Source: Acidihalobacter prosperus (lineage in GTDB: Bacteria > Pseudomonadota > Gammaproteobacteria > DSM-5130 > Acidihalobacteraceae). From it: a stretch of 64,000 nucleotides of DNA. Shown piece after piece: positions 1 through 64,000 of the stretch; position 1 is the stretch's first letter; each line of letters begins with the position of its first letter. Below the pieces are notes generated by a model. The model saw only the letters and a list, made by a program, of their open reading frames with translations. It searched no databases and was not told the origin of the DNA. A program made the translations under genes and the position numbers. The stretch spans positions 871,501 to 935,500 of the forward strand of contig NZ_JQSG02000006.1 of NCBI RefSeq assembly GCF_000754095.2, in the 5' to 3' direction.

Positions 1-31
1 TTGACCAAGATCATCCGTGTTGATGGCGTTG

Positions 32-553
32 TTAGAAGGCGTTCTTGTCTTCGGGCTTACGTTGCGCCACAAACGCCTTCCAAATTTCCAAGCACTGGTA
101 TGCCAGATCGCGAGCATCATAGTTTCTTTTATCCGCTACAACGGTCAATTTTGCTTCGCCACCGAACCACCCATCCCCGGACAACGGGCCATTCTGAGGG
201 CAATGCTCCTGCACGAAGGATATTTCATACTGCTGGTTCGGTGGTGGTGGTGTGGACAATGAAAAATGTTTTGTGGCGTTACATATATCTCGACAAATAC
301 CCAGTTCAGGATGATCTTTGAACAGTAAGTCAAGTTCCTTTTTGGTAACGCCACCTGTTGCTTCGAGCCACTCACGAAAATGATAAGAATTCTGAAAAAA
401 CGCAAATAGGAAGTCTGCAATGTCGGTCTTTGCTTTCGCGTGTAGCATACGAGCGTACCACCGGTCCATTCGCTCCAGTTGCGACCGCCACCCTCTGCCC
501 TTGTGGAGGCTCCAGGGCAGGACTGGCGGGACCAGTTGCCGTTTCTTTGGCAT
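32..553 (-). CDS. Hypothetical protein, possibly acquired
   Basis: A 173-residue protein with no family I can name. It is predicted soluble: no signal peptide and no membrane segment. A conserved-looking patch in the middle (RDICNATKHF) resembles the Arg/Asp...Lys-His stretch found in many small uncharacterised helical proteins. The spacing between Arg and His is one residue longer than the classic HEPN motif, so I do not call it HEPN. Base composition is visibly lower in GC than the rest of the window (near 50 percent) and codon use is less biased, and it is followed upstream by an AT-rich gene-free stretch, both signs of transfer. The start ATG at 553 is preceded by AGGATTG as a ribosome binding site. 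The gene is intact. Confidence 0.6.
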   Translation of the reverse strand: MPKKRQLVPPVLPWSLHKGRGWRSQLERMDRWYARMLHAKAKTDIADFLFAFFQNSYHFREWLEATGGVTKKELDLLFKDHPELGICRDICNATKHFSLSTPPPPNQQYEISFVQEHCPQNGPLSGDGWFGGEAKLTVVADKRNYDARDLAYQCLEIWKAFVAQRKPEDKNAF

Positions 554-942
554 TTCAATCCTCCTAACAGTAAATATGGAGTCCGATGGGCCTAGGGATT
601 TTTTAATACAAAGTCACGGGAAAATGTAATTCAGCCGTTTCATTATAAGATTTTTCATCACCTATTCGTATCTATATGCATGTATGAAAATGGGGGCGTG
701 ACGCTGATACTAATCAAGAGTTGGGTTAACGACTGGCATCTGCTGCAATACAGCCGTCTAACTGAATAATAATGAAAGAGCATGTACGGTCGGATGTGGC
801 CGGAATCAGTTTCGCAGGATACCCCTTGGATTCCAGTTCATTTCAAGGATGATGCGCTGTGATGTCAGAGTTTGATTGTCAAACTAGATTCCGGATTTCC
901 GCTTTCAATCGCCCATCATTCTCGTGTCCCCACTATGTTTGT
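554..942. other. Gene-free AT-rich stretch
   Basis: No convincing coding sequence lies here. The left half is AT-rich and should contain the promoter of the hypothetical gene ending at 32. A perfect 7-bp inverted repeat (AGTTTGA at 869-875, TCAAACT at 879-885, loop TTG) lies 60 bases past the stop of the minus-strand peroxidase gene. It has no T-run, so it is not a typical intrinsic terminator. Confidence 0.6.
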
Positions 943-2370
943 TTATTCACCAGCTGATGTTTTTGCGTCCGGCTGGTCGGTCAGCGTGCCGAGGAAGGCG
1001 ACGATGTCCTGCATGTCGCGGCGGGTGAGGGCGGGGTGTTCGCCGGCGTGGCGGTTGAGGGGCGGGTCGACGGTATCGACGTTGCCGCGGTCGGCGGCCG
1101 GGAGGTCGTTGAATTTCTCGACGCGGCCCTGTGCGTCGCGCGGATAGATCCGTTCTGGGTCGGTATCGCGGAAGTTGTAGAACGCCAGCACTTGCATCAG
1201 GGTGTGGTAGACCCCGTTGTGGAAGAACGTGTGGCGCGTGGCAACGTTGCGCAGCGTGGGCGTGAGGAACAGGCCGCAATATCGGTGCTGCCGGGCAAGA
1301 TCCTTGCGGAAGGGCCCGCATAGACCGAGGTCGTAGTAGTGCGGATTCCGGTTGGCCGGGATGGCGGGGTTGCGCGGCACGCCGAGCGCCTCGTACTGAT
1401 GGTCGGTGAAGAGCGGCGGCAGGCCGTCGGGTGTCGGTCGGTCCACATGACAGGCCGCGCAGTCGCCCTTGGCGGGATCGTTGAACAGGAGATAGCCGCG
1501 CAGTTCGGCATCGTCCAGTCGGGCCTTGCCGGCCAGCCAGGCGTCGTAGCGGCTGCGGTAGGGGTGGAAGCTCGGGTCCTCTATCTGGTAGCGGGCGAGC
1601 GCGAAAAGCGCCTCGGACACCAGGAAATTCGGATTGTCGAAGATGCCGGGGCCGAACAGGCGACGGAAATCGCCGGCATAGGGCGAGACGGCGAGCCGTG
1701 CGGCGACCTGCTGCGGCGAACCCGCGTCCATCTCGAAGGTGTTGAACAGCGGTCCGTCGGCCTGCTGCTGCAGGGTATTGACGCGTCCGTCCCAGAACAG
1801 GCCGCCCTGTGGCACGAGGTTGTGCGCGGTGCCGGCGGTGTCTCCGGCGGTCTTGGTCAGACGTGGGGCGCCGACGCTGCGCACGATCTTCTGGCGCAGG
1901 GTGAGGGTCTCGTTGACCGCGTTGTCAGGCCCGACGCTGAACGGTGGTTGTCGTTCCAGGTACATCAGGCTGGGTACGGCACGGTAACCGGGGGACTGAC
2001 CGTCCGGGCCGCCGAGCATGACCGCAGCGTTGCCCGGCGGGCCAAAGGCATGCTGCGGGCTGTGGCAGCTGGCGCAGGACATGCGTCCGGAGCCGGACAG
2101 GGTGCGGTCGTAGAAGAGGTCCCGGCCTAGCCGGGCCATGGCCGACAGCGGCGCGACGGGTGGGCGCATCAGACGGATCGGGTGCGGGTTCTCGCCGTGG
2201 GCAAGGCGCCAGGTGTCGGCGGGGTGGTGCAGCCAGGCGGCGAGCGGAATCAGCGGGTAGAAGGCGACGACGGGTTCGAAGATCGCATACGCGCCGGCGA
2301 GCAGCGCGAATACGGCCGCGACACCCAGCGTGCGGCGCAGCCGGCGGCTCGGTCGGTCGTGACGAAACAT
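943..2370 (-). CDS. Dihaem cytochrome c peroxidase / MauG family protein
   Basis: A 475-residue c-type cytochrome. A single hydrophobic N-terminal segment (about residues 14-32) would act as signal anchor and place the enzyme in the periplasm. Two CxxCH haem-binding motifs are visible, Cys99-Cys102-His103 and Cys304-Cys307-His308, the spacing of the bacterial dihaem peroxidase/MauG family. The family reduces hydrogen peroxide with electrons from small cytochromes, or oxidises protein side chains in the MauG branch; which applies cannot be decided here. It follows the phosphoesterase gene on the same strand after 55 bases, and a strong hairpin lies in that gap. No good Shine-Dalgarno precedes the ATG at 2370. 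Confidence 0.85.
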   Translation of the reverse strand: MFRHDRPSRRLRRTLGVAAVFALLAGAYAIFEPVVAFYPLIPLAAWLHHPADTWRLAHGENPHPIRLMRPPVAPLSAMARLGRDLFYDRTLSGSGRMSCASCHSPQHAFGPPGNAAVMLGGPDGQSPGYRAVPSLMYLERQPPFSVGPDNAVNETLTLRQKIVRSVGAPRLTKTAGDTAGTAHNLVPQGGLFWDGRVNTLQQQADGPLFNTFEMDAGSPQQVAARLAVSPYAGDFRRLFGPGIFDNPNFLVSEALFALARYQIEDPSFHPYRSRYDAWLAGKARLDDAELRGYLLFNDPAKGDCAACHVDRPTPDGLPPLFTDHQYEALGVPRNPAIPANRNPHYYDLGLCGPFRKDLARQHRYCGLFLTPTLRNVATRHTFFHNGVYHTLMQVLAFYNFRDTDPERIYPRDAQGRVEKFNDLPAADRGNVDTVDPPLNRHAGEHPALTRRDMQDIVAFLGTLTDQPDAKTSAGE

Positions 2371-2385
2371 GTCGCGCGAAGCCGT

Positions 2386-2417
2386 GGCCCGGCACCGCGT
2401 CGCTGCGGTGCCGGGCC
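2386..2417 (-). promoter_or_regulatory. Intergenic hairpin upstream of the peroxidase gene
   Basis: Perfect 13-bp inverted repeat, arms GGCCCGGCACCGC at 2386-2398 and its complement at 2405-2417, loop of six. It lies 16 bases before the peroxidase ATG and 9 bases after the phosphoesterase stop. There is no T-run, so an RNA processing, stabilising or translation-control hairpin is more likely than a terminator. Confidence 0.5.
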
Positions 2418-2425
2418 GGTCGGGA

Positions 2426-4045
2426 TCAGCTGTGGACGACCGGCGTGCCGGTCTTTTCGTTCAGGAACAGCTTGGGCGCGTCGCCTTTGCCGGTGAAGTC
2501 GAACATGTCCATGATGCTGCCCGCGCTGGCGTCGAACGAGCCGCCGCCGAGGCGCGTGCCGCCGAGCCAGTTGTCCTCGATGAAGCGCACCACCGAGGCC
2601 TGCGAGATACGCGTGTGGGCCACGTAGTTCTGTTTGGCCCAGGGCGAGATCACCAGGAAGGGGATGCGCGTGCCGGGGCCGCAGCGGCCGTTGACCGGCT
2701 TGCCGCGCAGGCCCGCCATCGGCGTGCCGCGTCCGCAATGGCCGGCGCCGTCGAGCTGGTCGGCCTGCGGGTCGAAGGACGGGTTGGTGGTGTAGGCGAA
2801 GGCATGGTCGTACCAGCCGTCGGAGTCGTCCCAGGTCACGATCACGGCGGTGTCCTTCCAGCCGGGCTGGTGCTCGAGGAAGTTAACCACGCGGGTGACG
2901 AAGGCCTGTTCGTCCAGCGGATCGGAATACCCGGCGTGGCCGTCCTCGTAGGCCGGCGCCTTGAGGTAGCTCACCGCCGGGTAGTTGCCCGCCTTGACCG
3001 CGGCGAAGAAGTCGCGCAGCGCGTACTCGTGGTTGGCCGGATCGCGCTTGTGCGTGCCGGGCTCGTAGGTGTGGCCGATGGCGGTGATCGAGCTGGGTCG
3101 CGCGTGGGTCGGGTTGGCGGTCGACTTGAAGTACTGGAACCAGTCGTGGTGCGGGATGTAGTCCTTCACCGTTTCATGCACAGTGGCCGAATAGGTGCTG
3201 CGACCGCAGCCGGTGGTGCCGTTGGCGTTCTTGGCCTTGAGATCGAAGCCGCCCATGAAGCCGCCCCAGGTGATGCCCTTGGCGTTGAGCAGGTCGCCGA
3301 TGTTGCGGCCTTCCAGCATCACCTGGTTCTTGGCATTGGAGCACACGTCGTAGGCCGGATCGACGTCGTTGATCAGGGTGTGGCCGCCCTGGCCGTCCTT
3401 GATGTAATACGAGTAGGCGTCCATGCGGAACGGCTTGTGCGTGGTGTGCACGAGCCTGAGTCCGTCGGTCTGCCCCGAGACCACTTCCAGTGCGCCCGGC
3501 GTCGACGGGCCGTAGGTGTCGGTGTAGGCGTTGTCGCTCATGGCGAAGTGCTGGGCGTACTGCCACATGGCCATCACCGTGTTGCCGTCGAAATAACCCA
3601 TGACCTGACCCTTGGTGCCGAAGGCGCCGGCACCGCCGGACGTGCCCTTGCCGGTGTATTTCGGGAACAGGTCGGCCTTGCCGCCGTTGTAGGCCATCTG
3701 CTCGGCGGTGTAGGCGTGGTTTTGGTCGGCGGTGGCCGCCTGCGTGCGGTCGAGGCGGAAGGGTTCGGCGGCATCCGCGCCGTTGGCCGGGTTGAGTGCG
3801 TTGGGGTTGTGCGTCAGCAGTCCCGCACGGGCGAGGTTGTTCACCTCGGGCGTGCCCGGCAGGGCGTGGAAGGCCGGCTCGCCCGGCGGGTTCGCGGCCT
3901 TGGGGTAGGTCGCGAAGTAGTGATCGAAGGAGACGTTTTCCTGGTAAATCACCACGACGTGCTTGATCGGGGTGAGCGTGTCGGCGTGCGCCGTCCCGAC
4001 GACGGCCAGCAGCAGTGTGGGGACGAGGGTTGGGGCGAAGCGCAT
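2426..4045 (-). CDS. Secreted phosphoesterase family protein (phospholipase C / acid phosphatase AcpA type)
   Basis: A 539-residue exported hydrolase. The N-terminus is a clear Sec signal peptide ending near AHA-D at residue 22. The family signatures are present: QENVSFDHYF at 35-44, which carries the nucleophile region of the phosphoesterase/phospholipase C family, and TWDDSDGWYDH at 404-414 near the metal site. Members cleave phosphodiester or phosphomonoester bonds outside the cytoplasm; the substrate cannot be read from sequence. An upstream extension of the frame to 4282 is open but lacks a start signal. The ATG at 4045 has AGGAG seven bases upstream and begins the signal peptide. It is the upstream member of a pair with the dihaem peroxidase. 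Confidence 0.82.
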   Translation of the reverse strand: MRFAPTLVPTLLLAVVGTAHADTLTPIKHVVVIYQENVSFDHYFATYPKAANPPGEPAFHALPGTPEVNNLARAGLLTHNPNALNPANGADAAEPFRLDRTQAATADQNHAYTAEQMAYNGGKADLFPKYTGKGTSGGAGAFGTKGQVMGYFDGNTVMAMWQYAQHFAMSDNAYTDTYGPSTPGALEVVSGQTDGLRLVHTTHKPFRMDAYSYYIKDGQGGHTLINDVDPAYDVCSNAKNQVMLEGRNIGDLLNAKGITWGGFMGGFDLKAKNANGTTGCGRSTYSATVHETVKDYIPHHDWFQYFKSTANPTHARPSSITAIGHTYEPGTHKRDPANHEYALRDFFAAVKAGNYPAVSYLKAPAYEDGHAGYSDPLDEQAFVTRVVNFLEHQPGWKDTAVIVTWDDSDGWYDHAFAYTTNPSFDPQADQLDGAGHCGRGTPMAGLRGKPVNGRCGPGTRIPFLVISPWAKQNYVAHTRISQASVVRFIEDNWLGGTRLGGGSFDASAGSIMDMFDFTGKGDAPKLFLNEKTGTPVVHS

Positions 4046-4346
4046 GTTTATTCTCCTGTTGTGTCCATGCCCGGCGGAATCCCACGGCGCGGCAAGTTTT
4101 GCGCCATCTACGGCGGCCTTGCACCGTGGCGTGCGATAGCGGCGGATAGCATGACGCGCGCCTGTGATGTTTTTATTTAGGTTCCGTTCACGCTGCCGAA
4201 TGGCACCGTTGAGTCTGAAAAATCGCCGTTCGGTCGCGTGAACGCATCTTGGGTATGCGAGGCGACAGGTTCGGCAACGCACCTCCGCAACATGCGGGTT
4301 CCGGGCCGTTGCGCGCAGTACGGTTTTACGGGGTCATGTCGCCAGC
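4046..4346. other. Gene-free spacer between the phosphoesterase and TPR genes
   Basis: No gene is seen. It should hold the promoter for the minus-strand phosphoesterase; an A/T-rich TAAATAAAA run on the minus strand near 4172-4180 is the only promoter-like element, without a good -35 partner. No intrinsic terminator is evident after the TPR gene. Confidence 0.5.
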
Positions 4347-6206
4347 CTATTGCCTGAGGCGTTTGAGCAGCGTCTGCTGCTTGGAATAGGCGTCGGGGAG
4401 ATTGCCGTAATGCAGGGATGCCGTGCAGTCCTTCAGCGCCGCCCGCAATTGACCGAGATGCATTTTGGCGTAGCAGCGGTTGTTGTAGGCAATGGCGATG
4501 GTGTCGCGGTCCGACAGCGCATCGTCATATAAGTAGGTGTAGGTGTTCAGCGCCTTGAGCATGGACTCGAGTTTGCCCTGATTGCCATAAAGTATCGAAA
4601 TCCTGATCGCGGCATAGGAGCGGTAGTCGCTTTCCGAGGCGGCCACCTGGGCGAGGTCGCGCTCCGCGGCGGACAGGTCGCGCAGGGATTCGTAGGCCCG
4701 CCCGCGCCAGTAGCGCGCATGCAGACTGCCGCTATTTTCCATTCTTGCGGTGCAGGCATCGACCGCTTCTCGGTAGTGTTTCAGGTGAAACAGCGATGCG
4801 CAGAGCAGGTCACTATACCCGCCTCGACCCGAGCCGCCGCGCATGAGATCGGCGGCCTTGTCGTACGCGGCCTCCTGGAGATATTGCTTCCGGTGGCTAT
4901 AGATGTCGGCCAGGTCGTCGAGCAGCCGGGCATGGATTTCATCTCTTTCGGACGGTGTCGTGAAATGTGTGTGGGCCAGGTCGGCAATAGCGCGCCGATA
5001 GAGTTTCTCGGCGTTGTCGTACTGGCCCTGCCGATACCACACCAGGGCGGTCAGACGGTCCATCGTGAAGTTGTTGTTGCGGGTGTTGCCGGAGGTCAAT
5101 TGATTGTCGCTGCCCATGATGTTCGCCGCCAGCTGCAGAAACGCGCCGGCATAACGTTCGGCGCCGCGGGTATTGATCATCTGGCCGAGGATATCGCCGA
5201 GCGTTTCCGAGAAATGGGCCTTGTCGCTGTAGTTGTAGAGTTGCAGCGCTGCGTAGGCGCGGTTCTCCAGGTCGCTGGAGTCCATCTGCACCATGGCCGA
5301 TTCGACGCAACGCGTGCGCTCGTCGCCATGTTCCTCGAGGCAGGACACGGATGCCGCATTCAGCAGGTCCGCGTAGAGCTGCAGGTAGAGCATCCGAATC
5401 GGTGCGTGAGGCGCTGCCGTTCCGGCATGGCGGTCCACGAATGCCCGCATGGCTTCTATGGACCCGCCCCATTTCGGTTCCAGTGTCGTCAGACGCTGAC
5501 GATACAGGGGGTAGTAATCGGGAAACTGCTGGGTGCTGCGATGGAAGGCGGCCGCCATGTCCGTCGTGTTGCCCGTGCCGCTCAGGATGTAGAGCAGCAG
5601 AAAGGCGCTGTAAGGGTCGGTATGATCCAGTTGTATCGATCGGGACACGTCGTCCAGTGCCTGCGCGATGTGTCGTGCGAACGCCTTGAGGTGCGCGGGC
5701 TGCACGTCGTTCACGAAACGGTCGCCGCGAATCATCCAGCCCGTTCGATAGCCGTACAGGGCGCGAACGAGATAGGGCATCGGGGATTGCGGCGCGCGCG
5801 CGACCCATTCGTCCAGGCGTTTGCCGAATATCGGCTCCCCGGGCTGCGCGACGTATTCGACAAGCGTTGCGAATGGATTGAAATGCCAAGCCTGTATGCT
5901 GCTTTGGCTAAGCCGTCGGGTCAGGGTTTTGTCGGCAGCGGCGAAGTCGCGCCGTAGGATGTCGGCGCGCACCTGCCGGGCATCGGCATAAAGGGTCCGA
6001 TATGGCGGGCGCTGGCCGATGATTCTGTTTGCTTCGCGGTCGATCCGTGCCGCGAGTGGCGAGGCGGGGGTGGCCGCCGGTGGCGCGGCCTTGCCTATCA
6101 ACCGGTTTTGCCATAGCGCAGCGGCGCCGGCGATGAGCGCGATGAGCAACAGCGCGAGCAGCAGTCGCAGGCGAGGCATGGCCTCGCGTTTCGTGCCGGT
6201 CTGCAT
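4347..6206 (-). CDS. Membrane-anchored tetratricopeptide-repeat protein
   Basis: A 619-residue protein of unknown role. Residues about 11-30 form one hydrophobic segment after a basic start, so it is an inner-membrane anchored protein with a periplasmic body. The rest is almost entirely helical with TPR-like pairs, best seen in the C-terminal part (segments with Ala/Tyr/Leu spacing such as YRQGQYDNAEKLYRRAI and LGQLRAALKDCTASL). TPR proteins act as scaffolds. I chose the ATG at 6206 because AAGGGA lies upstream; an earlier in-frame ATG at 6233 overlaps a large palindrome and has no Shine-Dalgarno. It lies 249 bases downstream of the chemoreceptor gene on the same strand. Confidence 0.7.
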   Translation of the reverse strand: MQTGTKREAMPRLRLLLALLLIALIAGAAALWQNRLIGKAAPPAATPASPLAARIDREANRIIGQRPPYRTLYADARQVRADILRRDFAAADKTLTRRLSQSSIQAWHFNPFATLVEYVAQPGEPIFGKRLDEWVARAPQSPMPYLVRALYGYRTGWMIRGDRFVNDVQPAHLKAFARHIAQALDDVSRSIQLDHTDPYSAFLLLYILSGTGNTTDMAAAFHRSTQQFPDYYPLYRQRLTTLEPKWGGSIEAMRAFVDRHAGTAAPHAPIRMLYLQLYADLLNAASVSCLEEHGDERTRCVESAMVQMDSSDLENRAYAALQLYNYSDKAHFSETLGDILGQMINTRGAERYAGAFLQLAANIMGSDNQLTSGNTRNNNFTMDRLTALVWYRQGQYDNAEKLYRRAIADLAHTHFTTPSERDEIHARLLDDLADIYSHRKQYLQEAAYDKAADLMRGGSGRGGYSDLLCASLFHLKHYREAVDACTARMENSGSLHARYWRGRAYESLRDLSAAERDLAQVAASESDYRSYAAIRISILYGNQGKLESMLKALNTYTYLYDDALSDRDTIAIAYNNRCYAKMHLGQLRAALKDCTASLHYGNLPDAYSKQQTLLKRLRQ

Positions 6207-6227
6207 GGCCTGGGTCCCTTTTGTCTC

Positions 6228-6254
6228 ACGCATCCGATCCGGGATCGGATGCGT
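6228..6254. promoter_or_regulatory. Perfect 13-bp palindrome at the start of the TPR gene
   Basis: Arms ACGCATCCGATCC at 6228-6240 and its exact complement at 6242-6254, separated by one base. It covers the alternative start codon and lies about 22 bases upstream of the preferred ATG. The symmetry suggests a dimeric regulator's operator or a very stable leader hairpin. Confidence 0.5.
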
Positions 6255-6455
6255 ATAAGTTCTTATGTCGGGTGCTGACTGTACCTGAGAGTATCGGCCC
6301 CCGATATGACCGCGCAGTGACCGAGGGAGGCTGCCGCCGGCTAGGTGCTGCCATCGGCCGTTTAAATCGTAGCCGCCGGACAGTCCGGGGGGGGCGACGG
6401 CGGTCCGTTACCTCGAGCGCGCCGTCCGCATCAGTGCAGCGACGGACGTGGGGCG

Positions 6456-8066
6456 CTATACCCTGAACTTGCCAACCAGGCGTTGAAGTTCATCCGCAAG
6501 ACCCGACATTCTGCGACCTGCCTGCGCAATCTGATGGGCCGATTCGCCCGTCTGCTCGGTCGCTACGCTGATATTCGAGATGTTTTCGTTCATTTCCGTG
6601 GAGACCGCGCTCTGTTCTTCGGCGGCGGTGGCAATTTGCGTGGTCATGTCGGTTATTTTGCCGACGGCCCCGGAAATGGCCGTGAGGCGTTCGCCGGATG
6701 TGCCGGCAAGCGTGACGCTGCGTTCCACGCCCTGCTGGCTGACCTTCATCGCCTGCACGGCCTTTTTGGCCGCTGCCTGCAGATTGGCGATCATGTTCTG
6801 GATTTCCTGGGTCGATTCCTGCGTGCGCTTGGCGAGCGTGCGGACTTCGTCGGCCACGACCGCGAAGCCCCGGCCCATCTCGCCCGCACGGGCGGCCTCG
6901 ATGGCCGCGTTAAGGGCCAGCAGGTTGGTCTGGTCGGTAATGCCTCGGATCACGTCGAGTATGGTGCCGATTTCCTCGCTGCTCTGGTCTACCTGGTGGA
7001 TGACGCTGGAGACGTTTTCGATGTCGGCAGCGGCGTTGCGTATCGCTTGTATGGCTTCCTCGACAGCGTGATTTCCGGCACCGACCTCGTGATCGGCCTG
7101 TTGGGCGGCGCTGGCCGATTCGGTGGCGTTTTTGGCCACCTCATGCGAGGTGGCGCTCATTTCGTGCATCGCCGCAGCGATTTGCGTGATTTCCGATACC
7201 TGGCGGGAAATGGCGTTTTCGGTATTGCCGATCGATGCGGAAAGATCGTTCGCAAAGGTGGCGATGCGGGTCGACGACTCGGTGAGCTCGCGCATGATGG
7301 TCTTGAGTTGGGCACGCATCGCATTGAGGCCTGAACAGAGCTGCCCGATTTCATCTCGGCTGTGATGGATGAGTTCCTCGCCACCCAAATCGCCGGCGGC
7401 GATCCGATTGAGTTCACGTGAAACGACAGGGATCTTGCGCACGATCCGGAAAAGGGCGGCACCGCCCGCCGCAAGTGCACCGAGGATGATCAGCAAGGCG
7501 AGAAACAGCGTCCACTGGGTATGGATCACAGAGCGTTGTTGTTGTGCCAGCAGTGTATGTGCCCGAGCCTGGGAGGCTTCGACGAAGGGATTGACCATTT
7601 CGAAAATGCTATCGGCGGCGCTATCGAATCCGGTCATCAGCTTGTTGCCGGCATCCGTCCCCTGGTTGACATAAGCGTCGGCCATGTCCTTGCCGGCCTG
7701 ATAGTAGCGGTCGAATTTTTCTTGCATCGCGCGATATTCATCCTGCCGACGAGGGTCTAGGGCGATCAGTTTGGCGATGAGCGCATGGAACCGTTGCCGG
7801 TATTCTGCTGCCGATTTCAGATCGTCCTGCAGGCTGTCTTGTTGCCGCATCGCGCCGGCATCGGAGAAAAACTGCTGTACCTGGACGACCGCAATCTCCA
7901 TTTGATAGGCGTACTCCATGATCGGGATGTCGTTCTGACGCAGATTGGCGCTGTCGACCCGGATTCTGTCAGCGTTGACGATGATCAAGGCGAAGGACAC
8001 GAGCAGTACGGCGGCTATGGACGCCCCCATCAGCCCGAATTTCAGGTTCAATGATAGATTTTTCAT
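6456..8066 (-). CDS. Methyl-accepting chemotaxis protein
   Basis: A 536-residue transmembrane chemoreceptor. Order: short basic start, TM1 (about 10-31), periplasmic four-helix-bundle-like sensor domain (about 32-184), TM2 (about 185-208), HAMP linker (about 208-262), then the long cytoplasmic signalling coiled coil. The highly conserved hairpin tip ([20 protein letters not shown] and following [12 protein letters not shown]) is intact, so it should couple to CheW/CheA. The ligand is unknown. The open frame extends to 8276, but the ATG at 8066 with GGAGGCC just upstream starts at the membrane segment as expected. No chemotaxis operon is adjacent, so it is an orphan receptor. Confidence 0.93.
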
Positions 8067-8304
8067 GTGGCCTCCGATCCTGTGCCGAGCTGGCGGCATA
8101 TCCTTGCCGTTGCGAACCCGAGTGGGTTGATGGGAACGCCATGCTCGTCCGATGTTGTGCGGTGAAATGCCCTTGTCCGATTCAGAGCGCGCATACGCGC
8201 GTGCCGTTAGAGTTATTGGACAGACTGGGCCTAGCATGCCACCGGCCGCGGAATTTTTGAATGATAATTTTATCAATCAATAAATAATAATAATGTGATG
8301 CGTC

Positions 8305-8655
8305 TTATTCCGCCGCGCGCAGCAGGTCGGCCAGTACGCGGGCGTTGTTGTGCTGCGTGTCGCGGGTGGCGTAGAGCAGGGTCAGGGGGCTGCCGACGGC
8401 GAGCGCGCGCAACCGTTCGACTTGTGTGGCCTTGTCGGCCAGCTCCTCGCGATAGCGTTGCGCGAATGCGTCAAACCGCTCAGGCTGGTGCGAGAACCAG
8501 CGGCGCAATTCATCGGAAGGCGCGATGTCGGGAAGCCAGAAATCCAGTCGCGCATCTGCGCGACGGATGCCGCGCGGCCAGAGACGATCAACCAGCACGC
8601 GCCGACCGTCATTGCGGTCGGGCGAGTCGTAGATGCGTTTGCAGCGGATGTCCAT
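8305..8655 (-). CDS. DUF488 family protein
   Basis: A 116-residue small cytoplasmic protein of the DUF488 family, recognised from the start MDIRCKRIYDSP, the block VDRLWPRGI and the C-terminal LTLLYATRDTQHNNARVL. The biochemical role is unknown. Two in-frame ATGs exist; 8655 is preferred because AGGTGAT lies about seven bases upstream and the family begins there. It lies between the chemoreceptor and a tRNA gene, all on the minus strand. Confidence 0.82.
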   Translation of the reverse strand: MDIRCKRIYDSPDRNDGRRVLVDRLWPRGIRRADARLDFWLPDIAPSDELRRWFSHQPERFDAFAQRYREELADKATQVERLRALAVGSPLTLLYATRDTQHNNARVLADLLRAAE

Positions 8656-8823
8656 GCGGCGATCACCTGTCGGCATCGTGCGGCGAGGCGTTATCGTAAC
8701 GCGCCGGAATGCGGGCTGCATGGCGTGAGTGGGGGGGGCGGGCCATATCGCCTCTTGAGAGGCTGGCGGCACCGCGAAGGGGTTTGGCTAATGATATATC
8801 CGGCCACGGAACAGGGCCATGGA

Positions 8824-8910
8824 TGGTGCCGAGGAGAGGACTTGAACCTCCACGGGGTTTCCCCCACTAGCACCTGAAGCTAGCGCGTCTACCAATTTCG
8901 CCACCTCGGC
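8824..8910 (-). tRNA. tRNA-Leu (anticodon CAG)
   Basis: An 87-base tRNA with encoded CCA. The acceptor stem GCCGAGG pairs with CCTCGGC, the anticodon arm is CTAGC-TTCAGGT-GCTAG giving anticodon CAG, a long class II variable arm (GTGGGGGAAACCCCGT) is typical of leucine tRNAs, and the T arm reads GAGGTTCAAGTCCTC. It has its own strong promoter upstream. Confidence 0.97.
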
Positions 8911-8938
8911 ATTGCAGCAGTGCTGCAAACGAGCGCGC

Positions 8939-8967
8939 AATCTACAGCGCCCCTTTCTGCTTGTCAA
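8939..8967 (-). promoter_or_regulatory. Sigma-70 promoter of tRNA-Leu
   Basis: On the minus strand TTGACA (8962-8967) and TAGATT (8939-8944) are separated by exactly 17 bases, placing the start about 20 bases before the tRNA 5' end. Confidence 0.8.
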
Positions 8968-9049
8968 TCCATTATGATGCCAAGATTGTGCTTTGCGTCC
9001 GTCCCCGCCGGGTTTGGCGGGAGGATGGGGCGCCTCTGAATGGATGCTT

Positions 9050-11311
9050 ATGACGAAACGAACGAAAAAAGGCTTGAAGGACCCTCATCTCGACCGCGAA
9101 GCGTCGAAGTACGAACGGCCTATTCCCAGCCGCGAGCTGATCCTGCAGGTGCTGGCGGAAGGGGAGGGGCCGATGCGCTTCGAAGATCTTGCCGGCGCCC
9201 TGCAGCTCTCCGAAGCGGTGGATCTGGAAGCGCTGGACCGGCGTCTGCGCGCCATGCAGCGCGACGGTCAGCTGGTGCGCAATCGCGTGGGTGCCTTTTT
9301 GCCGGTGACGGAGAAGGGCTTGATCCGCGGACGCGTGATTGCGCATCCCGACGGGTTCGGCTTCCTGGTGCCCGACGAGGGTGGCGACGACGTGTTCCTG
9401 TCACCTCGGCAGATGAGCGGTTTGTTTCACGGCGATCGCGCAGTGGCCCGCGTGATGGGGCTGGATCATCGCGGCCGTCCGGAAGGCGCCGTGGTCGAGG
9501 TGCTGGAGCGGAACACGCGCCAGGTCGTCGGTCGTTTCTGCGAAGAGCGCGGCATGGCCTTCGTGGCCCCGGACAACAAGCGCATCCCGCTGAATGTGAT
9601 GATCCCGCCCGACGATCGTGCGGGTGCACGCGCCGGCCAGATTGTGCTGGCGGCGATCGTCGAGCAGCCGAGCCGGCATTCTCCGCCCATCGGGCGCGTG
9701 ATCGAGGTGCTGGGTGAGCACATGGATCCCGGGATGGAGATCGACATCGCCATTCGCAGTTACGAGCTGCCCCACCAGTGGTCGGATGACGTGCTTGCTG
9801 AGGCGCAGCGTTACGGTGACAAGGTTTCGTCACAAGCCAAGAGTGGCCGCGTCGATCTGCGCAAGACGCCGCTGGTGACCATAGACGGCGAGGATGCGAA
9901 GGACTTTGACGACGCCGTATTCTGCGAGCCTGATGGCGAGGGCGGCTGGCGCCTGATCGTCGCCATAGCCGACGTCAGTCATTATGTATCGCCCGGCAGC
10001 GCCCTGGATACGGAAGGGCGGCTGCGCGGGACTTCGGTGTACTTCCCCGGTCAGGTCATTCCGATGCTGCCGGAAACCCTGTCGAACGGTTTGTGCTCGC
10101 TCAACCCCAAGGTCGACCGGCTGGCGATGGTGGCCGAAATGTCGGTGTCCAAGGGAGGAGCGCTCAAGGACTTTCGTTTCTATGAGGCGGTGATCCGTTC
10201 CGCAGCACGTCTCACCTACACCCAGGTGGCGGCGATGGTGGTCGAGCGCAACGATGCGGCGCGGGCAGAGCACCCCGGTCTGGTGGCGCACCTGGACAAC
10301 CTGCATGCCCTGTTCCGCACGCTAGAAAAGGCGCGACGCAGACGCGGGGCCATCGATTTCGATACCCAGGAGACGCGGATCGTCTTCGGCGAGGCCCGCA
10401 AGATCGAACGTATCGTGCCTGTGCAGCGCAACGATGCGCATCGCCTGATCGAGGAGTGCATGATCCTCGCCAACGTGGCGGCGGCGCGTTTCCTGGCCAA
10501 GCACAAGATGCCCGCGCTGTATCGTATCCACGGTGGTCCCAAGGCCGATCGGCTCGACGACCTGCGCGCCTTTCTCGCTGGCCTCGGACTCAATCTCGGC
10601 GGTGGCGAATCGCCCAAGCCGAAGGATTTCGCCGCGGTGCTCAAGCAGGCAGCTGCGCGTCCCGACGCCGAGCTGATCCAGACCATGTTGCTGCGTACCC
10701 TGCAACAGGCCGTCTATAGCCCCGACAACGAGGGCCACTTCGGCTTGGCATTGCCGGCCTACGCCCACTTCACTTCGCCCATCCGGCGTTATCCCGATCT
10801 GCTGGTGCATCGCGCAATCCGCCATGCAATCCGGGGCGCGAAGCCGCGCGATTTCGAATATGACCGCAACGACATGGTCGGTCTGGGCGAGCACTGCTCG
10901 ATGGCCGAGCGCCGTGCCGACGATGCCGTGCGCGATGCGGTCGATTGGCTCAAATGCGAATTCATGCTCGACAAGGTCGGCCATGTCTTCGATGGGCTGA
11001 TCAGCACGGTGACGGGCTTCGGCGTGTTCGTGCAGTTGCGCGATGTCTATGTCGAAGGTTTGGTGCACGTGACTTCACTGAGCAACGATTATTATCGTTT
11101 CGACCCGGTGGGCCAGTGTCTGCGCGGCGAGCGCAGCGGCCGCGTCTATCGCATCGGCGATCCGATGACGGTGCGAGTCGCACGGGTGGATCTTGACGAG
11201 CGCAAGATCGATTTCGCGCCCGAAGAGGTGCTCGAGGCGGTGGCGGCCGAGGATGAGGCGGCGCCGTCGCGCAGCCGTCGGCGGCGCAAGAGAAGCCGGA
11301 GCCGGCGGTGA
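9050..11311 (+). CDS. rnr: Ribonuclease R
   Basis: A 753-residue 3'-to-5' exoribonuclease that degrades structured RNA. Order: an N-terminal winged-helix region (KYERPIPSRELIL, about 21-80), cold-shock domains (about 85-240), the RNB catalytic domain with the acidic cluster TIDGEDAKDFDDAV at 277-290, an S1 domain (about 640-725) and a very basic Arg/Ser-rich tail. Length is close to the usual family length of about 800. The start is uncertain: ATG at 9050 or 9044, both lacking a well-spaced Shine-Dalgarno (a GGGAGG lies 19 bases further up next to a small CCCGCC/GGCGGG hairpin). The stop overlaps the rlmB start by four bases, so the two are translationally coupled as in Escherichia coli. Confidence 0.95.
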   Translation: MTKRTKKGLKDPHLDREASKYERPIPSRELILQVLAEGEGPMRFEDLAGALQLSEAVDLEALDRRLRAMQRDGQLVRNRVGAFLPVTEKGLIRGRVIAHPDGFGFLVPDEGGDDVFLSPRQMSGLFHGDRAVARVMGLDHRGRPEGAVVEVLERNTRQVVGRFCEERGMAFVAPDNKRIPLNVMIPPDDRAGARAGQIVLAAIVEQPSRHSPPIGRVIEVLGEHMDPGMEIDIAIRSYELPHQWSDDVLAEAQRYGDKVSSQAKSGRVDLRKTPLVTIDGEDAKDFDDAVFCEPDGEGGWRLIVAIADVSHYVSPGSALDTEGRLRGTSVYFPGQVIPMLPETLSNGLCSLNPKVDRLAMVAEMSVSKGGALKDFRFYEAVIRSAARLTYTQVAAMVVERNDAARAEHPGLVAHLDNLHALFRTLEKARRRRGAIDFDTQETRIVFGEARKIERIVPVQRNDAHRLIEECMILANVAAARFLAKHKMPALYRIHGGPKADRLDDLRAFLAGLGLNLGGGESPKPKDFAAVLKQAAARPDAELIQTMLLRTLQQAVYSPDNEGHFGLALPAYAHFTSPIRRYPDLLVHRAIRHAIRGAKPRDFEYDRNDMVGLGEHCSMAERRADDAVRDAVDWLKCEFMLDKVGHVFDGLISTVTGFGVFVQLRDVYVEGLVHVTSLSNDYYRFDPVGQCLRGERSGRVYRIGDPMTVRVARVDLDERKIDFAPEEVLEAVAAEDEAAPSRSRRRRKRSRSRR

Positions 11312-12051
11312 GCGAACAGCTACACGGCATCAATGCCGTCGAGTCGGCCCTGCGCAACGATCCCGAGCGGATCAAGGTCGTCTGGCTGGATGCCGCCCGC
11401 GACGATCATCGCCTGCGCACGCTGGCGGTGCTGGCGGAGGCGGCCGGCATTGCCGTGCAGCGTACGTCGAAGAAGGCGTTGGACCGACGGGCGCCGGATG
11501 CGCGCCATCAGGGCGTGGTGGCCGACTATCAACCGCCGCCCGCGCCCTCGGAAGGCGATCTGCTGGATCTGGTCGAGGCCGCGCGCGAACCGTTGCTGCT
11601 GGTGCTCGACGGGGTGACGGACCCGCACAACCTGGGTGCCTGTCTGCGCACCGCGGCAGCCGCAGGGGCGCTGGCCGTGGTCGCGCCGCGCGATCGCGCG
11701 GCGTCGCTGACCCCGGCGGCGCGCAAGGCCGCCTCGGGGGCCGCGGAACGCCTACCTTTCGTGCCGGTGACCAATCTGGTGCGCACGCTGGAGGCGTTGA
11801 AGAGCCGGGGTGTCTGGGTGGTCGGTACGGCAGGCGATGCCGGGCAGAGTCTCTACGAACAGGACCTCAGGGGCGCGCGGGCCATCGTGCTCGGTGCCGA
11901 GGGTGAGGGTCTGCGTCGTCTGACCCGGGAGGCCTGCGACCACGTCGTGCATATCCCGATGCGTGGAGGCGTGGAGAGCCTGAACGTCTCGGTGGCGGCG
12001 GGCGTCTGCCTGTTCGAGGCGGTTCGGCAGTCCGTCATGGGCTCAGGTTAA
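11308..12051 (+). CDS. rlmB: 23S rRNA (guanosine-2'-O-)-methyltransferase RlmB
   Basis: A 247-residue SPOUT-family enzyme that methylates the ribose of G2251 in the peptidyl-transferase loop of 23S rRNA using S-adenosylmethionine. An N-terminal L30e-like substrate domain (about 1-75) is followed by the knotted SpoU domain with VTDPHNLGACLRTA, IVLGAEGEGL and IPMRGGVESLNVSVAAG, the three family signatures. It starts with GTG inside the end of rnr (overlap GTGA), a conserved pair in gammaproteobacteria. Confidence 0.95.
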   Translation: MSEQLHGINAVESALRNDPERIKVVWLDAARDDHRLRTLAVLAEAAGIAVQRTSKKALDRRAPDARHQGVVADYQPPPAPSEGDLLDLVEAAREPLLLVLDGVTDPHNLGACLRTAAAAGALAVVAPRDRAASLTPAARKAASGAAERLPFVPVTNLVRTLEALKSRGVWVVGTAGDAGQSLYEQDLRGARAIVLGAEGEGLRRLTREACDHVVHIPMRGGVESLNVSVAAGVCLFEAVRQSVMGSG

Positions 12052-12136
12052 GGTCCTCAGCCGTGCCAGTGGGCCTGGGGCGGCTATATTCTTGTGAACG
12101 GGCGTATCGGATGCCCGCGCGGCAGCTGGGGGGGCG

Positions 12137-13615
12137 ATGAGCACGGTGGGGGACAGCAGCGACAAGCTGGCGGGCGATACCGGGGACGCCGGCTACCGCG
12201 AGCGCTATCGGCAACTGGTGCAGGAATTCGACGCCGCGGAAACCGCCTGGCAGCGTGATCGCACCGCCGGCATGCGTCTGCTTTCCAATATGGTGCTGAA
12301 GCTGTCAGTTTCGCAACCGAGCTTGGCCGGTTTGCTCAAAAACTTCGGCGATGCATTTCAGGGCGGGCATTTCGAGGCGGAAACCGAGGCCCTGTCTCGG
12401 CTGATCGACGGTCTGCGCGCGGAAGCCGGGCCGGAAGCCGATGTGGCGGAAGTGGCCGCGGCGATCGAACGTCTTGAGGCGTTGCTGGAAGTCATGCCGG
12501 GCGAGTCCGGGCCGGAGGGCGAATCCGCGGGCGTTGGCGCAGCGCTGTCGCGCCTGGAGGCCGCGCTCAAGACGCGGCTGCAGGCTTTGCGGGAGGATCT
12601 TCTGCTGCTGGCGGGCGCGATCTACGACGCACCGGGCTGGCCCGACGAATGGGTTTCCGAGCGCGACCGCCTGCGCCGCGGCTTCGCCGAGACGCGGCGG
12701 GTCGAGGCGCGTGCGCTGGCCGATCTGGTGGGCCGGGGGTTTTCCGCCATCGAACGGGAGCGTGTCGAGATCCGGCGCTTTCTCGGCGAACTGGTAGGCC
12801 GGCTGGACACTCTGGAAAAAACCTTCAGCGAGCGCGACAGCCGCCGGCGAGATCTACTGATCCAGGCGGGCGACGTCAACCGCCAGATCGAGACTTCCGT
12901 GCGCGATCTCATCACCGAGACGCGCGTGGCGACGGATATCGAAAGCCTGCGCGACGCCATCGACACTCGGCTGCATAGCCTGACGGACGATCTGCTGACC
13001 CTGCGTGGCCTCGGCGAGGATGCCATGGCCCAGTCGGACGAAGCGGCCGAGGACCTTCGCGAGCGCCTGCGCGTGCTGGAGGCCGAGCGCGACCAATTGA
13101 GTCAACGCCTGGCGCAGACCCATCGCGAGGCGCGTATCGATATGCTGACATCGCTGCCCAATCGCCGTGCGCTGGACGAGCGCCTGGAGGAGGAGGCCGC
13201 GCGGGCCGATCGCAACGGAGACGTGTTTGCGATCGCCCTGGTCGATGTCGACCACTTCAAACAGATCAATGATCGTTACGGCCATGCGAGTGGCGACCGG
13301 GCGCTGCAGATCATCGCCAAGCTGCTGCGCATGAAGCTGAGACGTTCGGATGTCCTCGGGCGCTGGGGCGGGGAGGAGTTTCTGGTGTTGTTTCCGGCGA
13401 CCACGCTGGAGGCGGCGCGAGAAATCGCCGAGCGCGTCCGCGCCGCCCTATCGGCGGCGCCCACGCACTTCAAGGGCGAGCAGGTGCGTCTGACGGCATC
13501 CTTCGGGCTTGCCGTGTGGGGCGGGGAGAAGGATGCCGTTCCCGCGCTGGTCGAGCGTGCCGACAAGGCGCTGTACGCGGCCAAGCAGGCCGGACGCGAT
13601 GCCGTCAGCGGCTAG
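12137..13615 (+). CDS. Diguanylate cyclase with long coiled-coil N-terminal region
   Basis: A 492-residue cytoplasmic protein. The C-terminal 165 residues form a GGDEF domain with the active-site signature GGEEF at 411-415 and an RxxD inhibition site (RRSD, 402-405) five residues before it, so it should make cyclic di-GMP from two GTP and be product-inhibited. The N-terminal 320 residues contain no membrane segment or recognised sensor; they are helical with heptad-like Leu/Ala/Glu/Arg patterns, suggesting a coiled-coil dimerisation or sensing domain. GGGGGG lies upstream of the ATG. It sits between rlmB and rpsF, breaking the usual gene order. Confidence 0.93.
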   Translation: MSTVGDSSDKLAGDTGDAGYRERYRQLVQEFDAAETAWQRDRTAGMRLLSNMVLKLSVSQPSLAGLLKNFGDAFQGGHFEAETEALSRLIDGLRAEAGPEADVAEVAAAIERLEALLEVMPGESGPEGESAGVGAALSRLEAALKTRLQALREDLLLLAGAIYDAPGWPDEWVSERDRLRRGFAETRRVEARALADLVGRGFSAIERERVEIRRFLGELVGRLDTLEKTFSERDSRRRDLLIQAGDVNRQIETSVRDLITETRVATDIESLRDAIDTRLHSLTDDLLTLRGLGEDAMAQSDEAAEDLRERLRVLEAERDQLSQRLAQTHREARIDMLTSLPNRRALDERLEEEAARADRNGDVFAIALVDVDHFKQINDRYGHASGDRALQIIAKLLRMKLRRSDVLGRWGGEEFLVLFPATTLEAAREIAERVRAALSAAPTHFKGEQVRLTASFGLAVWGGEKDAVPALVERADKALYAAKQAGRDAVSG

Positions 13616-13639
13616 GCGCGCGGACAGCATCGCAAGTGC

Positions 13640-13668
13640 TTGCCTTGGGGGGCGTTCGCTCTTAGAAT
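13640..13668 (+). promoter_or_regulatory. Sigma-70 promoter of the rpsF operon
   Basis: TTGCCT (13640-13645) and TAGAAT (13663-13668) are separated by 17 bases. Transcription would start near 13675, giving a leader of about 90 bases before rpsF. Confidence 0.65.
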
Positions 13669-13682
13669 GACGGCCCCTTTAT

Positions 13683-13738
13683 GCCGGGTGCCAAGGGTGC
13701 CCGGCGACTCCTTGCCTCACCGCCGCTCGGCGGGAGGC
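13683..13738 (+). promoter_or_regulatory. Structured leader upstream of rpsF (candidate S6:S18 autoregulatory element)
   Basis: Two GC-rich hairpins, 13683-13705 (GCCGGG...CCCGGC) and 13714-13738 (GCCTC..CCGCC / GGCGG..GAGGC), lie between the promoter and the rpsF Shine-Dalgarno (AAGGAG at 13750-13755). Leaders that bind the S6:S18 complex are known ahead of rpsF in many bacteria. I infer the same role from position and structure, not from a match to the full motif. Confidence 0.4.
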
Positions 13739-13766
13739 TTGCAACCCGTAAGGAGCTTTCAAGTCG

Positions 13767-14183
13767 ATGCGTCACTACGAAGTGGTATTTCTGGTTCACC
13801 CGGACCAGAGCGAGCAGGTTCCCGCGATGATCGAACGCTATCGCGGCATGATCGAGGGTGATGGCGGTACGATTCACCGTCTCGAGGATTGGGGGCGGCG
13901 CCAGCTGGCCTACCCGATCAACAAGGTGCACAAGGCGCACTACGTGCTCATGAACATCGAGTGCAGCGATGCCGCCCTGACCGAGCTGGAAACCGCCTTC
14001 AGGTTCAACGACGCGGTGCTGCGCAAGCTGGTGATTCGCGAAAACGAGGCGGTCACCGAAGCCTCGCCGCTGGCCAAGTCCAAGGACGAGAGCGATTCAT
14101 CGGAAGCCCGTCCTGCGCGCGGCGAAGACGGTGCCGATGCGAGCGCCGACAATGCGCGCGAGGGTAGTGACAGCGCCGAATGA
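13767..14183 (+). CDS. rpsF: 30S ribosomal protein S6
   Basis: A 138-residue small-subunit protein that binds 16S rRNA together with S18 in the platform. The start [20 protein letters not shown] and the block [25 protein letters not shown] are the S6 signatures. Beyond about residue 100 is an acidic, Ser/Asp/Ala-rich disordered tail typical of proteobacterial S6. It is the first gene of the rpsF-rpsR-DUF2232-rplI operon, with AAGGAG upstream. Confidence 0.98.
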
Positions 14184-14227
14184 GCGCTGACGCCACCTTC
14201 CGTCCAACTGAACCGAGGTAAGACAAC

Positions 14228-14452
14228 ATGTCACGATTTTTCCGCCGCCGCCGCTATTGCCGCTTCACCGCCGAGGGCATCGCGCGTATCGATTACAAGG
14301 ACATCAATCTGCTCAAGGGTTATGTCACGGAAACCGGCAAGATCGTGCCGAGCCGCGTCACCGGTACCAGCGCGCGCTACCAGCGCCAGCTGGCTCAGGC
14401 CGTCAAGCGTGCCCGTTACCTGGCCCTGCTACCGTATTCCGATCAGCACTGA
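14228..14452 (+). CDS. rpsR: 30S ribosomal protein S18
   Basis: A 74-residue small-subunit protein and partner of S6. The very basic start [13 protein letters not shown], the core [24 protein letters not shown] and the C-terminal [17 protein letters not shown] are diagnostic. It follows rpsF after 44 bases; the priB gene that lies between them in Escherichia coli is absent. GAGGTAAG provides the ribosome binding site. Confidence 0.98.
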
Positions 14453-14482
14453 TAGGGCGACTGTCGACGGGAGGACAGGCCG

Positions 14483-15385
14483 GTGCTGACGCGCCGTCTC
14501 GCGGCATTCGTGATGTCGGGGCGGTGGCAAGCCGTCGTTGCTGCCGTGCTGTTGGCGGTGGCCGGTGTGCTGTTCCCTCCGCTGGCGCTCATCAGCGCTG
14601 CCGTGGTGGCGTTGGTGACCCTGCGTCACGGCTTCGACCAGGGGCTGATCGTCCTGGGCTGGGGTGGTGCCGCCATCGCCGCGCTGGCGGCGTTGTTGCT
14701 GGGGGCGCCGCTCACGGGGGTGATTTATGCCGTGGCGCAATGGCTGCCGGTGCTGCTGTTTGCGCAGTTGCTGCGTGGCAGCGCTTCCTGGGCGACCGTC
14801 ATGACCGTGCTGGCCGCGGTGGGGCTGGCGATCGTGCTCGGGGTGCATCTGCTGGTTCCGGACACCGCCCAGGTATGGACGGAATTGCTGCAGCGCAACC
14901 TCGGCGAATTATTCAAACGTGCGGGGATGGGGCCGGCAGAAGTGACGGCGACCATCGCCCGGGCAGCGCACTACGCGACCGGTGCGTTCGCCATGTCGCT
15001 GGTGCTGAGCGTGTCGCTGAGTCTGATGCTGGCGCGGGCCTGGCAGGCGTCGCTGTACAACCCGGGCGGATTCCGGGACGAGTACACGCGCTGGCGGCTG
15101 GGCGTCGTGCTTGCGGGCTTCGCGGCTTTGCTGGTGGTGCTGATCCTCGTGATGCACAATGCGCTGTTGGTCGAGTTGGCCATGGTCGTGTTGACGCCAT
15201 TCCTGTTGCAGGCGATCGGTCTGTTGCACGGATTGGTGAGACAGGGCGGCATGAGCGTGGGCTGGTTGGTCGGGCTCTACGTACTGCTGTTCCTGGCGCC
15301 GCCACAGATGGGCAGTCTGCTCGCGGCGGTGGGTGTGGTGGACAGCTTTGCGGATCTGCGTACGCGCTTCAGGCGTGGCGACTGA
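14483..15385 (+). CDS. DUF2232 multi-pass membrane protein
   Basis: A 300-residue integral membrane protein with about eight hydrophobic segments, of the DUF2232 (YybS-like) family. Function is not established; members commonly sit beside ribosomal protein genes, as here between rpsR and rplI. The start is GTG at 14483 with GGGAGGACA upstream. It is transcribed with the ribosomal genes by spacing (30 bases after rpsR, 41 before rplI). Confidence 0.8.
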   Translation: MLTRRLAAFVMSGRWQAVVAAVLLAVAGVLFPPLALISAAVVALVTLRHGFDQGLIVLGWGGAAIAALAALLLGAPLTGVIYAVAQWLPVLLFAQLLRGSASWATVMTVLAAVGLAIVLGVHLLVPDTAQVWTELLQRNLGELFKRAGMGPAEVTATIARAAHYATGAFAMSLVLSVSLSLMLARAWQASLYNPGGFRDEYTRWRLGVVLAGFAALLVVLILVMHNALLVELAMVVLTPFLLQAIGLLHGLVRQGGMSVGWLVGLYVLLFLAPPQMGSLLAAVGVVDSFADLRTRFRRGD

Positions 15386-15426
15386 TGCCTGAAATTGGGT
15401 TTTATTGAATCTTTAGGGTAGCTATC

Positions 15427-15882
15427 ATGGAAATCATCCTGCTGGACAAGGTGGAAAATCTGGGCGGTCTCGGCGACAAGGTCAAGGTCAAGTCGGGCTA
15501 CGCCCGTAACTTCCTGATCCCGACCGGCAAGGCCAAATACGCCACGCCCGCGAACATCGCCGAATTCGAGGCGCGCCGGGCGGAGCTCGAGAAAATCGCG
15601 GCCGAAGCCAAGGCTGCAGCCGAGGCCCGTCGTGCGAAGATCGAAGGCATGGAGATCACGCTGACGGCGCTGGCCGGCGCCGAAGGCAAGCTGTTCGGGT
15701 CGATCGGCACGCAGGACATCGCTGAGGCGGTGTCCGCGGCGGGCGTCGAGATCGAGCGCAAGGAAGTGCGTCTTCCTGAAGGCGCGTTGCGTCAGGTGGG
15801 CGAGTACGAGGTCGAACTGCACCTGCATTCCGACGTCAACGTTGCCATCAAGGTCGTGATCAACGGCGAATCCGCCAGCTGA
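15427..15882 (+). CDS. rplI: 50S ribosomal protein L9
   Basis: A 151-residue large-subunit protein that binds 23S rRNA at the base of the L1 stalk. The start [32 protein letters not shown] is the N-terminal domain signature, followed by the long central Ala/Glu/Lys helix (about 40-75) and the C-terminal domain with [15 protein letters not shown]. Length matches the family. It is the last gene of the S6-S18 operon; strong hairpins follow it. Confidence 0.98.
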
Positions 15883-15893
15883 TCGACGGATGA

Positions 15894-15922
15894 CCGGGCA
15901 GGCCGCTGCGCGGCCCGCCCGG
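15894..15922 (+). repeat. GC-rich hairpin after rplI
   Basis: Arms CCGGGC-A-GGCCGC and GCGGCC-C-GCCCGG, twelve pairs with one mismatch and a three-base loop, start 12 bases after the rplI stop. There is no T-run; it may protect the 3' end of the operon RNA. Confidence 0.4.
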
Positions 15923-15972
15923 GGATGATGCCTCGGCGGTTTCGGCACCGGCCAGCGATCGCACGGGCGGCG

Positions 15973-15994
15973 GCGACGCGCCGTCGCGGTTTTT
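15973..15994 (+). terminator. Probable intrinsic terminator between rplI and dnaB
   Basis: GCGACG / CGTCGC stem with a three-base loop followed by GGTTTTTC. The stem is short (six pairs) but all GC-rich, and it lies where the ribosomal operon should end. Confidence 0.45.
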
Positions 15995-16021
15995 CTGTCT
16001 GAAACATTGCCGCAGGGGCTT

Positions 16022-17422
16022 ATGGCCGAAGTGATTCCCAAATCGCGCGGCGAGCAATCCGCCACCGAAGCCTTGCGGGTTCCGCCGCATTCGATCGAGG
16101 CGGAACAGGCCGTCCTGGGCGGCCTGATGCTGGACAATTCGACCTGGGACCAGGTCGCGGACCGCATCAACGAAGCCGATTTCTACCGTTTCGATCATCG
16201 TCTGATTTTTCGGGCCGTCGAGCGGCTGGCTTCGCAGAATCAACCCCTCGACGTCGTGACCCTTTCCGAGGCGCTTGAGCGCGCCGGTGATCTCGAACAG
16301 GCCGGCGGGCTGGCCTATCTCGGCGTCCTGGCGCGGGATACGCCCAGCGCGGCAAACATTCGTGCCTATGCCGATATCGTCCGCGAGCGCTCGATTCTGC
16401 GTCAGCTCATCAGTGTGGGCACACGCGTGGCCGATAGCGCCTTCAATCCGGAAGGACGTGATTCCAAGGCACTGCTGGACGAAGCCGAAAAGGCGGTTTT
16501 CGAGATCGCCGAACGCGGCGTGCGTGGGCGCGAGGGTTTCACCAGTATCAAGCAATTGCTCCGTCCGGCGCTCGACCGCATCGAAATGCTGCATGAGCGT
16601 CAGGATGCGGTGACCGGCATCGCAACGGGTTACGACGAGATCGACGAGCGCACCTCAGGACTGCAGCCTGGGGACCTGGTCATCGTGGCCGGGCGTCCAT
16701 CGATGGGCAAGACCACATTCGCCATGAATATCGCCGAATACGCCGCGGTCAAGCATCGTACGCCGGTCGCGATCTTCAGCATGGAGATGCCGGGCGAGCA
16801 GCTCACCATGCGTATGCTGTCCTCCCTGGGGCGCATCGATCAGCATCGCCTGCGTACGGGCCGCCTCGACGAGCAGGACTGGCCCCGACTGACCAGCGCG
16901 GTGCAAATGCTGACCGATGTGCCGCTGTTCATCGACGACACCCCCGCGCTGACGCCGACCGAACTGCGTGCCCGTGCGCGCCGCCTCAAGCGCGAACACG
17001 GCCTGGGCTTGATCGTGATCGATTATCTCCAGCTCATGCAGGTGCCCAGCACGCGCGAGAACCGGGCCACGGAAATTTCGGAAATTTCGCGTTCTCTCAA
17101 GGCCGTGGCCAAGGAGCTGGGGGTGCCCGTAATCGCACTGTCGCAGCTCAACCGCAGCCTTGAGCAGAGACCCAACAAGCGCCCCGTGATGTCCGACCTG
17201 CGCGAGTCCGGCGCCATCGAGCAGGACGCCGACCTCATCGCCTTCATCTACCGCGACGAGGTGTACAACGAGGACAGTCCCGACAAGGGTACAGCGGAGA
17301 TCATCATCGCCAAGCAGCGTAATGGCCCTATCGGCATGGCCCGCCTGACCTTTCTTGGGCAGTTCACGCGTTTCGAGAACCATATTTCCGATGTCTACGG
17401 GGGCGCAGGGGGATTCGAGTGA
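16022..17422 (+). CDS. dnaB: Replicative DNA helicase DnaB
   Basis: A 466-residue hexameric 5'-to-3' helicase of the replication fork. The N-terminal primase-interacting domain (PPHSIEAEQAVLGGLMLDN, about 21-125) is followed by the RecA-like ATPase domain with Walker A GRPSMGKT at 224-231, Walker B LIVIDYLQLM and the H4 region ALSQLNRSLEQRPNKRP. Length is normal and no intein is present. The ATG at 16022 with GCAGGGG upstream is preferred to a TTG at 16007. Its stop overlaps the alr start, a dnaB-alr pair common in gammaproteobacteria. Confidence 0.97.
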   Translation: MAEVIPKSRGEQSATEALRVPPHSIEAEQAVLGGLMLDNSTWDQVADRINEADFYRFDHRLIFRAVERLASQNQPLDVVTLSEALERAGDLEQAGGLAYLGVLARDTPSAANIRAYADIVRERSILRQLISVGTRVADSAFNPEGRDSKALLDEAEKAVFEIAERGVRGREGFTSIKQLLRPALDRIEMLHERQDAVTGIATGYDEIDERTSGLQPGDLVIVAGRPSMGKTTFAMNIAEYAAVKHRTPVAIFSMEMPGEQLTMRMLSSLGRIDQHRLRTGRLDEQDWPRLTSAVQMLTDVPLFIDDTPALTPTELRARARRLKREHGLGLIVIDYLQLMQVPSTRENRATEISEISRSLKAVAKELGVPVIALSQLNRSLEQRPNKRPVMSDLRESGAIEQDADLIAFIYRDEVYNEDSPDKGTAEIIIAKQRNGPIGMARLTFLGQFTRFENHISDVYGGAGGFE

Positions 17423-18531
17423 GCTCGCTGGCGCGCGCCACCCATGCCCGCATCGACCTCGACGCGCTAAGACACAATTACCGCCGCATTCGCGCACTGG
17501 CGCCGGCGAGCCGCGTCCTGGCGATGGTCAAGGCCGACGCCTACGGGCATGGCCTTCTGCCGGTCGCGCACGCGCTGTCCGGTCTGGCAGACGCGCTCGG
17601 CGTTGCCTGTGTGCCGGAGGCGCTCGCGTTGCGTGCGGCTGGCGTCGGCGGCCGTATCGTGGTCATGCAAGGCTTCAAGAATGCGGACGAGCTTGCAGCC
17701 GTTTGCGCGCACGCACTCGACGTGGTCATTCACGCGCCTGAACAACTCGACTGTCTGGCAAGCTGCCGGTGCGGGCCACCGGAAGGCGTGGCCGTCTGGC
17801 TCAAGATCGATACCGGGATGCACCGCATCGGGTTCGCTCCGGAAACGGTGGCGGAAGCGGTGCGTCGCCTGGGCGCCATGGCGGCGGTGAATCCCCGGCT
17901 GCGCTATCTCACGCATTTCGCTTGTGCCGACGACCCCGCTTCGACGATGACGGCGCGCCAGATCGAATGTTTCGATGCGACCACGCGTGGTTTTGCTGGC
18001 GAGCGCAGTCTGTGCAATTCGGCGGCCCTGCTGACCCGGCCAGATGCGCATGCCGACTGGGTGCGCCCCGGGATCGCGCTGTACGGTGCTTCGCCGATAG
18101 CGGGGCGACCAGCTGCTGGAATCGGCTTGCACCCGGTGATGACGCTGACGGCGCCATTGATCGCGATACATCACCATCGGGCCGGCGAGACGATCGGCTA
18201 CGGCGGAACCTTCACATGCCCTCGGCCGATGCGCGTCGGAGTCGTCGCCATCGGTTATGGCGATGGCTATCCACGGCATGCCGCCAGCGGCACACCGGTC
18301 TCGATCGGCGATCGTCCCGGCGCGATTGCAGGCAGGGTTTCAATGGACATGCTCGCGATCGATCTAGGCGATGCGGACTGTCGACCCGGGGATCCGGTCA
18401 CGCTATGGGGCGATGGTGTGGCGGCCGACGTGGTGGCCACTCATGCGCAGACCATCAGCTACGAATTATTCTGTGCCGCCGGCCCTAAGGCCCATCGCAA
18501 ATATCTTTCCTTATGCGGCATAAAAAAATAA
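17419..18531 (+). CDS. alr: Alanine racemase
   Basis: A 370-residue PLP enzyme that interconverts L- and D-alanine for peptidoglycan. The PLP lysine is Lys38 in MVKADAYGHG. The second catalytic base, a tyrosine, lies in the C-terminal domain near IGYGGTF, and VRPGIALYGASP is a further family block. The start is GTG at 17419, overlapping the dnaB stop by four bases, so translation is coupled. Length is normal for the family. Confidence 0.96.
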   Translation: MSSLARATHARIDLDALRHNYRRIRALAPASRVLAMVKADAYGHGLLPVAHALSGLADALGVACVPEALALRAAGVGGRIVVMQGFKNADELAAVCAHALDVVIHAPEQLDCLASCRCGPPEGVAVWLKIDTGMHRIGFAPETVAEAVRRLGAMAAVNPRLRYLTHFACADDPASTMTARQIECFDATTRGFAGERSLCNSAALLTRPDAHADWVRPGIALYGASPIAGRPAAGIGLHPVMTLTAPLIAIHHHRAGETIGYGGTFTCPRPMRVGVVAIGYGDGYPRHAASGTPVSIGDRPGAIAGRVSMDMLAIDLGDADCRPGDPVTLWGDGVAADVVATHAQTISYELFCAAGPKAHRKYLSLCGIKK

Positions 18532-18828
18532 TGATAAGCCTGCTCGTTCGGGTCTAGGGTTTCCTGGCGCACGTCGTTAAACCGACGCCGTAGAATCCGT
18601 CCAAAATATCGTTTTTATATGCGCGGATAACGACGGGGCAAAGTCATTTGCTCCCATGTGGTGCGGGCCGCCGGCGTCGCTTGAATTGTTTTTCGACATA
18701 TATTAGCGAAGCCTGTTTGACATTTTTACGACAAGGTTTAGTCTTGAGTCGCTACTCAAAACAGGTTAAATCGGAATATTAGACAAAACTAATAATTGTC
18801 GTTATTAAACGGACCCCGGAGGATTCGG
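18532..18828. other. Spacer holding the fadL-type gene promoter
   Basis: No gene is seen in these 297 bases. The right half is AT-rich and contains a promoter candidate and an inverted repeat, listed separately. No clear terminator follows alr. Confidence 0.5.
18717..18759 (+). promoter_or_regulatory. Promoter and inverted repeat ahead of the FadL-type gene
   Basis: A consensus -35 TTGACA (18717-18722) is followed after 16 bases by a weak -10 TAGTCT (18739-18744). A perfect 6-bp inverted repeat, TTGAGT-CGCT-ACTCAA (18744-18759), begins at the end of the -10, where a repressor would block initiation. Confidence 0.4.
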
Positions 18829-20148
18829 ATGAAGCTCGATCTCAAGCGTTCTTTGATCGCCACCTCGATTGCCACGGCACTGGGTTTTGCCGGTGCGGCT
18901 CATGCCACCAACGGCTACAACCTCATCGGTATCGGTTCGTACCAGATGGGTATGGCGGGCGCGGTCGTTTCCGACCCTGGCTCCGCGATGACGGCGATTT
19001 CCAACCCCGCCGGCATGACCGAAGTGCAACCGCAGACGGATTTCAGCATGGAAGCCTTCATGCCGACGCGAGACGTGAATAATCAGGCAACCGGCGGCAA
19101 GAAAATTTCCAGCGACAGCAACATGTACGGCGTGCCTGCGCTCGGCTGGTCGGCGCCGACCACGTCGGGTTCCAACATCTACTTCGGTGGCGGCATGTAC
19201 GGCACTTCCGGCATGGGCGTCGATTATCCCTACACCGCCAATGGCGTGATGGCTGGGTCGTCTTTCAATGGCTACAGCAACATCGCGTTGTGGCAGATGG
19301 CGCCCGCACTGGCCTGGAAGGTCAACGACCAGTTGAGCCTGGGCGTGGCCCTCGACATTGGCTACATGTCCGCCTCGTTCCTGCAGTCCTACGGTTTTGC
19401 CGCTGCGCCGTCGCCGGCGGGCGGCACTGCCTATGGTCCGTACAGCATCAATATGACGCGTTCGGCCAGCGCGTTTGGACTCGGTGCCACCATCGGCATG
19501 CTCTATAAGGTGAACCCCATGTGGACGGTGGGGGCGGCCTACACCAGTTCGCAGACCTACAAGCTCAACTACAACCTGGCGCCGGGCGATATCACGGTGC
19601 CGGGCGGTGCCAGCCCGACTGCGCCCGCGTCGTATCAATTCCCGGGCGGAAAATACACCCTGACCATGAAAACGCCCCAGACCGCATCGGTCGGCGTCAC
19701 CATGCATGCCAATCAGGCTCTGGCGATCAGCGCGCAGTTGAAGTGGATCGACTGGAAGGACGTGATGAATAACCTGAGCATCACCGGTCCGATGGATTTC
19801 ACCGGCTTCACGCCAAAGTGGAAGAGCCAGACGGTGGTGGCCGTGGCCGCGAATTACTACGTGAGCCCCGACTTCCAGGTGCGCGCAGGCTATAACTACG
19901 CCAAGTCCCCGATCGACAGCAATGCTGTCGCCTACAACATTATCCTGCCGGCCATTGCCGAAACGCATTACACGGCAGGTTTTACGTATGATCTTAACAA
20001 GCGCTGGACGGTCGGCGGCGCCTACATGTACTCGCCGAAGAAAACCTATACCGCGCCGATGACGGCCAGTATGACCGACCCGAGCAAGGGGCAGAAAATA
20101 TCACTTGCCGAGCAGGCGGTATCGTTCAATATCGGCTATAAATTCTGA
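18829..20148 (+). CDS. Outer-membrane transport protein, FadL/OmpP1/TodX family
   Basis: A 439-residue beta-barrel. A signal peptide (MKLDLKRSLIATSIATALGF...AHA, cleavage near residue 26) is followed by the family's conserved hatch start TNGYNLIGIGSYQMGMAGAVVS with NPAGM a little later, and the protein ends in phenylalanine (IGYKF), the usual outer-membrane insertion signal. FadL-family porins pass hydrophobic molecules such as fatty acids. In a sulfur oxidiser a role in uptake of hydrophobic sulfur species has been proposed for such proteins, but nothing here proves it. The ATG at 18829 has GGAGG seven bases upstream. A strong terminator follows. Confidence 0.9.
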   Translation: MKLDLKRSLIATSIATALGFAGAAHATNGYNLIGIGSYQMGMAGAVVSDPGSAMTAISNPAGMTEVQPQTDFSMEAFMPTRDVNNQATGGKKISSDSNMYGVPALGWSAPTTSGSNIYFGGGMYGTSGMGVDYPYTANGVMAGSSFNGYSNIALWQMAPALAWKVNDQLSLGVALDIGYMSASFLQSYGFAAAPSPAGGTAYGPYSINMTRSASAFGLGATIGMLYKVNPMWTVGAAYTSSQTYKLNYNLAPGDITVPGGASPTAPASYQFPGGKYTLTMKTPQTASVGVTMHANQALAISAQLKWIDWKDVMNNLSITGPMDFTGFTPKWKSQTVVAVAANYYVSPDFQVRAGYNYAKSPIDSNAVAYNIILPAIAETHYTAGFTYDLNKRWTVGGAYMYSPKKTYTAPMTASMTDPSKGQKISLAEQAVSFNIGYKF

Positions 20149-20176
20149 GGTTTCCGAGAGTCAGGAATGACAACTC

Positions 20177-20208
20177 AAGGGCCATGGCGACATGGCCCTT
20201 TTTTATTT
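20177..20208 (+). terminator. Intrinsic terminator after the FadL-type gene
   Basis: Ten-pair stem AAGGGCCATG / CATGGCCCTT with loop GCGA, followed by TTTTATTT. A textbook rho-independent terminator. Confidence 0.9.
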
Positions 20209-20261
20209 GAATGGCAAAGTGCCGGCTTTGCTCATAACTACAAGTAGATACGGAGGGTGAA

Positions 20262-21203
20262 ATGAAGCTGCTTGGAAAATTACTGCGTATTGTGGCCGTT
20301 TCGATATTGTTGGTCGGATCGGGTTCCGCGCTGGCGGCCAAGTTGTACAAGCCTTTTGTGCTGGCGTCCGAAGTGAAGGGAGATTTCCATGCGGTGGTGG
20401 ACCAGACCGAGGCCGCACTCAAGCAGGCGGGTTTTCAGATCGTCGGTGTTTACAGCCCCGACCTGAGTAAATTTCAGCCTTATCAGGCCGCGACGATTTT
20501 TATCGTGACCAACCCGACCCTGCTGGCCGATGCGGCGAAGACGCCGCGCGGCGGTTACGGTGCGGTGATGCGCGTTTCCGTGACCCAGACCAACGATCAG
20601 GTCCAGGTGGCCTACGTCAATCCGGTGTACGTGCAGTACGCCTATCGCATGAAGGCCGATCTCGATCCGATCAAGGCCGAGTTGGCCAAGGCGCTGGGCG
20701 ACAAGGAGTCGTTCGGCGCGCAGGGGCTGTCGGCCGACAAGCTGCTGCATTACCACTACACCTTCGGCATGGAATACTTCGACGAACCTTACCATTTGAA
20801 CGATTTCAGTTCGCATGACAAGGCGGTGTCCAAGGTGCGAGAGCTGCTGAAGGCGGGCACGCACGGCATACATTTCCTGTATGAATTGAACGTGCCAGGC
20901 ACGGATCAGACGGTGTTCGGCGTATCCATGGACAGCCGCGAAGATCGGAACGTCAACGACGCCTATCAGATGTCGGTCGTGGATTTCCGCAAGCTCAAGG
21001 GCACGGCCTATCTGCCCTACCAGATTCTGGTGAAGGGGCGAAAGGTCGAGGCGCTCAATATGCGCTTCCGGATGGCCGTATTCTTCCCGGATCTGTCGAT
21101 GATGGGCGATCATTCGTTCATGACGCTGATGTCGGCGCCGGCCGCATTGCACCGCGCGCTGGCCAAGGCGGCGGGCGGTTCCGTCAGCGAATCCCTGTTT
21201 TGA
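20262..21203 (+). CDS. Exported DUF302-like protein
   Basis: A 313-residue protein with an N-terminal signal peptide (hydrophobic residues about 9-24, ALA then A-KLYKPF). The first 150 residues resemble the DUF302 fold in layout (a beta strand, a helix FHAVVDQTEAALKQAGF, then IVGVYSPD), but I am not certain of the assignment. The remainder is not recognised. No haem, metal-cluster or catalytic motif is evident; the single Met/Phe/His-rich stretch near the end is unremarkable. It is expected in the periplasm. It is a monocistronic unit flanked by two intrinsic terminators. Confidence 0.6.
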   Translation: MKLLGKLLRIVAVSILLVGSGSALAAKLYKPFVLASEVKGDFHAVVDQTEAALKQAGFQIVGVYSPDLSKFQPYQAATIFIVTNPTLLADAAKTPRGGYGAVMRVSVTQTNDQVQVAYVNPVYVQYAYRMKADLDPIKAELAKALGDKESFGAQGLSADKLLHYHYTFGMEYFDEPYHLNDFSSHDKAVSKVRELLKAGTHGIHFLYELNVPGTDQTVFGVSMDSREDRNVNDAYQMSVVDFRKLKGTAYLPYQILVKGRKVEALNMRFRMAVFFPDLSMMGDHSFMTLMSAPAALHRALAKAAGGSVSESLF

Positions 21204-21234
21204 CGACAGGGATCGGATGCGATCCTGAGCGACT

Positions 21235-21261
21235 AACCCCGGCTGGTCCGGGGTTTTTTTT
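21235..21261 (+). terminator. Intrinsic terminator after the DUF302-like gene
   Basis: Stem AACCCCGG / CCGGGGTT with a short loop followed by a run of seven T. A clear rho-independent terminator. Confidence 0.9.
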
Positions 21262-21310
21262 GCGCGTCCTATCCGCCAGAATGGTCGCCCGATCATCCTC
21301 GGAGTGCGGT

Positions 21311-21748
21311 ATGAAGTCGATCAAGATCAGCAATCTGGGCGAGATTCGCAACGAGCTGAATAAATACAAGAAGGGCAAGAAATTCGATATCCATCAGTTC
21401 AACCAGATGGCGCGTCTGGCTTGGCTCGGCAAGATCGTGATGCAACCGCTCGACCCACTCGACGAGAAATGCGAGTCCTTTTTGCTCTACTGCGAGTATC
21501 CGGACGAATTCCAGGCGCATTTTCTCGATCCTGACCAGGATCTGGTCGGGCAGATGCATATCGTGGACGGTGAGCAGGCACAGGCCTTGTCGCGCATCCT
21601 GCAGCGAGGTGTGGAAGAACGGGCAATGCTCTACCAGGACCTTCGGCGCCGCGACTTCTACTTTGGCGAGTTTTATCGTCCCAAGGACCGGGAGACGCAG
21701 ACGGACGAGCGCGGCGCTGGCGACGAAGCGCCGGACGAGTCGCGATAA
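21311..21748 (+). CDS. Hypothetical protein upstream of the lipoate-ligase-like gene
   Basis: A 145-residue cytoplasmic protein that I do not recognise. No signal or membrane segment. The first 20 residues are Lys-rich and the last 25 are charged and probably disordered. The middle contains two Cys (Cys58-type context DEKCESFLLYCEYPDEF) and a leucine-rich helix. The ATG at 21311 (GGAGTG upstream) is preferred over an open extension to 21200, which would run through a terminator. It is followed after a few bases by the lipoate-ligase-like gene and then by a receiver-like protein, so the three probably form an operon. Confidence 0.7.
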   Translation: MKSIKISNLGEIRNELNKYKKGKKFDIHQFNQMARLAWLGKIVMQPLDPLDEKCESFLLYCEYPDEFQAHFLDPDQDLVGQMHIVDGEQAQALSRILQRGVEERAMLYQDLRRRDFYFGEFYRPKDRETQTDERGAGDEAPDESR

Positions 21749-21754
21749 ATACAT

Positions 21755-22792
21755 TTGTCGTGCCTCCATCTTCATGAGGCGGGCTGGCTGACGCCATATG
21801 CGCTGCATGCATGCTACGCTGGCCTCGCCGAGTCACTGAGCGAGGACGATACGCCTTGGCTCATCTCCGCGCGTGCCGACCGAGGGCATATCGCACTGGG
21901 CGCCAGCCAATATGCGGATGCCGAGCTGAATCTCGCGTATTGCCGCATGCGTCGCATACCGATCGTGCAACGTCCGCTGGGCGGCGGAACGGTTTGGGTC
22001 GACCGCCGCCAGTTGTGCCTTTTTTTCATTTTTCCACGTACCAGCGCTCCCGCTTCGCACGCTGCGTTGTTCGATCTGTGTCTCGGCCTGCTGAAGGATG
22101 CCTATGCGCGTATCGGGGTCGAGGTGGAGCGGGTCGGCGGACAGGATCTCTGGCATGCGGGGCGCAAACTGCTTGGCAGCGGCGCGGCCACCATAGGCCG
22201 TTCGATGGTGTTCGGCGCCAGCATCCTGGAGCGTTTCGATGCCGCAAGTTTCGCGGCCTGCGTGGATTGTCCCAGCCGGGGCTTCGAGCGCTGGCTCGGG
22301 GATTGTCTGAGTGAGAGTGTGACCGATCTCGAGGCAGCGGGCATGTTGCCGTATGAAGGTGCTTTCGAGGAGGCGTTGCGAGCGGTGTGCGGCAGTCGTT
22401 GGGCGGTGACGACGCAGCGGCCGGAAGCGCATCGCCTGGCTGCGATGTCGGCCGCCGAGCTGGCGTTGCGCGAACCGCTCGAAATGGGTGGGCGCCGCTT
22501 GGTGCGTGGCGGCATCAAGATCAAGCGGGGCACCTATCTGCTTGAGGATACGACGGGGCCGTGGTTGCGTCTGCTCTGGCGTGACGGTCGTCTGGTGCGT
22601 GCAGCCAGCGGGGATAAGGATTTCGATGCCGTGCTGCAGGCTTGTCTTGCGTGTCCTCTGGATGACGGCATCATATACGAACAGGGCCGCCTGCACGGCC
22701 TCTCGCTTGAGTCGGCGCGAACGCTGGCTCAGCGCGTCGAGGCGCTTTGCGCGGGGCTGGAGCCCCAGGAATGTGCCTCACGAACCGCATAG
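21755..22792 (+). CDS. Lipoate-protein ligase A-like protein
   Basis: A 345-residue member of the biotin/lipoate protein ligase fold. The lipoate-binding loop RPLGGGTVW (73-81) and the catalytic lysine segment GRKLLGSGAATIG with Lys138 are present, so an active ligase or lipoyl/octanoyl transferase is plausible. The C-terminal accessory region (about 250-340) is longer than in simple transferases. The usual N-terminal signature is weak. The start is uncertain: TTG at 21755, six bases after the preceding stop, without a clear Shine-Dalgarno. Sulfur oxidisers use dedicated lipoate ligases for the lipoate-binding protein of the sHdr pathway, but no lipoate-binding protein or hdr gene is in this window. 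Confidence 0.78.
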   Translation: MSCLHLHEAGWLTPYALHACYAGLAESLSEDDTPWLISARADRGHIALGASQYADAELNLAYCRMRRIPIVQRPLGGGTVWVDRRQLCLFFIFPRTSAPASHAALFDLCLGLLKDAYARIGVEVERVGGQDLWHAGRKLLGSGAATIGRSMVFGASILERFDAASFAACVDCPSRGFERWLGDCLSESVTDLEAAGMLPYEGAFEEALRAVCGSRWAVTTQRPEAHRLAAMSAAELALREPLEMGGRRLVRGGIKIKRGTYLLEDTTGPWLRLLWRDGRLVRAASGDKDFDAVLQACLACPLDDGIIYEQGRLHGLSLESARTLAQRVEALCAGLEPQECASRTA

Positions 22793-22803
22793 GAAAGGAC
22801 GAT

Positions 22804-23193
22804 ATGAGTGAACCGACCATCGCCGCGCGCATGGCGCGCAAATATGCCGTGATGACGGCCGACGCGACGATGCTGGAGCGATTCAGGTCGATTACCCCGG
22901 CAGGCTGGGCCTGCGTCGCGGCAACTGATCTGGAGCAGTTGGGCGAGTGGCACGAGGTGCTGCTGTACCGCTTTCTGCTGTTGGATCTGGACGAGATCGA
23001 CGCCTTCGATCCATTGGAGGCGATCAGGGTGCTCAGGCAGCAGCATCAGATCAATATCGCCGTTTTCTGCTTCGGTGGCGACGAGGATATACAGGACGAG
23101 ATGCGTCTCGCGCGCGCCGACCGTTTTTTTGCGCGCAATGAGATGGTCGAGCGGCTGCCGGAGTTTTTCCGTCAGTACGATTGGGGCGAGTGA
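22804..23193 (+). CDS. Degenerate response-regulator receiver-like protein
   Basis: A 129-residue single-domain protein with the alternating strand/helix pattern of a CheY-type receiver (KYAVMTAD, RFLLLDLDEID, INIAVFCFGGDED, ADRFFARNEM). An aspartate at the phosphorylation position is present (Asp61), but the acidic pair after strand 1, the Thr/Ser and the conserved Lys are not clear (FARNE in place of the Lys-Pro). I infer a pseudo-receiver or a distant relative. It has no output domain. GGAAAGGA lies upstream of the ATG at 22804, 11 bases after the lipoate-ligase-like gene. Confidence 0.6.
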   Translation: MSEPTIAARMARKYAVMTADATMLERFRSITPAGWACVAATDLEQLGEWHEVLLYRFLLLDLDEIDAFDPLEAIRVLRQQHQINIAVFCFGGDEDIQDEMRLARADRFFARNEMVERLPEFFRQYDWGE

Positions 23194-23245
23194 GAGTCCG
23201 CGCGCGGCCGCCCGTCCGGGTCAGGCCGCGCGCCGCCGCTGGGGC

Positions 23246-23563
23246 TCAGCCGATCCAGGCGTGCTCGACGACGTCGATGCGGATGTCCTGGGTATAGGTC
23301 TCGCCGTTGCCCTCGACCACCAGCTTGCCGACGTGGGAACCGGCTTCCTTGTAGCTGAAGCTGCATTCGAAGGTGCCGGGCAGGTTGACCGTGGCGCTGC
23401 CCTTGTTTTCGCCGTTGACGGTGAAGCTGCACTTGGCGCTGCCCTGTCCGTCGAGTAGGGCTTGCAGACGGAACGGCTTGTTGACGGGGCGGCGGTAGAC
23501 GTTCGGATCGCGGTTGGCGTTGTACTGCAGATTGTTCAGCTTGACGAGTTTGACCAGTTTCAT
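23246..23563 (-). CDS. Small beta-rich hypothetical protein
   Basis: A 105-residue protein, not recognised. It is made of alternating short strands (FRLQALLDGQGSAKCSFTVNG, GTFECSFSYKEAGSHVGKLVVEGNGETYTQDIRIDVVE), suggesting an immunoglobulin-like or SoxZ-like beta sandwich, with two cysteines (AKCSF and FECSF) that could pair. No signal peptide, so probably cytoplasmic. The ATG at 23563 has GGGAG upstream; an open extension to 23596 lacks this. It is divergent from the gene at 23685, with paired palindromic elements in between, and converges with the receiver-like gene. Assignment to the Sox system would be a guess. Confidence 0.65.
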   Translation of the reverse strand: MKLVKLVKLNNLQYNANRDPNVYRRPVNKPFRLQALLDGQGSAKCSFTVNGENKGSATVNLPGTFECSFSYKEAGSHVGKLVVEGNGETYTQDIRIDVVEHAWIG

Positions 23564-23618
23564 GGTGACTCCCGCGGTTAGGGTATTGTCGAGCATATTA
23601 GTAGGTTATGATATAAAC

Positions 23619-23652
23619 GTGAAATAATACCACGTACGGTGAAATATTCACC
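23619..23652. promoter_or_regulatory. Paired GTGAAATA elements between divergent genes
   Basis: GTGAAATAATACCAC starts at 23619 and GGTGAAATATTCACC at 23638, so the common GTGAAATA boxes are exactly 20 bases apart, two helical turns. The second is an inverted repeat (GGTGAA-ATA-TTCACC). The arrangement looks like a tandem operator serving one or both divergent genes. Confidence 0.45.
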
Positions 23653-23684
23653 CCCATACAACAGTGGCAAGACGATAGTGTCGC

Positions 23685-24095
23685 ATGGATAGAGATCAAC
23701 AGCTGGCAGAACGCATGGCCGACATCGACGCGCGCATCCGCCTTCTGGAAGCGGTGATCGCGGGGCCGGAGGGGCGCGAGATCGACTTCGACGCCCTGCT
23801 GGCGCAGGCCTCCGGGATTGCCGGCGACCTGATGACGGCCTACGCCCATCACGCCGGCAAGCCGATGCCCGAGACGCGAGACTTGCTGGAGACGCTGCGT
23901 GCCTTCGTCAAGGGCGACCCGAGCCTGAACGCGGTACGCGACAATGTCAGGGAACTCGTCTATTACCGCAATTGCCTAGAGATGGGTAAGACGGATGCCC
24001 TGCCGGTACGGCCGGCACACATGGCCGTGCGAACCGCGCGGCATCTGTATTTGTATCTGTATACCCGCTGCAGCCAGGAGCACCGCCTCCCCTGA
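23685..24095 (+). CDS. Hypothetical helical protein upstream of cbbQ
   Basis: A 136-residue soluble protein that I do not recognise. It is mostly helical (MDRDQQLAERMADIDARIRLLE... at the start) with a Tyr/Leu-rich end (ARHLYLYLYTRCSQEH). A conserved-looking run NVRELVYYRNCLEMGK lies near residues 85-102. No membrane segment of normal length. The Shine-Dalgarno is weak. It precedes cbbQ by 110 bases on the same strand, so it could be the first gene of the CbbQO operon or a separately controlled neighbour. Confidence 0.6.
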   Translation: MDRDQQLAERMADIDARIRLLEAVIAGPEGREIDFDALLAQASGIAGDLMTAYAHHAGKPMPETRDLLETLRAFVKGDPSLNAVRDNVRELVYYRNCLEMGKTDALPVRPAHMAVRTARHLYLYLYTRCSQEHRLP

Positions 24096-24205
24096 GGAAT
24101 CCGCTTCACGCCGACGGCGCAAGAGTCCGGCGGCGTCGATGGGCTGCCGGGCATTTCAAATCGAGCACGCGTCGACAGGCGCATGCCAGCGGATGAGGAT
24201 CGACG

Positions 24206-25057
24206 ATGGACAACCAGGTCAAGCACCAGCGTGGCGTCGAACGCGACGTGATTCAGCAGCCGGCAGCCGCCGCAGCGCCGTTCTACTTGCCGCAGGCCGA
24301 CGAAGTCGAAATCTTCCGTGCCGCTTACGCAAGGCGGCTTCCCGTCATGCTCAAGGGGCCGACCGGTTGCGGCAAGACCCGTTTTCTGGAGCACATGGCC
24401 CACAGCCTGCGGCGACCGCTCGTCACCGTGGCCTGCCATGAGGATCTGACCAGCTCGGACCTTGTCGGACGCTTTCTGCTGCAGGGCGACGAAACCGTTT
24501 GGCAGGACGGCCCGTTGACACGTGCCGTCAAGGAGGGAGCTGTCTGCTATCTGGACGAAATCGTGGAGGCGCGCACGGATACCACGGTGGTGATCCATCC
24601 GCTGACCGACCATCGCCGTCAGCTGCCGCTCGACAAGAAAAGCCGCTTCATCGAGGCGCACGACGATTTCATGCTGGTGATTTCCTACAATCCGGGCTAT
24701 CAGACCGCGCTGAAGGATCTCAAGCCCTCGACCAAGCAGCGCTTCGTCGGCATCAATTTCGATTATCCGGCGGAGGAGATCGAGCGCCGCATCGTCGCCG
24801 GCGAATCAGGCTGCCGCGACGAAGCGCTGATCGAACGTCTGGTCGCCGCCGGCCGGCGCGCGCGCGCACTCAAGGAACACGGGCTGGAGGAGGCGACCTC
24901 CACCCGCGCCCTGTGCTATGCCGCCGAGTTGATCGGTGCCGGCCTGTCACCGCGTGTCGCGGCACGGGCGGCGATGGTGGCGCCGATCACCGACGACCCC
25001 GCGCTGGTCGAGGCGCTGGAGGAGATTTTCGAGGCGCATCTCGGCGCGGCCGCCTGA
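24206..25057 (+). CDS. cbbQ: CbbQ/NorQ-type MoxR AAA+ ATPase
   Basis: A 283-residue AAA+ ATPase with Walker A GPTGCGKT (51-58), Walker B CYLDE (114-118), sensor region ISYNPGYQ and an arginine-rich helix near STKQRF. This is the CbbQ/NorQ/GvpN branch of the MoxR family, which works with a VWA-domain partner as a metal-dependent remodelling chaperone. CbbQ-CbbO removes inhibitory sugar phosphates from RuBisCO in chemoautotrophs. The next gene encodes the VWA partner, so the pair is complete. The choice of CbbQ rather than NorQ rests on the large partner and the presumed autotrophic host. GAGGATC precedes the ATG. The RuBisCO genes themselves are outside this window. Confidence 0.85.
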
Positions 25058-25070
25058 GTCCGGTCGGCCC

Positions 25071-27614
25071 ATGAGTAGTACGGCTCTGAGCGAAGCCGAG
25101 GCGCTGGTCCGCTGCGAAGAGGTGCTGCAGCACCTGGAAGGCATCAGTTTCGTGGCCCAGCGCGATGCGCGCGCGGCGCTGCCGTCGCTGGAAGGCGCGG
25201 ACGTGAAGACGCGGCTTTACTGGCTGGAGGCCGCGCGCGACCTGTTTTTCCATGACCGCGAGGCCGGCAAGGCCTTCATGCGCCGCACGCCCGACCTGGT
25301 CGCGTTGTGGCCCGATGTGCAGTGCTGGACCGAACAGGCGCTCGCCTTCCGCGAATGGGTCAATTCCTGGTATGCCCTTGACGGCTATCTGGCCCAGGCC
25401 GGACGCATCTATGCGGAGTGGGGCGAGGCCGGCGAGCGGGGCTGGTACGAAGCGGGACTGCGCTGGTGCGCGCGTAGCATCGAGGACGGCCGGACCTACT
25501 TCGAGGCGGATTACGCGCGCCTGGCCGACGGCGAGGGACTGGCCGGCATCGAGGCGCTGATGGCGCCGGCCGAACGGCTCTACGACGCCCGCCGCCTGAC
25601 CCTGGAAACCTATCTGCCCGGCGCGCTGGTTGCGCGCAACGTGGTGGGCACGCCGGGCCTGGAACCTTGGGCGCGCCGCGGCGCCGATCTGATGCAGTCC
25701 GGCCGCTCGCGCGGCGAGGCCTATTTCCGTCTGGCCAACGAGGAGGGGCTGCGTTACCTGCTGGACGAGCTGCCGGGGTACCGCCCGCGTCAGCACAGCC
25801 GCTTCCTGCAGATGCTGCTGCTGGCCTGGTTCGACGAGCTGATCCCGCTGGCAGACAGCGACTGGCGCCCCGGCAAGGGGCCGCCGATGATGCTCTGCGA
25901 CGGCCGCTCGCTGCTGATGCCGGCGGTGCTGGAAGACCGCGACGAGGCCATCGTCGCCGCCCTGCATACGGCGGCGCATCTGCGCTTCGACACCTATGCG
26001 CGCGAGGAGATCGAGGCCCTGTTCGAGGCGCGCGGCATGACCCATCCGCCGCTCGACGACGATCAGCGCATGACCTGGCGGCCCTTGTTCGCGGAATACG
26101 GCGAACGCCTGTTCCGCTTCCAGGTGTTGTTCGATCTCTGCGAGGATATCCGCGTCGACTGCCGCCTGGGTGCGCGGGTGCCCGGCTATTTCAGCCGTCT
26201 CGCCCGTCTGCTCGATCGGGCCGAGACGCCGGACGGCGCCGCCGGCCATTTCCATGCGTTTGCTTGCGCGCAGTTGCGCGCTCTAGTCGAGGGCGAAGGG
26301 CTCGATGACCGTCTGCGCGCGTTGACCGCGGACGACGCCCGGCTGCTCGATGCCTATACTGCGGCCGCGGCGCTGTTCGCCGATCCGTCCTTCCCCGAGC
26401 TGGGTATGGCCGAGCGGGATCTGGCCTATCCGCCCGCGCATGGCCTCAATACGGGGCCGGCGGTGTATCCCAGGCCGCGTTACGAGGTGCTGCACGACGC
26501 GCCCCACGCCGATGCCTACGCCGCCAACAAGGCCACGCGCGAGCGTCAGCGCGAGGATCAGCCGCAGCAGGCGCCTGGCCAGCGACAGGACGATCCGGAC
26601 GCCGACATCAATCTGCCGCGCGAGAATACCTCTGGCAGCGGCGGTCGCATCGGCGCCGGCATTCCGATGCCGGCCAAGCACATCAGCGGTCGTGGCGCGA
26701 CGCGCGAGGCTCCGCCCGGCGGCATTCCGTATCCGGAGTGGGATTATCGCGAACAACGCTACCTGCACGACTGGGCGCGGGTGCACGAATCGCGGTTGAC
26801 GGAAACGGCCGCCAAGCGCGCGGGCCGCATCCTTGAGGCGCATGCTGGTGTGCTCAAGCGCTTGCGCGCGGCGCTCGAAATGCAGCGCCCGACCCGTCCC
26901 GCGCCGCAGCGGCGACAGCCGGACGGCGACGAGCTCGACATGGAGGCGACCGTCGCCTACGTGACCGAGAAGCGCGCGGGCCTGTCGCCGGAGGGCATGA
27001 TCTACCGCCGCCGGGCCGCGCAGCATCGCGACACGGCGGTGCTGCTGCTCGCGGATCTTTCGACCTCGATCATGGCGCGTCATCCCGGTGGCCAGGGCAA
27101 GGTGATCGATCGTATCCGTTCTGGACTGATCCTGTTCTCCGAGGCGATTACCAGCCTGGGCGATCATTACGCGATCTGCGGTTTCGCCTCCAAGCACCAC
27201 GACAACGTCAATTACTACGTGGTCAAGGATTTTGCCGAGCCCGCCGACGGCGAGCTCAACGCGCGGCTGGCGGCGCTGTCCGGCCGTCTGGCCAGCCGCA
27301 TGGGTGCGGCAATCCGCCATTCCGTGAAACGCTTCGCCGGCGTCGACGCCCATCACCGGCTGCTGCTCATGCTCACCGACGGCAGACCGGCCGACTACGA
27401 CGACGGCGGCGATCCCCGCTATCTCAACGACGATACGCGCATGGCGATGAAGGAAGCCCGCGATGCGGGCATCCATCCCTTCTGCATCACGCTCGATCCC
27501 CGTGGCGGGGAATACCTGCCGGCCATCTTCGGCCCGGGGCATTTCACCCTGATCGATCGCGTGGACGAACTCCCCGCGCGACTGCCGGAAATCTACCTGA
27601 GGCTACGCCGATGA
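25071..27614 (+). CDS. cbbO: CbbO/NorD-type von Willebrand factor A protein
   Basis: An 847-residue protein with a C-terminal VWA domain; the MIDAS motif is DLSTS at 662-666, with Thr/Asp blocks in MLTDGRPADYDD further on. The long N-terminal part is helical and poorly conserved, followed by a Gln/Arg/Asp-rich linker (about 480-560). CbbO binds RuBisCO through MIDAS-coordinated carboxylate contact while CbbQ supplies ATP hydrolysis. The length is nearer to CbbO than to the shorter NorD. The ATG is at 25071, 13 bases after cbbQ, and the stop overlaps the next gene by four bases. Confidence 0.85.
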   Translation: MSSTALSEAEALVRCEEVLQHLEGISFVAQRDARAALPSLEGADVKTRLYWLEAARDLFFHDREAGKAFMRRTPDLVALWPDVQCWTEQALAFREWVNSWYALDGYLAQAGRIYAEWGEAGERGWYEAGLRWCARSIEDGRTYFEADYARLADGEGLAGIEALMAPAERLYDARRLTLETYLPGALVARNVVGTPGLEPWARRGADLMQSGRSRGEAYFRLANEEGLRYLLDELPGYRPRQHSRFLQMLLLAWFDELIPLADSDWRPGKGPPMMLCDGRSLLMPAVLEDRDEAIVAALHTAAHLRFDTYAREEIEALFEARGMTHPPLDDDQRMTWRPLFAEYGERLFRFQVLFDLCEDIRVDCRLGARVPGYFSRLARLLDRAETPDGAAGHFHAFACAQLRALVEGEGLDDRLRALTADDARLLDAYTAAAALFADPSFPELGMAERDLAYPPAHGLNTGPAVYPRPRYEVLHDAPHADAYAANKATRERQREDQPQQAPGQRQDDPDADINLPRENTSGSGGRIGAGIPMPAKHISGRGATREAPPGGIPYPEWDYREQRYLHDWARVHESRLTETAAKRAGRILEAHAGVLKRLRAALEMQRPTRPAPQRRQPDGDELDMEATVAYVTEKRAGLSPEGMIYRRRAAQHRDTAVLLLADLSTSIMARHPGGQGKVIDRIRSGLILFSEAITSLGDHYAICGFASKHHDNVNYYVVKDFAEPADGELNARLAALSGRLASRMGAAIRHSVKRFAGVDAHHRLLLMLTDGRPADYDDGGDPRYLNDDTRMAMKEARDAGIHPFCITLDPRGGEYLPAIFGPGHFTLIDRVDELPARLPEIYLRLRR

Positions 27615-28846
27615 CCGCGCCGACCGCCGGATCGCCGCGAGCGGTGCTCATCGCCGCGGCGCGTTATCGCCGCCACAGCTACGGCAACAATCACCCGCTG
27701 GACATCCCGCGGGTGTCGCTGATGCTCGACGTGATCCGCAGCTACGGGGCGCTGGACGAAGGCGAGTACGTGGAATCCAGACGTGCCTCTGTGGCCGAGC
27801 TGGAGTGGTTCCACACGCGAGAATACGTGTCGGCCATGCAGCGTTGCGAGGCCATGGGCAAGGTGATCGACGTCTATCGCCAGCAGCACAACATCGGTAA
27901 CCTCGAGAACCCCTATTTCCGCGATTTCTTCGCCACCCCCGCAACCGCCACCGGCGGCAGCATCCAGGGTGCCGAGCAGCTGCTCGCAGGACGGGTGGCC
28001 TTCAGCCCCGCCGGCGGGATGCATCACGCCATGCCAGATCGCGCGCAGGGCTTCTGTTATTTCAACGATGCCGCGCTGGCGGTCATCCGTCTGCGCCGTG
28101 CCGGCCTGCGCGTGCTTTACGTCGATATCGACGCGCACCACGGCGACGGCGTCGAGCACGCGCTGCGCGGCGACCCCGGCGCCTTCACCCTGTCGCTGCA
28201 CATGGATACCGACAAGGCCTATCCCTTTGCCGGCGGGCGCATCGAGGATACCGGCGGCTGCGCCAACGCCGTCAACCTGCCGCTGCCACCCGGCACCCAT
28301 GACGACGAATATCGCCATGCATTCGCGCGGGTGTGGCCTGCGGTGATGGAAGCGGTGCGGCCTGATGCAGTGGTGCTGCAGGCCGGTACCGACCCGATCA
28401 TGCCCGATCCGCTCGGCAAGTTCCGGTTGTCGACCCAGGCCTTCCTCGAAGTGGCCGCCCGCATCCAGGCCGACGCGCCGCGACATGCCGACGGCACGCC
28501 GCGGCTGCTGGTCATCGGCGGCGGCGGCTATCATCCTCTCGTGCTCGCCCGCTGCTGGGCCGGTCTCTGGGGGCAGCTCAGCGGGCGTACGCTGCCGGTC
28601 GAAATGCCGGAGAAGGCGCAGGCCCTGCTTGCCGAGGTCCGTTGGGGTGCGGAAGACCCCGAGGACGACGACGAGGCTGAACAGATCGAGCGGGCCGGCA
28701 CGCCCTATCGAGAACTGCTGAGCCGCCGCCTGGACCGACCGCAGACCGGTCCGGTGCGCGCGGACATCGTCGAGCGGGTCGACCGGCTGCTGGATGGCCA
28801 TCCCGCTTTCCGTGTCTCAAGAGGCCGCCGCGACACATGCTGCTAG
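27611..28846 (+). CDS. Histone deacetylase family hydrolase
   Basis: A 411-residue member of the arginase/deacetylase fold. All active-site residues appear: the His pair His138-His139 (GMHHAM), the zinc ligands Asp174 and His176 (VDIDAHHGDG), the third ligand Asp261 (QAGTDPIMPDPLGKF) and the catalytic Tyr307 (GGGGYHP). Bacterial relatives remove acetyl groups from proteins (AcuC type) or polyamines. An added C-terminal segment of about 60 residues is charged. It overlaps the cbbO stop (ATGA), so it is translationally coupled to a VWA protein. A role in deacetylating a target of that complex is only an inference. Confidence 0.9.
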   Translation: MTAPTAGSPRAVLIAAARYRRHSYGNNHPLDIPRVSLMLDVIRSYGALDEGEYVESRRASVAELEWFHTREYVSAMQRCEAMGKVIDVYRQQHNIGNLENPYFRDFFATPATATGGSIQGAEQLLAGRVAFSPAGGMHHAMPDRAQGFCYFNDAALAVIRLRRAGLRVLYVDIDAHHGDGVEHALRGDPGAFTLSLHMDTDKAYPFAGGRIEDTGGCANAVNLPLPPGTHDDEYRHAFARVWPAVMEAVRPDAVVLQAGTDPIMPDPLGKFRLSTQAFLEVAARIQADAPRHADGTPRLLVIGGGGYHPLVLARCWAGLWGQLSGRTLPVEMPEKAQALLAEVRWGAEDPEDDDEAEQIERAGTPYRELLSRRLDRPQTGPVRADIVERVDRLLDGHPAFRVSRGRRDTCC

Positions 28847-28880
28847 TCTGCCCACCAACGACCAGGGGACTTGAACGACC

Positions 28881-30050
28881 GTGACCACCGATCCTGCCGC
28901 CCACGCATTGCTGCCCGGCTATGCCAACGCCAAGGCGACCCAGGCCTACGCCCAGGCCCACATCGAGGCCGGCGACGCCGCCGAGGGACATTACAGCGAT
29001 TTCCTGCGCGTGCGCATGCGTCTGTCCAGCCTCGGCGTGGGTACCTTCGGTGGCAGCGCCGAGCCGGCGGTGGATGCGCGCATCGCGGCGGCGGTTGCCG
29101 AAGCGTTGATCAAGGGCGTCAACGTCATCGATACCGGCGCGCATTACCGCTACGGTCGTTCGCTGGCCGCGGTCGGTGCCGGTATCCGCGCCGCCGTGGC
29201 ACAGGGCGTGCCGCGCGAAGCCATGTTCCTGATGTCCAAGGGCGGCTTCCTGACCCTGCGGGGCGGGCCGCCCGCCGACATGGCCGGCTGGTTCGAGCGC
29301 GAGATCGTCGCCGCCGGTCTGGGTACGCGCGACGACCTGGCCAAGGGCGCGCACCTGCTGACTCCGGAGTACATCAACTATCAGCTCGAATTGTCGCGTC
29401 ATCTCATGGGCGTGGAAACGCTTGATGCCTTCCTGGTCGATCAGCCCGAGGTGCATATCCCGGAAATCGGCAAGGAAGCGACGCACCGCAAGCTGGCCTC
29501 CGTGTTCGAAGTGCTCGAGCGCGCGGTGCAGGAAAAACGGCTGCGGGTCTACGGCATCAGTACCTACGACGGGCTGCGCGTGGAGACCGACGACCCGAAA
29601 TTCGAGTCGTTGACCGCCATGATCGGTCTGGCCGAGGGCGCCGCGCAGCGGGTCACCGGCGACGAGCACGCGCGTCATCATTTCAAGATCGCGATGCTGC
29701 CCTTCAATCAGGTGATGTCCGAAGGGTTCACGCGCTTCAATACCGCCACGGGGCAGGGCAATATCGCTTCCCCGCTGCAGGCGGCCTATCAACTCGAGGT
29801 TTATGTAATGGCCAGTCATACCCTGTTCAAGGGGCATCTGGCGCAGCAGTCGGTGGGGCCGGTGGCGGAATGCATGCCGGAGCTTGCCAATCCGGCGCAG
29901 CGCGCCATGCAGTTCAACCGTTCGACGCCCGGACTCGGCACCTCGCTGGTCGGCCTCAGCACGCCAGAGCATCTCGCGGATCTGCTGGCGGCCGCGCGGG
30001 TACCGCCGATGCCGCGCAAGGCCTATCTGGCCATGTACCAGAAGGCCTGA
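28881..30050 (+). CDS. Aldo/keto reductase family protein
   Basis: A 389-residue member of the aldo/keto reductase barrel family, larger than the usual 320. The catalytic Asp and Tyr are in NVIDTGAHYRYGRS and the Lys in LMSKGGFL. Where the fourth catalytic residue, a His, normally precedes Asn-Pro-Glu, this protein has Asp (VDQPEVH). Either the tetrad is altered or the neighbouring His substitutes. The cofactor end (GLSTPEHLADLL) is typical. The start is GTG at 28881 after GGGGAC, 34 bases after the deacetylase gene and in the same operon. Confidence 0.82.
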   Translation: MTTDPAAHALLPGYANAKATQAYAQAHIEAGDAAEGHYSDFLRVRMRLSSLGVGTFGGSAEPAVDARIAAAVAEALIKGVNVIDTGAHYRYGRSLAAVGAGIRAAVAQGVPREAMFLMSKGGFLTLRGGPPADMAGWFEREIVAAGLGTRDDLAKGAHLLTPEYINYQLELSRHLMGVETLDAFLVDQPEVHIPEIGKEATHRKLASVFEVLERAVQEKRLRVYGISTYDGLRVETDDPKFESLTAMIGLAEGAAQRVTGDEHARHHFKIAMLPFNQVMSEGFTRFNTATGQGNIASPLQAAYQLEVYVMASHTLFKGHLAQQSVGPVAECMPELANPAQRAMQFNRSTPGLGTSLVGLSTPEHLADLLAAARVPPMPRKAYLAMYQKA

Positions 30051-30076
30051 GTCGCGGATTTGCCGCCGGAGGGACG

Positions 30077-31645
30077 ATGTACGCCGATCTCAAGCCGCTC
30101 GAATTCAACGCCATTCGCCGCCTGCTGGAGCGCCTGAGCGCGACGCCCTACGGCGCCGACGCCGCGCGCGGCCTGGAGCCTGCGCCCGACCTTGAGGTGG
30201 CGCGACGCATGCAGCGTTCGGTGGATGCCGCGCGCGCGCTGCTCGATGCCGGGCGTCGCCCGCCACTGGGCGCGCTGCCGGACATTCGCGCGGCGCTGCG
30301 CCAGGCCTCGACCGTCGGCGCCTCGCTGTCCGGGCAGGCGCTGTTCAACGTGCAGGCCGTGATGGCCGCCTGTGACAAACTGGCCGACGCACTGCGCGAG
30401 GATGCGGCGATTTTTCCGGGTCGGTTGGAAGACTTGCGTCCGCCCGCAGCGCTGGTCGAGCGGCTCGAACGCACGCTGGTCGGCGCCGGTACCCTGCGCG
30501 ACGATGCCAACGAGGCGCTGGTGACCTTGTTCGGGGAACGCCGCCAACTGCGCGATGAGGCCGAGTCGGTGGTGCGCCAACGCATGCAGCGCGAGGATGT
30601 CCGCGCCCTGTTCGAAGACGGCGAGAAGGTCGGCTGGCAGAACGAGCGCGCCGTGGTCGTGGTGCGTGCGACGGAGGCGGAGCGTATCAAGGGCGTGCGT
30701 CGCGGCAGTGCGATGGGCGGGCGCGACGTGGCGATCGAGCCGATGGAGGCGGTGCCGGTCAACAATCGTCTGGAGGCCGTGATGGGGCGTATCGGCACCG
30801 AACAGCAGCGCCTGTTCCGCGACGTGACGGCACAGGTGCGCGAACACGTGGAGGCACTCCAGGCCATGCTGTCCGCGTTGACCTGGATCGATCTGGCGCT
30901 GGCCGCCGGGCGCCTCAGCCAAGCGATGAACGCGCACGCGCCACGCCTGAGCGACCGCGCCGAGGTCGAGCTTAACGAAGCCTATCACCCGTTGCTGCTG
31001 GCCCAATTCGTCGACGGCAGCGGCCCGCGGCCGGTGCCGCTGACGGTACGGCTGGACGCGCGCGACCGCCTGCTGGTCATCACCGGGCCGAATACCGGCG
31101 GCAAGACCGTGGCGCTCAAGACCCTGGGGCTGCTCGTCGCCATGGCCTATTGCGGTCTGCATATCCCCGCGGAGCGCGATTGCGTGATCGGGTGCTATGC
31201 GCGCCTGATCGTGGATGTCGGCGATCATCAGAGCCTGCATCATCACCTGTCCACCTTTGCCGGTCACGTCGAGGTGCTCAAACGGGTGCTTGAAGAGGCC
31301 GACGGCAGCACGCTGGTGCTGCTCGACGAGCTGGGCACCGGCACCGATCCGGAAGAGGGCGCCGCATTGGCCATGGCGGTGCTCGACGAACTCGGCGCGC
31401 GCGGGGTACAGGGCGTAGTCAACACCCATCTGTCGCCGCTCAAGGAATACGCTGCCGACCGGGAGGGCTTGCGCAACGCGTCGATGCATTTCGATGCGCA
31501 AACCATGCGCCCGACCTACGAACTGCGTATTGGCGTGCCGGGCAAGTCGCTCGGGCTGATCATCGCCGAGCAGAACGGGTTGCCGTCCGCGCTGGTGGCC
31601 GGCGCGCGCGCTCACCTGCAACGTCTGGCGGCCGGACATGACTGA
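30077..31645 (+). CDS. MutS2-like ATPase lacking the Smr domain
   Basis: A 522-residue protein. A helical core/clamp region (1-315) precedes a MutS ATPase domain with Walker A GPNTGGKT (337-344), the signature DVGDHQSLHHHLSTFAGHV, Walker B LLDELGTGTDPEEG and a conserved VNTHLSPLKE. Full-length MutS2 is about 780 residues and carries KOW and Smr domains at its end; here the reading frame stops right after the ATPase domain with a proper stop, so it cannot have Smr nuclease activity. MutS2 acts in recombination suppression or ribosome rescue. The ATG at 30077 with GGAGGGA upstream is preferred over a longer frame that overlaps the reductase gene. Confidence 0.85.
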   Translation: MYADLKPLEFNAIRRLLERLSATPYGADAARGLEPAPDLEVARRMQRSVDAARALLDAGRRPPLGALPDIRAALRQASTVGASLSGQALFNVQAVMAACDKLADALREDAAIFPGRLEDLRPPAALVERLERTLVGAGTLRDDANEALVTLFGERRQLRDEAESVVRQRMQREDVRALFEDGEKVGWQNERAVVVVRATEAERIKGVRRGSAMGGRDVAIEPMEAVPVNNRLEAVMGRIGTEQQRLFRDVTAQVREHVEALQAMLSALTWIDLALAAGRLSQAMNAHAPRLSDRAEVELNEAYHPLLLAQFVDGSGPRPVPLTVRLDARDRLLVITGPNTGGKTVALKTLGLLVAMAYCGLHIPAERDCVIGCYARLIVDVGDHQSLHHHLSTFAGHVEVLKRVLEEADGSTLVLLDELGTGTDPEEGAALAMAVLDELGARGVQGVVNTHLSPLKEYAADREGLRNASMHFDAQTMRPTYELRIGVPGKSLGLIIAEQNGLPSALVAGARAHLQRLAAGHD

Positions 31646-31684
31646 GCGGCGCCGACGGCAGCCGCCCAGTCGTGTGAACCGACC

Positions 31685-32092
31685 CTAGTACTGCAGCCGG
31701 CCGCCGATCCGCTTGGCTTCGGCCACCCAGCTTTCGACCTCGGCGCGCGTGGGCGAACGTCCTGCCACCTTTTGCTGGTCGTTTACCTCACTCATCTTGG
31801 CGTGCAGGTTGTCGGGGCGGCGCGTGGCCAGCTCCTTGACGGTATCGACCCCGGCATGCTCCAGCAGATCGCCGAACACGCCGGCAACGCCCTTGATGCG
31901 GGCCAGATCGGCGCGGTTGGCCAGCTCGAGGATGTCGCGTTCGCTCGCGCCGGTGTCCGCTGCCAGCCGCTTGCGTCCGACCGGTGTGGCCGCGCTGTCG
32001 AGCAGCTTGTCGGAGTTGGTGATCCCGCCCTTTTTCAGTTTTTCCGCCAGGCCTGCGTTCATGCCGCGCAGTTTGCCGATGGATACGGTCAT
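31685..32092 (-). CDS. DUF4332 helix-hairpin-helix protein
   Basis: A 135-residue soluble protein of the DUF4332 type: two tandem helix-hairpin-helix-like units (GMNAGLAEKLKKGGITNSDKLL and IKGVAGVFGDLLEHAGVDTVKELA), a fold related to nucleic-acid-binding HhH modules. Its function is unknown; such proteins are often small stand-alone units. The ATG at 32092 has AGAGGG upstream. It is convergent with the MutS2-like gene and lies downstream of gadB on the same strand after 114 bases. Confidence 0.82.
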   Translation of the reverse strand: MTVSIGKLRGMNAGLAEKLKKGGITNSDKLLDSAATPVGRKRLAADTGASERDILELANRADLARIKGVAGVFGDLLEHAGVDTVKELATRRPDNLHAKMSEVNDQQKVAGRSPTRAEVESWVAEAKRIGGRLQY

Positions 32093-32206
32093 GGTGTAGC
32101 CCTCTTGTGATGTGGAATGCCTTCGCGGCCGTGGCGTCGATTTGCGATCCGGCCGTCTATTGGCATAGCACATCGGGCGGGCGTTGCCATGTGACGACTA
32201 TGGTGT

Positions 32207-33580
32207 TCAGCCGTGGTGGAAATGCCCGTCGGCCTGTCTGGGTTGGGCGGGCGGGGCGGCGTCGAGATCCGCGACCACCTGGGCGAGGTCGGCGAGCAGC
32301 AGGTCCGCCATGTCGCGCGAGAAGCCCTCGCGCACCACCACACGCAGTACGGCGACGCTTTCGGCGTCCGGCGGTAGGGTGTAGGCGGGTACCTGCCAGC
32401 CGCGTACGCGCAGGCGCTCGGACACGTCGTACACGGAATAGCGCGAGGCGTCCTTCAGCCGGAAGGCGAACACCGGGATGCTCGATCCGTCGCTGAGCAG
32501 TTCGAACGGGCCGAGGCCGGCGATCTTCGCCGACAGCTCGGTGGCGACCTCGCGCAGCGTGGTCATGATGCGCGTGTAGCCGGCGCGGCCGAGGCGCAGG
32601 AAGTTGTAGTACTGGCCGACGATCTGGTTGCCGGGGCGCGAGAAGTTGAGGGTGAAGGTCGGCATGTCGCCGCCGAGATAGTTGACGTGGAACACGAGGT
32701 CCTCGGGCAGGTGCTCCTGGTCGCGCCACACGGCCCAGCCGACGCCGGGGTAGACCAGCCCGTACTTGTGGCCCGAGGCGTTGATCGAGACCACGTTGGG
32801 CAGACGGAAGTCCCAGCGCAGATCGGGGTGGATGAAGGGCGCGACGAAGCCGCCGCTGGCGGCGTCGATGTGCAGCGGCACGGCCAGCCCGTGCGCCGCG
32901 TTGTGCGCGACCACGGCGTCGTGGATGGCCTCGATCGGCTCGAACTCGCCGGTGAAGGTGGTGCCGAGGATGGCGACCACGCCGATGGTGTTCTCGTCGA
33001 TGCGCTCGACCACTTCCTCGGGCGTGATCACGTAGCGTCCCTCGCGCATGGGGATGTAGCGCGGCTCGACCTCCCAGTAGCGGCAGAACTTCTCCCACAC
33101 CACCTGCACGTTGGCGCCGAGGATCAGGTTGGGTTTGGCAGCCGGCTGGCCTGCGGCCTCGCGGCGCGCACGCCAGCGCCACTTGAGCGCCATGCCGGCG
33201 AGCATCACCGCCTCGCTGGAGCCGATCGCCGACACGCCCACCGCCGCACCGTCGTCGGGCGCGTTGAACAGCCGCGCGATCATGTTGACGCAGCGCGTCT
33301 CGATCTCCGCGGTCTGCGGGTACTCGTCCTTGTCGATCATGTTCTTGTCGAAGGTCTCGGCCATCAGCCGCTCGGCCTCCGGTTCCATCCAGGTGGTGAC
33401 GAAGGTGGCGAGATTGAGGCGCGCGTTGCCGTCGAGCATGAGTTCGTCGTGGATCAGCTGGTAGGCCGTCTGCGACGGCAGCTCGCCTTCCGGCAGGGCG
33501 TATTTGGGCACCGGTTCGGACATGGCGCGGGAGCCGTAGGTGGGCGCCAGGGCGGCGTCGGGCAGCAGTTTCTTGACCAT
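32207..33580 (-). CDS. gadB: Glutamate decarboxylase
   Basis: A 457-residue PLP enzyme that converts glutamate to GABA with uptake of a proton, the core of glutamate-dependent acid resistance. PLP lysine is Lys272 in NASGHKYG; HIDAASGGF is the Asp that contacts the pyridine nitrogen. The protein ends FHHG, so the penultimate residue is His (456), as in Escherichia coli GadB, where that His caps the active site at neutral pH. The open frame continues far upstream but overlaps gadC; ATG at 33580 with GGAGTGAT upstream is the start. It follows gadC by eight bases, one operon. Confidence 0.95.
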   Translation of the reverse strand: MVKKLLPDAALAPTYGSRAMSEPVPKYALPEGELPSQTAYQLIHDELMLDGNARLNLATFVTTWMEPEAERLMAETFDKNMIDKDEYPQTAEIETRCVNMIARLFNAPDDGAAVGVSAIGSSEAVMLAGMALKWRWRARREAAGQPAAKPNLILGANVQVVWEKFCRYWEVEPRYIPMREGRYVITPEEVVERIDENTIGVVAILGTTFTGEFEPIEAIHDAVVAHNAAHGLAVPLHIDAASGGFVAPFIHPDLRWDFRLPNVVSINASGHKYGLVYPGVGWAVWRDQEHLPEDLVFHVNYLGGDMPTFTLNFSRPGNQIVGQYYNFLRLGRAGYTRIMTTLREVATELSAKIAGLGPFELLSDGSSIPVFAFRLKDASRYSVYDVSERLRVRGWQVPAYTLPPDAESVAVLRVVVREGFSRDMADLLLADLAQVVADLDAAPPAQPRQADGHFHHG

Positions 33581-33588
33581 GGTCGTGA

Positions 33589-35019
33589 TCACTCCGTTTG
33601 CGCGGCGGGCGCCCAGGCAGGGCGGCGCCAGCGATTGAGCAGCAGGGGAAAGGCGAGCATCAGCGCGAGGGTAGCGAGCATGGCGGGGGCGTAGGCGCCT
33701 TCGGGCACGCCGCCGCCGGGCGGCAGCAGGCCGATGAGCAGGCAGGCGAGGGTGGTGACGAAGCCGGTGCCGGCCACCAGCCACAGGCCCCAGGTGCGCC
33801 CGCCGGGCACGCGGTAGGGGCGCGGGGCGTCGGGTTCGACGTAGCGCAGGCGAATGGCGGCGGCGAACAGCATCAGGTACATGGCGGCATACAGCACCAC
33901 CGCCGCCGAGGTGAGCAGCAGGAACGCGGTGTTGACCGAGGGCACCAGCAGGAACACCAGCGCCACCGCGCTCATGGCCAGCGCCTGCACGATCAGCAGG
34001 TTGCGCGGTACGCCCTGCGCGTTCACCTCCTGCAGCGCGGGCGGCAGGTTGCCCGCACAGCCGGCGGCCCACAGGCCCTTGACCGGGCCGACCACCCAGG
34101 TGCTGACCTGCCCGGCAGCGCCGAGGGCGACCAGCAGCGCGGCGACCGGCACCAGCGCGCCCAGCCCCCAGGTGTCGAACAGCGCCTGCAGTGCCTGTAC
34201 GCTGCCGGACACGAGGTCGAGCTGTGCCTTGGGCACCACCGCGGCGACCGCCAGCCCGCCGGCGAGGGTGACGACGAAGCCGAGCACGGCGGCGGCGAAC
34301 ACGGCGATGGGATAGTTGCGGCGCACGTCGCGCACCTCGCGGGCATGGCTGGCCGAGACCTCGATGCCGACCACGCCGAAGATGAAGCTCAGGAACAGCA
34401 CCAGCGACTGCTGCGGCTGGGCGAGCGGCAGCCAGTTGCCGAGCGTCGGCGCGAGGTCGAGATGCACGGGACGACCCTGTGCGACGTAGACCGCGGCGAG
34501 GGCGATCAGCACCGCACTCGGCAGCAGCACGCCGGCGCCCAGGCACACGCTGGAGATCAGCCCCGAGGCGCGCGTGCCGCGCAGGTTGGCCAACGTCGCC
34601 GCCCAGTACACGGCGAGGATCACCGCAACGATGAAATAGCGGTCGTTCGCGAGCCGCGGGTCGAAGGCGTAGGCCAGGCTGGCGGCGACGTAGGACAGGA
34701 TCGAGGTGATGCCGAACAGGCTCTGCACCCACTGCAACCAGACCGCGGTGAAGCCCCACTGCGTGCCGAAGGCCTCCTCGAGCCAGTGGAATACGCCGTT
34801 GCGCGGCCAGGCGGTGGCCAGCTCCGCCGAGACCAGGGCGATGGGAATCAGAAATGCGAATACCGTGACCGCGTTGAAGAACACCATCTGCAACCCGGTC
34901 GCGGCCATCATCGGCATGTTGCGCAGGGTCAGGAACAGCGCCGCGGTCATCAGCGTGAGTGTGACGACGCCGAGATGCGATGCGCGGGACCCGGTTCCCG
35001 CAGCGGACGGTTCGGACAT
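33589..35019 (-). CDS. gadC: APC-family transporter, probable glutamate:GABA antiporter
   Basis: A 476-residue membrane protein with about 12 hydrophobic segments, of the amino acid-polyamine-organocation superfamily. The start has the conserved helix 1 block (LTLRNMPMMAATGLQMVFF), close to GadC and related glutamate:GABA antiporters. The position directly upstream of gadB makes glutamate import with GABA export the likely job. Escherichia coli GadC is about 511 residues with a C-terminal plug closing the pore at neutral pH. Here only about 15 residues follow the last membrane segment, so the plug is missing. The gene starts after a 138-base gap from poxB. Confidence 0.85.
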   Translation of the reverse strand: MSEPSAAGTGSRASHLGVVTLTLMTAALFLTLRNMPMMAATGLQMVFFNAVTVFAFLIPIALVSAELATAWPRNGVFHWLEEAFGTQWGFTAVWLQWVQSLFGITSILSYVAASLAYAFDPRLANDRYFIVAVILAVYWAATLANLRGTRASGLISSVCLGAGVLLPSAVLIALAAVYVAQGRPVHLDLAPTLGNWLPLAQPQQSLVLFLSFIFGVVGIEVSASHAREVRDVRRNYPIAVFAAAVLGFVVTLAGGLAVAAVVPKAQLDLVSGSVQALQALFDTWGLGALVPVAALLVALGAAGQVSTWVVGPVKGLWAAGCAGNLPPALQEVNAQGVPRNLLIVQALAMSAVALVFLLVPSVNTAFLLLTSAAVVLYAAMYLMLFAAAIRLRYVEPDAPRPYRVPGGRTWGLWLVAGTGFVTTLACLLIGLLPPGGGVPEGAYAPAMLATLALMLAFPLLLNRWRRPAWAPAAQTE

Positions 35020-35157
35020 GGAGGCTGTCCTGCGTTTCAGGTGAGCACCGTTGCGGTCGGTTGATCTGCGTGGCCGCCGCGCCGGACTTGGCGCATTATC
35101 GCGTCGGTTCGTTCAAGCGGCGGTGCGCGACGTTGAAGCGGTGTGAGTCCATGACGT

Positions 35158-36873
35158 CTACCGCCAGAAGTTGTTTTTCAACAGCGTCAGGAACTCGTCC
35201 GCACGACCGTTCAGGATGGCCTTGGTGCCGAAGATCGCGGTGGAAGCCACCTGCGAGGCTTCGACCTTGGGCGGCATGACCAGTTCCATGCGGTTCACCT
35301 TGACGTCGAGGAGTGCAGGGCCGTCGTGCGCCAGCCAGCGATGCATGGCTTCCTCAAGCGCGTCGGCGTGCTCGACGCGCGCACCGAACAGGCCGCAGGC
35401 CTCCGCCATTTTCGAAAAATCCGGATTCTTGAGTTCGGTGTAGCTGTCGAGCAGGCCCTCGATGCGCTGTTCCATTTCGACGAAACCCAGGGAGCCATTG
35501 TTGAACACGAGGATTTTGACGGGCACGGATTCCTGGACCAGTGTCAGCAGATCGCCCATGAGCATGGTCATGCCGCCGTCACCCGACAGGGCGATGACCT
35601 GGCGTCCCGGTTGGGCCAGCGCCATGCCGATGGCTTGCGGATAGGCGTTGGCCATGGTCCCGTGCAGCAGGCTGGTCAGGAAGCTGCGCTTGCCATTGGC
35701 CTGGATGTGACGTAACAGCCAAACCATGGGCGATCCGCCGTCGGCGGTGAATGCGGCATCGCCATCGGCCAGCCGGTCGAGCGTCGCGGCGACGAATTGC
35801 GGGTGGATCAGGGTCGCGTCGGGTTCGTCCGTGGTTTTATCCCGCCGCTTGAGGTCGTCGGCGTAAGTGTCGAGTGCCTTGCGCAGATGTGTGTCGTCCG
35901 ATTTGGGGGCTATGCGGGGCATCAAGGCGTCGAGCGTCGCGCCGACATCCCCGACCAGGCCGAGGTCGATGGGCGAGCGGCGCCCCAGATGGGTGACCTC
36001 GGTGTCGATCTGCACGATCTTCGCGTGGTCGGGATAGAACTGTGTGTATGCGAAATCGGTACCCAGGCAGATGAGCAGGTCGCAGTCGTTGACCGCCTGG
36101 AAGCCGGCCTTGTTGCCGAGAATGCCGTTCATGCCGACATTGTGCGGGTTGTCGTGTTCGAGGAATTCCTTGGCGCGCGTGGTGTGCACCAGAGGTGCCT
36201 TGAGGCGCCCGGCGAGCGCAACGGCCTGGTCGCGGCCCGAGCGCGCGCCGATGCCGGCGTACACGGTGATGCGTTCGGCCTCGGCGATCAGTTCGGCAAG
36301 ACGGTCGAGTTCGGCATCGCCCGGTCGGGTGACCGGTGTGGTGCGGTGTACCGCCCAGGGTAGTGCGTCCTGGGCGCGTTCCTTGAACATGTCGCCGGCG
36401 ACGATGACGACGGCAACCCCGTGTTTGTTGAGCGCCGCCTGGGCCGCCATCGCGGTGATACGGCGCGCCTGTTCGGCGTGGGCTATTTCGGCGCAGAACA
36501 CGGAGCACTGTTCGTAGATCCTGCGTTGGTCGAGTTCCTGCGGGAAATCCAGCCCGCGTTCGCGGCGGTCGATGTCCGAGGCGATGAGCAGGACGGGGGC
36601 GCCGTTGCGGTGACTTTCGAAAATGCCGTTTACAAAGTGCAGACTGCCCGGGCCGCAGGTGCCTGCGCAGACGCTCAATTCGCCGGTGAGATAGGACTCG
36701 CCGCCTGCCGCCAATGCGCCGACTTCCTCGTGGCGCACATGCACCCAGTCGAGCGGTGAGCGGCGCATGGCATCCGTGAGATGGTTGATGGTGTCGCCGA
36801 CGATGCCGTAGCAACGTTTTGCGCCGGCCTGAACGAGGGTGTCGACGATGATTTCGGAAACGGTGGTGGACAC
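35158..36873 (-). CDS. poxB: Pyruvate oxidase / pyruvate dehydrogenase (quinone), TPP-dependent
   Basis: A 571-residue TPP and FAD enzyme that decarboxylates pyruvate to acetate and passes electrons to quinone at the inner membrane. The N-terminal pyrimidine-binding domain has RHEEVGALAAGGESYLTGELSVCAG with the catalytic Glu, a central FAD-binding domain has GIGARSGRDQAVALAGRLKAP, and the C-terminal pyrophosphate domain has the TPP motif GDGGMTMLMGDLLTLVQESVPVKILVFNN. It is close to Escherichia coli PoxB in length and along its entire course. Start is GTG at 36873 with GAGGAG upstream. It lies 32 bases after the flavoprotein gene. Confidence 0.92.
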   Translation of the reverse strand: MSTTVSEIIVDTLVQAGAKRCYGIVGDTINHLTDAMRRSPLDWVHVRHEEVGALAAGGESYLTGELSVCAGTCGPGSLHFVNGIFESHRNGAPVLLIASDIDRRERGLDFPQELDQRRIYEQCSVFCAEIAHAEQARRITAMAAQAALNKHGVAVVIVAGDMFKERAQDALPWAVHRTTPVTRPGDAELDRLAELIAEAERITVYAGIGARSGRDQAVALAGRLKAPLVHTTRAKEFLEHDNPHNVGMNGILGNKAGFQAVNDCDLLICLGTDFAYTQFYPDHAKIVQIDTEVTHLGRRSPIDLGLVGDVGATLDALMPRIAPKSDDTHLRKALDTYADDLKRRDKTTDEPDATLIHPQFVAATLDRLADGDAAFTADGGSPMVWLLRHIQANGKRSFLTSLLHGTMANAYPQAIGMALAQPGRQVIALSGDGGMTMLMGDLLTLVQESVPVKILVFNNGSLGFVEMEQRIEGLLDSYTELKNPDFSKMAEACGLFGARVEHADALEEAMHRWLAHDGPALLDVKVNRMELVMPPKVEASQVASTAIFGTKAILNGRADEFLTLLKNNFWR

Positions 36874-36905
36874 GATTGACTCCTCTTCGGTCTGAGCGCG
36901 GATGA

Positions 36906-38594
36906 TCAGTAGTCGGGTTCTGACGTGCGCGGCGCATGACGACGGGCGACATCGAGCTCGATCCGCGGCCGGAAGCTGTGCGGATCGGCAGCTTCCCACC
37001 ACTGCGCGTAGGCGGTTTCCCGCGGCGCGTCGAGCAGCACGTTCTCGGGCAGGAATTCCCAGATGTGGTCCAGCGGCAGCGACTTCGAAGCGCTGATGCG
37101 ATGGTGGATGTGATGGGGGCGCAGGTCGCTGGGGTGTTCGAGTCCGGTGGCGGCGACGATTTCCATCAGGGCTTCCACGGTGGCGCCCTGAAAGTTGGCC
37201 GCGCGGTGGCCCTGGATTTCAGGGTCGAGGCCGCGCATGCGCGCCGGATCCTGGGTGGTGATGCCGGTGGGGCAGGTGCCTGTGTGGCAACGCTGTGCCT
37301 GGATACAGCCGATGGAAAACAGAAAGGCGCGCGCGGCGTTGCCCCAGTCGGCGCCGATGGCGAGGCATTCCGCCAGCCCGGCGCCGGAATGGAGTTTGCC
37401 GCTGGCGGCAAGCTTCACCTGTCCATACAGGCCGCTGCCCACCAAGGCGTTGCGTACCACGATGAGACCATCGAGCAGCGGCATGCCGACGTGGTTGGAG
37501 AGTTCCAGCGGCGCGGCGCCGGTGCCGCCTTCGGCGCCGTCAACCACGATGAAGTCGAGCAGGATGCCAGTCTCACGCATGGCCTTCATCACGGCCATGA
37601 CCTCGTGCGGCTGTCCGACGCAGAACTTGATGCCCACCGGTTTGCCGCCGGACAGTTCGCGCATGTGGGCGGCGAACTCGAGCATTTCGACGGGCGTGCC
37701 GAAGGCGGAATGACCACGTGGCGAGAGGCAGTCCTGATGCATCGGAACCTTGCGCGTGTCGGCTATTTCCTGTGTGACCTTGGCGCCTGGCAGCAGGCCG
37801 CCGTGGCCGGGTTTGGCGCCTTGGCTGAGCTTGATTTCCGTCATGCGGACGCTGTCGCGACAGGACTGTTCGGCAAACAGCTCAGGGTCGAACCGACCCT
37901 TTTCGTCGCGGGCGCCGAAGTAGCCGGAGCCGAGTTCCCAGACGAGATCGCCGCCATGCTTGAGGTGGTAGGGGCTGATGCCGCCCTCACCGGTGTCATG
38001 GTAGAAACCGCCTCGCTTGGCGCCGAAGTTGAGCGCCTCTATGGCATTGGCCGACAGCGCACCGAAGCTCATGGCCGAGATGTTGAAGACCGCTGCGTCA
38101 TAAGGCCTGCCGGCCTGGTTGCCGCCGATCCGCACCCGAGGGTCGCGGTCGGTTTCGGCGCTGGGGGCCATCGAGTGGCCCACCCAGACGTGTTCCCCGG
38201 AATAGACATCCAGTTCGGTGCCGAAAGGATGCGTGCTGGAGCCGCGCTCGGCGCGCTGGTAAACCAGGCGTCGGGCCTCGTAGCTGTAGGGCGTGCCCTC
38301 TTCGTCGTCTTCCACCATGTAGGCGCGGAAGAAGGGGCGCAGATCCAGTGCCAGCCAGCGAAAGCGCGTGGCCACCGGGTAGTTGGCGAGCAGCGCGGAG
38401 CGTGCCTGCAACATGTCGTGCACGCCCAGGGCGAGAACCGCGACGGCGATGGCCAGCAGGATCAGCCACCAGGCGCTGTAAAGGAAAGTGAGCAGGAGGG
38501 CCAGGATGCCGAGTAGCCCAGCTGCAAGGGGGATGGCGGCGCGCTTGAGGCCGCTGGTGCTGCCATAGCCGCGCAGTGCGTCGGTGGGGTTCAT
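36906..38594 (-). CDS. FMN-binding glutamate synthase-like protein with membrane segment
   Basis: A 562-residue protein. Residues about 19-60 form one or two membrane segments. The rest matches the FMN-binding/Fe-S domain of glutamate synthase: a TIM-barrel with ISAMSFGALSANAIEALN, the FMN-site block EGGISPYHLKHGGD, VDGAEGGTGAAP, and the [3Fe-4S] cysteines in CIQAQRCHTGTC. It has no amidotransferase domain, so it cannot use glutamine as complete GltB does. Stand-alone proteins of this kind have no agreed substrate. Location in the inner membrane next to SQR and PoxB suggests quinone-linked electron transfer, an inference. It lies between the DUF1641 gene (100 bases) and poxB (32 bases). Confidence 0.88.
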   Translation of the reverse strand: MNPTDALRGYGSTSGLKRAAIPLAAGLLGILALLLTFLYSAWWLILLAIAVAVLALGVHDMLQARSALLANYPVATRFRWLALDLRPFFRAYMVEDDEEGTPYSYEARRLVYQRAERGSSTHPFGTELDVYSGEHVWVGHSMAPSAETDRDPRVRIGGNQAGRPYDAAVFNISAMSFGALSANAIEALNFGAKRGGFYHDTGEGGISPYHLKHGGDLVWELGSGYFGARDEKGRFDPELFAEQSCRDSVRMTEIKLSQGAKPGHGGLLPGAKVTQEIADTRKVPMHQDCLSPRGHSAFGTPVEMLEFAAHMRELSGGKPVGIKFCVGQPHEVMAVMKAMRETGILLDFIVVDGAEGGTGAAPLELSNHVGMPLLDGLIVVRNALVGSGLYGQVKLAASGKLHSGAGLAECLAIGADWGNAARAFLFSIGCIQAQRCHTGTCPTGITTQDPARMRGLDPEIQGHRAANFQGATVEALMEIVAATGLEHPSDLRPHHIHHRISASKSLPLDHIWEFLPENVLLDAPRETAYAQWWEAADPHSFRPRIELDVARRHAPRTSEPDY

Positions 38595-38694
38595 TGGGCG
38601 GTCCTTTGGAGGCTCTTGTGATCAGAGTGCCTCGTTGTGCCGGGAAATGGGCGCGCACGGCGGATGGTATGTGCCGCCGTGCACGCGCCTGACT

Positions 38695-39528
38695 TCAGTG
38701 TGGGTTTTCCAGATGCCTTTCCAGGTATACCGGTAATACGGAGAGTATGCGCAATCCCTTCTGAACTTCCTTATCGCGCAGCAGGTGCAGCATGCCGGCA
38801 TAGCCGCCGAGCCGGTCCTCGTCCGCACGCGCATCGAGCAGCGCGGCCTGGGCACTGTGCAGCAGGCGCACGGAACGGTCGATGGCATCGCCTGGCACGG
38901 CCCGGGCCAGGACGCCGATCAAGGATTCCAGATCGACACCTTCCTCGAGTCCGGCGACAGATTCCGCAAGATCCCCCAAGCGACTGAGTTGGCCGCTGCG
39001 GTAGAGGCGTCCGAGCTGCACCATGGCTTCGGCCAAGGCCTCGTCGCTCGAGTGGCGTTGCAGGAACTCGGTCAGATGGGCGGCCCTGCCGGTCAGATCG
39101 CCAGACAGTTTTTCGTCGACGAAGTCCGCGACCAGCCGCGTCTTGCGCAACAGTGTCAGCGCGAATGCAGCGTCCGCCTTGATTTCCTCGGCAGGCAATT
39201 GGCTGAGGCGCTCGATCCACTGGCCGACCAGAGGTAGCAGCACGCCTAGGCTGTCGGCAACGAATTGCGCGTTGTCACGCAAGAGATCGAGCAGGCCGGC
39301 TTCATTGAGCGCGGCGAAAGTCTCGGCCAGTTTCTCGGCCAGCGTCGACAGGTCGTTCGAGCCATCCAGCGCGCCGATACGGTCGATCGCGGCGGTTAAC
39401 GGCTCGGCGGCTGCGCCGTCCAGCAATGTGCCGAGCCAATGGCCGAGATCGCCCATGCGAGCGAGCCCGGCCCATTGTTGATCGGTCAGCGGGGAGTCGT
39501 TCCCCGACGGTGTCTTGGCATGATTCAT
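38695..39528 (-). CDS. DUF1641 protein associated with sulfide:quinone oxidoreductase
   Basis: A 277-residue soluble, mostly helical protein. The central part (NEAGLLDLLRDNAQFVADSLGVLLPLVGQWIERL and following) matches the DUF1641 layout known from proteins encoded beside SQR genes in sulfur oxidisers. No cofactor motif is seen. Its job is unknown; membrane attachment or stabilisation of SQR is the usual guess. Start ATG 39528 has GAGGAG nine bases upstream. It lies 72 bases after the SQR-like gene. Confidence 0.75.
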   Translation of the reverse strand: MNHAKTPSGNDSPLTDQQWAGLARMGDLGHWLGTLLDGAAAEPLTAAIDRIGALDGSNDLSTLAEKLAETFAALNEAGLLDLLRDNAQFVADSLGVLLPLVGQWIERLSQLPAEEIKADAAFALTLLRKTRLVADFVDEKLSGDLTGRAAHLTEFLQRHSSDEALAEAMVQLGRLYRSGQLSRLGDLAESVAGLEEGVDLESLIGVLARAVPGDAIDRSVRLLHSAQAALLDARADEDRLGGYAGMLHLLRDKEVQKGLRILSVLPVYLERHLENPH

Positions 39529-39600
39529 ATCCGGGCTCTCCTCTTGTGAGTGTCTGTGGAGACGGCCGGCCGCACCCGCGGCCAGCATGTCCGGATGTGC

Positions 39601-40893
39601 TCAGGAGGCGAGACGCTCGGCCACGAGTTGGGAGAAATCCAGGCCCCATTCCGGCATTTTGCCGCGGGTACGGAAGAACAGGTTCTTGTACTGCATCTTC
39701 AGCAGAAACGGCATGTGACCCATCTTGAGTACCTGTGTGTCGCCGCCGAACCAGCTGTTGGACCGGATATAGAAAGCCTGGTTGTCTCCCATGTCGCCGA
39801 TGCAGTACACCACCGGCCGCAGCGGCGTGTTGGCGGCCGCCTCGCTCATGCGACCGACCGCATGGGCGATCTGACGACCGACGATTTCGCATTGCTGGTG
39901 CCCGATGGCGCCGAGCTTGGGTACGGTCACCGCGGCGGCATCGCCGGCCGCAAACACTTCGGGGTATTGAGGGTTGCGCATCAACAGGTCCGTGACGATG
40001 AACCCTTCGCTGTCGCTGATCGGAAGATCGCGCAGGCAGTCGTGAGCGACCCAGTCCGGAAAGATGATCTTCAGCTCGGCTTCCAGGGTCTGGCCATTTG
40101 CCAGCTCCACGCCCTCGGATGTAACGCGGGTGACGTCCTCTGCATTGTTGACGTAATTGAAGCCCATGCCCGAGGCGGTCTCCAGCAGTTGGCCGACGAC
40201 CTTGTCGCCGGCATCCTCGGCGATCATTTCGGCTGGCGTGAAGACGGTGATCTTGTCCGGTCCGCCCTGTCCGGTCCGGCTAAGATAGGTTGCCGCGGAA
40301 AGCATCATCTCGACCGGCGGCCCCTCACAGGCCGCGAGCGCTTCGGGAATGCTGCCGCCAGGATAGGGCGCCAGACCCTTGGCGCCGTCGCCTTGATGGA
40401 AGCGCGCCGAACCGATGGCGATCGGCCCCCCCTGGTAGCCGCCTTCCCAGAGTTTTTTGCGCAGGCGGTTGCCAAGATAAAGATCGCTGACGCTGTCGCC
40501 GTATTCGGCGAAACCTTCGATGCGGTCGTAAGCCAGCCGATTGCCCAGGGCGATCACGAGGTAGTCGTAATGCATGCGTTGCGTGGCCGCACCGGGGCGT
40601 TCGGAGGGCGTGTACGTCACTTCGCGGCTATCGACATCGATGGCCTGAATTTCGCCCTGCACAAAATCGATGCCGTCTTCGTCCAGTACCGGAAAAAGAT
40701 CCAGGCGCTGATTGTGTGCAGGATCCCTGTTCCCGAAGACGTCGGCGGGTATGTTCGGAATGAAAAGTAGGTAGTGCTTGCGGTCGATCAGGGTGATATC
40801 GACGGCATCGCCAGCGTGTTTTCGTATTTCCTGGGCGGCGCCGAGGCCGGCGAAATTACCGCCCAGTACGAGTACGTGCGGTTTGTCTGACAT
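39601..40893 (-). CDS. sqr: Sulfide:quinone oxidoreductase-like flavoprotein
   Basis: A 430-residue FAD-dependent pyridine nucleotide-disulphide family protein. It has the N-terminal Rossmann block VLVLGGNFAGLGAA (8-20), the FAD-binding end FAAGDAA, and no signal peptide. Cysteines at 189 (ACEGPPVEM) and 364 (VYCIGDMG) fit the two active-site cysteines that bridge sulfur in SQR; the third family Cys near residue 128 is absent. SQR oxidises sulfide to sulfur or polysulfide and reduces quinone at the inner face of the membrane. Context with SOR and DUF1641 supports this. The GTG at 40899 is open, but ATG 40893 is better placed after GGAGGT. The gene follows sor by 49 bases. Confidence 0.8.
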   Translation of the reverse strand: MSDKPHVLVLGGNFAGLGAAQEIRKHAGDAVDITLIDRKHYLLFIPNIPADVFGNRDPAHNQRLDLFPVLDEDGIDFVQGEIQAIDVDSREVTYTPSERPGAATQRMHYDYLVIALGNRLAYDRIEGFAEYGDSVSDLYLGNRLRKKLWEGGYQGGPIAIGSARFHQGDGAKGLAPYPGGSIPEALAACEGPPVEMMLSAATYLSRTGQGGPDKITVFTPAEMIAEDAGDKVVGQLLETASGMGFNYVNNAEDVTRVTSEGVELANGQTLEAELKIIFPDWVAHDCLRDLPISDSEGFIVTDLLMRNPQYPEVFAAGDAAAVTVPKLGAIGHQQCEIVGRQIAHAVGRMSEAAANTPLRPVVYCIGDMGDNQAFYIRSNSWFGGDTQVLKMGHMPFLLKMQYKNLFFRTRGKMPEWGLDFSQLVAERLAS

Positions 40894-40942
40894 GTTCACC
40901 TCCGTGGATCGTGTTTTGTCGGTGGCTTTTCGGATTTCGCGC

Positions 40943-41881
40943 TTATTGCGCGAGATGTCGTCGCCACAAACCTTGTTCCATCATCGGTGCGAAGAATGCG
41001 TAATAAGGGCCTCGATCCAAATGAGCAAGTACGCCGTCGTTATGGATTTTCCTCAATTCGTAATCGACCATGGCATGACCCAGGCCCATGTGCGCATGTT
41101 CGGGCGATTCCCATTCCATGTGTACCAGATACTGCGTGGGCGTTTGCGGCGGTATCGGCGGCTGATCGTGGATGGCGTCGCCATAATTGGTGTTGTAATC
41201 GGGAGGATTGGCGCCCAGCGTTGCCTTCAGCATGCCTTCGGGATCGAGTTGGAACGAGCCGATGGCCGAGACGCCGAACTGCTTGAGCACCATCCAGCCG
41301 ATCATGCCGGGTACGTTTTCCTTCATCCATTCAAGGGTTTGAAAGGCGCCTTTTTCGAAGTCGGTTTCATGGCCGTGCATCACCCAATGATCGCCGACCA
41401 CCACGGCACGCTGCGAGGCAAGGGCCACCTTGGGCACCTGCTCCTCCTTCGCGAAGGCATTGCCGAGCGCCTGAGGCACGTCGGTCATGCTCACGATTTG
41501 CGGCAAGTCGGAGCGCACGACCTCGAAATACGGCTCCCAAGGGCCTTCGATCACCATGTCGAGGCAACTGCCGCACAGTTCGTAAATTTCCTTGAAATTG
41601 TCGTGATGCATTTCCTCGTGGGAACGCACGTCCTGCCATACGGTGTATTGGTACATACCGATTGGGTTGAGTGTCTCGCGCATGTCGACAGAGCCGCCGC
41701 CATAACGTCCGGCCATGGGGTGAATGCCAGTCTGGATGAGTTGCTCGAAACCCAGAAACCCAGGATGAGATGCCGTGGTGATGCAAACCTTGGGGCCGAC
41801 TTTCATCATGGTGTCGAAACTGTCGGGCGTGTTGCTCACCTTGCTCATGTTGATCGCGATAATGGGGTTCTGATTGGTCAT
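40943..41881 (-). CDS. sor: Sulfur oxygenase reductase
   Basis: A 312-residue cytoplasmic enzyme that disproportionates elemental sulfur with oxygen into sulfite, thiosulfate and hydrogen sulfide without external cofactor. Compared with the known Acidianus enzyme, every active-site residue is kept with an offset of two: Cys33 (persulfide site, GPKVCITTASHPGF), iron ligands His88, His92 (SHEEMHH) and Glu116 (GPWEP), and the pair Cys103/Cys106 (CGSC). Length equals the family (about 310). It probably forms the usual 24-subunit shell. ATG 41881 with GGGAGG upstream is chosen over a longer frame. It is the first gene in a string of minus-strand genes; a palindrome lies in its leader. Confidence 0.96.
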   Translation of the reverse strand: MTNQNPIIAINMSKVSNTPDSFDTMMKVGPKVCITTASHPGFLGFEQLIQTGIHPMAGRYGGGSVDMRETLNPIGMYQYTVWQDVRSHEEMHHDNFKEIYELCGSCLDMVIEGPWEPYFEVVRSDLPQIVSMTDVPQALGNAFAKEEQVPKVALASQRAVVVGDHWVMHGHETDFEKGAFQTLEWMKENVPGMIGWMVLKQFGVSAIGSFQLDPEGMLKATLGANPPDYNTNYGDAIHDQPPIPPQTPTQYLVHMEWESPEHAHMGLGHAMVDYELRKIHNDGVLAHLDRGPYYAFFAPMMEQGLWRRHLAQ

Positions 41882-41910
41882 GAAACCTCCCTTCATTCCC
41901 ATTGAATTTT

Positions 41911-41929
41911 GGGGCGAAAATTTCGTCCC
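41911..41929 (-). promoter_or_regulatory. Palindrome in the sor leader
   Basis: GGGGCGAAAATTTCGTCCC: nine-base arms around one A, with one mismatch. It lies 30-48 bases upstream of the sor ATG, suitable for an operator or a leader hairpin. Confidence 0.4.
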
Positions 41930-42165
41930 TTGCCATTATTGCGACTAATGTGAATTGATTTTGTTCAGTATTTCCCATGGCTGTTCGAGTAATTTTTTGA
42001 AAATAGACGTTTGCCCGTGTGGTCGACAGGCCTGTTTTTGCCGGTGCTCGCGCGATCCGGATGCGCAATATCAAGGGGTAAGTGCGGGAGGCGGATGGTC
42101 TATCTTGTGGCGTGCGTTAAGACGTATCCTTGCGCCCTTGTCCCGTTTCCCCGAGGTACTGCGTC

Positions 42166-42867
42166 GTGACCACCGTTCATCGCGAAACCCATCGTACGCA
42201 TCGCATAGGTTGGCTGCGCGCCGCCGTGCTCGGCGCGAACGACGGCATCATCTCGACGGCGAGCCTGATCCTGGGCGTTGCCGCCGCCAACGCCAGTCAT
42301 GCGTCGATACTGGTGGCAGGCGGTGCGGGGCTGATGGCGGGTGCGATGTCGATGGCCGCGGGAGAATACGTATCCGTGAGTTCGCAGGCCGACACCGAGC
42401 GTGCGGACATCGAGCGCGAGCGACTCGAGCTGGCGCACAACGAATCCCACGAGCGCGCGGAACTGGCCGCGATCTACGTATCGCGCGGACTGGATCGCGA
42501 TCTGGCGGGGCAGGTGGCCGACCAGCTCATGGCCCACGATGCGCTGGCCGCGCATGCGCGTGACGAGCTGGGCATTTCGGAAGTGCTCAATGCGCGTCCT
42601 GTGCAGGCGGCGATGACTTCGGCCGCGACCTTTGCGGCCGGGGCCGTGCTGCCGCTGGCCACTGCGCTGCTTGCGCCACCAGGCGCGCTGGCCTGGTGGG
42701 TCGCGGCCGCCTCTCTCGTGTTTCTGGCCGCGCTCGGCGCGCTTGCGGCGCGTACCGGCGGCGCATCCCTGGTTGTGGGGACGGCACGCGTCGCCTTCTG
42801 GGGCGCGCTGGCGATGGGCGTGACCGCCGGCGTCGGCGCCTTGTTCCATGCCGGTGCCGGCGTATGA
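42166..42867 (+). CDS. VIT1/CCC1 family iron/manganese transporter
   Basis: A 233-residue membrane protein of the vacuolar iron transporter family. The N-terminal block RAAVLGANDGIISTASLILGVAAA and the second helix GLMAGAMSMAAGEYVSVSSQADTE are diagnostic, followed by the acidic soluble helix (about 55-110) and three more membrane segments. Members move Fe2+ or Mn2+ out of the cytosol, fitting metal-rich acidic water. Start GTG at 42166 with GAGGT upstream is preferred over 42130. It is divergent from sor; the 284-base gap holds both promoters. Confidence 0.9.
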   Translation: MTTVHRETHRTHRIGWLRAAVLGANDGIISTASLILGVAAANASHASILVAGGAGLMAGAMSMAAGEYVSVSSQADTERADIERERLELAHNESHERAELAAIYVSRGLDRDLAGQVADQLMAHDALAAHARDELGISEVLNARPVQAAMTSAATFAAGAVLPLATALLAPPGALAWWVAAASLVFLAALGALAARTGGASLVVGTARVAFWGALAMGVTAGVGALFHAGAGV

Positions 42868-42908
42868 GATCGGTGGCTTGGCGGAGTGGGCACGATTCGG
42901 TCTAAACT

Positions 42909-42923
42909 GGCCGTTTAACGGCC
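42909..42923 (+). promoter_or_regulatory. Inverted repeat in the ilvD leader
   Basis: GGCCGTT-T-AACGGCC, a perfect 7-bp palindrome, starts next to a TAAACT box (42903-42908) that could be a -10 element. It lies 40-54 bases before ilvD. The -35 is weak (TTGGCG at 19 bases), so the promoter is tentative. Confidence 0.3.
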
Positions 42924-42962
42924 GCGCCCGCGGCCCGTATCAAAGTTGTTGAGGGGTTCGAA

Positions 42963-44819
42963 ATGCCGCAGTACCGCTCCCATACCACCACCCACGGCCG
43001 CAACATGGCCGGCGCCCGCGCGCTGTGGCGCGCCACCGGCATGAAGGACGGCGACTTCGACAAGCCGATCATCGCCGTCGCCAATTCCTTCACCCAGTTC
43101 GTGCCCGGGCACGTGCATCTCAAGGACCTCGGCCAGCTGGTCGCGCGCGAGATCGAGAAGGCCGGCGGGGTGGCCAAGGAATTCAACACCATCGCCGTGG
43201 ACGACGGCATCGCCATGGGCCACGGCGGCATGCTGTACTCGCTGCCCAGCCGCGAGCTGATCGCCGATGCGGTCGAGTACATGGTCAACGCGCATTGCGC
43301 GGATGCGCTGGTGTGCATCTCCAACTGCGACAAGATTACCCCCGGCATGCTGCTGGCGGCGATGCGCCTCAACATCCCGGCCGTGTTCGTGTCCGGCGGG
43401 CCGATGGAGGCCGGCAAGGTCATCGCCAAAACGCCGGGCGCGGAAAAGATCATCCACCTCGATCTGGTCGACGCCATGGTGGCTGCCGCGGACGACAGCA
43501 ACAGCGACGAGAAGGTCGAGGAATACGAACGCTCGGCCTGTCCGACCTGCGGTTCGTGCTCCGGCATGTTCACCGCCAATTCGATGAACTGCCTGACCGA
43601 GGCGCTCGGCCTGTCGCTGCCGGGCAACGGCTCGCTGCTCGCCACCCACGCCGAGCGCGAGAAGCTGTTCCTGGAGGCCGGGCGACTGGTGGTGGACATC
43701 GCCAGACGCTACTACGAGCAGGACGACGCCAGCGTGCTGCCGCGCAGCATCGCCAGCTTCGACGCCTTCGAGAACGCCATGAGCCTCGACATCGCCATGG
43801 GCGGCTCGACCAATACCGTGCTGCACCTGCTCGCCGCCGCACAGGAGGCGGGCGTGGACTTCGATATGAAGGACATCGACCGCCTGTCGCGCCGCGTGCC
43901 CAACCTGTCCAAGGTCGCGCCGTCCAGCCAGTACCACATGGAGGACGTGCACCGCGCCGGCGGCATCATGGCCATTCTCGGCGAGCTGGATCGCGGCGGC
44001 CTGCTGCACCGCGACGTGCCCACAGTGCACAGCCGCACCCTGGGCGAGGCCATCGAACGCTGGGATGTGCGCCGCGCCGCCGAGGCCGAGCAGGCGCTGT
44101 TCTACGCCGCGCCGGGCGGCGTGCCGACCCAGGTCGCGTTCAGCCAGTCCGCGCGCTGGGATGCGCTCGATCTCGACCGTGAGAACGGCTGTATCCGCGA
44201 CATCGAACACGCCTACTCCAAGGACGGCGGGCTGGCCGTGCTCTACGGCAATCTGGCCGAGGACGGCTGCATCGTGAAAACGGCCGGCGTCGACCAGAGC
44301 ATCCTGGTGTTCGAGGGGCCGGCGCGCATCTTCGAGTCCCAGGACGCCGCCGTCGAGGCCATCCTCGCCGATCGCATCCAAGCCGGCGACGTGGTGCTGA
44401 TCCGCTACGAAGGCCCCAAGGGCGGGCCGGGCATGCAGGAAATGCTCTATCCGACCTCGTACCTGAAGTCCAAGGGCCTGGGCAAGGCCTGCGCCCTGGT
44501 CACCGACGGCCGCTTCTCCGGCGGTACCTCGGGGCTGTCCATCGGTCACGTCTCGCCCGAGGCGGCCGAGGGCGGCAACATCGGCCTGGTCGAGGAAGGC
44601 GACATCATCGCCATCGACATCCCGCATCGCAGCATCCGCATCGCGATTAGCGACGAGGAACTGGCCGCGCGCCGCGCGCGCATGGAGGCCCGCGGCAGCG
44701 ATGCCTGGAAGCCGGTCGGGCGCAACCGCCCGGTCAGCGCCGCGCTGCGCGCCTACGCCGCCATGACCACCTCCGCCGCCAAGGGCGCGGTGCGCGACGT
44801 GAGCCAGGTCGAGCGCTGA
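42963..44819 (+). CDS. ilvD: Dihydroxy-acid dehydratase
   Basis: A 618-residue Fe-S dehydratase of valine, leucine and isoleucine synthesis. It removes water from 2,3-dihydroxy-3-methyl acids to give the branched 2-oxo acids. The family signatures [12 protein letters not shown] and [18 protein letters not shown] hold the cluster cysteines, and the C-terminal block [19 protein letters not shown] is typical. Its length and clear similarity to the Escherichia coli enzyme suggest the [4Fe-4S], oxygen-sensitive kind. GAGGGG precedes the ATG. No other ilv gene is nearby. Confidence 0.97.
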
Positions 44820-44861
44820 GTCCGTGACGCTTGCCGCGGCATGCCGAAAGGTTGGCGAGCG

Positions 44862-45662
44862 ATGAACGGGACCCACCGCATGGTGCGCAACGAGGTACCG
44901 GAGCATTCGCTGCGCTTGGCCGTGCTGATCGACGCGGACAATGCCCAGGCTTCGGTCATCGAGGGGCTGCTGGCGGAAGTCGCGCGGTTCGGCGAGGCGA
45001 CGGTGAAGCGCATCTACGGTGATTTCACCTCGACGGCGAGCGCGCAGTGGAAGAAGGTGCTGAACCGGTATTCGATCAAGCCGGTACAGCAGTTCGCCTA
45101 CACCACGGGCAAGAACGCGACCGACAGCATGCTCATCATCGATGCGATGGATCTGTTGTACACGCGTCGTTTCGACGGTTTCTGCCTGGTATCCAGCGAC
45201 AGCGATTTTACCGGTCTGGCGATGCGCATTCGCGAGGAAGGGCTGACCGTGCTGGGCTTCGGCGAAAAGAAGACTCCCGAGGCCTTCCGCAATGCCTGCC
45301 ACAAGTTCGTGTTCACCGAGATTTTGCGCCCGGGCGCACAGCGCAAGCGCGCGTCTTCCGAGTCCCATAAGGCGGAGACGCCTGCCGTTGCCGCCATTGA
45401 GGGGGCGGAACAGGAGTTCCCGCGCGAATTCGTGCTGGAAGCGCTGGAACAGGCCAGCGACGATTCCGGCTGGGCGAACCTCGGCACCTTCGGCAGCTAT
45501 CTCAACAAGCTGCAGCCGGATTTCGACGCGCGCCTGTATGGATTCAAGAAGTTGAGCGAGCTGGTCAAGGCCATGCCGGACATTTTCGCCATCGACATGC
45601 GCAAGGTGTCGGGCTCCAACACAAAAACGATGTACGTGCGCGACAAGAAGCTCAAGGATTGA
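44862..45662 (+). CDS. NYN (PIN-like) domain protein with OST-HTH/LOTUS domain
   Basis: A 266-residue protein. The N-terminal NYN domain (LabA/DUF88 type) begins with AVLIDADN and keeps the later acidic block LVSSDSDFTGLAMRIREEG, the metal-binding residues of this PIN-like RNase fold. After a Ser/Ala-rich linker, residues about 185-260 (FVLEALEQASDDSGWANLGTFGSYL...) form an OST-HTH/LOTUS RNA-binding domain. It is therefore probably a nuclease acting on RNA. The start is uncertain: ATG 44862, 44841 or 44880; none has an ideal Shine-Dalgarno. Confidence 0.88.
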   Translation: MNGTHRMVRNEVPEHSLRLAVLIDADNAQASVIEGLLAEVARFGEATVKRIYGDFTSTASAQWKKVLNRYSIKPVQQFAYTTGKNATDSMLIIDAMDLLYTRRFDGFCLVSSDSDFTGLAMRIREEGLTVLGFGEKKTPEAFRNACHKFVFTEILRPGAQRKRASSESHKAETPAVAAIEGAEQEFPREFVLEALEQASDDSGWANLGTFGSYLNKLQPDFDARLYGFKKLSELVKAMPDIFAIDMRKVSGSNTKTMYVRDKKLKD

Positions 45663-45708
45663 AAGGCATGTGCATTCATGTTCAAACCGAGTCGACCGGG
45701 AATCGCAG

Positions 45709-46353
45709 TTGATCACTGACTCGTCTTACTGGGTGCTGTTCTTTACTGCCGCGCTGGCGATCAACATCTCGCCGGGACCGGATCTGATCTACGTCCTGTC
45801 GCGGACGGTGGCGGAAGGCCGCAGGGTCGGTTTCGCGTCGCTGCTGGGTATCTGGACCGGCGCCCTGGTGCACGTGTCGGCCGCCGCGTTGGGTCTGGCG
45901 GCCCTGCTGGCCGCCTCGGACGTCGCCTTTGCGGTGGTGAAGTACGTCGGCGCGGCCTACCTGGTATACCTCGGACTGCGCGCGTGGCGTGCGCAGGCGC
46001 CGGTGCTGGACAAGGAGCAGAAACATGACAGGCGCGTCACGCCATGGATGGCGTACCGCCAGGGTGTGGCGGTGGACCTGCTGAATCCCAAGGCGGCGAT
46101 CTTCTTTCTGGCATTCCTGCCGCAGTTCGTACGCCCGGAAGCCGGGCACGTGTCGGCCCAGATCATGCTGCTCGGCGTGCTGGTGATCGCGGTTGCCGTG
46201 GTGGTGGAATCCGCCGCCATGCTGCTCGCGTCGCGACTGACCCGAACGCTGCGCGGCAATGCGCGCGCTTCACGCTGGCTGCAGCGCCTGCTCGGCTCGG
46301 TCCTGGTCGGGCTGGGCGTCCGGCTGGCCTTGATCGGTCACCGCTCTGCCTGA
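45709..46353 (+). CDS. LysE/RhtB family amino-acid exporter
   Basis: A 214-residue (from TTG 45709) membrane protein with six hydrophobic segments. The start TDSSYWVLFFTAALAINISPGPDLIYVLSRTVAEGRRVGFAS with NISPGPD is the LysE/RhtB signature, and LNPKAAIFFLAFLPQFV is the second conserved block. These proteins export amino acids such as homoserine, threonine or leucine. An upstream GTG at 45670 would add 13 polar residues before the first membrane helix, less like the family. The substrate is not predictable. Confidence 0.9.
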   Translation: MITDSSYWVLFFTAALAINISPGPDLIYVLSRTVAEGRRVGFASLLGIWTGALVHVSAAALGLAALLAASDVAFAVVKYVGAAYLVYLGLRAWRAQAPVLDKEQKHDRRVTPWMAYRQGVAVDLLNPKAAIFFLAFLPQFVRPEAGHVSAQIMLLGVLVIAVAVVVESAAMLLASRLTRTLRGNARASRWLQRLLGSVLVGLGVRLALIGHRSA

Positions 46354-46503
46354 AGCAGGCCGTGTCAGGTCGGCACTGGCGGAACCGGGTAGATGAGCGC
46401 TGATGCTGGACGATTTGCCCGCATCCGCGCGTCGTGTATCTTGCTGCGAAACGATCTGACGCAAGACTCCGTCGTCGTACGCCTTCGATCCCGAGGTGAT
46501 GTC

Positions 46504-47283
46504 ATGACTACACGCGCACCCAGTCTATTCGTCTCGCACGGTTCGCCGATGATGCCCTTCGAGCCGGGGCCCGCGCGCGAGGCTTTGCGCGCGCTGGGCA
46601 CGCAGTACCGTCCCCGGGCCATACTGTGCGTGTCGGCGCATTGGGAAACCGCGCAGCCGGTGCTCGGCGGCGCAACGCAGCCGGGCACCATTCATGATTT
46701 TTATAACTTTCCGCCGCAACTGTACGAACAGCGATATGCCGCGCCCGGCGACCCCGCCCTGGCGGCGCAGGCCCGCGGGCTGCTGCGAGAGGCGGGTTTC
46801 GAGGCAATGGTGGACGGTGCGCGCGGGCTCGATCATGGCGCCTGGGTACCGTTGATGTTGATGTATCCGCAAGCCGCGATACCCGTGGTCCAGCTGTCGG
46901 TGCAGCCGTCGCTGGATGCCGCCCACCATCTGCGTCTGGGGCGCGCGCTACGCGGCTTGCGCGACGAAGGTGTCATGATGCTGGCGAGCGGTGGCGCCAC
47001 GCACAACCTGCGCGACCTGCGCATGCCGCCGGACGACGATCCCCCCGCGGCCTACGCCGCGGGTTTCGACGACTGGCTGGCCACTGCCGTCGAGGCGGGA
47101 GATGCGGATGCACTGACCGCTTATCTGACGCAGGCGCCCGAGGCGCGGCACAACCACCCCACGCCGGAGCACTATCTGCCGCTGCCGGTGGCGCTCGGTG
47201 CGGCTCATGCGCCACGGGGGCGCGTGCTCCACCGTTCCTTCGTGTTCGGCACCCTGTCGATGAGCAGCTTCGTCTGGGACTGA
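46504..47283 (+). CDS. Class III extradiol dioxygenase-type (YgiD/DODA) protein
   Basis: A 259-residue protein of the LigB superfamily, 4,5-DOPA dioxygenase-like branch. Metal-ligand blocks are visible: SLFVSHGSPMM with the first His, SAHWET with the second, GLDHGAWVPLMLMYP with a catalytic His, and a later GGATHNLRD. Family members open catechol rings with Fe2+ or Zn2+, or act on small phenolics. The substrate here is unknown. ATG 46504 has GAGGTGAT upstream. Its frame ends 30 bases before the convergent CBS gene. Confidence 0.9.
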   Translation: MTTRAPSLFVSHGSPMMPFEPGPAREALRALGTQYRPRAILCVSAHWETAQPVLGGATQPGTIHDFYNFPPQLYEQRYAAPGDPALAAQARGLLREAGFEAMVDGARGLDHGAWVPLMLMYPQAAIPVVQLSVQPSLDAAHHLRLGRALRGLRDEGVMMLASGGATHNLRDLRMPPDDDPPAAYAAGFDDWLATAVEAGDADALTAYLTQAPEARHNHPTPEHYLPLPVALGAAHAPRGRVLHRSFVFGTLSMSSFVWD

Positions 47284-47313
47284 GCGAGCGCTTCCTGCAG
47301 ATCGGGAGCGGCC

Positions 47314-47901
47314 TTAGTGGTGGATCAGATGCTCCAGTTCGGCCACGCTCTGCGCGATGCCGGTGGGTTCGAGGCGGGCGCCGAGTTGTCTGCCGATCTG
47401 TTTGAGCGAGAACACGCCGCATACGGCATGTCGGCCGCGCGCATCCTGCTCCGAAACCAGCGCATGCTGGCGACCCGACTCGCGCAGCGCGGCGACCACA
47501 TCCGCCACGCGTGCCTGTTCGACCTCGCGCAGATCCATGACCTGGATTTCGCTGGCCGGCGTCATGATGTGTTCCACCCTCAGCTGGTCATGGGAGATGT
47601 GCTCGCGAGCTGCAACCGCCATGGGTTTTTCGCCGAGCAGGTCGGTGGCGGTGATCAGTCCGGCGACGGTGTCGTTGCGGTCGAGCACCAGCAGCAGACG
47701 TACGCTGGTGTGGATCATGCGCTGATGAGCACTGTCGAGCGTCGCGCCGGCGACCGTGGTCACGGCCTTGACGCGCCGGAGGTCGGTCATGACCTCGCGC
47801 GCCGGGCCGTCGACGGCTACCCGCTCGGGTTGGCCGCTGTCCCAGGGCACCACGGTTGTGCCGGGATGCAGCGGGTGAGGATGCAAACGCTGTGCGGACA
47901 T
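47314..47901 (-). CDS. CBS-domain protein
   Basis: A 195-residue protein with two CBS modules (about 35-95 and 105-175): VMTDLRRVKAVTTVAGATLDSAHQRMIHTSVRLLLVLDRNDTVAGLITATDLL and HIMTPASEIQVMDLREVEQARVADVVAALRESGRQHALVSE. CBS pairs bind adenosine nucleotides and act as energy or ion sensors. No catalytic domain is attached. ATG 47901 with GGGAG upstream. It is divergent from the uup gene, 113 bases apart. Confidence 0.9.
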   Translation of the reverse strand: MSAQRLHPHPLHPGTTVVPWDSGQPERVAVDGPAREVMTDLRRVKAVTTVAGATLDSAHQRMIHTSVRLLLVLDRNDTVAGLITATDLLGEKPMAVAAREHISHDQLRVEHIMTPASEIQVMDLREVEQARVADVVAALRESGRQHALVSEQDARGRHAVCGVFSLKQIGRQLGARLEPTGIAQSVAELEHLIHH

Positions 47902-48014
47902 CGGATGGCTCCCTTCGGACTGGCGTCCGGGTTGCGGTTTTCGGGGTGGGCGGCAGCAGACGCGCGGTCTGCTAAGATGTGCCACCTTACGCGCTATTTC
48001 CGAGATTCTTCCCT

Positions 48015-49907
<1,893 letters not shown>

Positions 49908-50381
49908 TCGCAGGCCGACAGGCACCCATCCAGAGGACGCCAAGTCCAATCGATCATTGGCCAATGGCGTATGGCTGGTGATCGTCGCAGTGGGGGCGTA
50001 TAGTGCGCGGCTCAAACAGTGCGTTTTTCGCGTTGACTAGATTTGTCCGCCATACCCGTCCCAGTCCGGCGTCCATCGACGCCGTGTCGGGTGATTGATC
50101 CACGAGACCCGCCGATCATGGTTGCAGCCTGGGCCGTTCGCAACCTCCGCGTCCGTGGAACCGAAGCGTCTTTTGAATTTTAAGGCGAATGAAAGACTTC
50201 GAAACCTGTTCGGGCAATCCATCCACCGGATGTCGGCGGTCGCCGGCCGGGTGAATGCGTGTTCCCGTCGTATCGCGAGCCAAACCGCCCATGGCGTAAG
50301 CCTGTCCGGCGCGCCGTCGAAAGCGGCGGCCCGGGGATGACCTGTCCCCGCGGGTGATCGCTAGGAAAGAGGAAAGCTATC
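49908..50381. other. Long gene-free leader before the pseudo-helicase gene
   Basis: No convincing gene lies in these 474 bases. The composition is more AT-rich than flanking genes around 49950-50200. TTGACT at 50033 and TATAGT at 49999 look promoter-like, but neither has a partner at the right distance. Leaders this long are common ahead of cold-inducible DEAD-box genes, so a structured regulatory 5' UTR is possible. Confidence 0.45.
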
Positions 50382-51668
50382 TTGGCAGAATCATTTGCAG
50401 ACCTGACACTGGCGGCTCCCTTGCTGGCCGCGGCCGAGGAAATCGGCCTGGTCGCCCCTAACGAGATGCAGTCCCGGCTGATTGCCGCCGTCACCGGCGG
50501 CCGCGACGTGCTGGCCGTGACGCCGGCCGGTAGCGGCGGGACCACGGGCTATCTCCTCGGGTTGATGCAGCTTCTCCTGACGCAGCAGCCTCCCGAGGGA
50601 CGCGGCCCACGCGCACTGATCCTCGCGCCGACGCGCGACCAGGCCATGCAGATCGGACGCATGATCAAGCAGCTCGGGCACGATACCCGTCTGCGTTTCG
50701 GCACGGTGGTCGGGGGGCGCCCGTATCCGACCCAGCATCAGCTGCTGCGGCGCCCACTGGATATTCTCGTGGCGACGCCGGGGCGACTCATGGATCATAT
50801 CCGTCGTGGCCGTGTCCCTTTCGAACGACTGCGCCTGCTGCTGCTCGACAAGGCCGACCAGATGCTCGATATGGGACTGGGCAGCGAAGTGTATAGCATC
50901 GTCGACGCCGGCGGGGAGCAACTCGATCAGACGATGATCCTGTCCGATGCACCCAACGACGCAGTCGGACTGCTGGCCGCCCGCTTGACGCAGGATGCCG
51001 AATCTGTGGGGCAAGGCGACCCGCTTCCCCAGCCAATCGCCGATACGGCATCCGCGGGCAGGGTGACGCAAGAAGACGAGGATGCATTCGAGGAAGACGA
51101 CCGGCAGCCGGCCAGTCTGGCCGCGGATGGCGAGCGCCCCCGCGGACGTACGCCGAGAGCCAAGTCCTCGTCGCGCGGTGCGCGGCGCTCAGGGACGGTC
51201 GGCAATGGCGCCCAGGGCGGCAACGGCAAGCCGGGTGCCTCGGCCAAACCGCCGAGAGGGCCGAGAACGCCCCGGCAGGGCGGCGGGCAGAAGTCCGGCG
51301 GGCAGGGATCGTCCGGGCAGGCTCAGGGCGGCAAAGGCAGCAACGGCAAAGCCGCCAAGGGCGGTCTGCGCGGTCCGGGGCGCCGGGTGGCCGGCGGCGC
51401 CCAGGGGCAGGGCGGCCGAGGCCGGAGACCTTCCGATGTCCGTTTCCCGAGCGATTACGCTTCAGGGCCGGGCGGCGCGGCCAAGGCCGCGCCGGTGGAA
51501 CCGCGAGGCCCGCAGCCGAACGAACCGGTACAGTATTCCGCGGACTACGGATTCTCCGTGGCGCCGGGCGCGCGCAAGCCGGTCAATGTGGTGTATCGCA
51601 GCAAGAGCCGCCGCCGCCGGGAAGAGGGTGACGAAGGCGACGGCAAGGCCGAAAACGTGACCGAATAG
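50382..51668 (+). CDS. Degenerate DEAD-box-like protein with low-complexity tail
   Basis: A 428-residue protein. Residues 1-210 match the first RecA-like domain of RhlE-type DEAD-box RNA helicases: Q motif (F5 ... PNEMQ with Q30), motif Ia APTRDQ, Ib TPGRLMDHI. Yet key catalytic residues are changed: Walker A reads AGSGGT (Lys replaced by Gly53), DEAD reads DKAD (156-159, Glu lost), and SAT reads SDA (188-190). The second RecA domain is absent; instead residues about 215-428 are Gly/Arg/Lys/Ser-rich and disordered. It cannot be an ATP-driven helicase; RNA-binding scaffold is my inference. Start TTG at 50382 with GAGGAAAG upstream. Confidence 0.85.
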   Translation: MAESFADLTLAAPLLAAAEEIGLVAPNEMQSRLIAAVTGGRDVLAVTPAGSGGTTGYLLGLMQLLLTQQPPEGRGPRALILAPTRDQAMQIGRMIKQLGHDTRLRFGTVVGGRPYPTQHQLLRRPLDILVATPGRLMDHIRRGRVPFERLRLLLLDKADQMLDMGLGSEVYSIVDAGGEQLDQTMILSDAPNDAVGLLAARLTQDAESVGQGDPLPQPIADTASAGRVTQEDEDAFEEDDRQPASLAADGERPRGRTPRAKSSSRGARRSGTVGNGAQGGNGKPGASAKPPRGPRTPRQGGGQKSGGQGSSGQAQGGKGSNGKAAKGGLRGPGRRVAGGAQGQGGRGRRPSDVRFPSDYASGPGGAAKAAPVEPRGPQPNEPVQYSADYGFSVAPGARKPVNVVYRSKSRRRREEGDEGDGKAENVTE

Positions 51669-51677
51669 CGTTCTCGG

Positions 51678-52436
51678 TCAACGCCCCTCGCGATGGACCG
51701 CGAAGGGTCCCCATGCCTGATCCGTGGGCATGATTTCCAGAACATTGATGTTTACATGTGACGGCTGGGTCGTGACCCAGTGCACGGCCTCGGCAATGTC
51801 CTCGGCGAGCAGCGGTCGCGTGCCCGAATAGACCGAGCCGGCCTGCTCGGCATCGCCCTTGAAACGCACCAATGAGAATTCGGTCTCGGCCATGCCGGGT
51901 TCGATATTGGTCACGCGTACGCCCGTACCTAGCAGGTCCGATCTCAGGTTGCGCGAGAACTGCTGTACGAAGGCCTTGGTGGCGCCATAGCAGTTGCCGC
52001 CGGGATAGGGCCAGCTGGCCGCGACCGAACCGAGGTTCACGACGTGTCCGCATCCGCGCTCGACCATGCCGGGCAGGAGCATGCGGGTGACGCTCATCAG
52101 TCCTTTGACGTTGGTGTCGACCATTTGTTCCCATTCGTCCAGGTCGGCCCGTTGAGCCGGCCCCAGCCCGAGCGCGAGGCCCGCATTGTTGACCAGTACG
52201 TCGATCTCGGCGTAGGCGCCCGGCAGTCCGGCCACGGCGTCTGCCACCGCGTCGCGGTCGCGGACATCAAGTACGAGTGGCAGCACGCGATCCGGGGGTA
52301 GGGAGGCGGCCAGTGCCTGCAGTCGCTCGCGTCGCCGCCCGCTGGCGACCACGCGCCATCCGGCTTCCGCGAAACGACGGGCAATGGCCTCACCGAAGCC
52401 TGAGGTCGCGCCGGTGACGAAGAGGGTTTTTGTCAT
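51678..52436 (-). CDS. Short-chain dehydrogenase/reductase, YdfG-like
   Basis: A 252-residue NADP-dependent oxidoreductase with the nucleotide-binding motif TGATSGFGEAIA near the start, VNNAGLA, and the catalytic Ser and YGATK pair (NLGSVAASWPYPGGNCYGATK). It is closest in layout to YdfG-type enzymes that act on serine, 3-hydroxy acids or malonic semialdehyde. The Arg of SGRRRERL suggests NADPH. The start ATG 52436 overlaps the stop of the upstream metallopeptidase (ATGA), an operon of two. It converges with the pseudo-helicase gene after nine bases. Confidence 0.93.
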   Translation of the reverse strand: MTKTLFVTGATSGFGEAIARRFAEAGWRVVASGRRRERLQALAASLPPDRVLPLVLDVRDRDAVADAVAGLPGAYAEIDVLVNNAGLALGLGPAQRADLDEWEQMVDTNVKGLMSVTRMLLPGMVERGCGHVVNLGSVAASWPYPGGNCYGATKAFVQQFSRNLRSDLLGTGVRVTNIEPGMAETEFSLVRFKGDAEQAGSVYSGTRPLLAEDIAEAVHWVTTQPSHVNINVLEIMPTDQAWGPFAVHREGR

Positions 52437-53185
52437 GCTTTGACTCCCGATGGGGGATGAGTGGGGGCGCGCTCCAGCCAGCCCGGCAACATCGCCGCGG
52501 CACGATACAGGGCGCGCCGGTGTTCGCGCCATGCCGGGTCGGCTTCCGCGACGACCGCCCAGAAGGCGGGTGAATGATCCAGGTGGCGGATATGCGCCAG
52601 TTCGTGAATGACGACGTGCCGCATCAGGGCGGGACTCAGCAGCAGAAGCTTGGCATTGAGGCTGATATCGCCGTGGCGGTTGCAACTGCCCCAGCGGCTG
52701 CGTTGCAGACGCACGCTCAGGCGCCCATGCCGCAGTCCCATCGACTTGGCCTGCGCGGACAGGAGCGGATGCAGAACGGTGCGCGCACGCTTGCGTAGCC
52801 AGGCGCTGAGTAGGTCGTGCCAGGCATCTTGCGTGCGCCAGTCGCCGCGAAGTCGCAGGCCATCGGTCGTTTCCAGTAGCCGCGGCGGGGTGCGCGCGTT
52901 CCGGTCGACGGGTTCCGCATGCACCTGCAGGTCGAGTCCGGCGGCCGGCAGTAGCAGGCGTTCGGGCGGTCCGGGTCGTGCCGGCAGCGGCAGACGCGCG
53001 AGTTGCCGCTCGATCCACTGGCGTTGCGATTCGACGAAATGCAGCGCATGGGCCTGGCTGATGCCGTGCGGCACGGTGACCACCACGCCGCGCCGGGGCG
53101 ATACGCTGATACGCAGCCGCCGCGCACGTTGCGAGCGGCGAAATTCCCAGTGTTCCAGCCAGCCTAGGGGGGGCGTTGCAGTCAT
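52433..53185 (-). CDS. YgjP-like zinc metallopeptidase (SprT/WLM-related, DUF45)
   Basis: A 250-residue cytoplasmic protein with the gluzincin motif HELAHIRHLDHSPAFW, the zinc-binding pattern of the YgjP/DUF45 M48-related family. Before it are the typical block RSRWGSCNRHGDISLN and the N-terminal domain with RRLRISVSPRRGVVVTVPHG. Substrate unknown. It is the first gene of a pair with the dehydrogenase, with which it overlaps by four bases. Start ATG 53185 is divergent from hemG, 164 bases away. Confidence 0.9.
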   Translation of the reverse strand: MTATPPLGWLEHWEFRRSQRARRLRISVSPRRGVVVTVPHGISQAHALHFVESQRQWIERQLARLPLPARPGPPERLLLPAAGLDLQVHAEPVDRNARTPPRLLETTDGLRLRGDWRTQDAWHDLLSAWLRKRARTVLHPLLSAQAKSMGLRHGRLSVRLQRSRWGSCNRHGDISLNAKLLLLSPALMRHVVIHELAHIRHLDHSPAFWAVVAEADPAWREHRRALYRAAAMLPGWLERAPTHPPSGVKA

Positions 53186-53349
53186 GTTCGGCGCGGTCGT
53201 GTGGCGGTCGTGTGGCGGTCGCTGGCGCTTGGGCGCTGGCTGAGCAGTGTAGAACGAGGGCGGCGAAAGATGCCAGCCGCTAGCGGCTTGGCAAGTCGGT
53301 CCGGAATCGGGTACAAGGGGGCTTCGCGGATACCCCTGATGATCGCTGC

Positions 53350-54714
53350 ATGAACGATTTTCTTATCGTCGGCGCAGGTATTTCCGGGCTGACGGTGGCC
53401 TGGACACTGCGTCGGCGCGGCGCACGCGTTCGGCTGCTGGAGGCGGATGCGTTGGCGGGCGGCAAGATCCGCAGCCGACGTCGCGACGGTTTCCTGCTGG
53501 ATGCCGGCCCCAATTCGCTGCTCGACCGCGGCGAAGGCCTGGGACGCCTGATCGATGCGCTTGGCCTGGGCGAGCGTGTGGTCGAGGCCAATACCCTCGC
53601 GCAGCGTCGCTATGTGGTGCGCGCCGGGCGTGTCATTGCTTTGCCCACAAGCCTGATGGCCTTCGTGCGCACGCCGCTGTTCAGCCTGGGGGCCAAGCTG
53701 CGCCTGTTGAGCGAACCCTGGCGTGCGCGCGCCGAGCATGACGAGAGCGTTGCCCGTTTCGTCAGGCGGAGACTGGGCCCGGAATTTCTCGATTGGGCGG
53801 TCGATCCCTTCGTGTCCGGCGTCTATGCCGGAGATCCCGAACGCCTGTCGGTGCGCGCGGCCACCGGCCGTATCCATGCCCTCGAGGCGGAAGCCGGGTC
53901 GCTGTTTCGCGGCGCACTCAGACGCGCGCGCCAAGGGCGGGCCAGCGGCCCCGTGCCGAAAGGGCGGATGATCAGTTTCCGTGAGGGCATCGGCGAGTTG
54001 ACCGATGCGCTGGCCGAGGCCATGGGCGATGACCTGCTCGTTTCGCGGCCGGTGCATGCCCTGCGGCGCACGGATCGCCACTGGGTTGCCGAGACGTCGC
54101 AAGGGGCCGAAACGGGCGAGACGCTGGTGCTGGCCGTGCCCAGCTTCGCGGCTGCCGATCTGCTCGATCCATTCGATGGCAGGCTTGCCGCCCAGCTGCG
54201 TGAAATCGAATATCCGGGCGTGGTCAGTCTGGCGCTTGGGTTTGCGCGCGAACAGGTCCGCCACCCGCTGGATGGTTTCGGTCTGCTGATTCCGAGTCGC
54301 GAAGGATGCGAAACGCTGGGCGTGCTGTTTTCGTCCACGCTCTTTCCGGATCGGGCCCCCCCGGGACGCGTGCTGTTGACCGCCTTCATCGGCGGCGCCC
54401 GCAATCCGGCCGCCACGGCGCGTGACGACGCGGCGTTGATCGCGACCGCGGTCGACGATCTCGGTCCATTGCTCGGCTTGACCGGTGCGCCGGTGTTCAG
54501 CGAGGTAAGCCGATGGCCGAGGGCGATACCGCAGTACACGGTTGGACATCTCGATCGCATGGCAAACATCGCGCAGGGCCTGAACGGGCTGCCGGGGCTT
54601 CAGGTCGCGGCCAACTGGCGCGGCGGCGTCGCCGTCGGCGATTGCATCAACAACGCTCTGTCTCTGGCGGACACGCTGCTGCCGCCCGTCAGCCCCGGAG
54701 ACGGCCAGGCATGA
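53350..54714 (+). CDS. hemG: Protoporphyrinogen oxidase, HemG/HemY type
   Basis: A 454-residue FAD enzyme oxidising protoporphyrinogen IX to protoporphyrin IX with oxygen in haem synthesis. The start IVGAGISGLTVAWTLRRRGARVRLLEA is the FAD-binding motif, DAGPNSLL and DPFVSGVYAGDPERLSVRA are specific blocks of this family, and NWRGGVAVGDCINNALSLAD closes the FAD site. It is the oxygen-dependent, HemY-like form, so haem synthesis here is likely aerobic. Shine-Dalgarno is weak. Its stop overlaps the cupin gene (ATGA). Confidence 0.93.
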   Translation: MNDFLIVGAGISGLTVAWTLRRRGARVRLLEADALAGGKIRSRRRDGFLLDAGPNSLLDRGEGLGRLIDALGLGERVVEANTLAQRRYVVRAGRVIALPTSLMAFVRTPLFSLGAKLRLLSEPWRARAEHDESVARFVRRRLGPEFLDWAVDPFVSGVYAGDPERLSVRAATGRIHALEAEAGSLFRGALRRARQGRASGPVPKGRMISFREGIGELTDALAEAMGDDLLVSRPVHALRRTDRHWVAETSQGAETGETLVLAVPSFAAADLLDPFDGRLAAQLREIEYPGVVSLALGFAREQVRHPLDGFGLLIPSREGCETLGVLFSSTLFPDRAPPGRVLLTAFIGGARNPAATARDDAALIATAVDDLGPLLGLTGAPVFSEVSRWPRAIPQYTVGHLDRMANIAQGLNGLPGLQVAANWRGGVAVGDCINNALSLADTLLPPVSPGDGQA

Positions 54715-55436
54715 GCGCATCGCCGCCGCAGCACGACATCAACGCGGATCCGGCGCGGCGCGCCCGGGTCGACAGCGCCAGCATGGTGTGGCAGCCGAGC
54801 CCCAGCGGTACGGTCTGGCGTAAGCCTTTTTACCGAGAAGGCGGCGAATTCGGGCCGGTGACCGGCGTGGTGCGCTATGCGCCGGGCGGGCGTTTTCGTT
54901 CGCACGCGCATCCGGCCGGGGAGGAAATCCTGGTGCTTGACGGCGTGTTTTCGGACGAGCACGGGGATTATCCGGCGGGCACCTGGCTACTCAATCCGGA
55001 AGGCTATACGCATGCGCCAAGCTCCGAGCCTGGTTGCGACATTCTGGTGCGCCTGCGTCAATATCCGGGCGGCGGGCGTGCGCGTCTGCAGGTGCAGACG
55101 CGCACTGCGCCTTGGCGGGCGGCAAGCGCGGCGGGTTTGAAGTTGCAGCCGTTGTATCGCGAGGCCGGGTTCCCCGAATACGTGGCCTTGGCACGTTTGG
55201 CACCGGGCTCGGTCCTGTCCGAGCTGTGTTTCCCTGCGGAGGTGGAATATTTCGTGCTTGATGGTTCATTGCACGTGACGGATGCGGAACTGGTGCCAGG
55301 TGGCTGGCTGAGGCTGCCGCCGGAAACGCCGCATGCGCCTTCCAGTCGATCGGGGGCATTGTATTATCTGCGCCTCGGCAGGGTTACGGGCGGTGTCTAC
55401 GCACCCTTCGAAGCGAATCTTGAAGGATCATGGTGA
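54711..55436 (+). CDS. ChrR-like double cupin protein
   Basis: A 241-residue protein of two cupin halves. The first (about 45-110: HAHPAGEEILVLDGVFSDEHGDYPAGTWL) keeps two His and one Glu for metal binding. The second (about 145-225) repeats the fold with FVLDGSLHVTDAELVPGGWLRLPPETPHAPSS but lacks the first His pair. This is the C-terminal domain of anti-sigma factor ChrR, without the N-terminal zinc-binding anti-sigma domain, and no sigma factor gene is adjacent. Overlap with hemG indicates co-translation, so a link to haem or singlet oxygen stress is possible. Confidence 0.82.
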   Translation: MSASPPQHDINADPARRARVDSASMVWQPSPSGTVWRKPFYREGGEFGPVTGVVRYAPGGRFRSHAHPAGEEILVLDGVFSDEHGDYPAGTWLLNPEGYTHAPSSEPGCDILVRLRQYPGGGRARLQVQTRTAPWRAASAAGLKLQPLYREAGFPEYVALARLAPGSVLSELCFPAEVEYFVLDGSLHVTDAELVPGGWLRLPPETPHAPSSRSGALYYLRLGRVTGGVYAPFEANLEGSW

Positions 55437-55446
55437 GGATGTTTGC

Positions 55447-56058
55447 ATGAACAACGCGCTGCGCGACCAGTTGCTCAAGGCTGGGCTGGTGACGGAAGAT
55501 CAGGTCAAGGCGGCCGACGACAAGCCGAAAGGCGAGCCGACGGGGCGCAACGCCAAGCGTGCCGGAGGCGAACGCAAACGCTCACCGCAAGGCGATCGCC
55601 GCGCCGAAGGCGGGACGCGGCGCCGCAAGCCGCCCGCCGCCGTGGCGGCATCGAGGCCCGCGGCCAGCTCCGCAGGCGGCGGGCGCGCCGCGAAGAAGGC
55701 CAACCCCGCGCAGACGCCGAGTCCGCATGCCCATCTGGACAAATCCCAGCGCGAGGCGGTCAGGCGTTTCCTGCGCGAACAACGGGTCAACGCCGCTGGC
55801 GGCGAGACGCCCTATCACTTCCAGGAAGGAACGGCCGTGCGCAAGATATGGGTGACGCCGGAGCAGCGTACCGGGCTGACCGGCGGGGTGCTCGTGATCG
55901 TGCCGCGCAACGAGCGTTATTACGTGATCGATGCCGCACAGGTGGACGCGTTGCTGGCGCTCGATCCGAAGGCGGAAGTGATCCGCGCGGATGCGCGCAG
56001 CGACGAGGAGGATCCGGCCTACCGGGACCACCCGATCCCGGACGACCTCGTCTGGTAG
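55447..56058 (+). CDS. DUF2058 family protein (YaiL-like)
   Basis: A 203-residue soluble protein. The start MNNALRDQLLKAGLVTEDQVKAA and C-terminal region YHFQEGTAVRKIWVTPEQRTGLTGGVLVIV with RYYVIDA are typical of DUF2058. The middle (about 25-95) is Lys/Arg/Ala-rich and disordered, suggesting RNA or DNA binding. Function not established. AGGATG precedes the ATG at 55447. It follows the cupin gene by ten bases, third gene of the hemG operon, and converges with ppc. Confidence 0.85.
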   Translation: MNNALRDQLLKAGLVTEDQVKAADDKPKGEPTGRNAKRAGGERKRSPQGDRRAEGGTRRRKPPAAVAASRPAASSAGGGRAAKKANPAQTPSPHAHLDKSQREAVRRFLREQRVNAAGGETPYHFQEGTAVRKIWVTPEQRTGLTGGVLVIVPRNERYYVIDAAQVDALLALDPKAEVIRADARSDEEDPAYRDHPIPDDLVW

Positions 56059-56101
56059 CGTCCGTCGGACCCGACCGGCGGACGCGCGGCCGCCTGCCCG
56101 G

Positions 56102-58918
<2,817 letters not shown>

Positions 58919-59028
58919 GTCGGATGGCTCATGGCGTCCGGCATCGTCTGGCAGGGCGGGATTGCCATGCGCAGGGCGATCCGGGTGTGGGCGCGGAGGC
59001 ACGAATTATACGGATTTTATTGCCTTTG

Positions 59029-60486
59029 TTAAGCGTGGCCCTGATAGCTTATTGATTTGTATAGATTTGAATATTGCTGTGCGCTGTGCGTCCAGCTGAA
59101 ATCCGTCTGTGTGCCGACGCGTATCAGCGTCTCCCAGGCCGGGGTGCCCCAGAGTTCGAGCAAGCGCCCGAGTCCATGTTCGAAGGCCTTCACGCTTGGC
59201 GTGTCGAAGAGGAAGCCGTTGGCGATGCCGGCCGCGAGATTGTCCGGCGAGGCGTCGACCACGGTATCCGCGAGGCCGCCGGTACGGTGTGCGAGCGGCG
59301 GGGTGCCGTAGCGCAGGCTGTACATCTGATTCAACCCGCAGGGCTCGAAGCGAGAGGGCATCAGGAAGGCGTCGGCGCCGGCTTCGATGTGGTGGGCCAG
59401 CGTTTCGTCGTAGCCGACGCGCACGGCCAGCCGTTCGGGATGACGGCCGGCCATGGCCGTCAGCGCCTGTTCGAAGCGCCGTTCGCCGCTGCCGAGTATC
59501 ACGGCGCGCACCCGGCCCTGTGCGAGCAGCGGTTCGAGCGCGGCGAGTATCAGATCGGTGCCTTTTTGTTCGACCAGGCGGCCGATATGTCCTAGCAGCG
59601 GCGGAGCATCGGGCGCGTCGTCGAGACCGACCGTTGCGCATAGCTGCGCGCGGCACCGTCGTCGGGCGGCGACCTCGGTCGGATCGCAGGACGCAGGCAG
59701 ATGGCGGTCGCCGTGCGGATTCCAGATGTCGTCGTCGATGCCGTTGAGGATGCCGCTGAGCACCGCCGCGCGGTGTTCGAGCAGCCCATCGAGCCCGTAG
59801 CCGAAGCGCGGCGTGCGGATTTCGCGCGCATAGGTCGGGCTGACGGTGGTGATGCGGTCGGCGAAAACCAGGCCGCCCTTGATGAAGGACAGTTGCCCGT
59901 AGAATTCCAGGGCTTCGGGGCGCCAAAGCGCTTCGGGCAGGTCGAGCGCCTGCAGGGTCTCCGCGGGGAACAGTCCCTGATAGGCGAGATTGTGAATCGT
60001 GAACACCGTCGCCGGGCGTTCGGGATGGCCCTGCAACAGAGCGGGCACGAGGCCCGTCTGCCAGTCGTTGCAGTGCACCACGTCGGGCCGCCAGCGCAGT
60101 CCGGCCTGGTTGAGGCCGAGAGCGGCGATCACGCGCCCGAAAAGGCCGAAACGGAGGTGATTGTCCTGCCAGTCGCGGCCGTCGGGTGCGCGGTAGGGAT
60201 CGCCGGCGCGCTCAAAATAGGGCGGGGCGTCAACCAGATAGACGCGCAGCCGCGTGCCGGGCAGTGTGCCGGAGAGCAGTTTCGTCCCGGTAGGCGCGCC
60301 GTCGATCGCCGGCGTGTTCAATGGCTGCCAGCGTCCCTGTCGCCGCACGGCCGGATAGGCGGGCAGGATCAGGCGCACGTCGTGGCCGAGGGCCGCCAGC
60401 GCTGCCGGCAGACTGCCGCTGACGTCGGCCAGGCCGCCGGTCTTGATCAGGGGGTGGGCTTCGCTGCTCGCAAACAGAATTCGCAT
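59029..60486 (-). CDS. glgA: Glycogen synthase (ADP-glucose type)
   Basis: A 485-residue GT5 glycosyltransferase that transfers glucose from ADP-glucose to the growing alpha-1,4-glucan. The start MRILFASSEAHPLIKTGGLADVSGSLP holds the ADP-glucose lysine (KTGGL), and the C-terminal domain has ILGSGERRFEQAL and the catalytic PSRFEPCGLNQMYSLRYGT. Length matches bacterial GlgA. The open frame extends far upstream across zwf but is only coding from 60486. The ribosome site is weak (CAGGCAG). It is divergent from zwf with 276 bases between them. Confidence 0.96.
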   Translation of the reverse strand: MRILFASSEAHPLIKTGGLADVSGSLPAALAALGHDVRLILPAYPAVRRQGRWQPLNTPAIDGAPTGTKLLSGTLPGTRLRVYLVDAPPYFERAGDPYRAPDGRDWQDNHLRFGLFGRVIAALGLNQAGLRWRPDVVHCNDWQTGLVPALLQGHPERPATVFTIHNLAYQGLFPAETLQALDLPEALWRPEALEFYGQLSFIKGGLVFADRITTVSPTYAREIRTPRFGYGLDGLLEHRAAVLSGILNGIDDDIWNPHGDRHLPASCDPTEVAARRRCRAQLCATVGLDDAPDAPPLLGHIGRLVEQKGTDLILAALEPLLAQGRVRAVILGSGERRFEQALTAMAGRHPERLAVRVGYDETLAHHIEAGADAFLMPSRFEPCGLNQMYSLRYGTPPLAHRTGGLADTVVDASPDNLAAGIANGFLFDTPSVKAFEHGLGRLLELWGTPAWETLIRVGTQTDFSWTHSAQQYSNLYKSISYQGHA

Positions 60487-60762
60487 ATGTCGCTGCCTGT
60501 ATGGGGTCGTGCCGCGATTGTGTCGGGGCGATGCACGCCGGGCGTGCATTCGAGAAACATCCACGGATCGCATTGCCCTTGCTGTTGTCTTACTGGACAT
60601 GTCCGCGGCGGACGCGGCTTGCCCGGTTGTGTTCCCGGGGCGGGGCTGCGACCATTTGTCCAGCGCTTGCATGAAAGTGTGCCGGATCGCGGGAGCCGTG
60701 GCGAGTGCCGCGCGACCATGCCCGGACCGTAACCATCCCCTCAGCCCCTGGAGGCTTTTCCG

Positions 60763-62265
60763 ATGGTCGACCCCTGCACGTTCGTCATCTTCGGCGCGAC
60801 CGGCAATCTGGCGGAGAACAAGCTGTTGCCGGCGCTCTATCATCTGGACGGCGCAGGCCGTCTGCCCGGCGCGCTCAATGTGGTCGGCATCGGTCGGCGG
60901 GATTGGGACGACGCGCGTTGGCGCGAGGAGGTCGTGACCGGATTGCGACGGCAGGTGCGCGGACAGGCGCCGGACGAGGATGCCCTCACACGCTTCGCCG
61001 CCCGATTGCATTTCGTGAAGGGCGACCTGGGCGAGCGGGCGTGTTACGAGGCGTTGACTGCGCGTATCGCCTCGGAGCCGGCCTTTTCGCCCAATGTGAT
61101 TTTCTACATGGCCATTCCGCCGGCCGACTTCGGCGTGGTCAGCCAGCATCTTTCCGAAACCGGGCTCAGCAGGGAAGACGCGGGTTGGCGTCGGTTGGTG
61201 GTGGAAAAACCCTTCGGCTACGATCTTGAAAGCGCCCAGATGCTCGATCAGCGGCTGCATCGCTGCTTCGCCGAGGAGCAGGTTTTCCGCATCGACCACT
61301 ATCTCGGCAAGGGCACCATCCAGAACATCCTCGTGTTCCGTTTCGCCAATCTGTTGCTGGAGCCGCTGTGGAACCGCAACTACATCGACCACGTGCAGAT
61401 CGTGCATGCCGAGTCCCAGGGCACCGCGGGCCGCGCCGAGTACTACGATCATGCCGGCGCGCTGCGCGACATGATCCAGAGCCACCTGATACAGATGCTC
61501 ACCCTGGTGGCGATGGAGCCGCCGGCGGTGATGGAGGCCGAGGCGCTGCGCGACGAAAAGGTCAAAGTCCTGCGCTCGATCCGCCCGATACCGCCGGCGG
61601 CGGTGCATGCGCACGCCTTCCGCGCCCAGTATGCCGCAGGCACGGTCGCGGGCGAGCGCGTGGCGGGTTATGTCGACGAGGAAGGCGTGGCGCCGGGGAG
61701 CACCACGGAGACCTTCGCGGCGCTCAAGCTCTATATCGACAACTGGCGCTGGCGCAACGTGCCCTTCTACCTGCGTACCGGCAAGCGCATGGCAGCCAAC
61801 CGCTCGATGGTCAGCGTGCGTTTCAAGCATCCGCCGCAGCAGTTGTTCCGCGAAACCGCGATCGAACAGCTCTCGCCCAACTGGGTGCTGCTCGGCATCC
61901 AGCCCGAGGAGTGTCTGCGCATGGAGCTGCAGGTCAAGGAGACCGGACTGGAGATGCGTACCCGCACCGTGCAGCTCGACGCCAGCTACGATGCCGATGG
62001 CGTGCCCATGGACGCCTACGAGGCCTTGCTGCTCGATGTCATCGCCGGCGACCACTCGCTGTTTCTGCGTTACGACGAGGTGGCCTGGGCCTGGCGCGTG
62101 GTCGATCCGATCCTGCGGGTCTGGGCCACCGAGCGCGATTTCATCCATGCCTATCCGGCCGGCACCTGGGGCCCACGCGAGTCGAACCGGCTGTTCGACC
62201 GCGACGACCAGCGCTGGCGCAACGAGGTTTCGCTGCCGAGCGACGATGGAGACCCGCGCCGATGA
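60763..62265 (+). CDS. zwf: Glucose-6-phosphate 1-dehydrogenase
   Basis: A 500-residue NADP-dependent enzyme, first step of the oxidative pentose phosphate pathway. The nucleotide motif FGATGNLAE (10-18) starts the Rossmann domain, the active site RIDHYLGK (176-183) carries the catalytic His-Asp-His-Tyr residues, and VVEKPFG is the NADP loop. Length is normal. Followed by pgi with a four-base overlap, so the two are coupled. Confidence 0.97.
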
Positions 62266-63929
62266 ATCAAGCCGCACGATTGGACGAATTGCCGATATGG
62301 CAGGATTTGCTGCGCCATTACGAGCAGGCGCGTGCGCTGCACATGCGCGAACTGTTTGCCGAGGATCCGATACGCTTCGAGCGCTTTTCGCTGCAGCTCG
62401 ACGAATTGCTGCTGGATTACTCGAAGAACCGCGTCACCGACGAAACGCTGGCGTTGCTGTTCGGGCTGGCGCGCGCCCGCGGCGTGCCCGAATGGCGCGA
62501 TCGCATGTTCGCGGGCGAGGCGATCAACGTCAGCGAAGGTCGCGCGGTACTGCATGTGGCGCTGCGCAACCGCAGCGGTCGGCCGATGCATGCCGATGGC
62601 GAGGACGTGATGCCGCCGGTGCTGGCCGTGCTGGCGCAAATGCGCGCGTTCGTCGAAGCCGTGCATAGCGGCGCCTGGCGTGGTTTCGCCGGTGACGAGA
62701 TCACGGATGTGATCAATATCGGCATTGGCGGGTCGCACCTCGGGCCGGAGATGGTCTGCGAGGCCCTGAAGCCCTATGGTCATCCGCGCATCCGGGTGCA
62801 TTTCGTGTCCAATGTCGACGGCACCGACATCCGCGAGGCGTTGCGCGCGGTGCAGCCGGAAAGCGTGTTGTTCGTGGTCGCTTCCAAGACCTTCACCACC
62901 CAGGAAACCCTGACCAACGCGCACACCGCGCGCGAATGGCTGCTCGATTACTTCGGCGACGAGAAGGCGGTGGCGCGGCACTTCGTCGCCGTCTCCACCA
63001 ACGCCGAGGCGGTACATGCCTTCGGCATCGACACCGCCAACATGTTCGCCTTCTGGGACTGGGTGGGCGGGCGCTATTCCCTGTGGTCGGCCATCGGCCT
63101 GCCGATCGCCCTGTACCTCGGCATGGACGCGTTCGAGGATCTGCTGGCCGGCGCGCACCGCATGGACGAGCATTTCCGCGGCGCCCCCCTGGAAGACAAC
63201 ATGCCGGTGGTGCTGGCGCTGTTGGGCGTGTGGTACATCAATTTCTTCGGCGCGGAAACCCATGCCATCCTGCCCTACGACCAGTATCTGCACCGCTTCC
63301 CCGCCTATTTTCAGCAGGGCGACATGGAGAGCAACGGCAAGCACGTCGACCGCGAGGGGCGCAGCGTCGGCTGGCAGACCGGGCCGGTGGTCTGGGGCGA
63401 GCCGGGTACCAACGGCCAGCACGCCTTCTACCAGCTCATCCACCAGGGTACGCGGCTGATCCCATGCGACTTCATCGCCCCGGCAACCTCCCACAATCCG
63501 GTCGGCGCGCACCACGACATCCTGATGTCGAATTTCTTCGCGCAAAGCGAAGCGCTGATGCGCGGGCGCACGCTGGACGAGGTGCGCGCCGAGCTGCGCG
63601 GACAGGGGCTGGCCGAGGAGGATATCGAACGCCTGGCGCCACACAAGGTCATGCAGGGCAATCGGCCCAGCAATTCGTTGTTGCTGTACAAGATCACGCC
63701 GCATGCCCTCGGCATGCTGATCGCCCTCTACGAGCACAAGATTTTCGTGCAGGGCGTTATCTGGGGCATCGATTCCTTCGATCAATGGGGTGTCGAACTG
63801 GGCAAACAGCTGGCCAAGGCCATCCTGCCGGAACTGAGCGCGCAAGCGCCGGCGGACCGCCACGACAGCTCGACCAACGGGCTGATCGAACACTACAGAC
63901 GCCTGCGCGCCGGGCGCGAGCGTACCTGA
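62262..63929 (+). CDS. pgi: Glucose-6-phosphate isomerase
   Basis: A 555-residue enzyme interconverting glucose 6-phosphate and fructose 6-phosphate. Signatures: [42 protein letters not shown] (phosphoglucose isomerase signature), [11 protein letters not shown] and the C-terminal [21 protein letters not shown]. Length matches the family. ATG overlaps the zwf stop (ATGA). After the stop, a small inverted repeat GCCCGT-CTG-ACGGGC (63961-63975) has no T-run. The window ends 71 bases later without another gene start. Confidence 0.97.
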
Positions 63930-64000
63930 GCGCGAACGCTGCGCTATGCTCCTCGGATCAGCCCGTCTGACGGGCACGGGCACGGTACGGACACGGGGGC

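Follow-up and report, generated by a model that had tools for sequence, protein, structure and literature searches.

Pseudohelicases as such are already known, although very few have been described. In the open-access literature that we searched, a library that takes in few subscription journals, the only named examples were the eukaryotic Utp25 and, among bacteria, the PriA of Deinococcus. Utp25/Def belongs to the small-subunit processome of eukaryotes; it is a DEAD-box pseudohelicase and is essential for ribosome assembly (PMC9539457). The PriA of Deinococcus radiodurans is a bacterial pseudohelicase that retains nucleic-acid and partner binding (PMC4504706). A further precedent is helix capture free of ATP, reported for CYT-19 (PMC4211656). 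The closest characterised family to the protein studied here is SrmB, which helps to build the 50S subunit and is found in a complex with L4 and L24 (PMC3814787). No bacterial DEAD-box or single-RecA1 pseudohelicase was found in the same open-access searches.

We analysed a window of 64,000 nucleotides from Acidihalobacter prosperus, in which the open reading frame at 50382-51668 encodes a single DEAD-box RecA1 domain followed by a predicted disordered tail (Table 1). The coordinates and the 428 codons given in a preliminary description made from the letters of the DNA proved exact, and the good ribosome site noted there is a GAGGA (Table 1). Pfam DEAD matched residues 28-188 (E 8.5e-28), and only residues 3-209 aligned to DEAD-box models of NCBIfam, the top model being SrmB (NF008394) with 142.7 bits from the RecA1 part only, below its curated cut-off of 507 bits. 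The AlphaFold model had ten-residue mean pLDDT values of 87-97 over residues 1-210, with RecA1 mostly above 90, and values below 50 almost throughout after residue 215; its best Foldseek match was the DEAD-box RecA1 5gju (TM 0.92, by target length). Pfam Helicase_C gave no match up to E = 1, and a RecA2 profile made from intact relatives detected no remnant in the six frames of 49501-53500, which bears out the earlier remark that the second RecA domain is missing and rules out a hidden or frameshifted one.

Table 1. Features of the pseudo-DEAD-box locus, in positions of the window
Feature	Coordinates	Strand	Basis or remark
Possible intergenic leader with TATAGT promoter-like box	49985..50381	+	weakly supported by within-genus conservation
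Shine-Dalgarno GAGGA	50369..50373	+	8 nt before TTG; identical in five orthologues
Pseudo-DEAD-box protein gene	50382..51668	+	TTG start, 428 aa; orthologues in 5/5 genomes of order
RecA1 domain, residues 1-209	50382..51008	+	Pfam DEAD, AlphaFold, Foldseek
Degenerate motif I, TPAGSGGT (AQTGTGKT in intact relatives)	50520..50543	+	catalytic Lys gone
Block of very high conservation (residues 104-150) that contains the GG and TPGR (Ib) motifs: LRFGTVVGGRPYPTQHQLLRRPLDILVATPGRLMDHIRRGRVPFERL	50691..50831	+	invariant-position counts
Degenerate motif II, DKAD (DEAD in intact relatives)	50847..50858	+	alignment
Degenerate motif III, SDA (SAT in intact relatives)	50943..50951	+	alignment
Gly/Arg/Lys-rich variable low-complexity linker, residues 210-352	51009..51437	+	pLDDT, dN
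Conserved C-terminal motif, residues 353-410: VRFPSDYASGP...QYSADYGFS...RKPVNVVYRSK	51438..51611	+	order-specific conservation

Compared with the described systems, the protein shares the RecA1 fold, the GG and TPGR motifs and a basic low-complexity tail with the SrmB and CsdA (Psy1082-type) helicases of Gammaproteobacteria, its nearest relatives by profile and tree, but lacks their RecA2, P-loop Lys, DEAD Glu and SAT and carries a new C-terminal motif. It resembles Utp25, which is proposed to be non-catalytic, in its DEAD-box fold, lost catalytic motifs and disordered extension; Utp25, however, has two RecA domains and is eukaryotic and essential, whereas the present protein has a single domain and a putative role and is bacterial. 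Deinococcus radiodurans PriA is likewise a bacterial helicase changed in one lineage, where it lost ATPase and unwinding activity and kept nucleic-acid and partner binding, although it is a DNA replication-restart protein from another helicase family.

We surveyed all five genomes of the order, which fall into two genera (Acidihalobacter and kin), and found orthologues at the same locus in every one, with open frames and a common TTG start and GAGGA ribosome site. The gene order is alike in both genera, with ilvD, a CBS protein and an ABC-F ATPase upstream and an SDR and an M48-type protease downstream (neighbours named from their sequences only). Within the genus, dN/dS lay at 0.04-0.09 in RecA1 and at 0.02-0.04 in the C-terminal motif, figures that are rough, though well under 1, because synonymous sites are near saturation; the Gly/Arg/Lys-rich linker, which has an acidic patch close to its start, showed the highest dN and is the fastest-evolving part of the gene. 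RecA1 has kept its fold under strong purifying selection, which weighs most on the GG/TPGR stretch. Gene decay, or an error of sequencing or assembly, might account for lost motifs, a lost domain and a long tree branch. However, the frame is open in five separate genomes, the start, the ribosome site and the gene order are conserved, dN/dS is low and blocks are invariant across two genera; this rival is left with hardly any probability, and we regard it as refuted by the syntenic orthologues and the low dN/dS. The preliminary description had proposed a maintained non-helicase protein with its fold kept, to be checked by dN/dS and to be abandoned if orthologues were missing or frames broken; neither was found in the five genomes, and this part of the proposal is supported. 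Phage origin was rejected, the gene having no PHROG match.

Two further observations concern the flanks. The ilvD protein (42963-44819) is 99% identical to that of genome G002 and 95% to that of G004 in the sister genus, and only 81% to that of G001, unlike its neighbours; this suggests gene replacement in G001. In the leader, identity to G001 is 89% over 141 bases and identity to G002 is 79% over 126 bases, at a distance where synonymous sites are near saturation, and no counterpart was detected in the sister genus. It holds small inverted repeats, its folding shows no gain over shuffled sequences (z 0.0), and a known RNA family was rejected there, as Rfam returned no match.

The substitutions reported for the catalytic motifs (K53G in Walker A, DKAD and SDA) were all confirmed by alignment. 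Across the five orthologues the P-loop Lys (residue 53) is replaced by G/G/G/R/Q, with the whole P-loop destroyed in one member (ASDGGNQK), DEAD by DKAD/DKAD/DKTD/DGVD/DAVD (Glu to K/K/K/G/A) and the SAT of motif III by SDA, SDA, SDA, AGR and SRH, the Ala-Thr pair being gone in 5/5; in A. prosperus itself this region reads LSDA where intact relatives have FSAT. Motif III SAT couples ATP to unwinding. The preliminary description had suggested looking for orthologues with the same substitutions; the same catalytic sites are lost in all five, but the exact residues are shared only within the genus. Identical sites filled differently suggest one loss of catalysis before the genera split, with the sites drifting afterwards.

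For an outside comparison we examined the 26 next-closest proteins from 369 sampled genomes of the class. All 26 are intact SrmB/CsdA-like helicases that keep both domains as well as GTGKT and DEAD; their motif III is standard, with GAT in one of them, and P-loop Lys and DEAD Glu occur together in every one. The intact relatives tested scored 441-469 bits on the SrmB model, and since this is below the 507-bit cut-off we call them SrmB-like rather than SrmB. In the tree the five orthologues formed one clade (100/100) on a long branch, and their grouping with the SrmB/CsdA-like helicases had moderate support (85/84 only). In several other families (L061, L104, L106 and L107) an intact SrmB-like helicase gene and an ABC-F gene lie at most about 5 kb apart, a proximity that the pseudohelicase gene shares. 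Of the features that define a DEAD-box helicase, the RecA1 fold homology is present (Pfam, Foldseek), while the P-loop Lys/DEAD Glu pair, motif III SAT and the second RecA domain (motifs IV-VI) were tested for and are absent; because of these three the protein is not classed as a DEAD-box helicase, and judging from its residues it almost certainly has no helicase activity. It does show what marks a pseudohelicase in sequence, namely a kept helicase fold, missing catalytic residues and purifying selection on the gene.

Some of the nucleotide site survives. The Q-motif residues Phe5 and Gln30 and both motif II aspartates are invariant in 5/5 orthologues, so nucleotide binding without hydrolysis is conceivable, and the protein could be a switch in which an adenine nucleotide, held through the Q motif, alters partner or RNA binding. 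We consider this improbable: the P-loop Lys has become Gly, Arg or Gln, the P-loop of one member is ruined, the RecA2 that would close the site is gone, and the two aspartates may be structural. Among positions conserved in the intact relatives, 5 of 15 in the ATP site are kept in all five orthologues, and survival was higher for the RNA motifs and the block at residues 104-150 (Fisher p 0.018).

That block holds 39 invariant positions out of 47, compared with 42 of 162 in the remaining RecA1 (Fisher p 3.6e-12; block permutation in 5-residue chunks, 0/20000). Because the block was spotted in the alignment before testing, the permutation, which takes in every 47-residue window, gives the fairer figure. 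Identity between the genera is 89% for residues 104-150 versus 41% for the rest of RecA1, whereas the same comparison in intact helicases gives no contrast (68% versus 66%). Constraint has shifted within RecA1 towards this block. The GG and TPGR elements contact the RNA backbone in DEAD-box proteins, and none of the RNA-face residues Arg85 (motif Ia), Gly111-Gly112, Thr132 and Arg135 varies among the five orthologues, although in the sister genus motif Ib reads TPSR in one member and TPAR in the other. The parts that are kept are therefore the 47-residue RecA1 stretch and the short C-terminal motif, the latter absent from the preliminary description, which had instead tentatively placed binding in the Gly/Arg/Lys-rich tail. 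That emphasis was not upheld, as the Gly/Arg/Lys-rich stretch varies more than any other part; ordinary active relatives have basic tails much like it, so it is probably inherited and not diagnostic.

The same block admits a different reading, in which the RecA1 face and the C-terminal motif bind protein partners, such as a ribosomal protein or a second DEAD-box helicase (RhlE, DeaD, RhlB), and regulate or recruit them, RNA contact being incidental. The block has changes specific to this family at some distance from the classical RNA contacts, with Arg141, Pro146 and Glu148 among the invariant ones, and these suggest that the interface is specialised. Moreover, structural work on Mss116 reportedly showed that duplex RNA binding in DEAD-box proteins depends largely on RecA2; with RecA2 gone, RecA1 by itself may be a poor RNA binder and its conserved face could bind protein instead, which makes a protein-binding role a serious rival. 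The order also retains other active DEAD-box helicases, of DeaD and RhlB type and mostly also of RhlE type. On the other hand, the classical RNA contacts are invariant too, the tail is basic, and RraA, a known SrmB/RhlB partner that binds RecA2 or the C-terminal extension and not RecA1 (PMC3814787), had no match in the five genomes (TIGR01935) and was rejected as docking partner. Taken together, we judge a protein-only role unlikely, though clearly less so than the nucleotide switch.

The C-terminal motif has the order-wide consensus FPSDYA.GP ... QY.ADYGFS ... KPV..YR.K and is located only at the pseudo-DEAD locus within the genomes of the order. Sharing with another protein was rejected, since the motif was found neither elsewhere in these genomes nor in the 369-genome class sample.

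We favour, with a probability of roughly 0.6, the explanation that the gene encodes a conserved pseudohelicase that works independently of ATP as an adaptor for RNA or RNP; the adaptor role taken by itself is only slightly favoured. The sequences indicate that an SrmB/CsdA-like DEAD-box helicase, before the split of the two Acidihalobacter-type genera, lost its second RecA domain and ATP-hydrolysis residues and gained at its C terminus a new motif that has since been conserved. RNA would be held without ATP by the RecA1 face that remains, together with the disordered basic tail; rRNA is the likeliest candidate, because the parent family acts in ribosome assembly. The C-terminal motif would dock a partner, so that the protein would serve as an RNA chaperone or RNP-assembly adaptor instead of an active enzyme. 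This half helicase, with one surface kept and a new tail motif, is therefore probably a non-enzymatic RNA or ribosome-assembly adaptor.

Ribosome assembly in particular, a reading drawn from ancestry and neighbouring genes, is plausible at somewhat below even odds. The ABC-F ATPase family has ribosome-linked members, and the ABC-F neighbour together with the 50S role of SrmB offers a suggestive hint, not proof. In none of the order's five genomes did we see an active helicase of SrmB-like type, and the main text of the published A. prosperus salt proteome does not mention helicases. More tentatively still, the protein may be a lineage-specific RNP-assembly factor made from half a DEAD-box helicase that replaces an active SrmB-type helicase in the ribosome assembly of halo-acidophiles, with the ATPase discarded, the GG/TPGR face as functional surface and a C-terminal docking motif added. 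A conserved bacterial DEAD-box pseudohelicase with RecA1 alone would in any case provide a clean natural test of what this fold does without ATP, and would help to separate the structural from the enzymatic part that DEAD-box proteins play in ribosome assembly; the contrast between the lost catalytic residues and the hyperconserved face offers precise mutational targets.
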